64,000 bases of DNA, from NCBI RefSeq assembly GCF_020005365.1, contig NZ_JACNML010000004.1, positions 124,001-188,000 on the forward strand, read 5' to 3'. This DNA is from Kangiella shandongensis. GTDB taxonomy: Bacteria > Pseudomonadota > Gammaproteobacteria > Enterobacterales > Kangiellaceae. The translations under genes and the position numbers were made by a program. This document shows, piece by piece, positions 1 through 64,000 of this stretch. Position 1 is the stretch's first letter. Every line of letters starts with the position of its first letter. The notes under the pieces were generated by a model, which did not search any database, was not told the DNA's origin, and saw only the letters and a program-made list of their open reading frames with translations.

Positions 1-2
1 TC

Positions 3-3000
3 GAGCGTGATCGCCATTTGAACTGGGGCTTATTAAGTAGTCCACAGCGATTGCAGATTAAAACGTTTGATTCACTCTGTGCCTCTTTGGCGAACCAGAT
101 GCCGGTGTTGGCTAATTTCGGTGGCCAGCTAAGTCCTACTGATAATCCGATGCAGTTGTATCAGCAGGCCGCGAAAACGGTAATTGACGGTGTGCGAACC
201 AATGAGCCCTGGGCGGAACATGTTCACCGAGTGTTAGCGCACACCGATAATAAGATGCAGTACCTGCAGGATTTATTAGCTCAGCAATTAGCTAAGCGCG
301 ATCAGTGGTTACGCCTGCAAGCGGAAGGCACCAATGAAAGAGCCGTGTTAGAGCAGGGTTTTACCGATTTGCTGTTGGTGCAGTTAAAGCAACTCGACTC
401 GGCCTTTACCGCAGAGCAAAAGCAACAGCTGTTAGGCGATATCATCTTTGCCGCGGATTACTTTGAGGATAATCACGAGTTAGCTGGGCTAAAGCAATTA
501 ACCGAGTGGCCTGAGATTTCTGTAGATGCAGTGGCTGAGTGGAAACTTCTGACGGCATTCTGTTTAACAAAACAAAATAAGCTTCGTGCCAATGCGCCAT
601 TGCCAGCGCAAAAAATTGCCGAAACCAAAGATGAAAAACAGCTGATTAAGACGCGTAAAGAACAGTCCAAAGAATTGTTTAATGAATTGAAAGCCACTGT
701 TTTTTTGGATGAAAAACTGTCAGCGGTTGCAACTTTTCCCGATCTTTATTTCCAAGAGGATCAGTGGCAGGTTATCGAATCCTTAACCGCCTTGATGCAG
801 GTAGCATCAGCGAGTTTGAAAGTCGAATTTAAAAACAGTGGCGAGGTCGACTATACCGAAATTGCCATGGCTGCCAGTCGTGCACTGGGACAAATTCATC
901 AACCGAGTGAGTTGGCCTTAAAATTGGACTATGCTATTTCTCACATTCTGGTAGACGAGTTTCAGGATACGTCCTTCAGCCAGTTTCAACTGATTGAGCA
1001 GTTGACCGCAGGCTGGCAGCCGGATGATGGGCGCACCCTGTTTGTGGTCGGTGATCCCATGCAGTCCATTTACCGCTTCCGCGAAGCTAACGTCGGCTTA
1101 TTTATTCAGGCTCGGGAGAAAGGCATTGGCGATATTGCTCTGGAGTTTTTGCAGTTAACCAGTAACTTTCGCTCCAGCGAAACCATCGTCGATTGGGTCA
1201 ATAAGAGTTTTGCCACTATCTTTCCCGACTATGACGATCCGGTATTGGGTGCGGTTTCTCTGGCTAAAGCTGACTCCACTCAAAGCGAAAACCATGGTGA
1301 TGAAGTTGATTTTAATCTCTTTTTTGACAGCGAACGACCGGCCGATGAGTTCGAAGCCGAAGGTATCGCCAGCAGGATCGAGCAGTGTTTAACGGATTAT
1401 CCGGAGCAGGATATCGCGGTGCTGGTGAGAGCTCGTAATCATGGTGAGCAGATTATCGAGGCACTAAAACAGTGCTCCATTGCCTATGTTGCAGAAGAGT
1501 TTGAGCAGCTGGAGCAGAAGCAACCAGTTTTAGATTTGCTTACTCTGCTCAGGGTCTTGCTGCATCCACTGGATAAAGTGGCCTGGGTCGCACTATTTAA
1601 AACGCCATGGTTTGGATTGAGTTTGGCCGACATAACTGTGCTTGAAGATCATTTCGGCGATGATTTATCGCAAACTCTAGAAGGTTTTTCGCAAGTTGAC
1701 GGCCTCTCCCCAGATGCAAAGCTGTGCTTACAGCGACAGGCTCCGATTGTGCTGCGGCATCTTGAATATCTTTACCAGCAACCTTTCGCCATGCAGCTCG
1801 AAGCTCTGTGGTTACAGCTGGGTGGTCCGCTGGCACTTAACGACGATGAACTGGAGCAGCTGTATACTGCGCTGGATTTCATCTCAGACTTTGAGCAACA
1901 TTCTGCGATTACCGACTATCAGCTGTTAGAGGACGCGCTGGCAAAATTATTTGCGCCACCGACGAGAGAAGAGAATTGTCGTGTCTCCATCATGACCATG
2001 CATAAGTCGAAAGGTTTGGAGTTTGATACCGTTTTCTTGCCTAAGCTGGATAAGAAAAGTGGGATGAATGACAAATCCCTGATGGTGTGGGAAGAGTTCC
2101 CGGCAGGCGATGAACGGAGCCAGTATTTGTTGGCCCCTGTCGATCAGGCTGGCGAGCTGGAGTCGCTGTATAAACTGGTCAGTCGGTTTGCCAAAGAAAA
2201 AGACCGTCTGGAAAGTGCCCGCCTGTTGTACGTGGCGGCCACTCGAGCTAAAAAACGTCTGTATCTGAGTGGTAGTGGCAAAACCCGTTGGGATACCAGG
2301 CAGGAAGAGTGGAAACTATCAAAGTTTGATAGTGACTGTCTGCTGAGTTTGATAGCACCTTTGTACGATAATCACATCCAATCTGCTTTTATGCGTTTCG
2401 CGGAGCAGGGTATAAAACCAGCGCATCAACAGAGTGAAATGTATAGGCAGGGCTGGAGCAGACTGAAAGCCGGTTGGCAGTACCAGCCCTATGATAAACC
2501 ACTGCAGAGTTTAAGTTTTGATACCGCCAAAACTGAGTTGCAGGAGCTGGAGTTTGATTGGGCCACCGATGTGGCTAAGACTATCGGCATTCTGATGCAT
2601 CGACAATTAGAGCTCGCGGCTAATGGTCAATGGTCGATATCTAAACAGAGTGTTGAGCAGTTTGTCAGTAAAACTTACCATCAACTATTAGCCAGCAGCT
2701 ATGATGAAGAAAGCGCCAATTATGCTACAGAGCGATTGCAGCAAGGTTTGCTGAATGTGTTGGAGGATGAGACGGCGCAGTGGATTCTAAAAGCTCATCA
2801 AGAGGCGCGCTGTGAAATGGCGTTAACAGGCCGAGTTGATGATGAGTATAGAACCTATATTATTGATAGAACTTTTGTTGATGAACAGGGCGTGCGTTGG
2901 ATCATTGATTACAAGTCAGGAGCGCACTTAGGCGATGACGTGGATAATTTTATTGCCTCGGAAGTTCAGCGTTATCGTCCCCAACTGGAAAATTATCGTG

Positions 3001-3083
3001 AGTTAATGCAGACGATCGATGACAGGCCCATTAAAACTGCATTGTATTTCCCAATGCTGAAACGTTTTGAACAACTGAATTAG
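3..3083 (+). CDS. UvrD/RecB-like helicase-nuclease, 5' end cut by window
   Basis: This is an ATP-dependent DNA helicase fused to a nuclease, of the AddA/RecB-like group used in double-strand-break processing. The reading frame is open from the first bases (codons for ERDRH precede the first possible start at 18), so the start and the Walker A motif lie outside the window. Visible helicase motifs are VDEFQDT (Walker B), VVGDPMQSIYRFREANV (motif III), LTSNFRSS (IV), MTMHKSKGLEFD (V) and LLYVAATRAKKRLY (VI). Near the C-terminus, GRVDDEYRTYIIDR followed by WIIDYKSG gives the D...DYK signature of a PD-(D/E)XK nuclease. The family usually sits beside an AddB-like partner, which would be upstream here. 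The role in recombination is inferred from the family. Confidence 0.88.
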   Translation, partial: ERDRHLNWGLLSSPQRLQIKTFDSLCASLANQMPVLANFGGQLSPTDNPMQLYQQAAKTVIDGVRTNEPWAEHVHRVLAHTDNKMQYLQDLLAQQLAKRDQWLRLQAEGTNERAVLEQGFTDLLLVQLKQLDSAFTAEQKQQLLGDIIFAADYFEDNHELAGLKQLTEWPEISVDAVAEWKLLTAFCLTKQNKLRANAPLPAQKIAETKDEKQLIKTRKEQSKELFNELKATVFLDEKLSAVATFPDLYFQEDQWQVIESLTALMQVASASLKVEFKNSGEVDYTEIAMAASRALGQIHQPSELALKLDYAISHILVDEFQDTSFSQFQLIEQLTAGWQPDDGRTLFVVGDPMQSIYRFREANVGLFIQAREKGIGDIALEFLQLTSNFRSSETIVDWVNKSFATIFPDYDDPVLGAVSLAKADSTQSENHGDEVDFNLFFDSERPADEFEAEGIASRIEQCLTDYPEQDIAVLVRARNHGEQIIEALKQCSIAYVAEEFEQLEQKQPVLDLLTLLRVLLHPLDKVAWVALFKTPWFGLSLADITVLEDHFGDDLSQTLEGFSQVDGLSPDAKLCLQRQAPIVLRHLEYLYQQPFAMQLEALWLQLGGPLALNDDELEQLYTALDFISDFEQHSAITDYQLLEDALAKLFAPPTREENCRVSIMTMHKSKGLEFDTVFLPKLDKKSGMNDKSLMVWEEFPAGDERSQYLLAPVDQAGELESLYKLVSRFAKEKDRLESARLLYVAATRAKKRLYLSGSGKTRWDTRQEEWKLSKFDSDCLLSLIAPLYDNHIQSAFMRFAEQGIKPAHQQSEMYRQGWSRLKAGWQYQPYDKPLQSLSFDTAKTELQELEFDWATDVAKTIGILMHRQLELAANGQWSISKQSVEQFVSKTYHQLLASSYDEESANYATERLQQGLLNVLEDETAQWILKAHQEARCEMALTGRVDDEYRTYIIDRTFVDEQGVRWIIDYKSGAHLGDDVDNFIASEVQRYRPQLENYRELMQTIDDRPIKTALYFPMLKRFEQLN

Positions 3084-3094
3084 TGGAGAGAAAA

Positions 3095-3643
3095 GTGAAG
3101 GAAACAGTGGATACTGGACGACTATTATTGCGTCCATTGGAAAAGTCTGACTTTGAGGATTACTGTGAGTACGCGATGGATCCGGAGGTCATGAAATATA
3201 TCATGCCGGTTTCAACTAAGAAGGAAGCCCATGATATTTTCTTAAAACATTTTGGAGAATGGACCGGTGAAGAAGGGCGCTGGATGGGCGCTGCGGTGGT
3301 GCTGAAATCTGAAGATAAACTGATCGGTGATATCGGATTTCGCTATACCAGCAAATATCATGAGCAAATTGAAATCGGTTATAAGTTCAATCGTAACTAT
3401 CAAGGCAAAGGGTATGGAACTGAAGCAATTAAAGCAATGTTAGAGCTTATTGTTCGGGATTGGCCGTGTCATAAAATAGTTGCTTACTGCGAACCAAGGA
3501 ATGTAGCATCATGGAAACTGATGGAACATTTCGGCATGGTGCGTGAAGGTTATTTCAAAGAGCACTTTAAGTTTGACGGTCGCTGGCAGGACGAAGTGGC
3601 TTATGGTTGTTTGGTAAAAAGTATAAAGTTGGGCGGCACATAA
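3095..3643 (+). CDS. GNAT family N-acetyltransferase (RimJ/RimL type)
   Basis: A 182-residue GNAT acetyltransferase. The N-terminus TGRLLLRPLEKSDF is the usual opening of the RimJ/RimL-like Acetyltransf_3 group, and RNYQGKGYGTEAIKAML carries the acetyl-CoA binding Q/RxxGxG/A loop. Members acetylate N-terminal or side-chain amines of proteins or small molecules; the substrate cannot be told from sequence. A longer version could begin at GTG 3083, overlapping the stop of the helicase, but GTG 3095 is preferred because GGAGAG at 3085-3090 is a good ribosome site for it. It is probably translated together with the helicase gene. Confidence 0.8.
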   Translation: MKETVDTGRLLLRPLEKSDFEDYCEYAMDPEVMKYIMPVSTKKEAHDIFLKHFGEWTGEEGRWMGAAVVLKSEDKLIGDIGFRYTSKYHEQIEIGYKFNRNYQGKGYGTEAIKAMLELIVRDWPCHKIVAYCEPRNVASWKLMEHFGMVREGYFKEHFKFDGRWQDEVAYGCLVKSIKLGGT

Positions 3644-3650
3644 TGCGTAT

Positions 3651-3680
3651 TTGACAGCTAACTTTTTCATATGATATAAA
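3651..3680 (+). promoter_or_regulatory. Strong sigma-70-type promoter of the cyanophycin locus
   Basis: TTGACA (3651-3656, perfect consensus) is followed after 18 bases by TATAAA (3675-3680, five of six). Transcription would start near 3687. The first gene downstream is the 24-codon ORF at 3723, then a terminator and the TonB receptor. It is one of the best sigma-70 matches in the window; its activity is inferred. Confidence 0.6.
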
Positions 3681-3722
3681 ATATTTTAATCGAACTCATT
3701 AGTTAATTTTCTTGGAGGAGCC

Positions 3723-3797
3723 ATGCTAAAAAAAGCCTACAATTTAGCTGATTATAGCTTCTCTGATTACTACCTCAGCGAGTGGTTTGACGAATAA
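3723..3797 (+). CDS. 24-residue small ORF, possible leader peptide
   Basis: An ATG preceded by GGAGGAG starts a 24-codon frame ending in TAA at 3797. The peptide is acidic (five D/E against two K) and rich in aromatics: Tyr 6, 11, 16, 17, Phe 13, 22 and Trp 21. It lies between a consensus promoter (3651-3680) and a perfect terminator hairpin that begins five bases after its stop codon. A ribosome sitting at the stop codon would cover the 5' arm of that hairpin. I do not recognise the peptide. It may be a leader peptide controlling read-through into the TonB receptor operon, or a stand-alone small protein. Confidence 0.5.
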   Translation: MLKKAYNLADYSFSDYYLSEWFDE

Positions 3798-3801
3798 CCT
3801 C

Positions 3802-3827
3802 CGTTAGTTGTTCTAACTAACGTTTTT
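3802..3827 (+). terminator. Intrinsic terminator / candidate attenuator before TonB receptor
   Basis: CGTTAGTT (3802-3809) and AACTAACG (3815-3822) form a perfect 8-bp stem with a 5-base loop, followed by TTTTT. Only 44 bases separate it from the receptor start, and no second promoter is visible there, so the downstream operon probably depends on read-through. TTAGTT at 3699-3704 in the leader could pair with AACTAA of the 3' arm and act as an antiterminator (inference). Confidence 0.7.
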
Positions 3828-3871
3828 CTAATTATTTCAAATAATAGTGTCCTTATGGGCAGGGGTTATGT

Positions 3872-6616
3872 ATGAGTATTCGTTTATTCAAATATTCTCT
3901 AGTGGCTTTATCTGTCACGTTATTACTACATCCAGATACAGCTGCAGCAGCAGAACAGGATGAAGCCGAGTCAGTGGTTGTTACGGGGAGTCGAATTAAA
4001 AGTATTGATCTTGAGGGCGAGTCGCCCGTACAGGTTATTGATGAGGAAGATATCGAATCTTCCACGGCAACCAACTTGGACTCACTACTAAAAGAACTCG
4101 CAGTAACGCATGGCGGCGATGGTTCATTTAGTACTCACAATTCAGGAGCTTTACAGGCTGACTCTCCCGCCGGTAGCTCGGCAGTTTCATTGAGAGGGCT
4201 TGGAACCGCATCCACTTTGGTGTTGATTAATGGTCGTAGAGTAGCAGCCAGTTCCTTCGCTTATAATTCGCAAAATTTTGTCGATATTAATTCTATTCCA
4301 TTAGCTGCCATCAAGCGAGTTGAAGTACTGCCAACTGGGGCGTCGGCTATTTATGGTGCTGATGCTGTTGCTGGTGTTGTTAACCTTATTTTGAAAAAAG
4401 GGGATGGCGGCTCGCAAATTTCTGTCAGTTATGGGGATTCGGACACTTCTTCCGATGAGTCTAAAACTAATTTAAATGGTGTTTGGTCTGCAGACTTTGA
4501 TAGCTCTGATATCACAGCATTTTTTGATATTTATCGTAAGAATGCGCTATACGACAAAGACCGACAGCAGACGCGATATAGTTTTGATCGAAGTCAGCAA
4601 GGTATCTGGCCAAGTTTTAATACGCAGTATTTTGATGACATTGATTATGTGGAATCCTCTTGCCCGGATGATATCCGATATGATGGTCGTCCAGGTTTCC
4701 CTAACTCTTCATTCGGGGAGTATTGCGAATACAATCAGAATCAGTACTTACCAACCTATCCTGAATTTGAATCTGAATCGATTGGTTTTGCTTCTAACCA
4801 TTACTTTGATGATGGTTTGACTTGGTTTAATGAGGTATTTGTCTCTCGAACGGAGGGACGCGCTAATTCCACTGGAGCACCTTTCAGTGGTGTGGCGGTG
4901 TCTTTTGATCATCCCAATATGCCGTCAAATTTACGCCAGCGCTATGAAGATTTATGGAATGATTTAGGTGTTCCGCCAGAAAGTGAATTGTTGATGTGGG
5001 GGCGATTCCGCCAGCCAAGAACGATCACTAATGAATCTACAAGTTACCGTTTTGTATCCGGCTTGGAAGGAGTGACTGAGAAAGGCTGGGAGTGGGACCT
5101 TGCTGCAAATATTTCTGTCAGTGAGTCCGAACAGTTGGCAGAAAAGGGTATTATCAATGTTGCTAAGTTTGAAGCTGCTTTGTTCGGGGAGCTATGTGCA
5201 GATGGTACTGTTGGTTGTACCCCAGCTAATAATGGATTGTACTTTAATCCGTTTGGTGGGCAGTCAGGAAATCAGCAAGCTTTGGATATCATTAATGAAC
5301 GAGTGCCAAGAAATGGTGAGTCGAAACTGTATGCAGTGGACTTTAATGTTACCGGTGACTGGTTTGAGTTGGGTAGTGATTGGGTTAAAGCTGCATATGG
5401 TTTAGAAGTACGCCGTGAGGAAATTTCTGATAAGCCAGCTGCGTTAGCAACTGCTGATCCGAATAATAACTTTGAAGTTCCTGTTTATGGATTTGGCTCT
5501 ACGGCAGCATCTGCTTCTCGTGATATATGGGCCGCTTATGCCGAGTATCGTGTTCCACTGACTGATACATTTAATCTGCAATTGGCTGGTCGATATGATC
5601 ACTACTCAGATTTTGGTGGGGACTTTAATCCAAAAGTTGGCTTTACCTATCGTCCATCTGATAGCTTCTTGATGAGAGGCTCTTGGAATACTTCCTTCCG
5701 GGCTCCTTCTTTAGCACAGGTTGGAGCAGGCACTACCCTTGGCTCTGATTCATTGGAGTGTACGGATGAGTTTTTAAATAACTTTTGTGGTGGTTTTGGT
5801 GGCCGAGATGGTTTCTTAACCGAAGTTTATGGCAATGAAAACCTTAAAGCGGAAGAGTCAACATCCTATGACGTGGGTTTTGTTTTTAGCTTTGCCAATG
5901 ATAGTACATTAGCTATCGATTATTGGTCATTTGAATATGACAACATTGTGGGTATTGACTCTGAGCGCTTGTTCCGTCTTGCCTTAGAGGGACAGATCCC
6001 AGTGGTGGCGACCGATGGACTAGATTCTGCTAATCAGCAAATTGGTATTGAAACTCGGAATGGCAATATCGGAGACCCCATTGATGAAGTTCACTTACAA
6101 CTTGAAAACTTAGGGGTGCAAGAAGTTGAAGGGATCGATTTAGCCTACACACAATACTTCGATATTGACTCAGGAGAGTTGAGCTTATTGCTAGATGGGA
6201 CTTACCTGCTTGATTTTAATAAACAGTTGTCCAAGCAATCTGAAGTTGAGTCACTTGAGGGAACGTTTCGTTATCCTGAGCTAATTCTGCGAGCGAGACT
6301 ACGTTGGTCAGGTGATGATTGGTTCGGTTCAGTAACCGGTAACTATATTTCAAGTTATGATGATGATCTCGAAGGTTATGATGAGCAGCAACTGACTGAT
6401 TTTGGTATATCAAGAGAAAGGGAAGTACCTTCGTGGGTTAAGTGGAACTTTACGGTTGGCTACGATCTTACTGGAAATTCATACCTAAGATTAGGTATCG
6501 ATAATTTGTTGGATGAGGAAGCCCCTGTTGCTTATGGCACAAGCGCCAATGTCGATCATTTTAATCATGATACTTATGGACGCTTCTATCAACTGAAGTA
6601 TACCTATAACTTTTAG
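3872..6616 (+). CDS. TonB-dependent outer-membrane receptor
   Basis: A 914-residue TonB-dependent receptor. The N-terminal signal peptide ends around AAAA at residues 24-28. The plug follows (VVVTGSRI, SPVQVIDEEDIE, VSLRGLG, LVLINGRRV, RVEVLPTGASAIYGADAVAGVVNLI), then a long beta-barrel ending in aromatic Phe (LKYTYNF), the outer-membrane assembly signal. Such proteins import large or scarce ligands with energy from TonB-ExbBD. The gene directly precedes a YfcC transporter, an isoaspartyl dipeptidase homologue and a cyanophycinase, so the likely ligand is cyanophycin-derived beta-Asp-Arg dipeptide or a related peptide (inference from context). Expression probably depends on read-through of the terminator at 3802-3827. 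Confidence 0.9.
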   Translation: MSIRLFKYSLVALSVTLLLHPDTAAAAEQDEAESVVVTGSRIKSIDLEGESPVQVIDEEDIESSTATNLDSLLKELAVTHGGDGSFSTHNSGALQADSPAGSSAVSLRGLGTASTLVLINGRRVAASSFAYNSQNFVDINSIPLAAIKRVEVLPTGASAIYGADAVAGVVNLILKKGDGGSQISVSYGDSDTSSDESKTNLNGVWSADFDSSDITAFFDIYRKNALYDKDRQQTRYSFDRSQQGIWPSFNTQYFDDIDYVESSCPDDIRYDGRPGFPNSSFGEYCEYNQNQYLPTYPEFESESIGFASNHYFDDGLTWFNEVFVSRTEGRANSTGAPFSGVAVSFDHPNMPSNLRQRYEDLWNDLGVPPESELLMWGRFRQPRTITNESTSYRFVSGLEGVTEKGWEWDLAANISVSESEQLAEKGIINVAKFEAALFGELCADGTVGCTPANNGLYFNPFGGQSGNQQALDIINERVPRNGESKLYAVDFNVTGDWFELGSDWVKAAYGLEVRREEISDKPAALATADPNNNFEVPVYGFGSTAASASRDIWAAYAEYRVPLTDTFNLQLAGRYDHYSDFGGDFNPKVGFTYRPSDSFLMRGSWNTSFRAPSLAQVGAGTTLGSDSLECTDEFLNNFCGGFGGRDGFLTEVYGNENLKAEESTSYDVGFVFSFANDSTLAIDYWSFEYDNIVGIDSERLFRLALEGQIPVVATDGLDSANQQIGIETRNGNIGDPIDEVHLQLENLGVQEVEGIDLAYTQYFDIDSGELSLLLDGTYLLDFNKQLSKQSEVESLEGTFRYPELILRARLRWSGDDWFGSVTGNYISSYDDDLEGYDEQQLTDFGISREREVPSWVKWNFTVGYDLTGNSYLRLGIDNLLDEEAPVAYGTSANVDHFNHDTYGRFYQLKYTYNF

Positions 6617-6624
6617 CGCTAAGG

Positions 6625-6646
6625 CACAGGCTCTTCGGAGCCTGTG
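6625..6646 (+). promoter_or_regulatory. UUCG-capped hairpin overlapping the RBS of the transporter gene
   Basis: CACAGGCTC (6625-6633), TTCG and GAGCCTGTG (6638-6646) make a perfect 9-bp stem closed by the very stable UUCG tetraloop. There is no T-run, so it is unlikely to terminate. The only purine-rich stretch near the ATG at 6654 (CGGAG) lies inside the hairpin. It may set the stability or translation ratio between the receptor and transporter messages (inference). Confidence 0.55.
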
Positions 6647-6653
6647 ATTCACT

Positions 6654-8117
6654 ATGTCAAATCAAAAAACTATAAGCGTGCCGAATACCTTGATTTTGGT
6701 ATTGGGTGTTGCAGCTTTTGCCTGGTTGTTAACTTATTTTATTCCCTTGGGCAGTTTCGAATTAAATACTGTTTCCTACCAGCAAGGCGACACAATTGTT
6801 GAAAAACAGGTACTGAAACCTGGCTCATTTGAATATAACCGCGATCCATCAGGAGAGCCGCAGACGCAAGGAGCGGTTTTATTTTCATCAGGTGATAGGC
6901 CTGGCTTCCTAAATATTGCTTATGAAGGAATCACTACCGGAGATCGCTCAAGTGGTGCGGTGGCTATTATTGCTTTTTTGCTCATCATTGGTGGGGCATT
7001 CGGTATTATCATGGCGCCTAGCACCATCAATCGTGCATTACTAAAGTTATTATCTCGTAACAACCAAAAAGAGTTATTGATCATTCCTTTACTGTGTTTC
7101 GTTTTCTCGTTGGGTGGAGCTGTTTTTGGAATGGGGGAAGAAGCCATCGCATTTGCAATGATTCTTATGCCGGTTATGAAAAGTAAAGGCTATAACGGTA
7201 TGGTTGTGGTGCTGTGTACTTATGTGGCGACCCAAGTTGGTTTTGCAACTTCTTGGATGAACCCTTTTAATATAGGAATTGCTCAGGGCTTGGCACAGGT
7301 TCCGCTACTCAGTGGGGCCGGATTTCGATTTATCATGTGGGCTATTTTTACACTGGTGCTAATGGTGTTTGCCACTGTTTATAGCAAGTCGAGTCGCGTA
7401 CTTGTTGATGATATTGATTTAATCAAGGTCGATGGACAGAAACTGGGACTTGGCGATTGGCTGGTTTTAATTAATCTATTGCTTGGAATGGTTTGGGTTA
7501 TTTGGGGAGTATCGGTTCACGGCTATTATATTGCTGAAATTGCGACTCAATTTTTCGCCATAGGGTTAAGCTCCGCCATTATTACTCTTATCTTTAAGTT
7601 GGATGGACTGAACGCAAACGATCTTGCGACTCAATTTACTCAGGGTGCAAAAGAGCTTTTGCCTGCTGCACTTATCGTTGGCTTTGCGCAAGGTGTCTTA
7701 TTAATTCTTGGCGGTGCCGATCCAGCAAAAGATTCAACCTTGAATACAATTCTCAATAGTGCTGCCAACAGCATGGCTGGCTTCTCCAGTTATAGTTCCG
7801 GAATCTTGATGTATTGGTTTCAGTCTATTTTTAATGTCTTCGTTACCTCTGGCTCTGGCCAAGCAGCCTTAACGATGCCATTAATGGCTCCTATTTCTGA
7901 CTTAGTTGGCATTTCAAGGCAAACTGCAGTGCTGGTATTCCAATTAGGCGACGGTCTAACCAATATTATAGTACCTACTTCCGCTTCTTTAATGGGGACT
8001 TTAGGTGTTGCAAAAGTGGACTGGCTAGAGTGGGTAAAAGTCATCTGGAAATTTTTATTAATTATGATGCTGATAGCGATGACATTTATTGTTGTGGCTG
8101 TAGCGATAGGTTTTTAA
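6654..8117 (+). CDS. YfcC-family inner-membrane transporter
   Basis: A 487-residue multi-spanning protein with about 11-13 hydrophobic segments, beginning NTLILVLGVAAFAWLLTYFIPLG, a stretch typical of the YfcC/C4-dicarboxylate anaerobic carrier (DcuC-like) group. Other family-like parts are GGAFGIIM, the FGMGEEAIAF loop and the SGSGQAALTMPLMAPISDL segment near the C-terminus. YfcC proteins are annotated as basic-amino-acid or peptide carriers; the substrate is rarely proven. Placed between a TonB receptor and a beta-aspartyl peptidase homologue, it probably moves the Asp-Arg dipeptide (or Arg/Asp) across the inner membrane. Its stop is one base before the next start, so the operon is tightly coupled. 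Confidence 0.82.
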   Translation: MSNQKTISVPNTLILVLGVAAFAWLLTYFIPLGSFELNTVSYQQGDTIVEKQVLKPGSFEYNRDPSGEPQTQGAVLFSSGDRPGFLNIAYEGITTGDRSSGAVAIIAFLLIIGGAFGIIMAPSTINRALLKLLSRNNQKELLIIPLLCFVFSLGGAVFGMGEEAIAFAMILMPVMKSKGYNGMVVVLCTYVATQVGFATSWMNPFNIGIAQGLAQVPLLSGAGFRFIMWAIFTLVLMVFATVYSKSSRVLVDDIDLIKVDGQKLGLGDWLVLINLLLGMVWVIWGVSVHGYYIAEIATQFFAIGLSSAIITLIFKLDGLNANDLATQFTQGAKELLPAALIVGFAQGVLLILGGADPAKDSTLNTILNSAANSMAGFSSYSSGILMYWFQSIFNVFVTSGSGQAALTMPLMAPISDLVGISRQTAVLVFQLGDGLTNIIVPTSASLMGTLGVAKVDWLEWVKVIWKFLLIMMLIAMTFIVVAVAIGF

Positions 8118-8118
8118 C

Positions 8119-9300
8119 ATGCTGAAACTCATTAAGAACGCAACTGTTCACGATCCGAAATATATTGGCGTCAAAGATATTATGATAGATTCACAGTCGA
8201 TTATTGCCATCGAAGACAATATTGAATGTGATCATTCTTTCGTTGAAATGATTGATGCAACAGGCCAATTAGCGGTACCGGGCTTTATTGATAGTCTGGT
8301 TCACATAACAGGAGGCGGGGGTGAAGGTGGCTTTACTACTAGGACGCCTGAAGTGAATCTAACCGATTTAACCAAAGCTGGAATTACAACTTTGGTGGGT
8401 GCTTTAGGGACGGACGCAGTTTCAAGAACACTCACCAATCTGATTGCGAAAACAAAAGAGCTGAATGAACTGGGTTTGAGTTGTTACTTTTATTCAGGGT
8501 CGTATCATTTACCAGCGACCACTCTTACTGCCAGTGTCCAGTCGGATATCATGCTAATTGAGGAATGTATCGGTGTCGGTGAAGTGGCGATTGCCGATCA
8601 TAGAGGCTCACAGTTGAGCTATAACGAATTAGCCAGGTTAGCGTCTGACAGTCGTGTCGGTGGTATGTTGTCAGGGAAAAGTGGCATCGTTAGTATTCAT
8701 GTTGGGGATGGCCCCGAGAACCTGAAAGTGATTAATGAAGTTGTCGACAATACCGACATTCCGATCACACAATTTTTACCCACTCACATGAACCGCAATC
8801 AAGCACTGTTTGATGCTGGTATAAACTATGTTGCCCGGGGGGGGTATATTGACCTGACCACAAGCACTACACCTGAGTTTTTAAAAGAAGGCGAGTTAAA
8901 GTGTAGCAGGGCTTTAAAACAGGTTATCGATAAGGAAGCTAATCTAAGTCATATTACTTTTAGTTCAGATGGCCACGCCAGCTTGCCAAGTTTTGATGAA
9001 TCCGGAAACTTGGCTCAACTAGAAATTGGCAAAGAAACCTCTTTATTTGATGAGATTAGAGATGCCGTTCTGATAGAAGACATAGAACTTGAAAAAGCAT
9101 TAGCGGTTATAACGAGTAATCCTGCTGACATTTTGAAAATGAAAAGAAAAGGCCGTCTTAAAGTTGGCTATGATGCGGATATAGTCTTGCTGGATAAAGA
9201 GCGGCTTGTAATTGAAAGTGTTTTTAGCCGAGGTAGAACTATGATCCTTTCAGGCGAAGTGAAGTGTCAGGGTAAGTTTGAACAAGGAGTTACTCGATGA
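8119..9300 (+). CDS. iadA: Isoaspartyl dipeptidase (IadA) homologue with altered metal ligands
   Basis: A 393-residue M38 amidohydrolase close in length and sequence to E. coli IadA, which cleaves beta-aspartyl dipeptides in the cytoplasm. Conserved parts include GGGGEGG (substrate Glu), SGSYHLP (Tyr), His194, His223 in THMNRN, and Asp284 in SSDGH. Two of the six usual metal-site positions differ: the first His of HxH is Leu (L60-V-H62), and the carboxylated Lys position is Glu (E155 in GEVAIADHR). Glu at the Lys site is, as I recall, a recurring variant; loss of the first His is unusual. It sits 1 bp after the transporter gene and overlaps the cyanophycinase by 4 bp, so the substrate is probably beta-Asp-Arg. 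It may be mononuclear, changed in activity, or weakened. Confidence 0.85.
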   Translation: MLKLIKNATVHDPKYIGVKDIMIDSQSIIAIEDNIECDHSFVEMIDATGQLAVPGFIDSLVHITGGGGEGGFTTRTPEVNLTDLTKAGITTLVGALGTDAVSRTLTNLIAKTKELNELGLSCYFYSGSYHLPATTLTASVQSDIMLIEECIGVGEVAIADHRGSQLSYNELARLASDSRVGGMLSGKSGIVSIHVGDGPENLKVINEVVDNTDIPITQFLPTHMNRNQALFDAGINYVARGGYIDLTTSTTPEFLKEGELKCSRALKQVIDKEANLSHITFSSDGHASLPSFDESGNLAQLEIGKETSLFDEIRDAVLIEDIELEKALAVITSNPADILKMKRKGRLKVGYDADIVLLDKERLVIESVFSRGRTMILSGEVKCQGKFEQGVTR

Positions 9301-11009
9301 CCCGTATACTCCTGCTAATACTGATGTCCTTTAGTTTGCAAGCAGTTTCTAAGGATAAAAGTCAAGGTGTCGATAAAAACGGTATTACCCAACTCAGCCC
9401 ACAGATGGTACTGATTGGAGGCGGCCTTAAGGTTTGTAGTAGTTATGTAAAGACTCATTGCTTACAACCATTGAGAAAATCTGAGTTAATGAAGCCTTTG
9501 CTTAGAACTACTAAAGAACTGGTTGTCACAAGCGACACGATAAAAGAGGTGGGTAAGGATAGTTACCATCTTTTCCCAGACAAAAGCATGCTTGATGAAC
9601 TGTCCAGTCATCTGGATAGGTATCTAAAGAAATATGGCAATGAGCCAGTTGATATTGATACCTTTTATTCAAGAATGAACCGATTGAAAGAGGGTGGTCA
9701 AAAAGGCTTCGAGAAGTTTTTGTCGGAGCTTAATCAAAGACAAAGCCAATTTATAGAACAAAGTTTACAGGCACCATTGGAGTCAAAGGAGGGAAAGGCA
9801 TTAACAGAAAAAGCTTATTTAAATTATTCCGATGAGGATACTGTTAGGATTATTCAAAAAGCTCAACATTTGAGCCAAGTTATTGCCGAAGCCAAGGGGA
9901 AGGACAAGGCAAGAGTTTTAATTTTAACTTCATCCTCTTCTGATCTATTTGATGCAGTGAGCTTCTACCTTCATCTATTTGCCAATGAGCAGATTGAAAC
10001 GGCCTGGCTACCATTAGAGCCTGCATTTCTTGAGGTTAGCCTTTCGGAAAATTTGCGTTGTGAAGATATCGAGGTGATAAGAGCGCAGAGTCAGCAGCAA
10101 TATTTTCGCAGTAGAGTCTATCCATTATTGAGTCAATACCAGCATGTCTTTTGTCATAAGCCGGAGTTACTCAATGAGCTTATCCTTTCAGCCGATGCTT
10201 TATTTATTAATGGTGGGGATCAAACCTTAACCTTGCAGTCGTTTGTTAAAGATGCAACGAACTTACGTGAGTTCTCACCTTATTATGGGCTGATCAAAAA
10301 GCAGTTCGAAGCTGGAAAGTTGCTGATTATGGGAACCAGCGCCGGTACTGCAGTACAAAGTGGAAATCATGAAGACGGTAATAAACTGCCAATGATCTCT
10401 AATGGCGGGTCACTACGAGGAGGCTACGAGGGGGCTATGCCAGTGCTCGTTCCTCCAGCTGCTAGCTGCACGGAAGAATCTTCTTGCCCCAAAGGTTTGC
10501 AAGCCAATAGCTTAACTTACAATCCGAGGGGCGGCTTAGGCCTGGTCAACCTTGGTGTTTTTGATACGCATTTTTCAGAGCGTGAGCGCCTGGTTAGATT
10601 GTCGAGGTTGCTATTGGATACCCAGAGTTCTTTGGGTATTGGCATTGATGAAAACACCGCATTACATCTCACTAAGCGTAATGGTAAATACCAATATTTG
10701 GTTTATGGGCAAGGAGCGACTTGGTTTGTTGATAGTTCTCAGGCCAAATTGCTCAAGTCGCCAAATAAAATCACTATGGAAAATGTGTCTATAGCAGTCA
10801 TGCGACAAAAGGATAAGAACCTCTGGAGTGAGCGCGAAATGATTCAAGTGGCATTCAAAGGAATTGAGTGTGAAACAAAAATAAAGCTCGGTTGTCAGCT
10901 AGTCACGGGTGATGAAAACTACCCCTTAGTGTTGCAGGTCACATCAAGTGACTATACATTAACTGATGATGTCATATCAGTTAATCTGACAATTGGGCTT
11001 TCTCATTGA
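9297..11009 (+). CDS. Secreted cyanophycinase (peptidase S51)
   Basis: A 570-residue exported serine peptidase of the cyanophycinase family, which cuts the Asp-Arg polymer cyanophycin into beta-Asp-Arg dipeptides. The start shows a short signal peptide (ILLLILMSFSLQAVS). Family features are VLIGGGLKVCSSYV near residue 40, FINGGDQTLTLQSF, the nucleophile motif MGTSAGTAVQSG, FDTHFSERERL with the catalytic-type His, and LGIGIDENTAL. It is far longer than the roughly 270-residue cytoplasmic CphB. The extra length is an N-terminal helical insert (about residues 60-210) and a C-terminal domain, as in extracellular forms. Its ATG overlaps the iadA stop (ATGA). A secreted polymer cutter, a TonB receptor, a transporter and a dipeptidase together form a coherent scavenging route. 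Confidence 0.85.
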   Translation: MTRILLLILMSFSLQAVSKDKSQGVDKNGITQLSPQMVLIGGGLKVCSSYVKTHCLQPLRKSELMKPLLRTTKELVVTSDTIKEVGKDSYHLFPDKSMLDELSSHLDRYLKKYGNEPVDIDTFYSRMNRLKEGGQKGFEKFLSELNQRQSQFIEQSLQAPLESKEGKALTEKAYLNYSDEDTVRIIQKAQHLSQVIAEAKGKDKARVLILTSSSSDLFDAVSFYLHLFANEQIETAWLPLEPAFLEVSLSENLRCEDIEVIRAQSQQQYFRSRVYPLLSQYQHVFCHKPELLNELILSADALFINGGDQTLTLQSFVKDATNLREFSPYYGLIKKQFEAGKLLIMGTSAGTAVQSGNHEDGNKLPMISNGGSLRGGYEGAMPVLVPPAASCTEESSCPKGLQANSLTYNPRGGLGLVNLGVFDTHFSERERLVRLSRLLLDTQSSLGIGIDENTALHLTKRNGKYQYLVYGQGATWFVDSSQAKLLKSPNKITMENVSIAVMRQKDKNLWSEREMIQVAFKGIECETKIKLGCQLVTGDENYPLVLQVTSSDYTLTDDVISVNLTIGLSH

Positions 11010-11033
11010 CTTAATAGCGGTGGTAAAAGAAAC

Positions 11034-11059
11034 AAAAAAGGAGCCGAAGCTCCTTTTTT
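11034..11059. terminator. Bidirectional intrinsic terminator
   Basis: AAAAAAGGAGC, loop CGAA, GCTCCTTTTTT is symmetric and ends both the cyanophycin operon on the plus strand and the convergent DUF885 gene on the minus strand. Confidence 0.85.
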
Positions 11060-11071
11060 GTTAGACGATAA

Positions 11072-12919
11072 TCAGGCTTCGCCTAGCTTTGAGTCAATCC
11101 ATTCCTGGAGCTTAGTTTTAAGTACTGGCATAGGCATGGCTCCGTCGAGCAATATTTCACTGTGGAACTCACGAATATCAAATTGCTCGCCGAGCTTTTC
11201 TTCAGCCTCTGCTCTCAAGCGGCTGATTTCACGCTGCCCCACTTTGTATGAAACCGCCTGACCTGGCCAGGCGATATAACGTTCTACTTCAGAGATGACA
11301 TCGGTATCTGCCATCGAGGAGTTTTCCATCATGTAATCAATAGCTTTTTGACGAGACCAGCCTTTAGCGTGTAGTCCAGTATCGACTACCAGACGCATGG
11401 CTCGCAGCATTTCATCACTGAGGCGGCCGTAATATTGCATTGGGTCGGTGAACATCCCCATTTCTTTACCGATGGATTCCGCATACAGTGCCCAGCCTTC
11501 GGTGAATACGCTTAAACCGCCAAAACGTCTGAACATTGGCAGGCCTTCGACTTCCTGCTGTAGTGAAAGTTGGAAGTGATGGCCTGGAGCCGCTTCGTGA
11601 ATGGATAAGGTTTCCATGCCAAATTTAGGCTGGCCTTTGAGGTTAAAGGTGTTGACGTAGAAAACACCCGGGCGAGAACCATCGGGACTACCTGGCATAT
11701 AAGAAGCACCTGAGGCTGACTCTGCACGGAATGCTTCAACCGCTCTAACTTCATAGTCACTTTTCGGTTGGACATCAAACATTTTGGGAAGAAGCTTGTT
11801 TACTTTTATCTGTAGGTCGCGATATCCCTGCAATAAGTCCTCTTCGTTGTCATAGTAGAACTCAGGATTTGTCTGCACGTAGGTAAACCACTCATCAAGG
11901 GTGCCCTTGAAGCCTTCCTGTGCCATGACTTTTTTCATTTCACTGCGAATGCGTGCGACTTCGGCTAAGCCAAACTGGTGAATTTCATCGGCGGTTAAGT
12001 CGGTCGTGGTAAAGGTCTTTAGCTGATAATTATACCAGGCTTTACCGTTGGGCTGCTCACTCAAGCCGAAGCTGTCACGTGCATGCTCCAGATAGTCATT
12101 TTGGACAAAGTCATGCAGGCGTTTATAAACTGGTACCAACTTTTCAGTAATGGTTTTTTTATAAGCTGCGGTTAAACGCTTCTTATCTTCTTCGGAAAAG
12201 TCTTCAGGCAGGTTCTCGATGGGTTTGTAGAATATACTTTGAGTTGGCTCTTCAACCACATGGGCTTTGATCTGTGGTATCACTTTTTCCATTAGCGCTC
12301 TGGGTTGAACGACATTTTGCTCAATGCCCTGATTCATATTGGCAATGATTTGATCCATAAGAACAACACCATCATCGACCCGTTTGAGCCAATTGTCATA
12401 ATCTTCCACCGTGTTGAAAGGCTGTAAACTCTGGCCTGAGCCTAGCTGAGCAAAAAAGCTGGTTAAGTTATTCGACTGGTTTAACGGAATAAGGTGCTGA
12501 GGAAACTGCTCTCCTTCGAGTGTCAGTTTAGATTGATAAATAAAGACGTCATAGCTGACCCGATCCTGGCCTGTTAAGAGTTCACGATCGATCTGTTTAA
12601 TTTTATCCAGCCATCTGACCGTGAAGTCATGCATTGTTTGGCGATATTCAGGAGATAAAAAGTTAGGCAGCTGATCGTTATAACGGTTATCGCCGATAGC
12701 TGTCGCCTGAATGGGGTTAAGCTTTAAATTTTCCTGGAAGTTCTGTGCAAACAGCTGGTTTAATTTTTTCGAGGCTTCCTCTGCGGTCATGGTCTGTTCT
12801 TGTTTGACCACTGACTCTGCTTTTTGCACCGGTTGTGGGGTTTGAGTCTCTGTTTGATCGTCTGCACATCCTGCAAGAGCCAGCGCAATACTGAGACTGA
12901 CAAGGGTTATTTTATTCAC
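11072..12919 (-). CDS. DUF885 metallopeptidase lipoprotein (copy 1)
   Basis: A 615-residue predicted lipoprotein with the lipobox ALAGC at residues 14-18, so it should be anchored in the envelope. The body is a DUF885 domain, whose gluzincin-like zinc site is seen as HEAAPGHHFQ with a downstream FTEGWALYAE that supplies the third ligand. Other family marks are DGSRPGVFYVNTFNLKGQP and AWPGQAVSYKVGQREI. DUF885 proteins are thought to be M32-like carboxypeptidases; the substrate is unproven. A clear paralogue lies at 20979-22838. The gene is monocistronic, divergent from the DUF4442 gene, with an inverted repeat between the two. Confidence 0.85.
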   Translation of the reverse strand: MNKITLVSLSIALALAGCADDQTETQTPQPVQKAESVVKQEQTMTAEEASKKLNQLFAQNFQENLKLNPIQATAIGDNRYNDQLPNFLSPEYRQTMHDFTVRWLDKIKQIDRELLTGQDRVSYDVFIYQSKLTLEGEQFPQHLIPLNQSNNLTSFFAQLGSGQSLQPFNTVEDYDNWLKRVDDGVVLMDQIIANMNQGIEQNVVQPRALMEKVIPQIKAHVVEEPTQSIFYKPIENLPEDFSEEDKKRLTAAYKKTITEKLVPVYKRLHDFVQNDYLEHARDSFGLSEQPNGKAWYNYQLKTFTTTDLTADEIHQFGLAEVARIRSEMKKVMAQEGFKGTLDEWFTYVQTNPEFYYDNEEDLLQGYRDLQIKVNKLLPKMFDVQPKSDYEVRAVEAFRAESASGASYMPGSPDGSRPGVFYVNTFNLKGQPKFGMETLSIHEAAPGHHFQLSLQQEVEGLPMFRRFGGLSVFTEGWALYAESIGKEMGMFTDPMQYYGRLSDEMLRAMRLVVDTGLHAKGWSRQKAIDYMMENSSMADTDVISEVERYIAWPGQAVSYKVGQREISRLRAEAEEKLGEQFDIREFHSEILLDGAMPMPVLKTKLQEWIDSKLGEA

Positions 12920-12994
12920 TGTAGTTCCTTTTATTATTTGCTTAGCAAAACATTAGCATAAATGAAACGCAAAAAACCTTTTTGAAATATCTTT

Positions 12995-13018
12995 TTACAC
13001 ATCTATCTCTATGTGTAA
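12995..13018. promoter_or_regulatory. Inverted repeat between divergent genes, candidate operator
   Basis: TTACACAT (12995-13002), eight bases, then ATGTGTAA (13011-13018) form a perfect 8-bp dyad in the 161-bp gap between the DUF885 gene and the DUF4442 gene. The spacing suits a dimeric regulator, but no regulator gene is adjacent and the site does not match a consensus I know. Confidence 0.35.
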
Positions 13019-13080
13019 TTATTACCTGGTCAGTCCAGTTGCTTTGCATATTCAATAACTAAGGGTGGGAATGATTTGCC

Positions 13081-13572
13081 ATGAGTAAAAACAACCGATT
13101 AGCCAGTTTGGTTGCTAAAATCGAAAGACTTCCCAATAGCTTAAGGTTGCCAGCATTAAATTTTGTATTGCGGCGTACCGTTAAGCTGGTGGGTACGGCT
13201 AAAGTTGAGGTATTAAAATTAACGAAGACTGAGTCTGAGTTTCGACTAAGAAACCGTAAAAAAGTACAAAACCACATTGGAACCGTACATGCTGCCGGCA
13301 TGGCTCTGATTGCCGAAACCGCGACTGGTATGCTGGTTGGGATGAATGTGCCTGATGATAAGGTGCCAGTAATCAAGACATTAAAAGTGGACTTCTTAAA
13401 GCGTGCAAAAGGGGACTTAGTCGCTAAAGCTCATCTGACGGAAGCGCAAATTAACGATATTCTGACGCTGGAAAAGGGGGAGGTTGAAGTAGCGGTTTCG
13501 GTCACCGATGATGAAACCAAAGAGCCTATCGCTTGCCAGATGGTGTGGGCCTGGACACCTAAACGCTCTTAA
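13081..13572 (+). CDS. DUF4442 hotdog-fold protein (thioesterase-like)
   Basis: A 163-residue protein matching the DUF4442 group of hotdog-fold proteins related to PaaI-like acyl-CoA thioesterases. The signature part is NHIGTVHAAGMALIAETATGML, where Asn, His and the following helix form the hotdog active-site region, followed by the beta strand TLKVDFLKRAKGDL and the C-terminal WAWTP. Soluble, with no signal peptide. The reaction is probably thioester hydrolysis, but the substrate is unknown. It is transcribed alone; the following gap holds a palindromic element rather than an obvious terminator. Confidence 0.72.
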   Translation: MSKNNRLASLVAKIERLPNSLRLPALNFVLRRTVKLVGTAKVEVLKLTKTESEFRLRNRKKVQNHIGTVHAAGMALIAETATGMLVGMNVPDDKVPVIKTLKVDFLKRAKGDLVAKAHLTEAQINDILTLEKGEVEVAVSVTDDETKEPIACQMVWAWTPKRS

Positions 13573-13600
13573 AAATCATAGTCGTTACTTAGGTGGTGTT

Positions 13601-13660
13601 AAATCTCAAGTTTTTTCAAGTCATTTACTGAAGTAAACTCCTTTCAAAAGCTTGAGATTT
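13601..13660. repeat. Nested palindromic element A (in the 13573-13921 gap)
   Basis: The outer arms AAATCTCAAG (13601-13610) and CTTGAGATTT (13651-13660) are perfect and are extended inward by a G-T pair and four A-T pairs. A second small dyad TTTACT-GA-AGTAAA (13624-13637) is at the centre. The core resembles that of element C at 16810-16821, although the arms differ. The remaining 260 bases before prfB hold no ORF that I can support, only partial AGCTATAG repeats. Confidence 0.6.
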
Positions 13661-13921
13661 GCCTAGCCTAAGCTATAGCCTATGAATTTTAAGCTATAGG
13701 TTATATCCTTTCTGGGGCTAAACTCCATAGTTTGCCGACTCAGTGCTGAGCTAATAACCCTTAACGCCAACCTCAATATTAAAATATCTATAACATTTCG
13801 ACTAATTTTGTCCCGATGCCTTTGTTTATGGCTATGAAGTAGCCCCGCGATTGGTTAAAATATGCCCCTTTTGCGCAAAAAGAGCGTTAAATAGCCGGGA
13901 TTCGGCCGTAACTGGGGTAAT

Positions 13922-15020
13922 ATGTTAGAAGTTAATCCAATAAGAGAACATCTAAAAGATATGTCTGAGCGTGTTGAGACGCTTAGGGGGTATCTTTGAC
14001 TTCGACGCCAAGAAAGAGCGTTTAGAAGAAGTTACTAAAGAGCTTGAACAGCCTGACGTGTGGAACGATCAGGAGCGTGCACAGGCTTTAGGTCAGGAAA
14101 GAGCGAAACTGGAAGCTGTCGTCGAGACGATTATTGAGCTAGAGCAAGGTGTTGCCGATAACTCGGATCTGCTGGAGATTGCGGTCGAGGAAGAGGATGG
14201 TGATAGTGTTGAGATGATCGAGTCCGAGCTGACCGGTCTCGAAAAGATGCTGGCAAAACTGGAATTCCGCCGCATGTTCTCCGGTGATATGGATGACAGT
14301 AATGCCTATCTCGATATTCAGGCAGGTTCAGGTGGAACCGAGGCGCAGGACTGGGCGAGCATGTTATTGCGTATGTATTTACGCTGGGCTGAGAGTCGTG
14401 GTTTCAAGGTCGAGGTCACTGAAGAGTCCGAAGGCGATGTGGCAGGCATTAAGAGTGCGACCATTAAAGTCGATGGCGAGTATGCCTACGGTTGGCTGCG
14501 TACGGAAACTGGCGTTCACCGTCTGGTGCGAAAATCGCCTTTCGACTCAGGTAACCGTAGGCATACGTCCTTTGCTTCCGTGTTCGTTTATCCGGAAGTC
14601 GACGATGATATTGATATCGAAGTGAACCCAGCAGATTTACGCGTGGACACCTACCGTGCCAGTGGTGCCGGTGGTCAGCACGTCAACAAAACCGACTCTG
14701 CGATACGACTGACCCATATTCCAACGGGCATAGTGGTGCAGTGTCAGAATGATCGCTCGCAGCACAAAAACCGTGCCGAAGCGATGAAAATGATGAAGGC
14801 CAAGCTCTATGAGCTGGAGATGCAAAAGCAGCGCGAAGAGCAGCAAGCCCTGGAAGAATCCAAGTCGGATATCGGCTGGGGTAGTCAGATCCGCTCTTAT
14901 GTTCTCGATCAGTCGAGGATTAAAGATTTGCGTACCAGCCACGAGTCGAGTAATACGCAGGCGGTGCTGGATGGTGATCTCGATAGCTTCATAGAGGCAT
15001 CTCTAAAGGCCGGCGTATAA
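13922..15020 (+). CDS. prfB: Peptide chain release factor 2, programmed +1 frameshift
   Basis: RF2 recognises UGA and UAA stop codons and triggers peptide release. The gene starts at ATG 13922 and reads 25 codons to an in-frame TGA at 13997-13999, embedded in AGGGGGTATCTTTGAC, identical to the classic autoregulatory +1 frameshift site with its internal Shine-Dalgarno. After the shift at CTT, reading resumes at GAC 13998 and gives 365 residues, the same as E. coli RF2. The codon-recognition motif SPF (RKSPFDSG) and the catalytic GGQ ([13 protein letters not shown]) are present. A call starting at 13971 would miss the true N-terminus. It is followed by lysS, as in E. coli. Confidence 0.95.
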
Positions 15021-15045
15021 CCTACTGCGCTTGCAAATACTGCGT

Positions 15046-15077
15046 TATATTGTAGCTGCAAATGCTCGCTTACAATA
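15046..15077. repeat. Palindromic element B after prfB
   Basis: ATATTGTA (15046-15053) and TACAATAT (15070-15077) bracket the 16-base centre GCTGCAAATGCTCGCT, parts of which are echoed upstream (GCGCTTGCAAATACTGCG). Two further small hairpins follow: TGCTAA-TAT-TTAGCA (15121-15135) and CTCTAAT-CCAGC-ATTAGAG (15141-15159). None has a T-run, so they look like extragenic palindromes or leader structures of lysS rather than a terminator. Confidence 0.5.
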
Positions 15078-15255
15078 TGCCTTGTCTTTGCTTCGCTCGT
15101 GACGGTTATAATGAAATTATTGCTAATATTTAGCAGTACTCTCTAATCCAGCATTAGAGGTTATATATATTCACAGAAAAATGATGTGAGTTTTCGTACC
15201 GTTAAGCGGTACTTGTTTTAATGATTAAGTAATTAACTTGAGGTGAAGAGAAAAA

Positions 15256-16755
15256 ATGAGCAATCAAGAAACCCCGGTCGTCGACGTCAACGAACAAATT
15301 ACCATGCGTAAAGAGAAGTTGGCGGAGAAACGAAAACAGGGGATTGCCTTTCCGAACGACTTCCGTCGTGATTCCCTGGCTGCTGAAATCGCTATCGAGT
15401 ATGGCGATAAAGAAAAGCCTGAGCTGGAGGAAATCGGTAAGAAGGTGAAGGTTGCTGGTCGTATCATGCTGTTCCGTAAGATGGGCAAAGCGAGCTTTAT
15501 CACCATTCAAGATATGTCGGGTCGAATCCAGTCTTACGTGCGTAAAGATCAGGTTGGCGAAGACGTTTATAATGATTTTAAAACCTGGGATATCGGCGAT
15601 ATCGTGGGCATTGAAGGTACTGTGTTTAAAACCAATAAGGGTGAGTTGTCGGTTAAGGCATCGGATATCCGCTTATTGACTAAATCCTTGCGTCCATTGC
15701 CGGACAAATGGGGGGGCTTATCCGATCAGGAAACGCGTTACCGTCAGCGTTACGTTGATCTGATTGTAAATGAAGAGTCTCGTGCAACCTTTATCGCGCG
15801 CTCAAAAGTGGTTAAAGCAATTCGCGACTTCCTGGAAACTCGCGACTTCTTGGAAGTTGAAACGCCAATGATGCATGTGATTCCGGGTGGTGCCACAGCC
15901 AAACCATTCGAAACGCATCATAATGCTCTGGATATGCCGTTATTCTTACGGGTTGCTCCTGAGCTGTACCTAAAGCGTCTGGTTGTTGGTGGTCTTGAGA
16001 AGGTGTTTGAGATTAACCGTAACTTCCGTAATGAAGGGTTGTCGACGCGCCACAACCCAGAATTCACCATGCTGGAGTTTTACTGGGGATATGCGGATTA
16101 TCACGATCTTATGGATTTAACCGAAGAGATGCTGCGTTATACGGTTGAGTCAGTGTTAGGTAAAACGGTATTTGAAAGTAGCGGTGCAACCTATGATTTT
16201 GGTAAGCCATTTACGCGTATGACGGTGTTGGAAGCGATTCTGAAATACCTACCGGAAGTCAAGGTTGAGCAGTTGAACGATCTAGAGTCTGCGAAGAAAG
16301 TGGCTAAAGCATGTAATGTCAAAGTTGAAGACAGCTGGGGGCTGGGCAAGATCCAGATTGAGATTTTCGAAGAGGTCGCTGAGCATAAATTGATTCAACC
16401 AACGTTCATTACGGCTTATCCGGCTGAGGTATCACCGTTGGCTCGTCGTAACGATGACAATCCATTCGTTACTGACCGCTTTGAATTCTTTGCCGGTGGG
16501 CGTGAGCTGGCGAACGGCTTCTCTGAGTTGAATGACGCTGAAGATCAGGCTGAGCGCTTCAAAGCCCAGGTTGAAGCAAAAGATGCCGGTGATGACGAAG
16601 CGATGCATTATGATGCTGATTATATTCGTGCCCTGGAGTATGGCTTACCGCCAACGGCCGGTGAGGGTATCGGTATTGACCGTCTGGTGATGCTGCTAAC
16701 CGATTCACCAAGTATTCGAGACGTACTGTTGTTCCCACATATGCGTCCTGAGTAA
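15256..16755 (+). CDS. lysS: Lysyl-tRNA synthetase, class II
   Basis: A 499-residue class II LysRS that charges tRNA-Lys. The N-terminal OB-fold anticodon-binding domain includes [18 protein letters not shown]. The catalytic domain has motif 1 around [16 protein letters not shown], motif 2 [20 protein letters not shown] and motif 3 [19 protein letters not shown]. Length and start agree with other bacterial LysRS, and an AGGTGAAGAG ribosome site lies before ATG 15256. prfB and lysS are 235 bp apart, with structured DNA between, so a separate lysS promoter is possible. Confidence 0.97.
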
Positions 16756-16765
16756 ACAACTATCT

Positions 16766-16865
16766 TTTTTACGCTTATACTTCGTTATAAAGCAATTTAT
16801 CTTGCTCAGTTACTAGAGTAAATTCTGCGAGATAAATTGCTTCAGGCCTCGTTTAAGCGTAAAAA
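16766..16865. repeat. Triple-nested palindromic element C after lysS
   Basis: Three perfect dyads share one centre: TTTTTACGCTTA (16766-16777) with TAAGCGTAAAAA (16854-16865), AAGCAATTTATCT (16790-16802) with AGATAAATTGCTT (16830-16842), and TTACT (16810-16814) with AGTAA (16817-16821). As RNA this would be a long, bulged hairpin of 30 base pairs. Its core resembles element A. It may terminate lysS, but the fold is much larger than needed for that. Confidence 0.65.
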
Positions 16866-16970
16866 CCTTAGTTTTTAGCCAGAAGCCAACTATTCCTCGA
16901 AACGTCCGCGCCTCGTTAGAAGCGAAAACTCTGCGTTTATCGTTAAACTAAGCTCTTTAATCATTCTGTC

Positions 16971-17014
16971 ATTCCCGTGAAGGCGATCAGCGGAAGGGCC
17001 CGTGGTGCGGGAAT
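16971..17014. repeat. ATTCCCG...CGGGAAT extragenic palindrome
   Basis: ATTCCCG (16971-16977) and CGGGAAT (17008-17014), within CTGTCATTCCCGTGAAGG...GTGCGGGAATC, match the common type of dispersed palindromic repeat seen between genes of many Proteobacteria. Only one copy is in the window. The rest of the 16756-17117 gap holds element C and no supportable ORF. Confidence 0.45.
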
Positions 17015-17117
17015 CTTGCTCTTGAACATTTCTATTACCACTTCCTTTTCGTAAAACAATCTATGCTTAATCGCTTTAATTCGATACGATGCGGTTAATG
17101 AACCTTTAGGAGTTTTT

Positions 17118-17378
17118 ATGTCTTCCGAAATTGATATCCGAATGGCTTTGCGCGCATATCAGAAAATTATTGAGTTGGGTGAGAAACGTGGAAATAAGCA
17201 TCATTTCAAAGGTATTAACGCTTATTCAGATCTGGATGGTTACAACGTTGATTTGACCGATGACAAGGTGACCTTGAGTATTAATTTCCATAGTAAGTAT
17301 AACTTGGAGTATAAAAGCGTTTTGGACAAAGACGAATTTATGGAGAAGTTACAGAAGATTGATAAGTATAAAAAATAA
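17118..17378 (+). CDS. Small conserved protein, DUF3081-like
   Basis: An 86-residue soluble, charged protein starting MSSEIDIRMALRAYQKIIEL and containing INAYSDLDGYNVDLTDD and INFHSKYNLEY. Length and pattern resemble the DUF3081 family of small gammaproteobacterial proteins, which has no known function; this match is from memory. TTTAGGAG gives a good ribosome site before ATG 17118. It is flanked by a large intergenic region and an unrelated hydrolase gene and appears monocistronic. Confidence 0.6.
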   Translation: MSSEIDIRMALRAYQKIIELGEKRGNKHHFKGINAYSDLDGYNVDLTDDKVTLSINFHSKYNLEYKSVLDKDEFMEKLQKIDKYKK

Positions 17379-17470
17379 CGGTTCCTTTTAATAACTTTTT
17401 TCTTTGCATCTAAAGTTAATGTTTCACTTCTCTATTAAGTTAAGGTTATTATTTAATTAAAGGAGCTAAG

Positions 17471-18829
17471 ATGCTAAGAGTATGCTTATCTATTGGTTTA
17501 GTCTTATTGCTATTGGGCTATACCGCTCATTCTGAGGCTGAGCAGAAGCAAGAAATCGAAGAATTATCACAGTCTTTACAAGTCTTAGAAGCTTTCGGTT
17601 TTTCTGGTGTTGTTAGCATTAAAGCAAAAGACCAGGTGCTGCTGCAGGAAGCTTACGGGTATGCTAACGTAAAGACCAGAACATCTAACACCATTGATAC
17701 AAAGTTCCCTTTGCTTTCAATGACGAAACCCATGTTGGCTGCAGGGATTCTGTTATTAGAGGAGCAGGGGAAGGTAGAACTTAATGCGTCCATCAGCGAC
17801 TACGTGCCCAGTCTACACTCTGATAAAATTCCGATTACACTTCATCATCTGTTAACCCATACGTCAGGTCTGGTACCGAATAAAAAGGTGCGCCAAAAAG
17901 ATATTAATGAGTTTCTAAAACAGGTGAATGACCTTGATAGAGATTCTATGTCTGGAATTAAGCGACGATACTGTAATATGTGTTATAGCTTGGTGGCCGC
18001 GGTGCTGGAAATAATATCGGAAATCTCGTGGCGAGACTCTATGGAGCAGTGGGTTCTTAAGGCGTCGGGTATGGAAAATGCCCGCATCATGCGAGCTGCT
18101 CGCAGCTCGGATATTGCAACAGGGTACCGAGATCATCCCTTAGTCAGCCAGCCCATGGTGATGTCCGATGGGCCGGACTACATTAATGAAATGTGGTGGT
18201 CGGTGGCGGGTGCTAGAGGAGTAGCTGCTGATGTCAATGACGTGCTTCATTGGCTGGAGTCATTGCAATCGGATCGTCTACTATCAGCCGAGTCCCGCCA
18301 AAAAATGTTTACCCGCTATATCGGCGATCAGGGTTATGGCTGGCATATTGATGAAAGCAATGGGCAAAAGCGTTACTGGAAAGGTGGTGGGGCTCCTATG
18401 TATGAAACTCAGATGGTTATTTATCCCGATACAGATATCAAAGTTGTACTGCTACTTAATAACAATATGGGCTGGCGAGTCCCTGTGTGGAGATTAATTG
18501 AAAACTCATTATTTTCTGGAGATATTGCTCAGCTGCCGACAGATGAACTTAAAGAACCTACTGTATCATTTACAAAACTGGTTAATGAAAGTGAAACGGT
18601 TGCATTAACGGTTATGGATTCCAGTTCTGTAACCGTCAAAATAGAACAGTTAAATAACGAAGAAAGCCATACGGTGAATTTATTGTTTGATGCAGAGCAT
18701 GATCGTTATTTAGGCTTAAGACCTCGCAGTGGCGAGAGTGGCTTTGCCATCTACCAATTACGGCGAGAAGGTGATGAGTTCGGGTTAACGCTACCGAGTG
18801 GTGAGAGCTATCAGTTGATCGAACATTGA
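17471..18829 (+). CDS. Secreted beta-lactamase-fold serine hydrolase
   Basis: A 452-residue exported protein (signal peptide to about residue 23, ending HSEA) of the class C beta-lactamase/esterase/PBP4* family. The catalytic SxxK is SMTK near residue 80, the YxN motif is YCN in RRYCNMCYSL, and LLTHTSGL is the usual family loop. GYGWHIDE and RYWKGGGAP supply the third-motif region (KGGG in place of KTG or HxG). A C-terminal beta-rich domain of about 100 residues follows. Members hydrolyse D-Ala peptides, esters or beta-lactams; true resistance activity should not be assumed. The gene stands alone and ends at a strong terminator. Confidence 0.8.
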   Translation: MLRVCLSIGLVLLLLGYTAHSEAEQKQEIEELSQSLQVLEAFGFSGVVSIKAKDQVLLQEAYGYANVKTRTSNTIDTKFPLLSMTKPMLAAGILLLEEQGKVELNASISDYVPSLHSDKIPITLHHLLTHTSGLVPNKKVRQKDINEFLKQVNDLDRDSMSGIKRRYCNMCYSLVAAVLEIISEISWRDSMEQWVLKASGMENARIMRAARSSDIATGYRDHPLVSQPMVMSDGPDYINEMWWSVAGARGVAADVNDVLHWLESLQSDRLLSAESRQKMFTRYIGDQGYGWHIDESNGQKRYWKGGGAPMYETQMVIYPDTDIKVVLLLNNNMGWRVPVWRLIENSLFSGDIAQLPTDELKEPTVSFTKLVNESETVALTVMDSSSVTVKIEQLNNEESHTVNLLFDAEHDRYLGLRPRSGESGFAIYQLRREGDEFGLTLPSGESYQLIEH

Positions 18830-18832
18830 TAC

Positions 18833-18863
18833 AAAAAAGCCCGCAAAGTGTGGGCTTTTGTTT
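18833..18863. terminator. Bidirectional intrinsic terminator
   Basis: AAAAGCCCGCA, loop AAG, TGTGGGCTTTT (one G-T pair) followed by GTTTT. It lies between the convergent serine hydrolase and fabB and has A/T runs on both sides. Confidence 0.8.
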
Positions 18864-18878
18864 TGACTATTAGTCGTA

Positions 18879-20090
18879 CTAGACTTTTTCGAATAAAAGC
18901 GAACAGTTAGTACCGCCGAACCCAAAGCTGTTGGATAAGAAGCTTTTAACTTCTGTATCATCCATCCTCTGCTGAACAATCGGTAGAGCTGCTGCTTTCT
19001 CATCAAGCTCTTTGATATTCGCTGAGGCTGCGATGAAGTTATTCTGCATCATGATTAACGAATAAATGGCTTCGTGGACACCGGTTGCACCTAATGAATG
19101 ACCTGCTAAGGACTTAGTCGAGGCAATATAAGGTACTTTTTCTGGGAACACTTCTTTGATGGCTTCTAATTCGGCCGTATCACCAACCGGTGTACTGGTG
19201 CCGTGAGTATTGATGTAGTCAACGGGATTTGAAGTATTCGCTAATGCTTGTTTCATGCAGCGCACCGCACCTTCACCAGATGGCGCGACCATATCATAAC
19301 CATCCGATGTTGCGCCGTAGCCGGTAATTTCAGCATAGATTTTTGCACCACGGGCCTTGGCATGTTCGTACTCTTCAAGAACCAGACAGCCACCCCCCGA
19401 CGAAATCACAAACCCATCACGGGTTGCGTCATATGGACGCGAAGCCGTTTCTGGGCTGTCATTATATTTGCTCGATAGAGCGCCCATAGCATCGAATAAT
19501 ACTGTTAAACGCCAATCTTCTTCTTCACCGCCGCCAGCGAACATAATGTCCTGTTTACCCAGGGCGATTTGCTCATAGGCATTACCGATACAGTGCGCAC
19601 TGGTCGCACAGGCTGAGGTGATGGAGTAGTTGATGCCTTTAATTTTAAAAGGTGTCGCCAGACAGGCAGAGGTGGTGCTGCCCATGGTTTTCGGAACAGC
19701 GTATGGCCCAATGCGTTTGGCACCGCGTTTTTTGGCTATATCAATAGCCTCGACCTGCGTGCTCTGTGAACCGCCGCCTGAGCCCATGATAAGGCCTGTG
19801 CGGTAGTTGGAAACCTGGTCGTCATTTAGCCTCGCATCGTCAATCGCCTGCTGCATTGAAATATAGGCATAGGCCGCGCCATCGCCCATGAAGCGCAGTT
19901 TTTTACGGTCAATATGCTCGGAAGTATCTATGTCTGGTTTTCCGGCTAAATGGCTGCGTAACCCATGCTCTTCATAGGCTTCCACTTTTTTTATGCCGGA
20001 TTTCCCTTCCACTAATGATTGTTTAACGTCTTCGACATTATTTCCAAGGCAGGATACGATGCCCATGCCTGTCACTACTACTCTTTTCAC
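18879..20090 (-). CDS. fabB: 3-oxoacyl-ACP synthase I
   Basis: A 403-residue KAS I, which elongates acyl chains with malonyl-ACP and is needed for unsaturated fatty acids. The Cys-His-His triad is seen as [11 protein letters not shown] (nucleophile Cys), [14 protein letters not shown] and [12 protein letters not shown]. The C-terminal [14 protein letters not shown] closes the thiolase fold. It lies 46 bp downstream of fabA on the same strand, the usual fabA-fabB operon that feeds cis-decenoyl-ACP into unsaturated chains. Start ATG 20090 matches the family N-terminus [13 protein letters not shown]. Confidence 0.96.
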
Positions 20091-20136
20091 AATAACACTC
20101 GCTTATTGAAAGTTTTCTGTATTGTATAGTGTTTTA

Positions 20137-20649
20137 CTAGAAGTTGTCTGTAGACTGGAACAAACCTACACGCAAATCTTTTGTGGTATAGATTTCTTTG
20201 CCATCCACCAGCATTTTGCCGTCGGCGATAACCAGCTTTAACTTTCTAGTAATGACTCGCTTAATATCAATTATATAGGTTACGAGCTTGGATGTCGGCA
20301 ATACCTGCCCAGTAAATTTTATTTCGCCAGAGCCTAGTGCACGACCTTTTCCGGGGAAGCCTTTCCAGGGTAAGAAAAAGCCCGCGAGTTGCCAAAGCGC
20401 ATCAACGCCCAGGCAACCTGGCATAACCGGATCACCCTCAAAATGACAGTCGAAAAACCATAAGTCAGGCTTAATGTCGAGTTCAGCAACAATTTGCCCT
20501 TTATCATATTCGCCACCGGTTTCCTGAATGTTGGTGATACGGTCCATCATCAACATGTTAGGAAGAGGGAGTCGTGCATTTCCTTCGCCAAATAATTTGC
20601 CATGACCACAATCCAGCAGGTCCTGCTTACTGTAGGAAGATTTTTGCAT
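20137..20649 (-). CDS. fabA: 3-hydroxydecanoyl-ACP dehydratase/isomerase
   Basis: A 170-residue FabA, the bifunctional enzyme that dehydrates 3-hydroxydecanoyl-ACP and isomerises the product to cis-3-decenoyl-ACP. [32 protein letters not shown] (active His and Asp) and the hotdog core are typical. The frame extends to an ATG at 20715, but start 20649 ([12 protein letters not shown]) matches E. coli FabA in length and N-terminus, so the shorter form is preferred. Together with fabB it makes unsaturated fatty acids. A perfect 16-bp palindrome lies 128 bp upstream (20777-20792). Confidence 0.94.
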
Positions 20650-20776
20650 AACGGATGATGCCTTGCGTGCTTGAATAAGCGTTTTTGAGTAAAGCCCTAT
20701 TATGCCTGCTTGCAAGGTACAAGGTGGTATGGACAGTGAAAATTATGCAGTTATGGTTCTGTAACATGCTGATATA

Positions 20777-20792
20777 TAACTATTAATAGTTA
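20777..20792. promoter_or_regulatory. Perfect 16-bp palindrome between fabA and DUF885 gene
   Basis: TAACTATTAATAGTTA is its own reverse complement. It is in the 329-bp gap between divergent fabA and the second DUF885 gene. It does not match the FabR (TGTACA-centred) or FadR patterns I know. It may be an operator for either gene or a simple AT-rich dyad. I see no ORF in the rest of the gap. Confidence 0.35.
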
Positions 20793-20978
20793 ATGTAAAG
20801 ATTTGTCATGATGCTTGCTGTGGGTGGAATCTATTGCTGTGCGTATGCAACACTTTGTTACGAGTTTGCTTTGTCTTGTGATTTAGCCAAAGGTATAGTT
20901 GATTTTAATCAATTATAAGCCGTTCATGCGGCCTTGTTTACATAATATTTAATGAATACTTTCGTTAGAGGAGTCCCT

Positions 20979-22838
20979 ATGAAATCCAAAACGTTTCAGC
21001 TCTCAGCCGTTGCTTTAACAGTAGTGTTAACTGCTTGTAACGGTGAAGAGGCTAAGAAGCCAGACGCTCAACCAAAAGCAAAGGTGGAGCAAACCGCGGC
21101 TGAGAAGCCTGTAGCGAAAAGCCAGGAACAGCAGTTGTCAGAAGCTGAAAAAGCCAATGCCATCTATGAGGCCTATTGGGAAGAAAATTTAAAGTTGAAT
21201 CCCTTAAACGCGACCTTTATGGGTGATCATCGCTACAACGATCGTTTGGGCGACTTTGGCACGGAAAAGGGGCGCGCTGAATCACTGGCTTTCAGCAAAA
21301 AGTACTTACAGAAAATTGGTCAAATCGACGAGTCTCAACTGGAAGGACAGGACTTACTCAGTTACCAGATCTTCAAGAATGAGCGGCAGGCTGAAATTGA
21401 GGGCGAAAAGTTCCCTGATTATATGCAGCCGATTCAGCAGTTCTATAACCCCTTCAATTTTTTCGCCATGTTGGGTTCAGGCCAAAGTGCACAGCCATTC
21501 AATACCGTTAAAGATTACGAAAATTGGTTAAGTCGTCTGGAACAGGCCTATTCTGGCGTTGACGTGCTTATTAAAAATATGCGCACAGGTATGGACAATG
21601 GGGTAGTGCAGCCGAAGGCTCTGATGGTAAAAGTGGTTCCGCAGCTAAAAGCCCATATGGTTGATGATGTAGAGCAAAGCCTGTTCTATACACCGATCAA
21701 AAACATGCCAGAAGACTTCTCGCCAAAAGAGAAACAGCGTTTAACCGCTGAGTACGTTAAAACCATCAAAACCATGGTAGTCCCAATGTACACCAAGATG
21801 CATGACTTTATTAAGGATGAGTATATTCCTGCTGCCCGTGATACGGCTGGTATGGTTGCTTTGCCGAACGGTAAAGAATGGTATGCATTCAAGGTTAAAC
21901 AAACCACCAGTACCGATTTAACACCAGACGAGATTCACCAGATTGGTTTGGACGAAGTTGCGCGTATCCACAAAGAAATGCAGGGCGTGATGGATGAGGT
22001 TGGCTTTGAAGGTACTTTGCAGGAGTTTTTCGAGTTTACCAAGAATGACCCGCAATTTATTTTTGAATCTAAAGAAGACATGCTACAGGCCTATGAAGAT
22101 CTGCGTACCAAGTTAGATAAAACTGCTCCAGATTTGTTCAAAGTGATCCCAGAGGCACAGTTTGAAATTCGTCCTGTCGAAGCTTTCCGTGAGGAGTCGT
22201 CTTCGTCAGCTTCATATCAGCGACCTGCGCCAGATGGTTCGCGTCCGGGGATTTTCTATGTCAACACTTATGACTTGAGTGCACGCCCGACATGGACTGT
22301 GGAGTCACTTTATTTACATGAAGCGGTTCCGGGACACCACTTCCAGATTTCAACGCAACAAGAGCTGGAAGATATCCCTAACTTCCGTCGTTTTGGTGGA
22401 ACAACGGCCTATATCGAAGGCTGGGGGCTGTATTCTGAATCACTGGGTAAAGAGATGGGTGTTTATACCGATCCTTACCAGTACTACGGTGCTTTAAGTG
22501 CGGAATTATGGCGTGCCATTCGCCTGGTTGTCGATACTGGTCTTCATGCGAAAGGTTGGACACGCCAGGAAGTTTTGGATTATATGGAGAAGAACTCAGC
22601 AGCAGCTGAAGCGCGCCGCGTATCTGAAGCCGAACGTTTTATGGCCATTCCAAGTCAGGCGTTGGCTTATAAAATTGGTCAGTTGAAAATACGCGAGCTA
22701 AGAACTTTGGCTGAGAACGAGCTGGGTGACAAGTTCGATATTCGCGAATTCCACTATCAGGTTCTTAAAGATGGTGCGCTACCGCTGAATATCCTGGAAA
22801 AGAAAATTAAAACGTGGATAAATAGCCAGAAAGCTTAG
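20979..22838 (+). CDS. DUF885 metallopeptidase lipoprotein (copy 2)
   Basis: A 619-residue lipoprotein, paralogue of the gene at 11072-12919. The frame can be read from ATG 20952, but AGAGGAG five bases before ATG 20979 fixes that start and gives a clean signal peptide with lipobox LTAC. The zinc motif is HEAVPGHHFQ, with IEGWGLYSE supplying the third ligand. Shared blocks with copy 1 include LNPLNATFMGDHRYNDRL, MLGSGQSAQPFNTVKDYENW and VVDTGLHAKGW. After the lipobox, a linker of about 35 residues rich in K, A, E and Q spans to the domain. It is probably an envelope-bound peptidase; substrate unknown. Confidence 0.87.
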   Translation: MKSKTFQLSAVALTVVLTACNGEEAKKPDAQPKAKVEQTAAEKPVAKSQEQQLSEAEKANAIYEAYWEENLKLNPLNATFMGDHRYNDRLGDFGTEKGRAESLAFSKKYLQKIGQIDESQLEGQDLLSYQIFKNERQAEIEGEKFPDYMQPIQQFYNPFNFFAMLGSGQSAQPFNTVKDYENWLSRLEQAYSGVDVLIKNMRTGMDNGVVQPKALMVKVVPQLKAHMVDDVEQSLFYTPIKNMPEDFSPKEKQRLTAEYVKTIKTMVVPMYTKMHDFIKDEYIPAARDTAGMVALPNGKEWYAFKVKQTTSTDLTPDEIHQIGLDEVARIHKEMQGVMDEVGFEGTLQEFFEFTKNDPQFIFESKEDMLQAYEDLRTKLDKTAPDLFKVIPEAQFEIRPVEAFREESSSSASYQRPAPDGSRPGIFYVNTYDLSARPTWTVESLYLHEAVPGHHFQISTQQELEDIPNFRRFGGTTAYIEGWGLYSESLGKEMGVYTDPYQYYGALSAELWRAIRLVVDTGLHAKGWTRQEVLDYMEKNSAAAEARRVSEAERFMAIPSQALAYKIGQLKIRELRTLAENELGDKFDIREFHYQVLKDGALPLNILEKKIKTWINSQKA

Positions 22839-22862
22839 GCTACAGCATAGAGTAAGAAAGAC

Positions 22863-22887
22863 AAAGCCGGCAAATGCCGGCTTTTTT
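22863..22887 (+). terminator. Intrinsic terminator
   Basis: AAAGCCGGC-AAAT-GCCGGCTTT followed by TTT, 25 bp after the DUF885 stop codon. Confidence 0.88.
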
Positions 22888-22968
22888 GTATTGGGTGCAT
22901 CTAATTCAACGCGATAGCCCCTCTATATAAATAACTATGAAGCAAAGTAAATTGATGAGGGGTTTTAT

Positions 22969-23328
22969 ATGACCGCAATAGTTGTTCCTGTAACGTTATT
23001 TATTTGCACGACGATAGTGCTCATCGGCTTTTTCTATTTAAGCCATAAAAATAAACGTATTATTCTGGATACCATTCAAAAGTCGATTGATAGCGGTAAT
23101 CCGTTAACTCCAGAGCTGTTGGAGCAGATCAGTAATGTTCAGCCACCAAGAGTTAAGGACTTACGACGAGGCATAGTGCTATTATCAATAGGCGTTGCCA
23201 GTTTTGTTGCTGGCTTATTGTTTTCAGATCCTGATGTCAGTGAGGCATTTAAAATCATTGCCTTACTGCCGGGTTTCATCGGTATTGGGTTTTTAATTGT
23301 CTGGAAAATGAACCGATATAAAGACTAA
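22969..23328 (+). CDS. Small membrane protein, DUF6249-like
   Basis: A 119-residue inner-membrane protein with one N-terminal hydrophobic helix (VPVTLFICTTIVLIGFFYL), a polar section with IQKSIDSGNPLTPELLEQI, and two C-terminal helices. The pattern fits the DUF6249 group, often encoded just before an ECF sigma factor. Here a sigma gene follows after 4 bp, so the two are probably co-translated. The protein may take part in sensing or holding the sigma factor, which is inference from position. GAGGGGTTTTAT precedes ATG 22969. Confidence 0.6.
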   Translation: MTAIVVPVTLFICTTIVLIGFFYLSHKNKRIILDTIQKSIDSGNPLTPELLEQISNVQPPRVKDLRRGIVLLSIGVASFVAGLLFSDPDVSEAFKIIALLPGFIGIGFLIVWKMNRYKD

Positions 23329-23332
23329 TGTA

Positions 23333-23884
23333 ATGAGCAGTCATAGTTCCGATGGTCAGCTGATCACCCGAGTGGTGACGGTTAACGATCAGGAAGCCTT
23401 TGCTGAGCTGGTACAGCGCTACCAGTCGGCCATTCGCCAGTTTTGTCGCCGGTTAACTGCCGGGGATTATTTTTTGGCTGATGATATTGCTCAGGAGACC
23501 TTCTGGCTGGCGTATCAGAAGATATCGACCTTTCAGGGAAAGGGAAGTTTCAGCTCATGGCTGCATACCATCGCTTACCGTCAGTTTTTAAAGCATGCAG
23601 GGAGCCAGTCTACAGAAGTTTATGAGGACGATTCTCACACATTAGATGAAAGCACTGATAAAGCAATGGAAGCTGACATTATGGCTGAGAAACTGATGAA
23701 GCAGTTATCGTTGGCTGAGAGAGTTACGATTACCTTGTCTTATTCTGCGGGTATGTCACATCAGGAAATTGCAGATATCACCGGTTTCGCTCTGGGGACC
23801 GTTAAGTCCCACATCAAGCGCGGCAAAGATAAGCTGACATCCATCGTGCAACAGAAACCACCATTAACATTAACCCCTCAGTAG
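23333..23884 (+). CDS. ECF-type RNA polymerase sigma factor
   Basis: A 183-residue sigma-70 family factor with region 2 (FAELVQRYQSAIRQFCRRL, DDIAQETFWLAYQKI) and region 4 (MSHQEIADITGFALGTVKSHI), and no region 1 or 3, so it is an ECF sigma. It lies in a three-gene cluster with membrane proteins on both sides (22969-23328 and 23898-24191), the usual layout when sigma activity is held by a membrane partner. Its regulon is unknown; the secreted redoxin at 24266 is the nearest candidate target (inference). Confidence 0.85.
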   Translation: MSSHSSDGQLITRVVTVNDQEAFAELVQRYQSAIRQFCRRLTAGDYFLADDIAQETFWLAYQKISTFQGKGSFSSWLHTIAYRQFLKHAGSQSTEVYEDDSHTLDESTDKAMEADIMAEKLMKQLSLAERVTITLSYSAGMSHQEIADITGFALGTVKSHIKRGKDKLTSIVQQKPPLTLTPQ

Positions 23885-23897
23885 AGGTAAGGAGTTT

Positions 23898-24191
23898 ATG
23901 ATGATTGAAAAATTACTCGCTTATCACCAGACTTTAGTCTCGCCAGAGTTTGTCGAGCGTGTGATGCAGCGAATTGAAAAGCGGTTTAAGCAACGCTCAA
24001 TGATCCTGGGGCTATTTACACTACTGGGTATTGTTACAGGCAGTATTGGCTTTTTGTTACTGTGGCCTGACAATTTCCTCGGTTATCTGAATGGCCTCGA
24101 TCAATCGAGCCTGCTGCTGTTAAGCGTTTTGTTAGTTGGGTTTGGGGCTTTTATGGTGTGGTTAATGAATGATGAGTTTGAGAGTCCCTAA
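23898..24191 (+). CDS. Small two-helix membrane protein, candidate anti-sigma partner
   Basis: A 97-residue protein with a polar N-terminal region of about 35 residues (HQTLVSPEFVERVMQRIEKR) and two hydrophobic helices, giving both ends a cytoplasmic location. It lies 13 bp after an ECF sigma gene. No zinc-binding HxxxCxxC motif is seen, so it is not a classic ZAS anti-sigma. A role in restraining the sigma factor is inferred only from position. GTAAGGAG precedes the ATG. Confidence 0.6.
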   Translation: MMIEKLLAYHQTLVSPEFVERVMQRIEKRFKQRSMILGLFTLLGIVTGSIGFLLLWPDNFLGYLNGLDQSSLLLLSVLLVGFGAFMVWLMNDEFESP

Positions 24192-24265
24192 GCCACACTT
24201 TTCTTTGTAACAATTTCTCGTAAGCCGTCTCTAATTATTAACTTTAATAATGGAGTCGTTTATTT

Positions 24266-24904
24266 ATGCAATACCTGTTGAAATTTTTTGTCACTATCGC
24301 CCTGGTTATGGCAACCATGACTGTGACTGCTATTGATCGTACTCAAGTTGTCGATGATCCGAATGACGTTGCGCCACTGCTAATTGGTCAGAAAGCACCG
24401 GATATCATTCTATTTGATAGCGAAGGGACGCCATTCAAACTGTTGGAGAAAGTATCAAAACAGCCCACCATATTGCTTTTCTATCGAGGTGGATGGTGCC
24501 CGTTCTGTAATGCTCAGCTCAGCCAGATTCAGGAGGTTGAAGGCGATTTGCGAGCCATGGGATACCAGTTACTGGCGATTAGTCCGGATACGCCAAGTGC
24601 GTTGGCCAAAACCAGTAAAGAGCGGGCGCTGGACTACCAGCTAGTGTCTGATTTTCAGCTGGAAGCAACCAGAAAGTTTGGCCTGGCTTTTCATATACCT
24701 AATGAGTACCGTGAAAAAATTGAGTCGATAGGTGGTAAAACGGCGCGTCTGGCCGGGGATGACAAGAGTACCTTGCCGGTACCTGCGGTTTTTATACTGG
24801 ATAGAGAAGGCGTGATTCAGTTCCAGTACGCCAACCCCAATTATAAAGTGCGTATCGAGCCTGAGTTATTGTTGACGGCTGCTCGTCTCGCAGTTGAAAA
24901 GTAG
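24266..24904 (+). CDS. Exported peroxiredoxin-like protein (AhpC/TSA fold)
   Basis: A 212-residue thioredoxin-fold protein with a signal peptide (LLKFFVTIALVMATMTVTA). The active site is FYRGGWCPFCNAQL, where the first Cys is the peroxidatic position and the CPFC pair may form an intramolecular disulfide, as in the PRX-like-2 group. LLAISPDTPSALAKTS and VPAVFILDREGVIQFQY are further core strands. It probably reduces peroxides or disulfides in the periplasm. It is 74 bp after the sigma cluster and could be its target. Confidence 0.78.
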   Translation: MQYLLKFFVTIALVMATMTVTAIDRTQVVDDPNDVAPLLIGQKAPDIILFDSEGTPFKLLEKVSKQPTILLFYRGGWCPFCNAQLSQIQEVEGDLRAMGYQLLAISPDTPSALAKTSKERALDYQLVSDFQLEATRKFGLAFHIPNEYREKIESIGGKTARLAGDDKSTLPVPAVFILDREGVIQFQYANPNYKVRIEPELLLTAARLAVEK

Positions 24905-24917
24905 TCGATATGAAAGA

Positions 24918-24946
24918 AAGCGCTGTTCGTTACAGCGCTTCTTTTA
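24918..24946 (+). terminator. Intrinsic terminator
   Basis: AAGCGCTGT-TCGTT-ACAGCGCTT, a perfect 9-bp stem, then CTTTTAT. Between the convergent redoxin and ygfZ. Confidence 0.82.
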
Positions 24947-24956
24947 TCTAAAGGGG

Positions 24957-25877
24957 CTACGACAAGAGCTTGATGTTAATTTTGTCATCGCCAATGACCA
25001 GCTCCTCTTCTAATGCACTGTCATTCAGGCTAATCAAGCAATAGGTTTTTCCGTCAAAGACCGTGGTGCGGATCAGCTCCCCCACTTTCTTATCATTGCT
25101 GTTATAAACTTTGGTTAATTCTGCCAGCTCAACCGAGGAGTCGGTGGAGGTTAACACCGAGTGTATTTTCAGTTTGCCGCGGTAGTGCATACGGGCAACG
25201 ATTTCCTGCCCGGTATAACAGCCCTTATCAAAGCTAACACCGCCAACCTGAGGTAGACCAATATTGGCCGGTAGGTGTTTTTCAATGGAGGTTGAGCTGA
25301 ATATTGGCAGGTGAGCTTGTAGCTCAATATAATCCCAAGCATTTTTATCAGCGAGCGTAGTCCCTGTTAGCATTTCAACCAGTTCGCCTGCGCGATCTTT
25401 TCGGCTGATAAGGATTGAGGCGTTGAACAGGCTATTCAGGTGAATGTCGTAAATGCCGTTATGGTTAGTCACGGAAAGGACTTCCATGTCGGTTACGTTA
25501 TTGCCCTGAGCTTTTTGGGTATGCCCCCAAAGTTCATAATCCTTGCTGGCATCGACCAGTTCGGTTTGGAAAAATGCCGCGTACTTGGACAGTGTATCGA
25601 GGCTATGCTGCAGGGTATCTTTTGGCAAAAGCATTAAATAGTGCTGCTCAAATTTCATGACGTAAAACACACTGTGCAAACGGCCTTTGACGTTACATAG
25701 ACCGCCGAGACTGGCCTGCTCGTCGTTGACATCATTCATGTCACAAGTCAGCTGTCCCTGAAGTAATTTCAGGCTGTCTTCGCCCGAGACTTGAATAATG
25801 CCGTAGTTTCCAAGCTCGCAGGCAATGTTTTGGAGTTGAGGAATATGCTGGGTTGCATCTTGATTGGTGAAATTCAT
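24957..25877 (-). CDS. ygfZ: YgfZ/GcvT-like folate-binding Fe-S maintenance protein
   Basis: A 306-residue homologue of E. coli YgfZ, a tetrahydrofolate-dependent protein that supports iron-sulfur enzymes and tRNA thiolation. The family signature KGCYTGQEIVARMHYRGK holds the functional Cys. The N-terminal VSGEDSLKLLQGQLTCD is also typical. The frame extends to a TTG at 25922, but ATG 25877 preceded by AAGGG (MNFTNQDA) is the better start. It is divergent from sdhE-ygfX, the same arrangement as in many Gammaproteobacteria. Confidence 0.9.
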   Translation of the reverse strand: MNFTNQDATQHIPQLQNIACELGNYGIIQVSGEDSLKLLQGQLTCDMNDVNDEQASLGGLCNVKGRLHSVFYVMKFEQHYLMLLPKDTLQHSLDTLSKYAAFFQTELVDASKDYELWGHTQKAQGNNVTDMEVLSVTNHNGIYDIHLNSLFNASILISRKDRAGELVEMLTGTTLADKNAWDYIELQAHLPIFSSTSIEKHLPANIGLPQVGGVSFDKGCYTGQEIVARMHYRGKLKIHSVLTSTDSSVELAELTKVYNSNDKKVGELIRTTVFDGKTYCLISLNDSALEEELVIGDDKINIKLLS

Positions 25878-26018
25878 AAAGCCCTTATTGTCTACAGTCG
25901 TATGGGTTAATACGAGATCCAAATCGGTTTCTGCGATGATTTTACTCTTAAACTTAGCGGTTTTGCAGTGTTAAGGCTATAATTAACTGAAATAATTTTA
26001 TGCTAAAAAGAGTGAAAC

Positions 26019-26276
26019 GTGACAGAGCAACAACTTAAAAAACTCCAGTGGGCCAGCCGACGCGGCATGTTAGAGCTGGATGTAGTGCTATTGCCTTATC
26101 TGGAAAAGCAGGCCGAGTATTTTAGTGAGCAGGATATCGCGCACTATAGTGAATTTTTAGAGGAAACGGATCCAGACTTATATGCCTGGATTATGGGCTT
26201 TGAAACGCCGAAAGAAAGATTTGCCGAATTGGTGGGTTCCATCCGCCAATTTGTCGACGATCAACTGAATCACTGA
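26019..26276 (+). CDS. sdhE: Succinate dehydrogenase FAD assembly factor
   Basis: An 85-residue SdhE (YgfY) protein that promotes covalent flavin attachment to SdhA and FrdA. The conserved RRGMLELD motif at residues 14-21 includes the RGxxE needed for flavinylation, and DPDLYAWIMG follows. It uses a GTG start at 26019. Its stop overlaps the start of ygfX by one base (TGATG), so the two are translationally coupled. Confidence 0.94.
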   Translation: MTEQQLKKLQWASRRGMLELDVVLLPYLEKQAEYFSEQDIAHYSEFLEETDPDLYAWIMGFETPKERFAELVGSIRQFVDDQLNH

Positions 26277-26707
26277 TGAATTTTAGAATAGAGCTACACA
26301 AGCCCAAAACCAGCCGTATTGTTTTTGCTCTTGTCTGGAGTGCTTTTCTGCTGCTGTTTGTGGTTACTGCTCTGATCCAGCAGCAGTGGATTTTTGCTGT
26401 GCTCGGTATACCGGGGACGCTACTGCTCGGTGGTTGGCAGTTGAAAATATTGGACGGCCTGTATGAAGATATTACTGAAATAGTCTTCTTTGAAGGCAAG
26501 TGGTTTATTATTGAGCGCGATCTGAAGGTGGCGATAGAGGTCAAGAAAGACTCGGTTAACTGGCCGTTATGGGTTAGCCTGAAATTCCGTGAGCTCGATC
26601 CCTCCAAGCCTAACCGGGTACGCCAGCTGATATTGTTCAGGGATGCCATGAAGGAGTCCGAGTTCCGCCAGTTATCCCGTACGCTCAAGTTTTATAAGGC
26701 TGAGTAG
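26276..26707 (+). CDS. ygfX: YgfX/CptA-type membrane protein
   Basis: A 143-residue protein with two close N-terminal transmembrane helices (VFALVWSAFLLLFVVTALI and WIFAVLGIPGTLLLGGWQL) and a soluble beta-rich tail. Position directly after sdhE and the topology match YgfX, once described as the toxin of an sdhE-ygfX pair (CptAB) acting on cytoskeletal proteins and now also linked to SdhE function. Which of these applies here cannot be told from sequence. It ends 4 bp before the convergent nadB. Confidence 0.8.
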   Translation: MNFRIELHKPKTSRIVFALVWSAFLLLFVVTALIQQQWIFAVLGIPGTLLLGGWQLKILDGLYEDITEIVFFEGKWFIIERDLKVAIEVKKDSVNWPLWVSLKFRELDPSKPNRVRQLILFRDAMKESEFRQLSRTLKFYKAE

Positions 26708-26710
26708 TGT

Positions 26711-28306
26711 TTATTCAGGGTTCAAAACGGAATCTTCGGCTGTTTTGCTTTGCTCAGGGTAGTCGAGTGTAAAGTGCAGCCCTCGACTTTCCTGACGCTG
26801 CATGGCGCACTTAACGATAAGCTCTGCTACCAGCACCAGGTTTCTCAGCTCAATTAAATCATTACTGACTTTAAAGTTTGAGTAGTATTCATGAATTTCC
26901 TGTTGCAACAGCTCGATACGACGCATGGCTCGCTGCAGCCGCTTATCGGTGCGGACAATGCCGACGTAGTCCCACATCAATTGTCGTAGCTCATGCCAGT
27001 TGTGGGTCAGGACCACTTCTTCATCAGAATCGGTGACCTGGCTCTCATCCCAGGGTGGCAAAGGTGCTGGTTCTATGATGGTATCCCATTGTGCTTCAAT
27101 ATCCTGCGCTGCCGACTGTGCGTAGACCAGGCATTCGAGCAGGGAGTTACTCGCCATGCGGTTGGCACCATGCAATCCGGTACAGGCCACTTCTCCCACC
27201 GCATAAAGGCCATCAACATCGGTTCGGCTGTGAGTGTCCACGCGAACACCACCGCATGTGTAGTGTGCGGCGGGTACCACTGGGATCGGATCGGTTGTGA
27301 TATCAATACCGTACTGTAGACACTGTTGATAGATGGTTGGGAAGTGACTTTTGACGAACTCTGGTTCTTTGTGCGAAATATCCAGATAAACGCAATCGAA
27401 GCCGTATTTCTTGACTTCGTGGTCAATGGTGCGTGCCACGATATCGCGCGGTGCTAATTCTGCCCGTTCATCGTATTCCGGCATAAAACGTTCGCCGTTG
27501 GGGCGGCGTAACAGGGCGCCTTCACCGCGTAATGCTTCGGTGATTAAGAAACTACGTGCCTGCGGGTGAAAAAGGCAGGTCGGGTGGAACTGATTAAATT
27601 CCAGATTGGCGACACTGCAGCCTGCACGCCAGGCCATGGCAATACCATCGCCACTGGCGACATCCGGATTTGACGTATACAGGTAAACCTTACTGGCGCC
27701 GCCGGTGGCGAGTACGACGAAACGGGCCCGCACGGTTTCTACTCTGTCTTTCTCCAGATTGAGCACGTAAGCACCTTGGCAGCGCTGATGCTCAAGACCG
27801 ACTTTATCGCCAGTGATTAAGTCCACTGCAATGTAGTTTTCCAGAATATGGATATTGGATTCAGCCTGAACGGCGGAAACTAAGGTGGTGGAAACGGCCT
27901 TGCCCGTGGCGTCATCTGAATGAATAATGCGGCGTTGGCTATGGCCACCTTCACGCGTCAGGTGATATTGCTCATCCTCTTTACTGAAAGCAACCCCACG
28001 CTCAATCAACCACTCGATGGCTTCTCGTGAGTGCTCTACGGTATAGCGCACGGCCTCTTCGTTGCACAGCCCCGCGCCCGCAATCAGCGTATCTTGCACA
28101 TGAGAGTCGACCGAATCATTCTCGTCCAGCACAGCAGCAATACCACCTTGGGCATAAAAAGTCGAGCCTTCGGTAACTTCAGCCTTACTGAGTACCGTGA
28201 TTTTACCTTTATGAGCCAGGCGCAGGGCCACTGACAGACCGGCAGCGCCACTTCCAATGACTAAAACATCGGTTGAATGAATCGGTGATTGCGTAGAGTT
28301 TTGCAT
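26711..28306 (-). CDS. nadB: L-aspartate oxidase
   Basis: A 531-residue FAD enzyme that oxidises aspartate to iminoaspartate, the first step of de novo NAD synthesis. [14 protein letters not shown] is the FAD dinucleotide fold, and [47 protein letters not shown] and [10 protein letters not shown] are active-site blocks shared with the succinate dehydrogenase/fumarate reductase flavoproteins. Length is normal (E. coli 540). It is transcribed away from rpoE, the standard gammaproteobacterial arrangement. Confidence 0.96.
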
Positions 28307-28324
28307 CGAATTTGGTACTTATCG

Positions 28325-28352
28325 GGAACTTTTCTGGTGTTAACCAGGTCAG
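28325..28352 (+). promoter_or_regulatory. Candidate sigma-E promoter for rpoE
   Basis: GGAACTT (28325-28331) is a perfect sigma-E -35 box, followed after 16 bases by GTCAG (28348-28352), a partial match to the -10 box. It would read toward rpoE with a leader of about 200 bases and fit autoregulation, the norm for rpoE. The -10 part is weak. Confidence 0.4.
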
Positions 28353-28561
28353 TGTTTATCATTAGCTAGTGGAAACTTGTTGCGTTTCCTAGCACAATAT
28401 CCAGTAACGTAATGCGGACTTTACCATAGTCACTTGTTTTCGGTTAGTTTTTTCTATACAACAAGGCATTAAAACAATAGATACAATATGATTATTTGCC
28501 CTGCAAATATAACAAGAACGGGGACAAACAATGAGAAGTGCACAACTAAGTAGAGGACAAT

Positions 28562-29152
28562 ATGTCTGAGGCTGATGTAGACTCAGAGTTAGTTAAACGT
28601 GTCCAGCAAGGCGATAAAAAAGCCTTCGATATGTTGGTCGTAAAGTACCAGCAACGGATCATGAATTTAATTTCTCGATTTGTGAGAGATCAGGACGAAG
28701 TCATGGATATCTCACAGGAAGCATTTATTAAGGCATACCGAGCGTTGCCGAATTTTCGTGGCGACAGTGCTTTTTATACCTGGCTATATCGTATTGCCAT
28801 CAATACAGCGAAGAACTTTCTGGTCTCTCAGGGCCGGCGCCCACCTGGCAGCGATATTGATTCTACGGAGGCAGAGCAATATGAGGGCGGTGACGCCTTG
28901 CGTGATGGGGGGACTCCTGAGCGCCTGATGTTTCGAGATGAGATAAAGGACTTAATATACAAGACGATTGATGAGCTACCGGAAGATTTGCGTACTGCCA
29001 TTATGCTGCGTGAAATTGATGGTTTGAGCTATGAAGAAATCGCCGAATCAATGGACTGCCCGGTGGGGACCGTGCGCTCTCGCATTTTTAGGGCTCGGGA
29101 TGCGATTGATCAGAAAATTGCTCCTTTATTGGAGCAGGGGTGGCGTTCGTAA
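28562..29152 (+). CDS. rpoE: RNA polymerase sigma-E factor (RpoE/AlgU)
   Basis: A 196-residue ECF sigma factor controlling the envelope-stress response. It is very close to E. coli RpoE and Pseudomonas AlgU: VQQGDKKAFDMLVVKYQQRI, the -10 binding region DEVMDISQEAFIKAYRAL, YTWLYRIAINTAKN, and region 4 GLSYEEIAESMDCPVGTVRSRI. AGAGGACAAT precedes ATG 28562. rseA follows after an unusually long 212-bp gap that holds a terminator-like hairpin. Confidence 0.97.
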   Translation: MSEADVDSELVKRVQQGDKKAFDMLVVKYQQRIMNLISRFVRDQDEVMDISQEAFIKAYRALPNFRGDSAFYTWLYRIAINTAKNFLVSQGRRPPGSDIDSTEAEQYEGGDALRDGGTPERLMFRDEIKDLIYKTIDELPEDLRTAIMLREIDGLSYEEIAESMDCPVGTVRSRIFRARDAIDQKIAPLLEQGWRS

Positions 29153-29157
29153 AAAAA

Positions 29158-29196
29158 TTGTCTGACTTAAAACAACCTGAACAGACAAACTTTTTT
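29158..29196 (+). terminator. Terminator-like hairpin between rpoE and rseA
   Basis: TTGTCTG (29158-29164) and CAGACAA (29182-29188) form a 7-bp stem with a 17-base loop, followed by ACTTTTTTAC. The loop is long, so it may be a partial terminator that lowers rseA expression relative to rpoE. Confidence 0.5.
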
Positions 29197-29206
29197 ACAA
29201 AAAACG

Positions 29207-29233
29207 TGAACTTTTTACTAGAACCCCAGTCAA
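29207..29233 (+). promoter_or_regulatory. Candidate sigma-E promoter for rseA
   Basis: TGAACTT (29207-29213), 15 bases, then GTCAA (29229-29233) fits the sigma-E pattern GAACTT-N15/16-TCnnA. It would transcribe rseA independently of rpoE with a leader of about 125 bases. Confidence 0.5.
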
Positions 29234-29302
29234 TTGGTAGTAAGTAGTGTAAAGCAAGTTTACAGAAAAATATTGAATAACGATAAAGTCAATGGTTTGC
29301 GA

Positions 29303-29345
29303 TGCTTTGCCAGATTTAAGATCTGGCTGTCTTGAAGGCAAAGCA
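29303..29345 (+). promoter_or_regulatory. Structured rseA leader with two competing stems
   Basis: TGCTTTGCC (29303-29311) pairs perfectly with GGCAAAGCA (29337-29345). Inside it GCCAGAT (29309-29315) pairs with ATCTGGC (29321-29327). The two stems share three bases and so compete partly. They end about 12 bases before the GAAGG ribosome site of rseA and could modulate its translation (inference). Confidence 0.45.
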
Positions 29346-29364
29346 CAACAGAGGTTAGAAGGTA

Positions 29365-30024
29365 ATGAGCGATACAAAGCGTTTTGATAAAGAACTGTTA
29401 TCTGCCTGGGTTGACGGGCAAGCACCGTCCCATCAGGATGACGATTTGTGCGAGGCTAGCCTGGAGCAGGGCAGTGAATCCATGTCCGTTTGGGCTCGTT
29501 ACCACATGATTGGTCAGGTGATGCGCGAAGAAGCGCAGCATCTGGACTTGGATATTTCGGCTAAAGTCAGTCAGGCTGTAGCCGCTGAGCCGTCGCATGA
29601 ACTTCCAGAGAAGGTTGACGGCAGTAACGTGATTCCGTTCCCTGGCCGTGTCTGGAAGCAGGTGGGGGGCTTTGCTATCGCGGCATCAGTCGCCCTGGTC
29701 GCTTTATTCAATGTTTCCAATACGCAAACGAACGTCGTGAGTAACCAGCCGCTGGCTTCAACAGCCAATGATTCAGAAGTTAGCGTCGATAGCGTGAATA
29801 ATACCAAACCGGCGATTGCTTCAAATGTTGATCGTCAGGAATTGCAGAGAATGCACGACATGTTTTTAAAGCATGAAGCTCTAACTCGTCAAATTACCGG
29901 AATGAGCAGTTTGCCGACCGTCACTGTGGTCAGTAATCAGAAAGTGATACCGGTCCAGGTACCGATGAGAGCAGCAGAAAAGCAGAATACTGTAAAGGAG
30001 CAACCTGAAGAGTCGCAAGAGTAA
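29365..30024 (+). CDS. rseA: Anti-sigma-E factor RseA/MucA
   Basis: A 219-residue single-pass inner-membrane protein. The N-terminal cytoplasmic part (KELLSAWVDGQ, WARYHMIGQVMREE) is the sigma-E binding domain. A hydrophobic helix GGFAIAASVALVALFNV lies near residues 99-115, and the C-terminal periplasmic region (QRMHDMFLKHEALT) is the RseA_C part. On envelope stress DegS-like and RseP proteases cut RseA and release sigma-E. The gene has its own candidate sigma-E promoter and is followed by a terminator, so it seems to be expressed separately. No rseB gene follows. Confidence 0.9.
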   Translation: MSDTKRFDKELLSAWVDGQAPSHQDDDLCEASLEQGSESMSVWARYHMIGQVMREEAQHLDLDISAKVSQAVAAEPSHELPEKVDGSNVIPFPGRVWKQVGGFAIAASVALVALFNVSNTQTNVVSNQPLASTANDSEVSVDSVNNTKPAIASNVDRQELQRMHDMFLKHEALTRQITGMSSLPTVTVVSNQKVIPVQVPMRAAEKQNTVKEQPEESQE

Positions 30025-30109
30025 TAACAAGCCTATAAGGCAGATAATGGAGCGCTCTACTCAACGCTGCCCTCTTTGAGTAGGTTAAAAGACAATTTCG
30101 CGCTAGAAT

Positions 30110-30135
30110 AAACCCATCGAAAGGTGGGTTTTTTT
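30110..30135 (+). terminator. Intrinsic terminator after rseA
   Basis: AAACCCATC-GAAA-GGTGGGTTT followed by TTTT: a 9-bp stem with one T-G pair, a GNRA-type tetraloop and a T-run. It separates rseA from rseC. Confidence 0.75.
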
Positions 30136-30168
30136 ATGGTTATACTGAGCTGACTTGAGGCAACATTT

Positions 30169-30645
30169 ATGTTTACTGAGATCGGACAAGTTATTGCGGT
30201 GGAAGGCGACACTGCCTGGGTACAAACTCAGAGCAAGACAGGCTGTTCGAGTTGTCAGGTCAGCTCAACCTGCGGTAGCGGCATTGTGAATAAAGCGTTC
30301 TCTCATAAAGTGTTTGTGACACCTTTAAAAAATAGTTTGAATGCCCATATCAATGATGAGGTCGAAGTGGGTATTCCAGAAGGTTTAGTGCTGAAGGCAT
30401 CGCTGGCAGTCTATTTACTTCCGTTAATCTGTCTCATGCTTGCCATTGGCCTGTCTTCATTATTACTCCCTGAACTCACTGAGCTAGGCTCAATCATTAG
30501 CGCTATACTGGGTTTAACGGTAGGCTTCCTATTGGTACGATGGTTGGTTAAACGTCGTAATAACCAACAGAGACTGGAGCCAAAGCTTATAAAGATTGTA
30601 AAGAGGCCAATAGAGGTGACACAAATCGTAACATCTGATGACTAG
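30169..30645 (+). CDS. rseC: RseC/MucC family regulator
   Basis: A 158-residue inner-membrane protein with the family Cys cluster TGCSSCQVSSTCGSG near residues 25-40 and two adjacent transmembrane helices (ASLAVYLLPLICLMLAIGLSSLL and SIISAILGLTVGFLLVRWLV). RseC has a modest positive effect on sigma-E signalling and is linked to reducing systems of the SoxR/Rnf type. Here it follows rseA directly because rseB is missing, and a terminator lies between, so it probably has its own promoter and is co-transcribed with mucD. Confidence 0.9.
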   Translation: MFTEIGQVIAVEGDTAWVQTQSKTGCSSCQVSSTCGSGIVNKAFSHKVFVTPLKNSLNAHINDEVEVGIPEGLVLKASLAVYLLPLICLMLAIGLSSLLLPELTELGSIISAILGLTVGFLLVRWLVKRRNNQQRLEPKLIKIVKRPIEVTQIVTSDD

Positions 30646-30733
30646 ATCTTGGCGAACTCGTGGGAACCTTCATAGAGCTTTTTATTCAAAGGGTTATAGT
30701 TATAAAAATCGTGATTGTGGAGATAACATCATT

Positions 30734-32032
30734 ATGTTGAAGCGTTTTTTATCATTAACTGTCATTATCTGGATGACACTCCTGTCCTCAAGTCTTGAGG
30801 CAAAATCGTTTCCTGACTTTACGCAGCTTGTAGAAGAAGTTCAGCCGAGCGTAGTCAGTATTAAGGTCGAAGTTAAACGCTGGGGGCGGGTGGTTGGCCG
30901 CGGCGGTGGTTCAGGTTTTATCGTCGACGAAGATGGTTATATTTTAACGAACCATCACGTTATAGCTGATGCCGAAACTCCGGTGGTTAAGTTATATAAT
31001 GGGCGTGAGTTTGATGCCGAGATTATCGGGAGTGATGCCAGCACCGATGTCGCGCTGCTGAAAATCGACAGTGACGAGTTGGACTTGAAAGCCCTCAAGC
31101 TAGGGAATACCCGTGATCTGAAAGTTGGTCAGTGGGTGCTTGCTTTCGGTGCGCCGTTTAATCTTGAGCAAACGGTGACGGCTGGTATCGTCAGTGCTAA
31201 AGGTCGTGGTGAAGTGGGCTCGCAATATGTTCCCTTTGTACAAACCGATGTGGCCATTAACCGTGGCAATTCTGGTGGGCCTCTGATTAACTTGGATGGC
31301 GAAGTGGTTGGCATTAATTCTATGATCTTTAATCCCATGATCAGTAGCGGCCTGTCATTCTCGATTCCTATCGACCTGGCCGACAATGTACGTAAGCAGC
31401 TGCTGAAAGATGGTAAAGTGAACCGTGGTTTCCTGGGCGTTACCTTTGGGCCGATCGATCAGGATAAAGCTGATGCCTTCGGACTGGACGATGTCAGTGG
31501 CGCGCTGGTGACCCGGGTATTGCCGGATATGGCGGCTGATAAGGCGGGCATTAAAGTTGGCGATGTGGTGATCGAGGTCGATGGCAAACCTGTTCGTAAA
31601 GCTCAGGATCTGCCTTTCTATATCGGGCAGATGCCGGCTGGGCAAGAAGTTGATTTAACGATTATCCGTAACGGCGATAAAGAAACAGTCGAAGTGACTT
31701 TAAGTGACGCTAACGGTCAGTTTGTTTCGAATGGCGGCAGCGCTGCGGGTAAGAAAGAGCTTGGGCTGGCAGTGACCGCATTAACGCCAGACTTGAAAGA
31801 GGCTACGGGGATCGATAAAGGCGTTATTATCCGCGAAGTTCAGCGTGATAGTCCGGCTGCTCGAGCAGGTTTACGTCAGGGTGATATCATTCAAAAACTA
31901 CACCGTACGACGATCCGGAATATGCGAGACTTCCAGTCAGCGGTATCCTCGTTACCGGATGAAGGAAAAGTTGCTGTTCTTATCGTCAGGCAGGGAGTAG
32001 GTAGCGACTTCCTCGTTATTGAGTTAGATTAA
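30734..32032 (+). CDS. mucD: Periplasmic serine protease MucD/DegP-like
   Basis: A 432-residue HtrA protease/chaperone that removes misfolded envelope proteins. The frame extends to 30638 inside rseC, but ATG 30734 starts a normal signal peptide (LKRFLSLTVIIWMTLLSSSLEA), so that start is used. Catalytic residues are His in LTNHHVIADA, Asp in SDASTDVALLKID and Ser in RGNSGGPLIN. Two PDZ domains follow (GFLGVTFGPIDQD and KELGLAVTALTPD onward). The order rseC-mucD resembles the Pseudomonas mucC-mucD pair and feeds the sigma-E response. Confidence 0.94.
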   Translation: MLKRFLSLTVIIWMTLLSSSLEAKSFPDFTQLVEEVQPSVVSIKVEVKRWGRVVGRGGGSGFIVDEDGYILTNHHVIADAETPVVKLYNGREFDAEIIGSDASTDVALLKIDSDELDLKALKLGNTRDLKVGQWVLAFGAPFNLEQTVTAGIVSAKGRGEVGSQYVPFVQTDVAINRGNSGGPLINLDGEVVGINSMIFNPMISSGLSFSIPIDLADNVRKQLLKDGKVNRGFLGVTFGPIDQDKADAFGLDDVSGALVTRVLPDMAADKAGIKVGDVVIEVDGKPVRKAQDLPFYIGQMPAGQEVDLTIIRNGDKETVEVTLSDANGQFVSNGGSAAGKKELGLAVTALTPDLKEATGIDKGVIIREVQRDSPAARAGLRQGDIIQKLHRTTIRNMRDFQSAVSSLPDEGKVAVLIVRQGVGSDFLVIELD

Positions 32033-32045
32033 TCGCTTAGAAAAC

Positions 32046-32075
32046 AAGGCCAGCTCTAACTTAGCTGGCCTTTTT
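32046..32075 (+). terminator. Intrinsic terminator after mucD
   Basis: AAGGCCAGCT, 7-base loop, AGCTGGCCTT then TTT: a perfect 10-bp stem separating the sigma-E locus from the lepA operon. Confidence 0.87.
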
Positions 32076-32244
32076 CATGGATTCAGCTAAAATAGGCCGC
32101 TTAGTCTCTAACTAATTTCATTACACTTACATTTCAGCTGGCTCTTAATCTAAGAATACTGACAGGAAAAGAAATTATTACTTATAAATCAATTTATTAG
32201 TAATAAGTGCTGGCGTAAGAAACAAGGGTTTTAGCGGAACATAT

Positions 32245-34050
32245 ATGGCATATACCGATTATATTCGTAACTTCTCAATCATTGCTCACATCGATCATGG
32301 TAAGTCGACTCTATCCGATCGATTGATTCAGCACTGTGGTGGTTTAACCGAGCGTGAAATGGCTGAGCAGGTCCTGGACTCCATGGACCTTGAGCGTGAG
32401 CGCGGTATTACCATTAAGGCCCAGAGTGTAACGTTGAATTATAAGGCCAGAGATGGCCACACTTATCAGTTGAACTTTATTGATACGCCTGGCCATGTTG
32501 ACTTCTCATACGAAGTTTCTCGCTCTTTAGCCGCCTGTGAAGGGGCTTTGTTGGTGGTGGATGCCGCGCAAGGCGTGGAGGCTCAAACTTTAGCTAATTG
32601 CTATACCGCGATTGAGCAGGATCTTGAAGTCGTCCCAGTACTGAATAAAATTGATTTGCCTGCGGCAGATCCTTTACGTGTGATGCAGGAAATTGAAGAC
32701 ATTGTGGGTATTGAAGCTATGGATGCGGTCCAGTGCAGCGCTAAGACGGGTATTGGGATTGAGGAGTTGCTGGAGAAAATTGTCAGTGACATCCCGCCGG
32801 CATCCGGCGATCCGGATGCACCGCTACAGGCATTGATTGTCGACTCCTGGTTTGATAACTACCTGGGCGTGGTGTCATTAGTTCGGGTAATGCAGGGTTC
32901 CATTAACTCAGGCGATAAAATGAAGATTATGTCGACGGCAAAGTCGCACGTGGTTGACCATGTCGGTATTTTTACACCAAAGCGTGAAGATACTGGAACC
33001 TTAAGAGCGGGCGAAGTGGGCTTTGTTATCGCCGGTATTAAAGATATTCAGGGTGCGCCTGTTGGTGATACTATTACTTTAGCAAAGGCTGCAGCAGAAG
33101 AACCGCTACCAGGGTTTAAGAAAGTAACACCGCAGGTTTACGCGGGCTTATTTCCGGTCAGTTCCGATGACTATGAATCATTCCGTGATGCTTTATCAAA
33201 ACTCAGCTTGAATGATGCATCATTGTTCTTCGAGCCTGAAAACTCAACGGCTCTTGGTTTTGGTTTCCGCTGTGGTTTCCTTGGCATGTTGCATATGGAA
33301 ATTATCCAGGAACGGTTGGAGCGTGAGTATAATCTGGATCTGATTACCACGGCACCAACGGTTATATACGAAGTGTTGAACACCGATGATGAGGTTGTTT
33401 ATGTTGATAACCCATCAAAACTGCCACCGCTTTCTAATATTGCAGAAATTCGCGAACCAATTTGTGAAGCGAACATTCTGGTACCACAGGAACATCTCGG
33501 TGGCGTGATTACTTTGTGTGTTGAGAAACGTGGTGTGCAAACCCGTATGCAGTATGCGGGTAACCAGGTCTCTCTCACCTACGAAATGCCAATGAATGAA
33601 GTGGTATTGGATTTCTTTGATCGCTTGAAGTCGGTCAGTCGTGGTTATGCCTCTTTGGATTATCAGTTTAAACGATATAACGCGGATGATTTGGTGCGTT
33701 TAGACATTCTTATTAATGGTGATCGAGTCGATGCACTCGCGTTAATTGTGCATAAAGATCAGGCGCCATACCGAGGCCGTGAGTTAGTTGAGGCAATGAA
33801 AGAAATTATTCCTCGTCAGATGTTTGAAGTGGCGATACAGGCGGCGATTGGCAACCATATTATCGCGCGCTCAACGGTTAAAGCACTACGTAAAAATGTG
33901 TTGGCGAAATGTTATGGTGGTGATGTTTCTCGAAAACGTAAATTATTAGAAAAACAAAAAGCTGGTAAAAAACGTATGAAGCAAGTTGGAAAGGTTGAAA
34001 TTCCACAGGAAGCGTTTTTAGCGGTGTTAAACGTAGGTAAGGATAAATAA
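32245..34050 (+). CDS. lepA: Elongation factor 4 (LepA)
   Basis: A 601-residue ribosome-associated GTPase that affects initiation and back-translocation. GTPase motifs are AHIDHGKST (G1), DTPGHVDF (G3) and NKIDLP (G4). [24 protein letters not shown] is the EF-G-like domain, and the C-terminal LepA-specific part has [18 protein letters not shown]. Length is normal (E. coli 599). It opens an eight-gene operon; its TAA overlaps the ATG of lepB by one base. Confidence 0.97.
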
Positions 34051-34952
34051 TGCCGAGTATTTATTATGACTTTGGGTTTTACCTTGGTGTGGCTGCGCTA
34101 GTTACCGGCGCGGTGACATTGTTAGATAAGTTCTGGTGGCAGAAGAAACGAGCAGAAGCGGGAAAAGTGCAACTGGATGAGAAAGGGCGCGAGAAATATC
34201 CGGCGGTTATTGATATTTGTCGTTCTTTTTTCCCGATTATTTTCGTAGTGCTGGTTTTGAGATCATTTCTTTATGAGCCATATCGTATTCCATCCGGGAG
34301 TATGAACCCCGGCCTTTATGATGGCGATTTCATTTTGGTCAATAAGTTTGCTTATGGTATTCGTTTACCTGCGTTTAATACAAAAATTATTGACGTCGGA
34401 GAGCCGCAGCGCGGTGACGTTATTGTGTTTCATCCACCCCATGAGCCACAGCAGGCGTACATCAAGCGGTTGATTGGTGTGCCAGGCGATCGTCTTGAGT
34501 GGGACCAGGGAGCCCTAACCATTATCCCGCAATGCCAGAATGCGGTAGATGTTGACGGTCAATCGTGTGATCCAATTACTATCAAGCCACAATTTGTTTC
34601 GGATAAAGTGGAAGACTTGGTACCTCAGGGGGAGCTGTTTAATACATATCAGGAGACGATAAACGGCAAAACCCATGAGGTTATCTACCTTAATGATGGT
34701 ATCCAAAGCAACCGCGGGAACAGTCTAAACAAACGTTGGACAGAGGTTGTTCCGGAAGGAAAATACTTCGCTATGGGGGATAATCGAGACGGTAGCGCTG
34801 ATTCGAGAGTCTGGGGCTTTATCCATGAAGAAGGGATTATCGGTAAAGCGGCTTATAAATGGATTTATATCAGCTTCACGGATGAGCCAGTTTTATTTGG
34901 AAAACATTTACCAAAAGGTATATCCTTTAGTAGAGCTGGTGCTATAGAGTAG
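34050..34952 (+). CDS. lepB: Signal peptidase I
   Basis: A 300-residue inner-membrane peptidase that removes signal peptides from exported proteins. Two N-terminal membrane segments (GFYLGVAALVTGAVTLL and ICRSFFPIIFVVLVLRSFL) precede the catalytic domain. The nucleophile Ser is in RIPSGSMNPGL, the general-base Lys in AYIKRLIGVPGDRLEW, and MGDNRDGSADSRVWGF is box E. The lepA-lepB pairing is standard. Confidence 0.95.
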   Translation: MPSIYYDFGFYLGVAALVTGAVTLLDKFWWQKKRAEAGKVQLDEKGREKYPAVIDICRSFFPIIFVVLVLRSFLYEPYRIPSGSMNPGLYDGDFILVNKFAYGIRLPAFNTKIIDVGEPQRGDVIVFHPPHEPQQAYIKRLIGVPGDRLEWDQGALTIIPQCQNAVDVDGQSCDPITIKPQFVSDKVEDLVPQGELFNTYQETINGKTHEVIYLNDGIQSNRGNSLNKRWTEVVPEGKYFAMGDNRDGSADSRVWGFIHEEGIIGKAAYKWIYISFTDEPVLFGKHLPKGISFSRAGAIE

Positions 34953-35007
34953 TTGCTAAGTACCTGAAAAAGCACATAAGTTTGTATTTTTGAGGAGAAT
35001 GGGGAAT

Positions 35008-35403
35008 ATGTTCGGTCAAAATAAGCTTAATAAGAAAGTCATGAATCGACAGTATCAGGGTGGTATGACAGCAGCGGGCTGGCTTATCATTATGTCTATC
35101 GTTCTATTTTTTATGTACTTAGCGATAAAATTGGTGCCTGCTTACATGGAGTTTTTTAGCATTAAAAGCTCGATAGAGTCCGTAGCACAGGAGACCAATT
35201 CAAGCTCCAGTAAGTCTGAAATCCACCGCTTAATTTCTGGTCGTTTCAGTGTGAATAATATTGAGATTATAAAAGTAGATGATGTCGAACTGAAAGAAAT
35301 TACAGGTGGCAGGGCACTTTACGTGGAGTATGAAAGCCGCATAGCTCTATTTGGCAATATTAATGCCTTACTTGAGTTTAAACACGAAGAACCTTTAAAT
35401 TAA
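35008..35403 (+). CDS. DUF4845 single-pass membrane protein
   Basis: A 131-residue protein with an N-terminal membrane helix (AAGWLIIMSIVLFFMYLAIKLVPAYMEFFS) and a soluble tail of the DUF4845 family, found in many gammaproteobacterial lepB-rnc operons. Function is unknown. TTG 34990 and ATG 34999 are alternative starts; 35008 is preferred because GAGGAG (34992-34997) and GGGGAA lie at workable distances before it. The pilin-like look of the helix start (GGMTAAGWL) is notable, but no prepilin cleavage site is evident. Confidence 0.78.
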   Translation: MFGQNKLNKKVMNRQYQGGMTAAGWLIIMSIVLFFMYLAIKLVPAYMEFFSIKSSIESVAQETNSSSSKSEIHRLISGRFSVNNIEIIKVDDVELKEITGGRALYVEYESRIALFGNINALLEFKHEEPLN

Positions 35404-35419
35404 TAGTTATCAAGCTGAG

Positions 35420-36115
35420 ATGAGTCATCGACAACAACAAATCGAACGCTTTTGCCGACATCTCGGCTATCAGTTTTCTGACCAACAACTAATAACGAAA
35501 GCGCTAACGCATCGTAGTGCATCGAATAACCATAACGAACGTTTAGAGTTTTTAGGTGACGCTGTCCTTGGGATGGTGATTGCTAAAGCACTTTTCGCTA
35601 AATTTCCGAAAGTTGATGAAGGTCAGTTGAGTCGCATGCGCTCCAGTTTAGTCAAGGGTAAAACCTTAGCTGTTATCGCAAAAGAGATCGATTTAGGAGA
35701 CTATATTACGCTGGGTGAAGGTGAGCTGAAGAGTGGAGGTTTCCGTCGAGCTTCTATTTTGGCGGATGCTTTTGAGGCCGTCATTGGGGCAGTCTATCTG
35801 GATGCTGGCTTTGAGCAGACTAATCAGTTGATACTACAACTTTATGGTGATCGGCTAACAGAGATGAATCCTGCTGATGCGCAGAAAGATGCCAAAACTC
35901 GTTTGCAGGAACTGTTACAATCTCGCCGATTGTCATTACCCGAGTACGAGTTATTGAGTGTTTCCGGTGAGCCACATGAGCAAACGTTCGAGGTGGTCTG
36001 TTTCATCTCCGAAAAGTCAATAAAAACACTGGGTAAAGGCAGCAGTCGCCGTAATGCTGAGCAATTAGCAGCCGAGAAAGCTTTAGGGCAATTACAACAA
36101 CACCTCGCTTCTTAA
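35420..36115 (+). CDS. rnc: Ribonuclease III
   Basis: A 231-residue double-strand RNA endonuclease that matures rRNA and regulates messages. The catalytic signature is [17 protein letters not shown], with further acidic residues in [19 protein letters not shown]. The C-terminal dsRNA-binding domain begins at [20 protein letters not shown]. It sits between DUF4845 and era, the usual order, where RNase III often cleaves its own operon message. Confidence 0.96.
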
Positions 36116-36128
36116 ATTGAGTTTTGAC

Positions 36129-37052
36129 ATGAACCAACCTTCCGATAATCAGACAGAGCAACCATTCCGTTGCGGTTACGTTGCCGTCTTAGGTCGACCT
36201 AATGTGGGAAAGTCGACTTTGATGAACCACATTCTTGGTCAAAAAGTCAGTATCACTTCTCGTAAACCACAAACGACACGTCACCGAGTTTTAGGAATAT
36301 ATACCGACGATGAAGCGCAAATCCTGTTTGTTGACACTCCGGGGCTTCATAGTAAAGAAGATCGCAGTATTAATCGTTATATGAATCGGGCTGCATCAAG
36401 TTCCATGACCGATGTCGATGTCCTGTTATTCGTGGTAGACGGTACCCAGTGGACTGAGGATGACGAACTGGTTCTGGAAAAACTAAAGCAGGCGAAGGGT
36501 AAAAAAATTCTGTTTGTAAATAAGATTGATAAGGTGACAGACAAAGAGTCACTACTGCCACACATTGCTCATATCACTGACAAGTGTGAGTTTGATGCGG
36601 TTTTTCCTGGCTCCGCTTTAAAGGGACAGAATCTGGATGAGTTAACCAAAACGTTAAAGCAGTGGTTACCAGAAGGAGATTTGTTTTACCCCGAGGACTA
36701 TATTACCGATCGTAGCGAGCGCTTTATGGCAGCGGAACTGATACGCGAAAAACTCATGCGCTCTTTAGGTGAAGAAATTCCTTATTCTTCCACCGTTGAA
36801 ATTGAGCAGTTCAAATTCAATGAAAAGGGTATCTTAATGATCAGTGGATTGATATTGGTCGAGCGCCCGGGGCAGAAAGCGATTATCATTGGCAAGAAAG
36901 GTCAGCGTCTAAAGCAAATCGGTCGTGATGCACGGATTGAAATGGAAGAGCTGTTTGACTGCAAAGTATTTTTAGAGCTTTGGGTCAAAGTCAAAGATGG
37001 TTGGGCTGATGATGAGCGAGCATTAAAATCTTTGGGCTATAACGACTACTGA
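36129..37052 (+). CDS. era: GTPase Era
   Basis: A 307-residue GTPase for 16S rRNA and 30S assembly. [19 protein letters not shown] is G1, RKPQTTRHR the switch, DTPGLHS G3 and NKID G4. The C-terminal KH domain includes [26 protein letters not shown] at 36117 would add four residues; ATG 36129 is taken, though its ribosome site is weak, which suggests coupling to rnc. Its stop overlaps the recO start by one base. Confidence 0.96.
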
Positions 37053-37771
37053 TGAGCCAGAATGAGCTGTCACAGGCTTTTGTTCTTCACTCCAGGCCCT
37101 TTAAAGAGTCCAGTCTTATTTTGGAACTCTTTACCCTGGAAGATGGGCGATGCAGCGTGCTTGCGCGTGGTGTCAGGGGGAGTAAGAAGAATAACAGGCG
37201 GGCACTTTTACAACCTTTCCAGCCACTGACACTGAATTGGGCTGGGCGCAGTGAGCTGAAAACCTTAAACCAGGTTGAAGCTTCAGGTTCCAGTATCACG
37301 CTTAGTGGCATTTCCAGTTTATCCGGTCTGTATATGAATGAGTTATTGCTAAAGTTGTTAACCCAGTGGGATCCCCATCCGGATACTTTTGTAGTATACC
37401 AAAAGTCGTTATATCGGCTCGGTTCAGAGCCGTCCGCCGCTGTCGTATTGCGCGAGTTTGAGTTGGAGCTATTAGATGAACTGGGTTATGGTATTGACTG
37501 GTTCAGTGACATCCATGGTGATACTATCGAGGAAGCTTTAGATTATGGCTTTCTCCCAGAGCAAGGATTTGTCCCGGCTATTCAGGCTCCTAAGGAAGCT
37601 TTAAAAATAACCGGTAAACATATTCTGTCGATTGCTAATCGTCAGTGGCAACATTCAGGCAGTTTAGCTGCGGCCCGTAAAATATGCCGTAGCATGATAG
37701 ATCCCTTGGTTGGTTTTAAAGATCTCAATAGCCGTAAGCTTTTGCAACAAACACTTGCTATTCAAACCTAG
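37052..37771 (+). CDS. recO: DNA repair protein RecO
   Basis: A 239-residue RecO, which helps load RecA onto SSB-coated DNA in the RecFOR path. The N-terminal OB-fold is seen in AFVLHSRPFKESSLILELFT and RGVRGSKKNNRRALLQPF, followed by an alpha-helical domain with LREFELELLDELGYGID. No zinc-binding Cys cluster is present, as in other gammaproteobacterial RecO. Overlaps era by one base. Confidence 0.93.
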   Translation: MSQNELSQAFVLHSRPFKESSLILELFTLEDGRCSVLARGVRGSKKNNRRALLQPFQPLTLNWAGRSELKTLNQVEASGSSITLSGISSLSGLYMNELLLKLLTQWDPHPDTFVVYQKSLYRLGSEPSAAVVLREFELELLDELGYGIDWFSDIHGDTIEEALDYGFLPEQGFVPAIQAPKEALKITGKHILSIANRQWQHSGSLAAARKICRSMIDPLVGFKDLNSRKLLQQTLAIQT

Positions 37772-37802
37772 GTTTCATACCCTTTCGTCTAGATAATTTG
37801 TT

Positions 37803-38564
37803 ATGGATAAACCGATGAAAAATCCAATTTTATTAGGTGTTAATATCGACCACATCGCAACGGTACGAAATGCTCGAGGCACTAATTACCCGGATCCGGT
37901 GCAGGCTGCATTCACGGCCGAACAGCATGGCGCAGACGGTATTACGGTTCACCTACGAGAAGATCGTCGTCATATTACTGACAGAGATGTGGAACTGTTG
38001 GCTAATACGATTCAGACGCGAATGAATCTTGAAATGGCGGTTACGGAAGAGATGCTCGCTATTGCTGAGCGTATTAAACCGACTTATGTCTGCCTTGTCC
38101 CTGAAAAAAGGGAAGAGTTGACCACAGAGGGTGGTTTAGATGTTAAGGGGCAGGAGAGTAAAATTAAAGATGCCTGTCAGCGAATGGCGGATGCAGGCAT
38201 TCAGGTGTCATTATTTATTGATGCTGATGAAGCTCAAATTGACTCTGCTGCGCGAGTTGGAGCGCCACTGATAGAGTTGCACACAGGGCATTACGCCGAT
38301 GCTGAAACCGAAACTCAGCGTGCATTGGAGTTAGAAAAAGTTCGTCGTGGCGTGGCGCATGCTGTGGGCCAAGGTATTCATGTCAATGCTGGTCACGGAC
38401 TTCACTATCATAACGTTCAGCCAATTGCCGCGATCAAGGAAATTATCGAGCTTAATATTGGTCATGCCATTATTGGACGTGCGCTGTTTAGTGGTCTGGA
38501 TAAAGCAGTCGCAGACATGAAACAACTGATGCTGGAAGCGCGCCAATGGCCATATTCGGCGTAG
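37803..38564 (+). CDS. pdxJ: Pyridoxine 5'-phosphate synthase
   Basis: A 253-residue TIM-barrel enzyme that condenses 3-amino-1-phosphohydroxyacetone with deoxyxylulose phosphate to pyridoxine phosphate. [63 protein letters not shown] and [13 protein letters not shown] are near-identical to E. coli PdxJ. ATG 37803 or ATG 37815 (four codons later) could start it. Overlaps acpS by 19 bases. Confidence 0.96.
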
Positions 38565-38935
38565 GCACTGATATCGTGAGTCTGGAGCGAATTGATCGCT
38601 CATTTCAGCGCCATGGCGACAAGTTTGCTCATCGGATCCTGTCTGCGGCGGAGCTGGAAGAGTACCATCAGAGAAAAAATAAGCAGGCGTATCTGGCCAA
38701 GCGATTTGCTGCAAAAGAGGCCATCAGTAAAGCGTTGGGTACGGGAATGCAAAAGGGCATCGACTTTAAACAGTTGGTAATCCTCCGCTCTACCCTAGGG
38801 AAGCCTGAGGTGACATTAGAAGGAGCGGCTAAAGCATGGGCACATCAACATCATATTGATATCATTCATGTCAGTATCAGTGACGAGCGAGATAATGCAC
38901 TGGCATTTGCTGTTGCAGAAATTACAGCTCCTTAG
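38546..38935 (+). CDS. acpS: Holo-ACP synthase
   Basis: A 129-residue phosphopantetheinyl transferase that activates acyl carrier protein. [14 protein letters not shown] carries the Mg-binding Asp, and [18 protein letters not shown] the second acidic and Lys motif. It is the last gene of the lepA-to-acpS operon. Its start inside pdxJ indicates translational coupling. Confidence 0.95.
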
Positions 38936-38987
38936 TTGATAAATTGATAAGACGGAAAATACCATAAGGACAGTTTGTTGTAATATT

Positions 38988-39719
38988 ATGAGTTCAATTG
39001 ATTATCTCTCTCTCATTGGGCAGTCAGCTTCCAGTCAGAACGTTCAGCACTTTTTTAGCCATCATGGTGTCGCATGGGACTCAGTGATCATTTATAAAGG
39101 AAGTGGTGCAACACTGGGTAGCCTTGAACTTTATGATTGTGCCTTAGAAGTGGAGTTTGTTAAACAGTTGTCACCAAAGTCAGCGGTGGTTAATCAACCT
39201 CGAGATTTTGTTGTTAGTGGAATCACCCTAGTTAATCATACCGTGGCGACTAACAAAAAAATTGGTCCGGTTATTGATGGTGTAACTCTGGACGGAAGTT
39301 TTGAGGAACTTACGCGAATTTTGGGTAACGATTATGGACAAAATCGCCAGCAGGGAGCTTATTACTGGAAGCGTGGAGAAACGGCTATCGAAGTCGGTTA
39401 CGAAAGTACACGCAACGAAATTAGTTACATCTATTTGTCTGCTGAAACACCAGAAGTTAATGCGGTAAAAGAAGTCGTTGAGAATTTCAGTGACGGTACT
39501 TTGTCAGAGGGTGAGACTGAACAACTGGGTATTGAGCCTCGTGATATTCCATATGAAGATACCCCACAACCTTCAGGGTATGATAACTTGCCTGTGGTTG
39601 AGCGGGACTCAGGTAGCAGGTTTGGCGTTATGGTAGTGCTCGCTATGATAATCGCTGCACTTTTCTTTTATGATGAAATATCACAAGTAGTCATGCAGCT
39701 TATTGAATCTTTACTCTAA
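38988..39719 (+). CDS. Unrecognised protein with C-terminal membrane anchor
   Basis: A 243-residue protein I cannot assign to a family. Residues 1-160 look like a soluble alpha/beta domain (IDYLSLIGQSASSQNVQHFF, then GSGATLGSLELYDCALEVEF). An acidic linker (EGETEQLGIEPRDIPYEDTP) follows, and the protein ends with one hydrophobic helix, FGVMVVLAMIIAALFFYDEI, near residues 210-230, so it is probably tail-anchored in the inner membrane. It lies between the conserved acpS operon and the DUF2931/DUF2235 island and may be the island's first gene. The 274-bp gap after it is AT-rich, without a clear signal. Confidence 0.6.
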   Translation: MSSIDYLSLIGQSASSQNVQHFFSHHGVAWDSVIIYKGSGATLGSLELYDCALEVEFVKQLSPKSAVVNQPRDFVVSGITLVNHTVATNKKIGPVIDGVTLDGSFEELTRILGNDYGQNRQQGAYYWKRGETAIEVGYESTRNEISYIYLSAETPEVNAVKEVVENFSDGTLSEGETEQLGIEPRDIPYEDTPQPSGYDNLPVVERDSGSRFGVMVVLAMIIAALFFYDEISQVVMQLIESLL

Positions 39720-39993
39720 GAAACAATTTTTTGGGAACATAAGAGCAACAACATTGTTGAAGTGGAATCACGTCAAGTTTTAGTGATTTCAGTCACTTGC
39801 AGTAGTTACATCAATAGGCATTTTCAAATAAATCTTAGTTTGTTCTGTGAAGCTCTTCACGTATCTTATAAAAGAAAGTCGTTACTCTCAAAATTAAAAC
39901 CGAGTCTTTATATCGCTAGGCTTACTTCTATTTAGCTTATAAGTATTTATGGGTCATTGTTGAAACTCAGGAAATAAGTAAGAGCATTGAAAT

Positions 39994-40707
39994 ATGGATA
40001 GCCCCAAACATAAGTTCTCCCTGTTGATATTTTCTTTTGTGTTGATTATGACGGTCATTTTGTCGGTCTCTGCTTGTTCAGAGTTAGGGCCAAAAGCGGA
40101 TGGTAGTCATTTTAATTTTGGTGCAGGAAACCGCTCTGAAACAAGTATTATTCTTGAAAAGGTTGTTGTGGATGGTCACTGGTACGCGCCTTCTACAGGA
40201 ACATACGGTTGTAGCGGAGGTAATCACGCGCTTGGTACTGGCTCCGTCTCCGTCTCTAAAAGTACACCTGCGCCACAGGAAACTATTGAGTTGCAATGGT
40301 ATTCATGGAAGGAAAAAGCTCGGATGAAGGTCAAAATTGAGTTACCAGATAAAAAAATGATAAACCAGTTACTACTCAATCCTCCTTGGCCTAAGAATAA
40401 ATATGGAATTGATAAATCTTACTTTATTATCGATTTTCGTCCGAACCATAAAGTCTGGATAAAACTGGCCGATACCGCCCATCCAGATTCTCAGGAGCAG
40501 GTGATGATTTTAGCCGAAGGACAGGGTTATAAAATCAATGAAGAAGTGACCCGTTATCGTCACTTTAAGGAGGGTAAGGATTATGAGTTGGATTGTGTTT
40601 CATACAGGAAAGAAACAGAAAGGTTAGGCGGTTATTCAGCTTCACTGGAAGTCTATGACCGCTGGTATTCGGGCGCACCACAAAACAAGGAGTTAGAAAA
40701 CGAATGA
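39994..40707 (+). CDS. DUF2931 lipoprotein (tandem copy 1)
   Basis: A 237-residue predicted lipoprotein; the signal peptide ends with lipobox VSAC near residue 28. The mature part fits the DUF2931 family (VVDGHWYAPST, PQETIELQWYSWKEKARMKVKIELPD, NKYGIDKSYFIIDFRPNHKV, YDRWYSGAPQ). DUF2931 genes are often next to DUF2235 phospholipase-like genes and may be their periplasmic immunity partners; that role is inference here. A second copy follows with a 4-base overlap (ATGA), and long stretches are nearly identical in DNA, which points to a recent duplication. Confidence 0.75.
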   Translation: MDSPKHKFSLLIFSFVLIMTVILSVSACSELGPKADGSHFNFGAGNRSETSIILEKVVVDGHWYAPSTGTYGCSGGNHALGTGSVSVSKSTPAPQETIELQWYSWKEKARMKVKIELPDKKMINQLLLNPPWPKNKYGIDKSYFIIDFRPNHKVWIKLADTAHPDSQEQVMILAEGQGYKINEEVTRYRHFKEGKDYELDCVSYRKETERLGGYSASLEVYDRWYSGAPQNKELENE

Positions 40708-41384
40708 GAAAACTATTAATAGTGGTATTAAGTCTGTTAGCGGTATCTGCTTGTTCTGAGCTAGGGCCAAAAGCGAATGGTAGCCACTTTAACTTTGGTT
40801 CAAACAGTAATGCAGAGGCGAGTATTATTTTAGAAAAAATCATTGTCGATGGTCAATGGTACGCGCCTTCAACTGGGGTAGTAGGTTGTGGCGGTGGCAA
40901 TATTAACGGTTCGCGCAGAACTGGTTCAGTACCCAATGATACGCCTGCACCACAGGAGTTTATTGAGCTGCAATGGTATTCATGGCAAAAAATGGCGCGT
41001 ATGAAAGCCAAGGTTGAACTACCGGATAAGCAGATCATCAATCAATTACTGATCAATCCCCCTTGGCCCAAGAATAAATATGGAATTGATAAGTCTTACT
41101 TTATTATCGATTTTCGTCCGAACCATAAAGTCTGGATTAAGTTAGCTGATACCCCATCACCGAAATCGCAGAAAGAGGTGATGATTTTAGCCGAAGGACA
41201 GGGTTATAAAACTGACGAAGAAGTGACGCGCTATCGCCACTTTAAAGAAGGTGAAGACTATGAACTGGATTGCATTGCACACCGGAAGCGAGTGGAAGAG
41301 CTTGGCGGTTACTCGACATCACTGGAGGTGTATGACCGCTGGTATCCAGGGGCACCACAAAACAAGGAGTTAGGTTATGAATAA
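40704..41384 (+). CDS. DUF2931 lipoprotein (tandem copy 2)
   Basis: A 226-residue paralogue of the previous gene with lipobox VSAC at residues 14-17. The mature halves are highly similar, with the strongest DNA identity around 41071-41139 versus 40393-40461 (offset 678). Divergence is greatest just after the lipobox and in the glycine-rich part VVGCGGGNINGSRRTG. It overlaps the start of the DUF2235 gene by 8 bases, so the three form one transcription unit. Two non-identical copies may give protection against different effectors, if they are immunity proteins (inference). Confidence 0.75.
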   Translation: MRKLLIVVLSLLAVSACSELGPKANGSHFNFGSNSNAEASIILEKIIVDGQWYAPSTGVVGCGGGNINGSRRTGSVPNDTPAPQEFIELQWYSWQKMARMKAKVELPDKQIINQLLINPPWPKNKYGIDKSYFIIDFRPNHKVWIKLADTPSPKSQKEVMILAEGQGYKTDEEVTRYRHFKEGEDYELDCIAHRKRVEELGGYSTSLEVYDRWYPGAPQNKELGYE

Positions 41385-42779
41385 AAAGCGACAAAGCCCC
41401 AATCGCTTACCCAGCACATGCCCTTGGGTATTGCGCGTTGGTGTCTTTTTTGATGGCACGGGTAATAATAAAATTAACGATATGGCGAAATGTAAAGCCT
41501 CTAATATTGCGAAGTTATCAGAGTGGTATGAAAACAAAGATGATGAAAAGCAAATTATTAAATATAAAATGGTGTGGGAACCGTAGATCGCGCAGGAAAT
41601 GAGTTGGCGGGTTTGTCGATGGGGCGAGGAGGTATTGAGCGGACACATGAGGCGATTAAGGAAGTCGCAGAGTTTTTTGATGAAACGCCCTGCGCGAAAG
41701 AGTTTATTGTCGATGTTTTTGGTTTTAGCCGCGGCGCGGCTCAGGCGAGACACTTTGTCAATGAGCTGCATGATCGAGCGGCAGGCCCTGATGTGAAGGT
41801 AGGCTTTGTCGGGCTATTCGATACGGTAGCCTCGTTTGCTTTAAGTTATAAGGGGCTAGCGGGTTATGAGGATGACACTGGCGTTAAGGATGGCGCTGGC
41901 GATAATATTAATCGCTATAAGGTTAAAAAGTACAAGGGCACAAAACGAGAAGTGGCCAACCCTTTAGACGGCATGGAAATTGAGGTACCCTACTTTGAAG
42001 AATTTGTTAAGCCGTTTAACTTTCATTTAAGTGGTTCTTCTGCTGAATACATTGAACAGCTGGTAGCCAGAGACGAGATCCGCGAGAACTTCCCGCTAAC
42101 GAGTCTCGAACCTAAAGATAGTGGGCGTTTAAAGCAGCAGACGTTTATTGGAGTACATTCGGATATTGGAGGTGGTTACAGTAATGAAAAAGAGGATTCC
42201 GAGGTTGAAAATTTAATTGTTAAGATCAAAACATTTGATAGAAGTTATTATGACCTAGAGATTGTTGAGCATCTTACTTCTTCTGAGCTGGAAGTGATCA
42301 AAACGGAGTATGAACAACTTGGCTACACACTTTCAGAAAAGCATCATAATGGTAGCACTTGGCTGTATGGAACCAAAAGCGTACAAAAAGAATTGTCCAA
42401 TGTTTATTTACATTTAATGCATCGTAAAGCAACGCTTGCAGGCGTCCCTTTTGCCACTCTACCTGCTGGCCGTGACTATAATGTTCCAGATGACTTAAAG
42501 GATTATGCTGATTCGGTACTTGAGAATAAACCTTACCCCGCAGATAATGAGCGTTATATTTATGCTAAATACGTCCACCAATCTTATGTGGAAGTAGAAG
42601 ATCGCGCCTCAATTTTTAGGATTAAATCGCACTTTTCTGATCGCTCTAATATCCCTGAAGCAGGTGGTGTTAGGACTGTCTATCAAAACAAACCTGAACT
42701 GGCTGTCCTGCCAGAGGCTAATGATAACGATAAGGCGGATGGTGCGGAGATTGACACCGAAAATTTAACCAGCAGGTAG
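41377..42779 (+). pseudogene. DUF2235 (Tle1-like) alpha/beta hydrolase, split by a frameshift
   Basis: Two overlapping frames together encode one DUF2235 protein, the family of type VI phospholipase effectors such as Tle1. The first (41377-41586) has the family N-terminus LRVGVFFDGTGNN; the second (to 42779) continues GVGTVDRAGNELAGLSMGRGG. The nucleophile elbow is VFGFSRGAAQ (GxSxG) and the His region is GVHSDIGGGYSNE. The break is at the AAAA run 41566-41569: one more A would restore a single frame of about 467 residues reading KYKNGVGT. It may be a true inactivation, a sequencing error in a homopolymer, or transcriptional slippage. The C-terminus has an acidic tail. No vgrG, hcp or PAAR gene is present. 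Confidence 0.72.
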
Positions 42780-42843
42780 AAAAACATGGTTGAGTTGGAA
42801 AGCTTAGTCATTTGATGAGCTCGCTCTCCAAGCTACATGCCAA

Positions 42844-43674
42844 TTAATCTAAAAACAAATCCAGTTTGATTTTATCTTCGAAGTCAGGGTTATAAGCGTA
42901 TTGACTAAAATCTGTGATGCGGCCGGCCTTGAGAACTTCTTCATCGATTAACCATAGCCCCGTGTAATCCTTACTCGGGTGAGTCAGAATAACTTGGGCT
43001 GCATCTGCCATGATTTGCGGTTTGCGCGCATAGTTTAAAGTTTCTTTATCGCCGACGGCAAATTCAATCGCGGCTGTTGCGATGTACGTTTTTGGCCAAA
43101 GTGTATTGACCGCAATACCGTATTCCTTAAACTCGGCAGCCATGCCTTTGCTTAAAATACTCATACCATATTTAGACAGAGTATAAGGGCTAAAGTCTTT
43201 TAGCCATTCTTCTCTCAGGTTCACTGGCGGTGAGAGGTTAAGGATGTGCGGGTTCTTTGACTGCTTTAAATAAGGTAGCGCATAGTGTCCAAAGCAATAA
43301 ACGGCTCTGGAGTTAATTTGTTGCATTAAGTCATAGCGCTTGGGAGATGTGTCTTCGACACTGGTGAGACTAATCGCTCCGGCGTTATTAATAATGGCAT
43401 CAATACGGCCAAATTCCTGTCCTATCTCGTCACAAAGCTTTTTGACTGCCAACTCTTTCCGAACATCGAGTGCTACCGGTATGGCTTTTCCGCCTGCCTG
43501 CTCAACTTCTTCAGCCACCGTATGTATGGTGCCGGGTAATTTGGGGTGTGGCTTATCTGACTTTGCAGCGATGACGATGATTGCACCTTCTTTAGCAAAA
43601 GTCAGTGCCATAGCACGGCCAATACCGCGACTGGCTCCCGTAATAATAATGACTTTATCTTTTAACTCAGGCAT
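42844..43674 (-). CDS. SDR-family oxidoreductase
   Basis: A 276-residue short-chain dehydrogenase. TGASRGIGRAMAL is the nucleotide-binding loop, INNAGAISL the NNAG motif, and YTLSKYGMS the catalytic YxxxK. The pattern IVIAAKSDKPHPKLPGTIHTVAEEV resembles the HSDL2-like group of hydroxysteroid dehydrogenase-like SDRs. Substrate unknown; NADP is suggested by the Lys/Ser-rich region after strand 2. The gene begins at the last base of the upstream glutathione peroxidase, so the two are coupled. Confidence 0.85.
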   Translation of the reverse strand: MPELKDKVIIITGASRGIGRAMALTFAKEGAIIVIAAKSDKPHPKLPGTIHTVAEEVEQAGGKAIPVALDVRKELAVKKLCDEIGQEFGRIDAIINNAGAISLTSVEDTSPKRYDLMQQINSRAVYCFGHYALPYLKQSKNPHILNLSPPVNLREEWLKDFSPYTLSKYGMSILSKGMAAEFKEYGIAVNTLWPKTYIATAAIEFAVGDKETLNYARKPQIMADAAQVILTHPSKDYTGLWLIDEEVLKAGRITDFSQYAYNPDFEDKIKLDLFLD

Positions 43675-44153
43675 TACAGCAATTCCTTAATCTCATCCTG
43701 CAGTTCTTCCGGCTTGGTGACCGAGCCGTAACGCTTAATGACTTTACCGTTTTGATCGACCAGAAACTTGGTAAAGTTCCATTTGATTTTTTTAGAACCC
43801 AGAATACCCGGAGCCTCTGCTTTCAGTCGCTGGTAGATGGGGTGGGTATTATCGCCATTGACTTCAATCTTCTGAAACAGCGGAAATGAAATATGAAAGT
43901 TCAGATCGCAGAAGTCTTTTATTTCTTCGTCAGTACCCGATTCCTGTTTGCCAAACTGGTTACAGGGAAACGCCAATACTTCCAGTCCCTGACCTTTGAA
44001 TTGTTGATACAGCTTCTCCAATCCTTCGTATTGCGGAGTGAATCCGCAGGCACTGGCTGTATTAACAATCAGTAACACTTTTCCCTGGTAGTCACTGAGG
44101 GAAATTTCCTGCCCGTTATTTAAAACCGCAGAGCAATCGTATATGGTAGACAT
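43674..44153 (-). CDS. Glutathione peroxidase (Cys type)
   Basis: A 159-residue thiol peroxidase of the GPx family. VNTASACGFTPQYEGLEKLY carries the peroxidatic Cys (not selenocysteine), LAFPCNQFGKQE the resolving-Cys/Gln region, and KIKWNFTKFLVDQNG the Trp-Asn pair. Such Cys-type bacterial GPx usually use thioredoxin. Co-transcribed with the SDR downstream. Confidence 0.92.
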   Translation of the reverse strand: MSTIYDCSAVLNNGQEISLSDYQGKVLLIVNTASACGFTPQYEGLEKLYQQFKGQGLEVLAFPCNQFGKQESGTDEEIKDFCDLNFHISFPLFQKIEVNGDNTHPIYQRLKAEAPGILGSKKIKWNFTKFLVDQNGKVIKRYGSVTKPEELQDEIKELL

Positions 44154-44311
44154 GCATTTTTCCTCGCTATGGTCATTGGTTTACTCTAGCCTTTGCTGCC
44201 GATTGCTGTCAATGACAAGATGACCTGTGTTTATCTTCAGCGGGGATACCAGGAATAACAAAGAACTGGGACTAACATTAACTGTTGTTTATATAAATTT
44301 AAGGGGTCACT

Positions 44312-45733
44312 ATGACATTAAAATCCCTGATGTTGGTGGTGGTTGTTATTGCTACGCCAATATTTAATAACTCAGCAATTGCCGCTGAAACACCTTTTAT
44401 TAGCGAAACCGATTTGGCTACTGCTGCCGAGCTGCGTGATGAAGCACTGAAAACGTCTAGAGGTTATGAGATTGTTGAATCTTTGACTACTGAAGTGGGG
44501 CCGCGCATGGCGGGAAGCCCTGGAGATGCTGCCGCCGTAAAATGGGGTGTGGCGAAATTAAAGTCGCTAGGTTTTGATAAAGTATGGACCGAGCCAGTGA
44601 CGTTCCCCACCTGGAAGCGAGGCATCGAAACTGCTGAAGTTGTTGCGCCATACCCTCAGCCACTGGTGATTACTGCCCTGGGTTTTAGTGTTGCTACGCC
44701 AGACGATGGTTTAAGTGCAGAAATTATCGAGTTTGAGAGTCTCGAAGCGCTGAAAAAATCGCCTGAAGGATCGGCAAAGGGAAAAATTGTATTTATTAAT
44801 AAACGCATGAAACGGGCGAAGGACGGCTCCGGCTATGGTCCAGCAGTTTCGGCTCGTACTACAGGCGCTTCAGAGGCTGCCAAAAAGGGCGCTGTGGGTA
44901 TTCTTATTCGTTCAATCGGTACTGATAGTGATCGTATGGCACATACGGGCTTGATGCGTTACGAGGAAGACGTTAACAAGATCCCAGCAGCAGCCTTATC
45001 AGCGCCAGATGCGGATTTACTGGAAAACATGCTATGTCGCGGCAAACCTGTTTCTGTGAAAATGACTATTGGTGCGAAGCAGGGCGGCGAATACACCAGC
45101 CATAATGTGATTGGCGAAATCACAGGAAGCGAGAAACCGGAGGAATACGTCATTATCGGCGGTCATTTGGATTCATGGGATTTGGGAACCGGAGCTATTG
45201 ATGATGGTGCTGGTATCGCTATTACCACGGCAGCAGCAGAGTTAATCGCTCGTTTACCACAGCGTCCAAAGCGCTCTATTCGAGTGATTATGTTTGCTAA
45301 TGAAGAGCAGGGCTTAGTCGGCGGCAAGGCCTACGCACAGGCTTACAAAGGTGAACTGAATCATATTATTACCGCTGCAGAGTCGGACTTCGGCGCTGGT
45401 CCAATTTGGCGTATCGATTCGAAAGTGAAGCCAGATGCGTTGCCAGTAGTCGAGAAAATTGCAGAAATTCTTAAGCCTCTAGGGATTGAGTATGGGAACA
45501 ATGAAGCTGGCGGAGGTCCTGATTTGATTCCGCTGCGTAAGATGGGGATTTCCGTATTTTCACTTCGACAAGATGGCACTGATTACTTCGACTACCACCA
45601 CACACCTAATGACACGTTAGACAAAATAAACCCTGAGCATTTGAACCAGAATACAGCAGCTTACGTTGTACTGGCGTACATTGCGGCGCAGATGGAAGGG
45701 GATTTCGGCGGCGGTTTTAATCAGGAAAAATAA
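44312..45733 (+). CDS. Exported M28-family zinc aminopeptidase
   Basis: A 473-residue peptidase with a signal peptide ending near IAAE at residue 25. An N-terminal segment and a PA-like insert (about 120-230) precede the M28 domain. Zinc-ligand blocks are IGGHLDSWDLGTGAIDDGAG (His, Asp), FANEEQGLVGG (Glu pair) and DYHHTPNDTLDKI (His). It probably removes N-terminal residues from peptides in the periplasm or medium, in line with the peptide-feeding character of the genome. Stands alone, after a divergent gpx. Confidence 0.9.
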   Translation: MTLKSLMLVVVVIATPIFNNSAIAAETPFISETDLATAAELRDEALKTSRGYEIVESLTTEVGPRMAGSPGDAAAVKWGVAKLKSLGFDKVWTEPVTFPTWKRGIETAEVVAPYPQPLVITALGFSVATPDDGLSAEIIEFESLEALKKSPEGSAKGKIVFINKRMKRAKDGSGYGPAVSARTTGASEAAKKGAVGILIRSIGTDSDRMAHTGLMRYEEDVNKIPAAALSAPDADLLENMLCRGKPVSVKMTIGAKQGGEYTSHNVIGEITGSEKPEEYVIIGGHLDSWDLGTGAIDDGAGIAITTAAAELIARLPQRPKRSIRVIMFANEEQGLVGGKAYAQAYKGELNHIITAAESDFGAGPIWRIDSKVKPDALPVVEKIAEILKPLGIEYGNNEAGGGPDLIPLRKMGISVFSLRQDGTDYFDYHHTPNDTLDKINPEHLNQNTAAYVVLAYIAAQMEGDFGGGFNQEK

Positions 45734-45836
45734 CTTCAATGGGTTGGGCTGCATTCTTGCGGCCCAATTTTTTGATGAACCTATCGTCTTGGATATGTTA
45801 TCTTTTACGCTCAACCGAGAAGAAGGAATAAGTTCG

Positions 45837-46577
45837 ATGTCCAAGCTTGTCACTACAGAAATTATCAATCACGTACTGCATATCGAATTCCAGCGTAAAG
45901 ATAAAAAGAATGCGTTAACGACGGATATGTATCGTGCCCTGAGTTATGAGCTGGCGAGTGCGAAGCGTAATGATGAAGTTCGAGTCGCTTTATTTAAAGG
46001 CAGTGAAGGCTGTTTTTGTGCTGGTAATGATATTGCTGACTTTTTACAACAGCCGGTTCTTGAGGAAGGCTCGCCCATTCTAACATTCCTGCACGAGTTG
46101 GCGAATTTTGATAAACCCATGGTTGCCGCAGTTTCCGGGCCTGCCGTAGGTATCGGTACGACCTTATTACTGCATTGTGATCTGGTTTATGCCACCGAAG
46201 ATACTTATTTTAGTTTACCGTTCGTTGATTTGGGCTTGTGTCCCGAGGCGGGTTCAAGTTACCTGCTGCCTCGCCAACTGGGTTATGCTCGAGCGGCTGA
46301 ACTGTTGCTGTTAGCGGAGCCTTTTGATGGCGAAAAAGCTAAAGAGCTGGGCATTATCAACGATGTTGTTGATCCGAGCCACTATATGGCTGTGGCACAG
46401 GAGAAGGCTGAGAAGCTGGCGAAAAAGCCAGTGCATGCATTACGGGTTAGTCGACAGCTACTCCGCTCAAACTCTGGTCTGGTGATTAAAGCGATAGAGC
46501 GTGAGGCTAGAAGTTTCTCCGAGTTGCTCAGTAGTGATGAAGCAAAGGCTATCTTTAAAAAGTTTTTAGAAAAATAA
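45837..46577 (+). CDS. Enoyl-CoA hydratase/isomerase
   Basis: A 246-residue crotonase-fold protein. FQRKDKKNALTTDMYRAL, the oxyanion hole segment GCFCAGNDIADFL, and SGPAVGIGTTLLLHCDLVYA are typical. Active acidic residues align near LGLCPEAGSSYLLP. The frame is open from 45666 inside the previous gene, but ATG 45837 with GAAGAAGGA upstream is the real start. It likely acts in fatty-acid or branched-chain acyl-CoA turnover. Confidence 0.88.
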   Translation: MSKLVTTEIINHVLHIEFQRKDKKNALTTDMYRALSYELASAKRNDEVRVALFKGSEGCFCAGNDIADFLQQPVLEEGSPILTFLHELANFDKPMVAAVSGPAVGIGTTLLLHCDLVYATEDTYFSLPFVDLGLCPEAGSSYLLPRQLGYARAAELLLLAEPFDGEKAKELGIINDVVDPSHYMAVAQEKAEKLAKKPVHALRVSRQLLRSNSGLVIKAIEREARSFSELLSSDEAKAIFKKFLEK

Positions 46578-46578
46578 G

Positions 46579-46719
46579 TTAATAATCATCCTCATCGTTT
46601 TTATAAGGCTGTGGTTTGACGCCTTTAGGAACCTTAAATTTATTGTTCCGTTTCAGTACAAACAGGGTGGCACCGATAATGGCGAAGATGAGTAATGTCA
46701 CTAAAATGGCTTTCCACAT
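46579..46719 (-). CDS. Small membrane protein, DUF2897-like
   Basis: A 46-residue ORF not in larger gene calls. ATG 46719 is preceded by AAAGGAGC. The peptide has one hydrophobic helix (AILVTLLIFAIIGATLFVL), then a basic stretch (KRNNKFKVPKG) and an acidic tail NDEDDY, the layout of the DUF2897 family. It lies 11 bp after the M15 peptidase, as the last gene of the map-dapD-dapE operon, and ends one base from the convergent hydratase. Confidence 0.7.
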   Translation of the reverse strand: MWKAILVTLLIFAIIGATLFVLKRNNKFKVPKGVKPQPYKNDEDDY

Positions 46720-46730
46720 GGCAAGCTCCT

Positions 46731-47444
46731 TTAATCGTTACAGATAGTATACACGTACTTTCTGGTCAAGCTCTCGAGACGAGAGCATAACTCATCTTTA
46801 CCACCAATATTCTTTTCACTCAAGACCTGTTTCAGCAATTCTAAGGGAAATTCTTCGAGCGCTTTATCTGCGATTGGGCGGTAACTGATATGCCAGGGCT
46901 CACAGGCAACGCCACCTTTATCTTCACGATAAGGACGGAAAAAGCCGAATGTTTCCAGATTGAAGTCCAGCCACTCGTCCAGTTGTGAACAGGGCCCGCC
47001 GGTAGCAAACTCTTCTTCAACCAGCTTAACGTCATATCCCTGAGCGACAGCTGAGGCGTCAAAGATATCAAAATCTGTGCCCCAGTGATGACGACTGGTA
47101 CCCGGTATGGCTGAGTAGTGCAGAATGGCTTTTATGCGCTCTTTGGGGGATAACTCAAATGAGTTGACCTTAGTGCCATCACGTAAATTGAGCTCGACGT
47201 CGTTGTTAAATTTGTAGTTCCAAATCTCTGCCTGCCGCTCAAAGCTGCGATAACTGCTCACCACCCGCAGCGGAATGCCATCAATTTCAGATTGACGTAT
47301 TAACTTGGCTAATGGGATCAGAACTTCGTGATGGCATTGAAATTTTTGACCCAGTAGTTCGCTGTTGTTTTCAATATGCAGCAAATGATCCTGGTTGAGG
47401 CCGATGAGTTGTTCTGGTGTCATCATAGAGTTAGTGATTGTCAT
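46731..47444 (-). CDS. M15-family D-Ala-D-Ala carboxypeptidase (VanY-like)
   Basis: A 237-residue zinc peptidase. SYRSFERQAEIWNYKFN, SRHHWGTDFDIFD (zinc His and Asp) and CEPWHISYRP (Glu and His) are the M15B signature. No signal peptide is evident, so it may act on cytoplasmic muropeptides in recycling or be exported by another route. It is 14 bp after dapE, and grouping with diaminopimelate genes supports a peptidoglycan role. Confidence 0.85.
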   Translation of the reverse strand: MTITNSMMTPEQLIGLNQDHLLHIENNSELLGQKFQCHHEVLIPLAKLIRQSEIDGIPLRVVSSYRSFERQAEIWNYKFNNDVELNLRDGTKVNSFELSPKERIKAILHYSAIPGTSRHHWGTDFDIFDASAVAQGYDVKLVEEEFATGGPCSQLDEWLDFNLETFGFFRPYREDKGGVACEPWHISYRPIADKALEEFPLELLKQVLSEKNIGGKDELCSRLESLTRKYVYTICND

Positions 47445-47458
47445 ACTAAATTTTGCCG

Positions 47459-48595
47459 TTAGTCTGTCAGTAAACGCTTTAACACACCATAGTAAATGTC
47501 GACTAAAGCGTAGAGATCGTCAATGTTGACGCACTCATTAATTTGGTGGATGGTTTTGTTAACTGGACCTATTTCGACTACTTCGGCCCCAGTTTTAGCA
47601 ATGAATCGACCATCGGACGTCCCGCCACTGGTTAGGGCCTGGCTATCGATTTTGCAAACATCCAGAACTGCCTGTTTGGATGCTTCCAGTAATGCTCCTT
47701 GCTCCGTTATGAATGGTTCACCATTAAGTTTCCAGTCCAACTGATAGTCTAATTTATGCTTATCCAGAATATCGATGACCTGTTGTTTTAATCCTTCAGC
47801 TGTTGACTCGGTAGAATAGCGAAAGTTGAACTCGACATATTTCTCGCCTGGGATAACGTTGGTCGCCGTACCAGACTGTTCGATTGCAATCTGAAAGCTG
47901 GTTGGTGGAAAGAAGTCGTTACCATGATCCCAGTGAGTCTCGGCGAGCTCATGCAGTGCCTGATACGACTTGTGGATAGCGTTGTCGGCTAAGTGCGGGT
48001 AGGCGACATGACCTTGCTGTCCCCTTATCTTAAGGAACCCCGTTAATGAACCACGACGGCCATTCTTAATCACATCACCTAGTTGCGCTGTGCTTGATGG
48101 CTCCCCAACAATGCAATAATCCAGCGGTTGTTGGCGACTCATTAACTCTTCTACCACACGAACGGTACCGTTAATAAACGGCCCTTCCTCATCACTGGTG
48201 ATAAGGTAGGCGATAGAACCCTTATGGTCAGGGTAGTCTTTAACAAACCGCTCTGTGGCGACTACCATAGCAGCCAGGCTACCTTTCATATCGGCAGCAC
48301 CACGGCCAAACAGATAACCTTCTTTTTCAGTAGCTTCAAAAGGCGGGGTATGCCAATCACCGGGGTTGCCCGCTGGCACCACATCGGTATGACCGGCAAA
48401 AACAAAGACTGGACCTGCCGATGCTCCCTTGCGTACCGACCAAAAGTTTTGCGTATCCTCAAAGTCCATGATTTCGTTGTCGAATCCATAGTGAGTCAAC
48501 ATTTCCATCATGAGTTTCTGACAACCCGCATCTGTCGGAGTAACAGACTCGCGATTAATCAGGTTTTTGGCTAGATCCAGAACATCGGTGATCAT
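47459..48595 (-). CDS. dapE: Succinyl-diaminopimelate desuccinylase
   Basis: A 378-residue M20 zinc enzyme that releases LL-diaminopimelate from its succinyl form in lysine and cell-wall synthesis. [50 protein letters not shown] and [12 protein letters not shown] hold the metal and active residues. The dapD gene lies two genes upstream in the same operon. Confidence 0.96.
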
Positions 48596-48611
48596 AGTGG
48601 CTTTCTTCTAG

Positions 48612-48956
48612 TTAGTTAAAAATGCTTGCGTATTGTTCAGGTTTAAAGCTTAAGTGTACTTCGTTATCTTTGACCAGAACGGGGCGTTTAATAAGAGTGA
48701 CTTTTTCCTGCATCAAGTCAATTGCAGAGTCGCGATCGATATTATCTTTAACTGATTGATCTAATGGGCGCCAGGCGGTACTACGTTTGTTCAACAGTTT
48801 CTCCCAACCAATGGCTGTATCCCAGCTCTCAAGGACAGAGCGCTCCAAAGGATTCTTGCGATAGTCAATAAACTCATGCTCAATGTCGTTCACTTCTAGC
48901 CACTTTACTGCTTTTCGGACGGTGTCGCAGTTAGGAATTCCGTAGATTTTTACCAT
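48612..48956 (-). CDS. ArsC/Spx-like protein (YffB type)
   Basis: A 114-residue thioredoxin-fold protein of the ArsC family. YGIPNCDTVRKAVKWLE has a single Cys as in E. coli YffB, and IKRPVLVKDNEVHLSF is the family Arg-Pro region. YffB is normally located just upstream of dapE; it is not a proven arsenate reductase and may be a glutathione-dependent thiol reductase. Confidence 0.9.
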   Translation of the reverse strand: MVKIYGIPNCDTVRKAVKWLEVNDIEHEFIDYRKNPLERSVLESWDTAIGWEKLLNKRSTAWRPLDQSVKDNIDRDSAIDLMQEKVTLIKRPVLVKDNEVHLSFKPEQYASIFN

Positions 48957-48978
48957 GATACTTCTCTCTTAACCTGAT

Positions 48979-49803
48979 TTATTCTTTATCCATGCGCAAT
49001 AATTCATTGACGCTGGTTTTTGCACGGGTTTTAGCGTCAACCTGCTTGACGATGACGGCACAGCTCAGGCTGTATTTCCCGCACGATGATGGCAGACTGC
49101 CTGGGACTACTACCGACCCCGCTGGTACACGACCGTAACTGACTTCGTCAGTCAAACGGTTGTAGATTTTAGTACTTTGGCTGATAAATACTCCCATTGA
49201 TAATACCGAGCCTTCTTCGACAACCACGCCTTCAACGACTTCCGAGCGTGCGCCAATAAAGCAGTTATCTTCGATGATCGTTGGGCCAGCCTGTAGTGGT
49301 TCTAAAACGCCGCCAATGCCTGCGCCGCCAGAGAGATGAACGTTTTTACCAATTTGCGCACAGGAGCCGACCGTGGCCCAAGTGTCAATCATGGCGCCTT
49401 CGTCAATGTAAGCGCCGATATTGGTATAACTTGGCATTAATACCACATTCTTGGCAATGTACGAGCCATGGCGGGCAATGGCATGAGGCACGACACGGGT
49501 ACCGCCTGACTTAAACTCTTCTTCAGTCATACCCTGGTACTTCATGGGTACCTTGTCGTAAAACTGTGCTAAGCCTGTGTCGATGACTTTGTTGTCATTA
49601 AGGCGGAAAGATAGTAAGACCGCCTTTTTCAGCCACTGATTTACGACCCACTCGTCACCTTGCTTTTCGGCAACACGGGCTTTACCTGAGTCTAGTAGAT
49701 TAAGTGCCTCACTGACAGCGTCTTTAATCTCTGCTACAGCTGTCGTTGGTGATAAGGTTGCTCTATTTTCAAATGCTTGCTCAATGGTGTTTTGCAAAGA
49801 CAT
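48979..49803 (-). CDS. dapD: Tetrahydrodipicolinate N-succinyltransferase
   Basis: A 274-residue left-handed beta-helix acyltransferase that succinylates tetrahydrodipicolinate in the lysine path. The hexapeptide repeats run through [38 protein letters not shown] and [20 protein letters not shown]. Size matches E. coli DapD (274). Confidence 0.97.
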
Positions 49804-49822
49804 AATATTTCCTCAAATAATG

Positions 49823-52483
49823 TTAAGCATTAATTGCTTGCTCAAGATGATGCTTAATGTTTTCTATTCGTTTTTCGTCGGTGATCGGTTTATTGTCTCG
49901 ATCACTGATGGTAAAGGTATCTTCAACGCGCTCACCTAAAGTAACGATTTTTGCCGAGTGCACTTCGATATCACAGTCGCGGAATGCCTGACCAATATTT
50001 GCTAACAGGGCTGGCCGATCAAGCGCCGTTATTTCGAGTGTGGTAAACGGGCTGGTGTTGTCGTTGATGAATTTGATCCGGGTTTTTACAGTAAAGTATT
50101 TGAGACGAGTCGGCACGGCACGGCTGACAGAGCCGGCACGGCCTTCCATATCGGATAATCCATCGATCAGGTTGTCTTGAATTTCTTGAATTCGTTGTTC
50201 ATAAGATAGCGGGTGGCCTTGCTCATCTAATACGATAAAGGTGTCCAGACACAAGCCTTTAGGTGATGTGAATAAGGTTGCCGCCTGAATATTGAGATGG
50301 TTTTGGCTAAGCAGAGCCGTGATGGCGGCGAATAAGTCCGGCTGATCTTCGACTGCAATAAAGACTTCGGTACCGGCCTGGGAGCGATGATTTTTGATCG
50401 CGACGTAAGGCAATTCTGGCTGTGATAGCAGTTGCTCTGTTTGCCAGATGATTTGCTCTGGGTGATAACGTAATAAATAGTCATTCCCCAGTTCTGTCAG
50501 CAACTCTCTGACTGGCTCGATTGAATCGCCGGTTTTGGTAAATTGTTCCAATACCTGCTGGCGGGTATCTTCCATCATTTCGTTCTGATTGGCGCGTGGC
50601 GTCGACTGAGTCAGATAGTGTTTGGTCGCCAGAAATAATTCCTTCAGCAGGGACTCTTTCCAGGAGTTCCACAGTGTTGGATTCGTTGCGCGAATATCTG
50701 AAACCGTTAGAACGTATAACAGCTCTAAATGCAGAATGGATGGGATTTTACTGGCAAAACTTTCGATGACATCGGGATCACTAATATCTTTTCGCTGCGC
50801 TACCAGTGACATGATCAGGTGATTTTTTACTAACCAGGACACCAGTTCGGCAATATGTTTTTCCAGACCGATGGAATTGCAGTACTCTAAGGCATCGACA
50901 GCGCCCAGTTCTGAGTGATCGCCGCCACGACCTTTGCCGATGTCATGGAAAATAGCGGCAAGATACAATGGCGTGGGATCCACCAGCGTTTTCATAATCT
51001 TGCGGCATAACGGGAACTCGTGATGAAATTCTGATTTGTTATAGCGGATAATATAGCGCAGTAAAAATAGCGTATGCTCATCCACTGTATAAGCATGAAA
51101 CAGATCAAACTGCATTTGCCCTTCAATTTGGGCAAATTTAGGAATCATGGCGCCTAAGATATTGGTGCGCTTCATCAGCGCAAAACCCCGGCTGGTGATC
51201 TGCTTGGTCGACAAAAACTCTTTGAAGTAACTGATGTTGATCGGATCGCGACGATATTGGCGATTAACCATCTGCTGACTGGAGCGGATCTTGCGCATGG
51301 TTTTGGCTTCGATCTGAATAATTTCAGGGTTGAGAGCGATATGACGAAAAATCTTGATCAGCGCATGCGGTTTGCGCAAAAACAGATCCGGCTCTTTAAT
51401 CCCAATACGCTGGTTGTGTAAGTAAAAGTCTTCGTCCAAATCGATAAAGTCGGCATCCTGACCTAGTTTGAGATACTCTTGCTCAAAAATCTGGAGGAAT
51501 AGTTCATTGAGGTTACGAATGATCATGACTGCACGATAATATCGCTGCATCAGGTGCTCCACAGCGAGCTTGTTATCATGGTCTTCAAAACCGAGCCACT
51601 CGGCGACTTTTTTCTGATGTTCGAACAGCAGCCGGTCTTCCCGTTTACCGGTGAGCACATGCAGCGCAAAGCGCACGCGATGCAAAAACTGCTGACCGTT
51701 AAGTAAACTTCGATATTCGCGGCGGGTGAAAACGCCGTATTTGATGAGATCGTGTAGACTGCTGCTTTTAAAATGCTTTAGGGTGATCCATTGAATAACC
51801 TGAAGGTCGCGTAAGCCACCAGGGTTTGACTTGATATTCGGTTCAAGATTGAAAGAGGTCTCTTTAAACTTAATGTGTCTGGCTACCTGCTCATCAACTT
51901 TGGCCTGAAAGAATTTCTCAGAAGGCCAGAAGCTGGGCTGCTTAATGCGCTCGTTAAGACTTCTTAACAGACGGCGGTTACCACAGATAAAGCGAGATTC
52001 GATCAGATTGGTGGCTACGGAGATATCCTCTAAAGCCAAAGCTTCACAGTGAGCAATGGTGCGAACACTGTGACCAACTTCGAGACCAATATCCCATAGG
52101 AAAGCGAGCCACGCTTCTAGCTCTAAATTTTGACTTTGAGAGCTTTCATCGTTGCTGTCTTCATTCAGTAACACTAGGATGTCGATGTCGGAAAAGGGCT
52201 GTAGCTCTTCACGCCCATACCCGCCTACTGCAATCAAGGCGGAATAGCTATTGACGGCAAACTGTGACCAGCTGGTAGCAAGGATATGATCCATCAAGGC
52301 ACTCCGTGCGCGCAGCAATTGAATAATACTGGTGCCTTTCTGGAACTGCTTGGTCAGTGCGTCGAGGCCGGCTTGCAGGTAGTTTTTATATACTTTTAAC
52401 CGCTCGACACCTTCGGCCGACTGGCTTTTTTTGACCAGCTCGGCTGCTTTCGGAAGGTAGTTATATTTATCAGGACTCGCCAC
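49823..52483 (-). CDS. glnD: Bifunctional uridylyltransferase/uridylyl-removing enzyme
   Basis: An 886-residue glutamine sensor that uridylylates and deuridylylates PII. In order: nucleotidyltransferase domain (VGGYGREELQPFSDIDILVLL), helical domain (NPGGLRDLQVIQW), HD domain (AAIFHDIGKGRGGDHSELG), and two C-terminal ACT domains (EVFIAVEDQPDLFAAITALL and TLEITALDRPALLANIGQAF). Located between map and dapD, as in E. coli. Confidence 0.96.
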   Translation of the reverse strand: MASPDKYNYLPKAAELVKKSQSAEGVERLKVYKNYLQAGLDALTKQFQKGTSIIQLLRARSALMDHILATSWSQFAVNSYSALIAVGGYGREELQPFSDIDILVLLNEDSNDESSQSQNLELEAWLAFLWDIGLEVGHSVRTIAHCEALALEDISVATNLIESRFICGNRRLLRSLNERIKQPSFWPSEKFFQAKVDEQVARHIKFKETSFNLEPNIKSNPGGLRDLQVIQWITLKHFKSSSLHDLIKYGVFTRREYRSLLNGQQFLHRVRFALHVLTGKREDRLLFEHQKKVAEWLGFEDHDNKLAVEHLMQRYYRAVMIIRNLNELFLQIFEQEYLKLGQDADFIDLDEDFYLHNQRIGIKEPDLFLRKPHALIKIFRHIALNPEIIQIEAKTMRKIRSSQQMVNRQYRRDPINISYFKEFLSTKQITSRGFALMKRTNILGAMIPKFAQIEGQMQFDLFHAYTVDEHTLFLLRYIIRYNKSEFHHEFPLCRKIMKTLVDPTPLYLAAIFHDIGKGRGGDHSELGAVDALEYCNSIGLEKHIAELVSWLVKNHLIMSLVAQRKDISDPDVIESFASKIPSILHLELLYVLTVSDIRATNPTLWNSWKESLLKELFLATKHYLTQSTPRANQNEMMEDTRQQVLEQFTKTGDSIEPVRELLTELGNDYLLRYHPEQIIWQTEQLLSQPELPYVAIKNHRSQAGTEVFIAVEDQPDLFAAITALLSQNHLNIQAATLFTSPKGLCLDTFIVLDEQGHPLSYEQRIQEIQDNLIDGLSDMEGRAGSVSRAVPTRLKYFTVKTRIKFINDNTSPFTTLEITALDRPALLANIGQAFRDCDIEVHSAKIVTLGERVEDTFTISDRDNKPITDEKRIENIKHHLEQAINA

Positions 52484-52497
52484 TCAGTAATCCTGCT

Positions 52498-53331
52498 TTA
52501 GAATGATTCTTCTTGACGCTTGGTCAATACTTCAACGCCGTCGGCAGTGACCAGTAACGTATGCTCCCACTGTGCAGAGAGTGACTTATCTTTTGTCAGC
52601 ACTGTCCAGCCGTCTTTTTTATTGTGTTTGACGTGGCGTTTACCGGCGTTCACCATTGGCTCAATAGTAAACGTCATGCCTTCTTTCAGCTCCACGCCAG
52701 TACCAGGGCGTCCGTAGTGAGTTACCTGTGGTTCTTCGTGGAACTTAGCACCGATGCCGTGTCCGCAATATTCTCTGACAATGGAATACCCTTTGCCTTC
52801 GGCAAATTTCTGAATAGCGTAACCAATATCGCCCAGTCGGGCACCTGGCTTAACCATTTTGATGGCCTTGTAGAGGCTTTGCTGAGTGGTCTGGATTAGT
52901 TTCTTGGCCTGTGGCGTCGGCTCTCCAACCACAAACATCTTACTGGTATCACCGTGATAACCGTCTTTAATGACAGTGACGTCAATGTTCAGAATATCAC
53001 CATTGCGTAGAGGCTTCTTGTTTGGGATTCCGTGGCAGACCACATCGTTAACCGAAGTGCAGATGGATTTTGGATAGCCGCCACCAGTCAGTGCCTGAGT
53101 AGGGTTTCCTTCATCATCTAAGTCTACAGGATAGGGCGAACCGCCATAGTACAAGGTCGCGGGGTAGCCGCCTTGCTTGTGTACGATATATTCGTGACAG
53201 ATGTTGTCGAGCTCTTCTGTGGAGACACCTTTTTTAATGTGCTCACCTATCATTTCGAGAACTTCAGCCGCTAAACGGCCAGCAATTCGCATTTTTTCTA
53301 TTTCTTCAGGAGTCTTTATCTGGATGCCCAT
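52498..53331 (-). CDS. map: Methionine aminopeptidase type I
   Basis: A 277-residue enzyme that removes N-terminal Met. The metal ligands lie in LNIDVTVIKDGYHGDTSKMF (two Asp), YCGHGIGAKFHEEPQ (His), TFTIEPMV (Glu) and WTVLTKDKSLSAQWEHTLLV (Glu). Slightly longer than E. coli Map (264). It opens the glnD-dapD-dapE operon; the usual rpsB neighbour is not present on the other side. Confidence 0.96.
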   Translation of the reverse strand: MGIQIKTPEEIEKMRIAGRLAAEVLEMIGEHIKKGVSTEELDNICHEYIVHKQGGYPATLYYGGSPYPVDLDDEGNPTQALTGGGYPKSICTSVNDVVCHGIPNKKPLRNGDILNIDVTVIKDGYHGDTSKMFVVGEPTPQAKKLIQTTQQSLYKAIKMVKPGARLGDIGYAIQKFAEGKGYSIVREYCGHGIGAKFHEEPQVTHYGRPGTGVELKEGMTFTIEPMVNAGKRHVKHNKKDGWTVLTKDKSLSAQWEHTLLVTADGVEVLTKRQEESF

Positions 53332-53474
53332 AGGTCGCCTGGTTATTGTTAAACAAGTTGCCAGCCGAAGAATGGTTCTTCAGCTGGTTAAATAGGCGTC
53401 TATTCTAACGAATTGTAGCGAGCAAGGGAAACCTGATAGGGAGAAGAAAAGAACCAGATAGCATGGGTTAATGG

Positions 53475-54149
53475 TTAAGGCTCATGTTTTCTACAGGTGA
53501 GCTCGGGTGCCTGATAGCCCCATTGAATCTTCGCTTCCCCCTGGTGTTCCCAGAAAATTTCATTCCGGCCTCGATATTTGGCCCCGCTGGCGCTGGGGAC
53601 GCTGTACATCAGGGAAGACTGATCGCCTCGCTCAGCAATCAGCGTTGCCGGTTCGGTCTGGAAGAAGGTGATGTTAAATGTATCGGCAGGGTCACTCTCA
53701 CAAGTGAACTGGAATGGACCGTGCGAATCGACCAGTTGATAGCGTACTTGCAGTTCGGCGATGCGTTGGCGATAGGTATTTTCAACGCATTGAACTTTAT
53801 TTTTGCTTTTCCAACACTCGTCACGCTCTTGTATCCAGCCGCGCTGAGCTTCCCTGAGCATAGACTTACCTGCAGTGTCCGTTTGACTAAGAGCCTGTTG
53901 GTAGACTTCATTGATGGTGTTATCGAGCTCAGTAATAGTGGCATTATCACAAATAATAAATGTCACACTGCCTTTTAAGGCGTTGTCACAAGCCGTGTCT
54001 TTTGGTGTTTTCTTGGTCGTGACTGACTGGGAAGTCATCTGGTTCTGGGTGGCTGATTGCGTCTGCTTTGAATCGGCGTCATCTTTGTCGCAGGAGGCCA
54101 ACAAAGTAGAGGCAAGAATAGCTATAACAACTGACGTTAAACGAGTCAT
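53475..54149 (-). CDS. Two-domain lysozyme-inhibitor lipoprotein (LprI-like + MliC)
   Basis: A 224-residue lipoprotein with lipobox LASC near residues 17-20. After a Ser/Thr/Gln-rich linker come an LprI-like DUF1311 domain (ACDNALKGSVTFIICDNATI, AQRGWIQERDECW, CVENTYRQRIAEL) with paired Cys, and then an MliC-like domain (FQFTCESDPADTFNITFF, ATLIAERGDQSSLMYSV, SASGAKYRGRNEIFWEHQGE) ending in a Cys. Both families can inhibit lysozymes, so the protein may guard peptidoglycan from two enzyme types (inference). Confidence 0.8.
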   Translation of the reverse strand: MTRLTSVVIAILASTLLASCDKDDADSKQTQSATQNQMTSQSVTTKKTPKDTACDNALKGSVTFIICDNATITELDNTINEVYQQALSQTDTAGKSMLREAQRGWIQERDECWKSKNKVQCVENTYRQRIAELQVRYQLVDSHGPFQFTCESDPADTFNITFFQTEPATLIAERGDQSSLMYSVPSASGAKYRGRNEIFWEHQGEAKIQWGYQAPELTCRKHEP

Positions 54150-54257
54150 AAGAGGCTCCTTAGTTCTTCGCTGTATGCATTGGACTAGCTTACCTTAACT
54201 AAGAGACCATGATCGCGACTTATGTCTAACTGTTGATCATGGCTTGGTAGAGACCGG

Positions 54258-54455
54258 TTAATCGCTTTTGGGAGCATTTTTGTTCTTGGTCTCCAGCACG
54301 ATCCCTATAATTATGCCAAAAACAACACCTAAACCAACACCGAGAGGTAAATTGTCAAAAATGATACCAAAAAAAGCGCCGACGCCGACACCAATACCTA
54401 AAAGAGCCCCAACGTAAGTCTTGCCATGGTTTCCTTCGGGTTGTTTGTAACTCAT
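54258..54455 (-). CDS. Small glycine-rich membrane protein
   Basis: A 65-residue protein with two adjacent glycine-rich hydrophobic segments (YVGALLGIGVGVGAFFGIIF and GVGLGVVFGIIIGIVL) of glycine-zipper character and polar, charged ends. Predicted to lie in a membrane; function not recognised. It is 18 bp downstream of the STAS-like gene, probably in the same unit. Confidence 0.6.
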   Translation of the reverse strand: MSYKQPEGNHGKTYVGALLGIGVGVGAFFGIIFDNLPLGVGLGVVFGIIIGIVLETKNKNAPKSD

Positions 54456-54473
54456 AGTGCACCTTCGTAGCGT

Positions 54474-54860
54474 TTATCTGTCTTTATTCAACCAGTTTAA
54501 GGCCTGTTTAATATCTTTAAAGAACTTCACTTCGCCTGAAGTAAACCAGTTGCCAATTTTGGCAATAGTTTGTTGCCAATCTTTATTACCGTATATTGCT
54601 ATCTTACGGAATTTACTGCCATGCTTTAAACCGAGTTTGAGGTCATCCCAGGCAGCTCTTGCTTCCCAGCCTTCAAACTCGGTAGCATCTATTAATGCAT
54701 CAACTTCTGGATTGACCACAGACTGTAATGCGGAGTCGATCATTGGCATCATGGTCTGATAGTCTTCGTGAGTTAGTTTGCCCTTGGCTTTTAAGCTTAA
54801 AAAGAAATTATTATCGTGACGCTCGATACCGACGTGTAAACCGTGAGTTTCAATTTCCAT
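54474..54860 (-). CDS. SpoIIAA-like STAS/SEC14-fold protein
   Basis: A 128-residue soluble protein of the SpoIIAA-like (DUF3478) group: FFLSLKAKGKLTHEDYQTMM, ALIDATEFEGWEARAAWDDL, KIAIYGNKDWQQTIAKIGNW and the C-terminal KFFKDIKQALNWL. Such proteins are often stress-linked and may bind lipids; the role is unknown. Confidence 0.78.
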   Translation of the reverse strand: MEIETHGLHVGIERHDNNFFLSLKAKGKLTHEDYQTMMPMIDSALQSVVNPEVDALIDATEFEGWEARAAWDDLKLGLKHGSKFRKIAIYGNKDWQQTIAKIGNWFTSGEVKFFKDIKQALNWLNKDR

Positions 54861-54928
54861 ACTAAACCTCCTTTAGGATTCAACGACTAATTTCAGTATA
54901 ACGAGTTATTGTTTTATAAGCATCTCGG

Positions 54929-55348
54929 CTAGCTTTTAAATAGATCATCCATACGACTAAAGCCTTTAAACTCCAGAGCATTGCCTGAAGGGTCATTGAA
55001 AAACATGGTTGCCTGTTCGCCGGGTTTACCAGCAAAGCGAATATAAGGCTCAATAACAAAGGCTATATTGTTCTGCTTTAAATGTTCAGCCAGCTGCTTC
55101 CATGATTCCATGTCCAGAACGACACCGAAGTGGGGGATTGGCACACCATGGCCATCAACGGCTGATTTATTTGAAGCTTTGATTTCCATGGCCTTATCAA
55201 GATGAACCACCAGCTGATGCCCGAAGCAGTCATAATCAATCCAGTGCTCACTGGAACGTCCTTCGTTAAATCCAAGTAATTCTCCATAAAACTTGCGAGC
55301 CTGAGCCAGGTCATGTACTGGGATTGCTAGGTGAAATGGTTGAGGCAT
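54929..55348 (-). CDS. VOC-family (glyoxalase-fold) protein
   Basis: A 139-residue vicinal-oxygen-chelate protein. [20 protein letters not shown] is the standard start with a metal-ligand His, [19 protein letters not shown] opens the second half, and [15 protein letters not shown] has the final Glu ligand. The group includes dioxygenases and glyoxalase-like proteins; reaction unknown. Confidence 0.82.
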
Positions 55349-55501
55349 AATGTAATTGCTTCATATTATTGGGTATTACCCCTCTTTATACCATTTTTGA
55401 AAAGAGCTATCAGTTACCATGGAAAGGTTTTAACGGAAATTATGTAAGAAAAGAGTCTTTGGCTTCGTCAGTATTAGTGAGGTCACTAAAGGAGAAGTTA
55501 G

Positions 55502-56047
55502 TTGAACAAACGACAAAAGCGGAACATTGCTACATTAGCAAACCAATATGGACGGCAGGTTTTTTCTACAGCGTACCGAATTTTGGGCGATAGTCATCAT
55601 GCCGAAGATGTGGTGCAGGATGTTTATATGAAGCTGTTTAAGAAAGCACCTAAGGCGTTCGACAAAGTAAAAAACTGGCCCGCTTATTTAACCACAATGG
55701 CTGCTTCGACAAGTCTGGATTTATTGCGTAAAAAGTGCCGCCTTTCTGAAAACAGTATATCCGATATTAATTTAAGTACTTCTGAAAATACAGACGCTGA
55801 TTTACCAGAAAAACAGGTGTCTCTGCAGCAGGATCTACACCAGCTGCGTAAAGCCTTAACCCATGTTACAGCAAGAGAGTCTGAGGTATTTGTGTTGCGT
55901 TTTGTTGAAGAGTTTACTTACCAGGAAATTGCCGATCAACTAGGCATCACCGTTAGCAACGTAGGCATTATAGTTAATAGAACCAGACAAAAGTTGGCTG
56001 AGTTAATCGTCAATCAACAACATTCAGGAGATAAGCATGAAATCTAA
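55502..56047 (+). CDS. ECF-type RNA polymerase sigma factor
   Basis: A 181-residue sigma-70 family factor with region 2 (STAYRILGDSHHAEDVVQDV) and region 4 (EEFTYQEIADQLGITVSNVG). It starts at TTG 55502, with AAAGGAGAAG six bases or so upstream; no nearby ATG is in frame. It overlaps the next gene by 11 bases, which encodes a membrane protein that is likely its anti-sigma. Confidence 0.85.
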   Translation: MNKRQKRNIATLANQYGRQVFSTAYRILGDSHHAEDVVQDVYMKLFKKAPKAFDKVKNWPAYLTTMAASTSLDLLRKKCRLSENSISDINLSTSENTDADLPEKQVSLQQDLHQLRKALTHVTARESEVFVLRFVEEFTYQEIADQLGITVSNVGIIVNRTRQKLAELIVNQQHSGDKHEI

Positions 56048-56858
56048 AACTGAGCAACGTTTGGATGAGATGGTACAAACCATGCAGCGTCAACAAGCAT
56101 CGGAACAAAATACAGAGCAAGTACAGTTGAACCTGATTAATGCTATAGAAGCTGAGGCAGGGCGTACAAATGAAATATCCCCGGGGCAGAAGCTAGGGCA
56201 GTGGTTTAAGAGTAACTTTATCAAGTCGCCGCTGAAAATCGTGGGCTCTATGGGGGCTGCGGCCAGCTTTGCACTGGTACTGTTTTTATTCAGCGCCTCA
56301 CCGCAGGTATCTTTCGCGAGCATGGCTTCAAAGTTAAAACAGGTCAGTAATTTTTTCTATGAAGCCACCATGACCAATGCTGGTATGCATTTGATGGACA
56401 TCAGGGTTTATTACCGATCAAGTGGAGAGTTACGAATGGAAAGTTACTCTTTAGATAACACGCAAACTCCTTCATTCATTAATATTATGAATATTGGGGA
56501 AGGAAGGGGAGTTATGAAATTACCTGCTTCTGGCGAGAGTGTTCCATTTTCTTTCGAGCCGAATGCTACTGCACAAAGCGTTCAGGAAGATCCTTTATAC
56601 TGGCGCAAACTCATTCTTAATGTTGATCCAGAAAGTGCAGAGCCAATCGGGACTAAAAATATTTCAGGTACAGAGCTGACGGGGTATTTAATTGAGCAGG
56701 AGAGCATCAAGACCGAAGTTTGGGTGCAGCCTGATAGTCAACTACCCATGGCCATCAGCGTTACTCAGTATTTAGAAAGTGGCGATATAGGCTTTGAAAT
56801 GAAAGCGGATGTACTCTATAACCAAAGTTTTGATGATAGTTTGTTTGATCTAAACTAG
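56037..56858 (+). CDS. Membrane anti-sigma candidate with LolA-like outer domain
   Basis: A 273-residue protein with a cytoplasmic N-terminal part of about 65 residues, one membrane helix (IVGSMGAAASFALVLFLFSA), and a periplasmic domain rich in beta strands (FFYEATMTNAGMHLMDIRVY, TELTGYLIEQESIKTEVWVQ) like outer-membrane lipoprotein-sorting (LolA/RseB-like) folds. Overlap with the sigma gene and this topology suggest an anti-sigma in which the lipoprotein-like sensor is fused to the membrane part; this is inference. Confidence 0.68.
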   Translation: MKSKTEQRLDEMVQTMQRQQASEQNTEQVQLNLINAIEAEAGRTNEISPGQKLGQWFKSNFIKSPLKIVGSMGAAASFALVLFLFSASPQVSFASMASKLKQVSNFFYEATMTNAGMHLMDIRVYYRSSGELRMESYSLDNTQTPSFINIMNIGEGRGVMKLPASGESVPFSFEPNATAQSVQEDPLYWRKLILNVDPESAEPIGTKNISGTELTGYLIEQESIKTEVWVQPDSQLPMAISVTQYLESGDIGFEMKADVLYNQSFDDSLFDLN

Positions 56859-56865
56859 AGTAGGT

Positions 56866-56896
56866 TCCTAGTGATGGTCGACAACCATCACTAGGA
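56866..56896. terminator. Perfect 13-bp hairpin after sigma/anti-sigma genes
   Basis: TCCTAGTGATGGT (56866-56878), loop CGACA, ACCATCACTAGGA (56884-56896). No T-run follows on either strand, so termination is uncertain. It lies between the convergent anti-sigma and yjdM genes. Confidence 0.5.
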
Positions 56897-56937
56897 TATT
56901 AAGCGTCCTTCCAAGGACAGATTATTTGCGAGAAACG

Positions 56938-57276
56938 TTATACTTTTTTCACAAACTCAGACTTCAGTTTCATGGCTCCAATCCCTGGAATTTTACAGTC
57001 AATATCGTGGTCACCATCAACCAGACGAATATTTTTAACTTTGGTTCCAACTTTTACTACCTGAGAGGAACCTTTAATCTTAAGGTCTTTAATAACCGTA
57101 ATGGTATCGCCATCTTGCAATACGTTACCGTTGGAATCTTTAATTGAAGGCTCTTCAGAGGCGTTGTCTGCTGCATTCTGTGACCATTCGTGACCACACT
57201 CAGGACAAACATACATATTTTGATCTTCGTAAGTGTAGCTGGAGTCGCACTGAGGACAGTTGGGTAATTGGCTCAT
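56938..57276 (-). CDS. yjdM: PhnA/YjdM-family zinc-ribbon protein
   Basis: A 112-residue protein with an N-terminal zinc ribbon (CPQCDSSY and CPECGHEW, C-x2-C pairs) and a C-terminal beta-barrel domain ([48 protein letters not shown]). Once named PhnA for phosphonoacetate hydrolysis, E. coli YjdM is not that enzyme and its role is unclear. Confidence 0.92.
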
Positions 57277-57369
57277 AATTCTAGTCTAGATAAATAAAAG
57301 TAATGTCATTATAAGTTATTTCTGACACATTAGTAGGGCATTGTTGATATTGGTATCCGGTCACAATCA

Positions 57370-57858
57370 TCAATCAGCCATCTGTTTGCGCATCAGTGGA
57401 CTCGAAAATAGTTCATATAACAGTTTCAGATTTAAGCGATAGCTGTCAGCCATTTCTTCGGTATACTCTTCGAGTTGCTCCAGCCCGGTCTTATCAAACA
57501 ATCGGCCGTCCAGAAATACGGCTTCAATATCCTGAGTATTTTCTATGTCACCGAGAGGGTTTGAATTGAGCAATACCAAGTCGGCTTTCTTACCCGGCTC
57601 TATGCTGCCTAAATCCTCTGTTCTGTTGGCAAACGTAGCTGGAATGTAAGTAGCGCTACGAATCGCTTCAAAGCTGGTTAAGCCCGACACTACCAGGTAC
57701 TTCAATTCATCGTGCAGGCTTGAACCAGTAAACACATAGGTATTGATATTATCAGTGCCAACCAACGGGGCTTCCTCAACCGGTGTGATCAGCAGCAAAG
57801 TTAAGGTGATCATCAAAGCGATTAGCAGCAATGATAAAATTCTTATAAACCGTTTCAT
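57370..57858 (-). pseudogene. Amidohydrolase remnant: signal anchor joined to the C-terminal end
   Basis: A 162-residue frame. Residues 1-25 are a signal peptide or anchor. From about residue 34 it matches the C-terminal part of imidazolonepropionase-like amidohydrolases: GTDNINTYVFTGSSLHDELK, EAIRSATYIPATFANRTEDL, GSIEPGKKADLVLLNSNPLG and AVFLDGRLFD. The HxH motif, the Lys and the other His ligands, some 300 residues, are absent. The frame has no stop, which points to an in-frame internal deletion. It is unlikely to be catalytic; a small secreted fragment is possible. Confidence 0.7.
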
Positions 57859-57963
57859 TCCTTGAGCCCTTAGTGCGCTTCAAGAGTAAAAATAGGTTAT
57901 CAAACTCAAAACGGCGATTGGAGTGCTTAAGGTTTCTCACTGTAACAAAGTACAAACTATGTA

Positions 57964-58170
57964 TTAGCCAGAATCCCTGGGAGCGTCTTCATCACATTTT
58001 ACGCAATTTAGCTTCTCGCCCAACATTTGATTTCTGCCTTGCTCTGACTCTACCCAGGGGCGATTAATAAAAGGGGGCTTGTGACGAACATGTTGGAAAT
58101 GTCCACAGGCTAATTCTGCAACCCAGTCATTATGCTCGTCTTTATGATATCCAGTAATAGCATTTTTCAT
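57964..58170 (-). CDS. DUF3565 small protein
   Basis: A 68-residue protein of the DUF3565 family: ITGYHKDEHNDWVAELACGH, HVRHKPPFINRPWVESEQGR and a C-terminal LNCVKCDEDAP. Conserved Cys and His pairs (CGH, CVKC) suggest metal binding. It is 8 bp after tpm and probably in the same transcript. Function unknown. Confidence 0.8.
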   Translation of the reverse strand: MKNAITGYHKDEHNDWVAELACGHFQHVRHKPPFINRPWVESEQGRNQMLGEKLNCVKCDEDAPRDSG

Positions 58171-58178
58171 CGCGTGAT

Positions 58179-58820
58179 TTAGTTATGAGGACTTAGCAAC
58201 CATATGGCTTCATCAGCTGCAGCCTGGCCTTTTAATCCACCTTCGACCGATTCAGTTTCCAAGTGTTTTACAGCGTAACTATTATCATAGTAGCTCTTGA
58301 GCATTGGTTCGCTAATCGCAAAAGGCGGGCCACTCATGGCATTTTGGTCATATTCAAAAGTAATGACAAGCTGTGGTGCTTTGTGAGTTAATTTTTCGAG
58401 CTGAGCAGTATAGCGTTGTCTCAATTCTCCTGGCAGAGCAACCAGGGCTGCTCTGTCATAAATAGCATCTATATCGCCCAGCTGCTCCGGGGTTAACTCG
58501 AAAATGTCACCTACAAAAATATTGACCCTTTCAGCTTGGTAGAGCGTCAGGTTATCCAGGCTTGTTATCTTCGGTTTCAAGTTTAACTCATCAAAAAGCT
58601 CCTTGATTGCCGTTTCACTTAATTCAACACCGATAACATGACAGCCTTTCGACAATAGCCAGTGTATGTCATGAGTTTTGCCGCATAGTGGGACAAACAC
58701 CCTGGATCCCGGGTTTAAGCGCAGGGATGGGAAATGTTTAACCAGCAGAGCATTAGCCTTGCCTTCATGAAAGCCAATTTCTCTGTCGTGCCATTTGTCA
58801 TGCCAGAACTGTGGTTCCAA
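58179..58820 (-). CDS. tpm: Thiopurine S-methyltransferase
   Basis: A 213-residue SAM-dependent methyltransferase of the TPMT family. FWHDKWHDREIGFHEGKANA is the typical start, and VFVPLCGKTHDIHWLLSKGC with VIGVELSETAIKELF the SAM-binding part; AIYDRAALVALP follows. Bacterial enzymes methylate selenium and tellurium oxyanions or thiols. Monocistronic or with DUF3565. Confidence 0.92.
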   Translation of the reverse strand: MEPQFWHDKWHDREIGFHEGKANALLVKHFPSLRLNPGSRVFVPLCGKTHDIHWLLSKGCHVIGVELSETAIKELFDELNLKPKITSLDNLTLYQAERVNIFVGDIFELTPEQLGDIDAIYDRAALVALPGELRQRYTAQLEKLTHKAPQLVITFEYDQNAMSGPPFAISEPMLKSYYDNSYAVKHLETESVEGGLKGQAAADEAIWLLSPHN

Positions 58821-59014
58821 GGTTCACTCCTCAAGACTTTGGTCGGTCTTTTTCCATTTTAACAATTCTTACTGAGGATATAGGCTGATACCTTTTTAAA
58901 CAAGGCTCATCTTATTTGCTCTTGCTCTTTACGCAAGCGTTCTACAGACCTGGGGGAGCTATAACTACCAAGGATAATAAGTCTTGATATGAGTCCTTTT
59001 TTGCATTAGTTTTA

Positions 59015-59044
59015 TTGATTAAGAGATTCTATGTAGTCTATAGT
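59015..59044 (+). promoter_or_regulatory. Candidate katG promoter
   Basis: TTGATT (59015-59020), 18 bases, TATAGT (59039-59044) lie about 80 bases before the katG start. The 302-bp gap between tpm and katG holds no ORF I can support. An OxyR site could lie upstream but no clear ATAG-N7 tetrad was confirmed. Confidence 0.35.
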
Positions 59045-59104
59045 ATATAAAAATCTAGGAGTCAACGGCTTAGCGCTATACTTGATAAGTACTTTGGGTG
59101 ATAA

Positions 59105-61354
<2,250 letters not shown>

Positions 61355-61375
61355 ACACAATTAGACACCGTTAAT

Positions 61376-61402
61376 AAAAGCCACCTTTGCGGGTGGCTTT
61401 TT
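61376..61402 (+). terminator. Intrinsic terminator after katG
   Basis: AAAAGCCACC-TTTGCG-GGTGGCTTTTT: ten-base stem with a T-run. Confidence 0.85.
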
Positions 61403-61458
61403 GATGATGCTCTCGTGTAAAGTACATGAGTTGTTTTATTAATTTACAAGGAGCTCGC

Positions 61459-62103
61459 ATGCCAGTGACAACCTCTACGGACTGTAACCTTATCTTCTAC
61501 ACCAACCCTCAATCACGGGCCCAAATTGCACGCTGGATGCTTGAAGAAGTCAGCGTTGAATATCGACAGGAAATTCTAGAGTATGGCTCTTCAATGAAGG
61601 CCGCCGAGTATTTAAAAATCAATCCAATGGGTAAAGTTCCGGCCATTGTTCATGATGGCAAAGTTGTTACCGAATGCGCCGCTATCTGTGCTTATTTAGC
61701 CGATGCTTTCCCTGAGACTCAGTTAGCTCCTGCGTTGGATGATCGTGCTGACTACTATCGCTGGCTCTTTTTCAGCGCCGGCCCATTGGAAGCTGCCATC
61801 GTTAATCGTTCTTTGAACGTATCGGTAAAAGAGGAGCAGGAGCGAATGGTTGGTTATGGGAACTATGAGCGCGTTTTAGACGTTCTTTCGGAGAAATTGC
61901 AGAGCACGCCATATATCGCTGGTGAAAAATTTACAGCCGCTGATGTTTATGTCGGTTCACATGTTGGCTGGGGACTAGAGTTTGGTAGTATTGATAAGCG
62001 CCCAGGGTTTGAAGAATATGCAGCTCGATTGGCTAAGAGGCCTGCTTTTAAGGCTGCGAAGAAAATTGATGAGCAGTTGATCGCAGAAAGAGAGAATGCT
62101 TAA
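61459..62103 (+). CDS. Glutathione S-transferase
   Basis: A 214-residue GST. The N-terminal thioredoxin fold (IFYTNPQSRAQIARWMLEEV, INPMGKVPAIVHDGKVVTEC with the cis-Pro glutathione loop) and the helical domain (PYIAGEKFTAADVYVGSHVG) are typical. The frame extends to 61426, but ATG 61459 with AAGGAGC upstream is the likely start. It may act with KatG in oxidative-stress defence. Confidence 0.88.
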   Translation: MPVTTSTDCNLIFYTNPQSRAQIARWMLEEVSVEYRQEILEYGSSMKAAEYLKINPMGKVPAIVHDGKVVTECAAICAYLADAFPETQLAPALDDRADYYRWLFFSAGPLEAAIVNRSLNVSVKEEQERMVGYGNYERVLDVLSEKLQSTPYIAGEKFTAADVYVGSHVGWGLEFGSIDKRPGFEEYAARLAKRPAFKAAKKIDEQLIAERENA

Positions 62104-62106
62104 AAC

Positions 62107-62130
62107 AAAGCCATCTACTGAGGTGGCTTT
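62107..62130. terminator. Intrinsic terminator
   Basis: AAAGCCATCT-ACTG-AGGTGGCTTT (one G-T pair) then CTT. It overlaps the last codons of the convergent minus-strand gene. Confidence 0.65.
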
Positions 62131-62447
62131 CTTAATCCTGCTGTTGGTTCGCCTTTAGTTAAAGCCGTAACGTAAATCAGATACAAAATAGATAGAGCAA
62201 CAGGCAGGGCGTGCCACCAGTTTGATAAATAAGGTGAGTCATTATTATAAAAAATAATCAGTAGAGTGATAACTGCGGCACTGGATAAAGGCAGTATAAA
62301 CACCGACGCATTTAGTAGCTTTAGCTTTAAGCCTTTAATTGTATGGGTAGTTACAGCGCCTGAAGCACTAAATACTACAAACATAAATTGAAAGCCCGCA
62401 AACATAAATTGCAGAAAACAACCAATGATTAAAACTGTTAGAGACAT
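62115..62447 (-). CDS. Small membrane protein, family not recognised
   Basis: A 110-residue protein with three or four hydrophobic helices (LTVLIIGCFLQFMFAGFQFM, NASVFILPLSSAAVITLLII and PVALSILYLIYVTAL). No known motif. It has a plausible ribosome site (AGGAAGG) before ATG 62447 and follows the acetyltransferase gene by 18 bp. Confidence 0.55.
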   Translation of the reverse strand: MSLTVLIIGCFLQFMFAGFQFMFVVFSASGAVTTHTIKGLKLKLLNASVFILPLSSAAVITLLIIFYNNDSPYLSNWWHALPVALSILYLIYVTALTKGEPTAGLRKPPQ

Positions 62448-62465
62448 ATACCTTCCTTGCGAATA

Positions 62466-62954
62466 TTAATTCAATACCTTTTGCCAATAGCCAACATCAA
62501 CCCACTTATTGAATTTAAAACCAACTTCTTTAAAGTGAGCGACCTGTTCCATACCCATCTTCTCGTGTAAGGCGATACTGGCAGGGTTGGGTAATGATAT
62601 ACCACCCATTGCTGCATGGTAACCCGAGTTTTGTAATTTAGTGAACAATTTCCGGTAAAGCTCGGTCCCGAGCCCTTTGCTCAGGGAGCGGTGTGAGAGA
62701 TAAACGGATACTTCTACTGAAAAGCGATAAGCGCAACGGCCTTTCCATTTGCTGGCGTAGGCATATCCGATAATATGACCGTTTTCTTCATATACCAGAT
62801 AGGGCAAACCTTGCTGTATTGTGTCTTGAATACGGGCGGCAATATCGGAAGGTGGCACCTGCTCAGTCTCAAAGGTAACTATCGTATTTTGGATATAATA
62901 ATTGTAGATGTTGGCGATAATGCTGGCATCTTCTGGTGAAGCATTTCTAATCAT
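62466..62954 (-). CDS. GNAT acetyltransferase (phosphinothricin/Met-sulfone type)
   Basis: A 162-residue acetyltransferase: IRNASPEDASIIANIYNYYI at the start, SVEVSVYLSHRSLSKGLGTE as the acetyl-CoA loop, and GISLPNPASIALHEKMGMEQ, with FKEVGFKFNKWVDVGYWQK at the end. This resembles the Pat/YncA group, which acetylates methionine sulfone, sulfoximine or phosphinothricin-like amines. Resistance is not implied. Confidence 0.85.
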   Translation of the reverse strand: MIRNASPEDASIIANIYNYYIQNTIVTFETEQVPPSDIAARIQDTIQQGLPYLVYEENGHIIGYAYASKWKGRCAYRFSVEVSVYLSHRSLSKGLGTELYRKLFTKLQNSGYHAAMGGISLPNPASIALHEKMGMEQVAHFKEVGFKFNKWVDVGYWQKVLN

Positions 62955-63006
62955 GCTTTTGTCCTGATCTTATATAACGCAGTTGTTGTAGAGTATATCG
63001 ATAACC

Positions 63007-63354
63007 TCAGATTGACTCAAAGCGACGGGACCAGTTACCGCCATGCTGTTGCTCGCAGGCCTCCTCGGTATCAAAAGTAATCTGCTGTCGACTATTTTTT
63101 ATAGGAACCTTAATATCTCTGAGTTTGTCGACAATGAGTGATCGTAGAAAGCTATCCTGATGTTCCTGAATGGCCTTAGAGAGCGAGTTTTGAGTATCAA
63201 AGATACAAACGATCTTTAACGATTCAGGGAAAGATTTATAGTCAACAATGTGTGTTAACCATTCGAAACCTTGTACAGAGTCAGAAAGAATGTGACAAGC
63301 TTCGGTTAGTGTTTCGATAATCAGTTTTTCTGTTCTCTTGTCACTTTTTTTCAT
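63007..63354 (-). CDS. Conserved small protein of unknown function
   Basis: A 115-residue soluble protein: KKSDKRTEKLIIETLTEACH, VQGFEWLTHIVDYKSFPESL, KIVCIFDTQNSLSKAIQEHQ and ITFDTEEACEQQHGGNWSRR. Similar proteins occur in marine Gammaproteobacteria and are sometimes labelled Fis family, without a visible Fis helix-turn-helix here. Function not known. Confidence 0.6.
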   Translation of the reverse strand: MKKSDKRTEKLIIETLTEACHILSDSVQGFEWLTHIVDYKSFPESLKIVCIFDTQNSLSKAIQEHQDSFLRSLIVDKLRDIKVPIKNSRQQITFDTEEACEQQHGGNWSRRFESI

Positions 63355-63378
63355 ATGAGTAGGGCTGGGACTCTGTTG

Positions 63379-63711
63379 TCAGTTGAGTTGCAAGCTAAGT
63401 ATGGAAAGAGCTGCTATTGCAGAAACGGCGACGCCAGAACCTAAGCCTAACGTGATTAGCTGCAGATGCCAACGTTTAAAGCTTTCTTTGTAAAAAATAG
63501 GTACTAACAGGCCTGATGTAATGGCTTGCGCCGCTGTGAAGAGGATTAATATTGGTTGCAGTTTAGTGCCATCACCATAAAGGTACATGACTATAATCAC
63601 TGCTATCGCTATTACAGAAATCAGGGATATTTCAATCGCATGCAATAAACGTTTCCACTGCCTTGTCTCGACTTGATTATACCAGGCTACTTTGTCCGAT
63701 ACTGTTTTCAT
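63379..63711 (-). CDS. Small membrane protein, family not recognised
   Basis: A 110-residue protein with a polar start (KVAWYNQVETRQWKRLLHAI) and about three or four hydrophobic helices (SLISVIAIAVIIVMYLYG, ILILFTAAQAITSGLLVPI, LGSGVAVSAIAALSILSL). It is two bases after the next gene upstream on the same strand, so the two are probably co-translated. Function unknown. Confidence 0.55.
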   Translation of the reverse strand: MKTVSDKVAWYNQVETRQWKRLLHAIEISLISVIAIAVIIVMYLYGDGTKLQPILILFTAAQAITSGLLVPIFYKESFKRWHLQLITLGLGSGVAVSAIAALSILSLQLN

Positions 63712-63713
63712 AT

Positions 63714-63914
63714 TCAGCCAAAACCGAGTCCAGAAAGAGCGGCAGCAATTAATAATACAACCAGTAACGCCATAGCGTACATGGCAATAAATTGAAACGC
63801 TATCGCACTGATGTCTAAAGCTGCGGCTCCACCTGCTATGCGATTTTGCCCTTTATTAGCAAAAGAAACGACTCCTAATATTAAGGCAAGCGCTCCCAAA
63901 ACAGCGATTAACAC
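63714..63914 (-). CDS. Small two-helix membrane protein
   Basis: A 66-residue hydrophobic protein (IAVLGALALILGVVSFANKG and IAFQFIAMYAMALLVVLLIA), start GTG 63914 with AAGG upstream. The frame stays open about 20 more codons upstream without a good start, so the true N-terminus could be longer. Function unknown. Confidence 0.5.
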   Translation of the reverse strand: MLIAVLGALALILGVVSFANKGQNRIAGGAAALDISAIAFQFIAMYAMALLVVLLIAAALSGLGFG

Positions 63915-63939
63915 ATCCGCAACCTTATCTAAATCCCAA

Positions 63940-64000
63940 TCAGCAACATAGCTTTCCTTTTTCGATTTCTTTGCCCGTTAAAGCGTTAACCGTCGCGTTC
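63940..64000 (-). CDS. Possible C-terminal end of a gene continuing past the window
   Basis: A minus-strand frame open from the window edge to a TGA at 63940-63942, encoding NATVNALTGKEIEKGKLCC. It is short, so this is only a possibility; the small membrane gene below it would then start 25 bp after its stop. Confidence 0.25.
   Translation of the reverse strand, partial: NATVNALTGKEIEKGKLCC

Follow-up and report, generated by a model that had tools for sequence, protein, structure and literature searches.

The question raised by this locus is what a short open reading frame and a hairpin, stacked behind a consensus promoter, do ahead of a TonB-dependent receptor gene in the genome of Kangiella shandongensis. 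The DNA analysed (the window) is a stretch of 64,000 nucleotides, and the leader and the genes behind it lie on its forward strand. The sigma-70-type promoter (3651-3680) includes TTGACA at 3651-3656, a spacer of 18 nt and TATAAA at 3675-3680, and by a freer consensus count it matches 11 of 12 positions; it is missing from the output of the promoter scan because that scan demands T as the last base of the -10 element. With this requirement the scan listed no promoter-like site on the forward strand between 3000 and 4600, as the earlier note had stated for the interval before the receptor. Then follow the Shine-Dalgarno (SD) sequence GGAGGA (3714-3719) and a frame of 24 codons (3723-3797; ATG at 3723, stop TAA at 3795-3797) encoding MLKKAYNLADYSFSDYYLSEWFDE, which has 7 aromatic and 5 acidic residues of 24 and whose last eight, YLSEWFDE, form together with the RF1-readable stop codon a block (3771-3797) conserved in relatives. 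The intrinsic-terminator-like hairpin (3802-3822; a 9-pair stem with a 3-base loop) starts five bases past the stop, after a gap of four; it is followed by the U-tract TTTTT (3823-3827) and has an energy of -8.1 kcal/mol (z -5.34), equalled by none of 200 shuffles. The promoter, the strong ribosome-binding site with its 24-codon frame, the aromatic-rich acidic peptide and the terminator had all been described in that note and are present.

The genes behind the leader encode the TonB-dependent receptor (3872-6616; PF00593 and PF07715), a YfcC-type transporter of the DcuC family (6654-8117; NF008611, 633 bits with a cut-off of 500), isoaspartyl dipeptidase IadA (8119-9300; TIGR01975, 511 bits with a cut-off of 331), and a long S51 cyanophycinase-like protein (9297-11009; PF03575; TIGR02069 at 85.7 bits, under the cut-off of 126.6), which is probably exported, judging by eye from its N-terminus. 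Cyanophycin is a nitrogen reserve of cyanobacteria. Grouping of cyanophycinase, iadA and transporter genes in cyanophycin-scavenging clusters has been described (PMC10206079), and in Citromicrobium a TonB receptor adjoins cyanophycinase (PMC3400609); the term TonB does not occur in the main text of the former, and a leader peptide is not mentioned in the available text of either.

The leader peptide has no match in Pfam, NCBIfam or PHROGs; Rfam gave two matches in 3500-4000 of the window (E 4.5 and 7.3, far under the cut-offs) and none at the gathering cut-off for 10 leader loci. Its relatives were found through the receptor. The search of 40 genomes for receptor homologues returned three close ones, L005 (Aliikangiella marina) and L006, both with 63% identity, and L007 (43%), and upstream of each a 24-codon frame stands at the same place and ends in YLSEWFDE and a stop; comparison of upstream regions, which the earlier note had proposed, thus found the peptide conserved in all three. 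Since these closest relatives share the length and the last eight residues, the window frame is judged to be real beyond chance. The more distant homologues L008-L016 (32-36% identity) have no such frame in 520 nt upstream, and a motif scan of L001-L033 gave solely L001 and L004-L007.

Peptide search with the four leaders in 295 genomes of the order gave 25 accepted fetched loci (E 7e-12 to 0.034; one of them, L040, was read from flanking sequence), while the weaker matches, inspected in part, included two variant leaders and some chance matches. The variants DYHLSEWFDE and DYHLSEWFDL precede further cyanophycinase-like copies in genomes G266 and G089. In the window genus 2 of 20 genomes had any match and the leader was accepted solely in the window genome. 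No leaders beyond the order came from 350 genomes sampled across the class. A number of candidates were set aside: L054, L055, L057, L058 and L063-L065 were judged chance matches, the match in G002 and the second one in the window genome look like chance, and three matches of an HMM search in 369 genomes lie inside long frames and were taken as chance.

The DNA pattern of the C-terminus with a TAA or TAG stop was found in at least 119 stretches of named records, which with the window and L005-L007 makes at least 124 sites, at least 123 of them credible and at least 120 distinct (L005/L110, L007/L158 and L117/L142 are duplicates). The excluded site, L143 from Neomarinimicrobiota, has YFSEWFNE in an 11-codon frame lacking a start codon. 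Halomonas, Microbulbifer, Saccharospirillum and Wenzhouxiangella are among the genera represented in the matches listed. According to these data the 24-codon frame belongs to a large and apparently undescribed family of leader peptides, found ahead of cyanophycin-scavenging genes of many bacteria.

Among the matches listed, the 123 credible sites end in YLSEWFDE (75), YLSEWFNE (29) or YLSEWFNN (19), and they were thinned by similarity to 97 unique sites (below, the 97 unique listed sites) for counts of stops, folding, terminators and residues. The pattern itself fixes Y, L, E, W and F; it permits Ser, Thr, Arg, Cys or Trp at position -6 and leaves -9 free. Despite this freedom, position -6 is Ser in 97 of the 97 unique listed sites, and position -9 is aromatic or His in all of them (F 46, Y 39, H 11, W 1). 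The Ser codons at -6 are split between TCN (67) and AGY (30) in the same set, and therefore it is the amino acid that is kept. In 69 of the 97 unique listed sites ATG stands exactly 24 codons before the stop; 53 of these 69 have TTGAC within 140 nt upstream and just 19 an SD-like motif before the leader. In the listed Halomonas group the distance from the nearest in-frame ATG to the stop varies from 19 to 37 codons around an unchanged C-terminus, and outside the C-terminal block the aromatic residues are interchangeable among the unique listed sites.

The stop codon is a further constrained element. The 97 unique listed sites have TAG in 82 cases and TAA in 15, while 466 nearby genes have TAG in 79, TAA in 257 and TGA in 130 (Fisher test against the leaders 1e-37). 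Because the pattern had excluded UGA and also the YLSEWW forms, two further checks of the stop were made. The TGA form of the motif was absent from all 295 genomes, where the reversed pattern used as control gave 0 matches in the TAA/TAG scan and 1 in the TGA scan; and the 25 loci found with a query lacking the stop have TAG in 12, TAA in 13 and TGA in none, the seven YLSEWWDE loci (L047-L053) all stopping at TAA. UAG is therefore favored in the YLSEWF set and not throughout the family, but as both sets stop at UAG or UAA, RF1 could read all the stops observed. The earlier note had placed the decisive event at the stop codon, and this is supported: conservation is concentrated in the last residues, the identity of the stop and the RNA after it.

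This post-stop RNA has a composition of its own. Positions +3 to +23 contain 41% C and 16% G in the 97 unique listed sites, and C exceeds G in the first 20 nt of 91 of them in comparison with 173 of 439 gene ends. This C-rich segment often forms a hairpin among the unique listed sites: mean folding z of +3 to +48 is -1.93 in comparison with -0.26 to -0.57 further downstream (97 listed sites). The coding end of the leader, from -45 to 0 relative to the stop, also folds somewhat better than shuffles in these 97 sites (mean z -1.00). A motif of RNA polymerase pausing after the hairpins gave no clear signal, and covariation in one group of seven hairpins was consistent with the pairing and not beyond shuffles (185 of 500).

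In the window, the lowest-energy fold pairs the segment UAACCUC (3795-3801), that is the stop codon and the next four bases, with the receptor ribosome-binding site GGGGUUA (3862-3868), and the terminator hairpin is enclosed within this predicted helix. The lowest-energy folds of the three closest relatives pair CCUUCCUAG with CUAGGAAGG (L005), CCUAGUA with UACUAGG (L006) and GUCACC with GGUGAC (L007), so the same pairing of stop region and receptor ribosome-binding site is predicted at the same place by different letters. This shared pairing suggests an attenuation of translation no less than one of transcription. The earlier reading of the locus as an attenuator is thus partly supported: the leader ORF does look regulatory, but across the family an intrinsic terminator is not the usual device.

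Statistics on the wider family, among the matches listed, were obtained for 66 loci with a clear start and SD and for 69 in the duplex-energy test. The longest complementary run between the post-stop segment and the SD was on average 4.59 for cognate pairs in comparison with 4.24 for permuted ones (0 of 300 permutations reached it; 66 listed loci), while two control segments gave nothing in these loci. Runs of at least 6 nt occurred in 18 of the 66 listed loci where 7.5 were expected, and thus the anti-SD lock is predicted for a minority of the family. When +3 to +14, which a stalled ribosome would block, was masked, mean predicted accessibility of the SD rose by 0.059, with a rise above 0.2 in 10 of the 66 listed loci; masking elsewhere produced no rise in the mean for the same loci. 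By duplex energy, a cruder measure, cognate and foreign SDs hardly differ among the listed loci (-8.09 and -7.47; below -7 in 51% and 49%). Individually, the predicted probability of an unpaired SD on masking rose from 0.05 to 0.31 in the window and from 0.12 to 0.41 in L005, and barely moved in L006 (0.43 to 0.47) and L007 (0.33 to 0.39). By the longest pure Watson-Crick run L005, L006 and L007 each pair best with their own SD; the window reaches a run of 5 with its own SD and at least as much with foreign ones, but by energy its own is the best partner (-10.4 in comparison with -6.3 to -7.7), and L006 by energy pairs better with the SD of L005 than with its own.

The genes behind the leaders point to one pathway. 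For 123 sites among the matches listed, the first recognized gene in the 460 nt downstream of the leader is most often that of a TonB receptor (88), followed by genes for a binding protein (15), YfcC (7) and a cyanophycinase-like protein (3); 10 sites have none or a cut gene. At least one of the cyanophycinase-like gene, IadA, YfcC and the binding protein is present in 94 of the 123 listed stretches, IadA in 40 of them, and none of the four in 29, some of which are short. The leader stands directly ahead of a cyanophycinase-like gene in L079, L153 and L180 (Saccharospirillum, Natronospirillum and Aliikangiella); the third leader of Aliikangiella marina likewise precedes such a gene. In L132 two leaders (1547-1573 and 4295-4321) flank a cyanophycinase-like gene, one preceding a TonB receptor and the other YfcC. 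By eye, 15 of the 29 listed sites free of dipeptide genes adjoin TetR-like and/or acyl-CoA-dehydrogenase-like genes; these leaders stand before TonB receptors (L066, L072, L074, L081, L083, L111, L120, L123, L140, L144, L147, L152, L157, L179 and L181), and several of them are of the MQRCAANPNSYYCSTYYLSEWFNN kind.

For counting by genome, cyanophycinase-like genes were divided by open-frame length into long (385-701 aa) and classical (272-307 aa), a division of our own, in which all long ones score under the family cut-off. The leader motif with TAA or TAG was found in 27 of 295 genomes and the long gene in 24: both in 21, the leader alone in 6, the gene alone in 3 and neither in 265 (Fisher 8e-24; per genus 12, 1, 2 and 84, 1e-12; relatedness inflates both p-values). 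The long gene without a leader was seen in G275, G054 and G114, and as extra copies in G095 and G089. By distance, 23 of 30 leader sites lie within 1.2 kb of a long gene, the window one lies at 6.4 kb, and six have none. Classical cyanophycinase is present in all 17 sampled genomes of the window genus, while the motif is in the window genome alone, so the classical gene is not leader-linked. The window genome has a separate copy of it above the family cut-off (G000:C19:166850-167581, L254), and no leader was found beside it.

The six genomes with the leader alone are all Aeromonas. IadA is just behind the binding protein in five of them; the sixth, where the leader is near the contig end, gave no IadA match, and a long cyanophycinase-like gene was not found in Aeromonas, though the leader precedes an Arg-type substrate-binding protein and IadA, an arrangement that speaks for the dipeptide over the polymer. 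Of the binding proteins two were scanned, one from Aeromonas and one from Billgrantia; both belong to the lysine/arginine/ornithine type, the former scoring above the TIGR01096 cut-off and the latter below it. The link with cyanophycin dipeptide raised in the earlier note holds over much of the family, and the shared metabolite would most simply be beta-aspartyl-arginine.

A fixed C-terminus, an RF1-readable stop, regulatory RNA within the ribosome footprint and several unrelated genes of one pathway resemble together a metabolite-sensing arrest peptide. We accordingly propose that the ORF encodes a nascent peptide which acts in cis to regulate the genes for scavenging cyanophycin dipeptide. 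At low dipeptide the ribosome would complete the peptide and RF1 would release the chain, after which the RNA at and just past the stop would fold and capture the SD of the downstream gene; in the window, the intrinsic terminator would also form inside the anti-SD helix. In the presence of the dipeptide, or of arginine freed from it, the nascent chain ending in YLSEWFDE would block release, the stalled ribosome would cover the stop codon and about 12 following bases, the lock would be prevented, and the receptor, transporter and dipeptidase would be made. We regard such a ligand-dependent arrest at an RF1-readable stop, sensing beta-aspartyl-arginine and holding the anti-SD lock open, as rather probable. 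Its support at the sequence level is the conserved peptide with its C-terminal block, RF1-readable stops, C-rich RNA after the stop that often forms a hairpin, complementarity with the cognate SD and the gene association; from these we infer the arrest itself, RF1 as the blocked step, beta-aspartyl-arginine as the ligand and arrest as the ON state. Against it stand the TAA stop of the window and the share of UAG in the loci found without the stop in the query, which at 12 of 25 falls short of a majority. More tentatively, the ribosome carrying the YLSEWFDE chain might be a direct sensor of the isopeptide dipeptide and so a nascent-chain receptor for what is left of a degraded storage polymer, copied in cis ahead of several unrelated kinds of genes of a single scavenging regulon across Gammaproteobacteria, in which the readout (anti-SD, terminator or hairpin) is variable and the sensor fixed.

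The same arrest could be read out in other ways. Intrinsic transcription attenuation, in which ribosome arrest would mask the 5' arm of the terminator at 3802-3822, is a possibility worth keeping for the window and a few relatives, given the clean hairpin with U5 and its low z; the window terminator is the cleanest of those scanned in the 97 unique listed sites, and a loose scan, which misses stems running into the T-tract such as that of L005, found terminator-like sites in 11 of these 97, window included, where shuffles predict 1.9. Yet the strict scan, which trims stems and requires the T-run directly after the trimmed stem, found 4 of the 97 listed sites where 1.5 were expected; it alone detects the weaker terminator of L005, 20 nt after the stop, and neither L006 nor L007 has one. 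The antiterminator suggested earlier, TTAGTT at 3699-3704, shares part of its sequence with the 5' arm and is able in principle to pair with the 3' arm, but it is not supported: it is missing from the lowest-energy fold and has no counterpart by eye in the relatives. The intrinsic terminator is accordingly a local extra, rare in the family and not its general device, and it could well operate alongside the anti-SD lock. A readout through Rho, where the C-rich, G-poor bases after the stop serve as a loading site shielded by the stalled ribosome, would explain the excess of C over G in 91 of the 97 listed sites (173 of 439 gene ends) and would recall TnaC, the leader of E. coli tna, which likewise has 24 residues and a rut site right after the stop (PMC8429421). 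We consider it unlikely: the segment is often in a hairpin, in contrast to an open rut site, the best 60-nt segment of C over G does not exceed shuffles (0.159 and 0.160; 97 listed sites), and an anti-SD segment needs the richness in C equally, with cognate complementarity above permutation.

Other alternatives concern the ligand and the nature of the peptide. Free L-arginine or ornithine instead of the dipeptide, with the mechanism otherwise the same, would fit the lysine/arginine/ornithine type of the two scanned binding proteins and the sensing of ornithine by the arrest peptide SpeFL (PMC8429421), but it seems doubtful to us, as isoaspartyl dipeptidase, which needs the dipeptide, recurs in 40 of the 123 listed stretches and in five of six Aeromonas genomes, and arginine, being always in the cell, would presumably be a poor inducer of a scavenging locus. 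That the ORF yields a free small protein or a modified-peptide precursor working in trans is very improbable; its 24 residues and conservation at the amino acid level would suit such a product, but the leader stands in cis ahead of four kinds of genes and in some genomes occurs in multiple copies with unlike N-termini, the window peptide has no Pfam, NCBIfam or PHROGs match, and by eye no modification enzyme recurs in the larger neighbor clusters, while stop usage and the constraint on the post-stop RNA would be left unexplained. Scarcely credible is a classical tRNA-charging attenuator of the trp/his type: the leader ORF does adjoin a terminator, but the peptide lacks any stretch of control codons such as those for Arg or Asp, the aromatic residues outside the C-terminal block are interchangeable, and conservation sits at the stop.

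To our knowledge few metabolite-sensing arrest peptides, TnaC and SpeFL among them, are known in bacteria; SpeFL is unlike the window leader in sequence and length. In translation attenuation of the ErmC type a ribosome held on the leader ORF exposes the downstream SD, the arrest being induced by antibiotic inside the leader. The arrest proposed here is different, as it would occur at the stop codon, which the anti-SD segment includes or abuts, and the sequestration of the SD is a prediction that varies between loci, since predicted accessibility rises in the window and L005 and hardly in L006 and L007, and runs of 6 nt or more are limited to 18 of the 66 listed loci. It also departs from a conserved intrinsic attenuator, the terminator being present in the window and, among the three closest relatives, in L005 only.

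Similarity to TnaC includes the length of 24 residues, control at the stop, regulatory RNA directly after it, and catabolic and transport genes behind (PMC8429421). The key residues of TnaC are Trp12, Asp16 and Pro24, whereas the window peptide has S12, Y16 and E24 and no shared motif; TnaC stops at UGA and blocks RF2, while SpeFL blocks RF1 (PMC8429421). In the leaders found, the stop is UAG or UAA (the window has TAA, and TGA was absent from all 295 genomes and from the 25 loci), their ligand and genes would differ from those of TnaC, and probably the readout too, as the C-rich segment located where TnaC has its rut site may have an anti-SD role instead. RF1-readable stops fit rather the RF1 termination arrest of SpeFL, whose ligand is an arginine-related small molecule (PMC8429421); however, SpeFL controls ornithine decarboxylase, which is not encoded behind the window leader (TonB receptor, YfcC, IadA and S51) and is not among the families named at the other leader loci.

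Control of a TonB receptor by an arrest peptide ahead of it is described for CruR of Bordetella, which responds to copper, and for other RAPP/RGPP uORFs, which have their motif near the C-terminus and, in almost all TonB-linked cases, a predicted signal sequence (PMC12992588). The window ORF differs by having no Pro and, by eye, no signal sequence, and the family differs by the C-terminus YLSEWF[DN][EN] in 123 of 123 sites among the matches listed, most of these letters being set by the pattern. In the available text of a Shewanella survey of cis-RNA (PMC2659441) TonB receptors are listed solely with TPP and cobalamin riboswitches, and no description of a YLSEWFDE-type leader element was found in the open-licence literature.

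The leader motif provides a sequence tag for cyanophycin scavengers. If the proposed arrest is true, it would add a widespread family of arrest peptides recognizable by a short C-terminal signature and by stops that RF1 can read, for which a ligand is predicted; some TonB receptors, YfcC transporters and binding proteins of the Arg type would then be probable carriers of cyanophycin dipeptide. Elsewhere in the window, positions 13922-15020 resemble by eye the RF2 gene prfB with its usual CTTTGA programmed frameshift site (13994-13999), which is ordinary.
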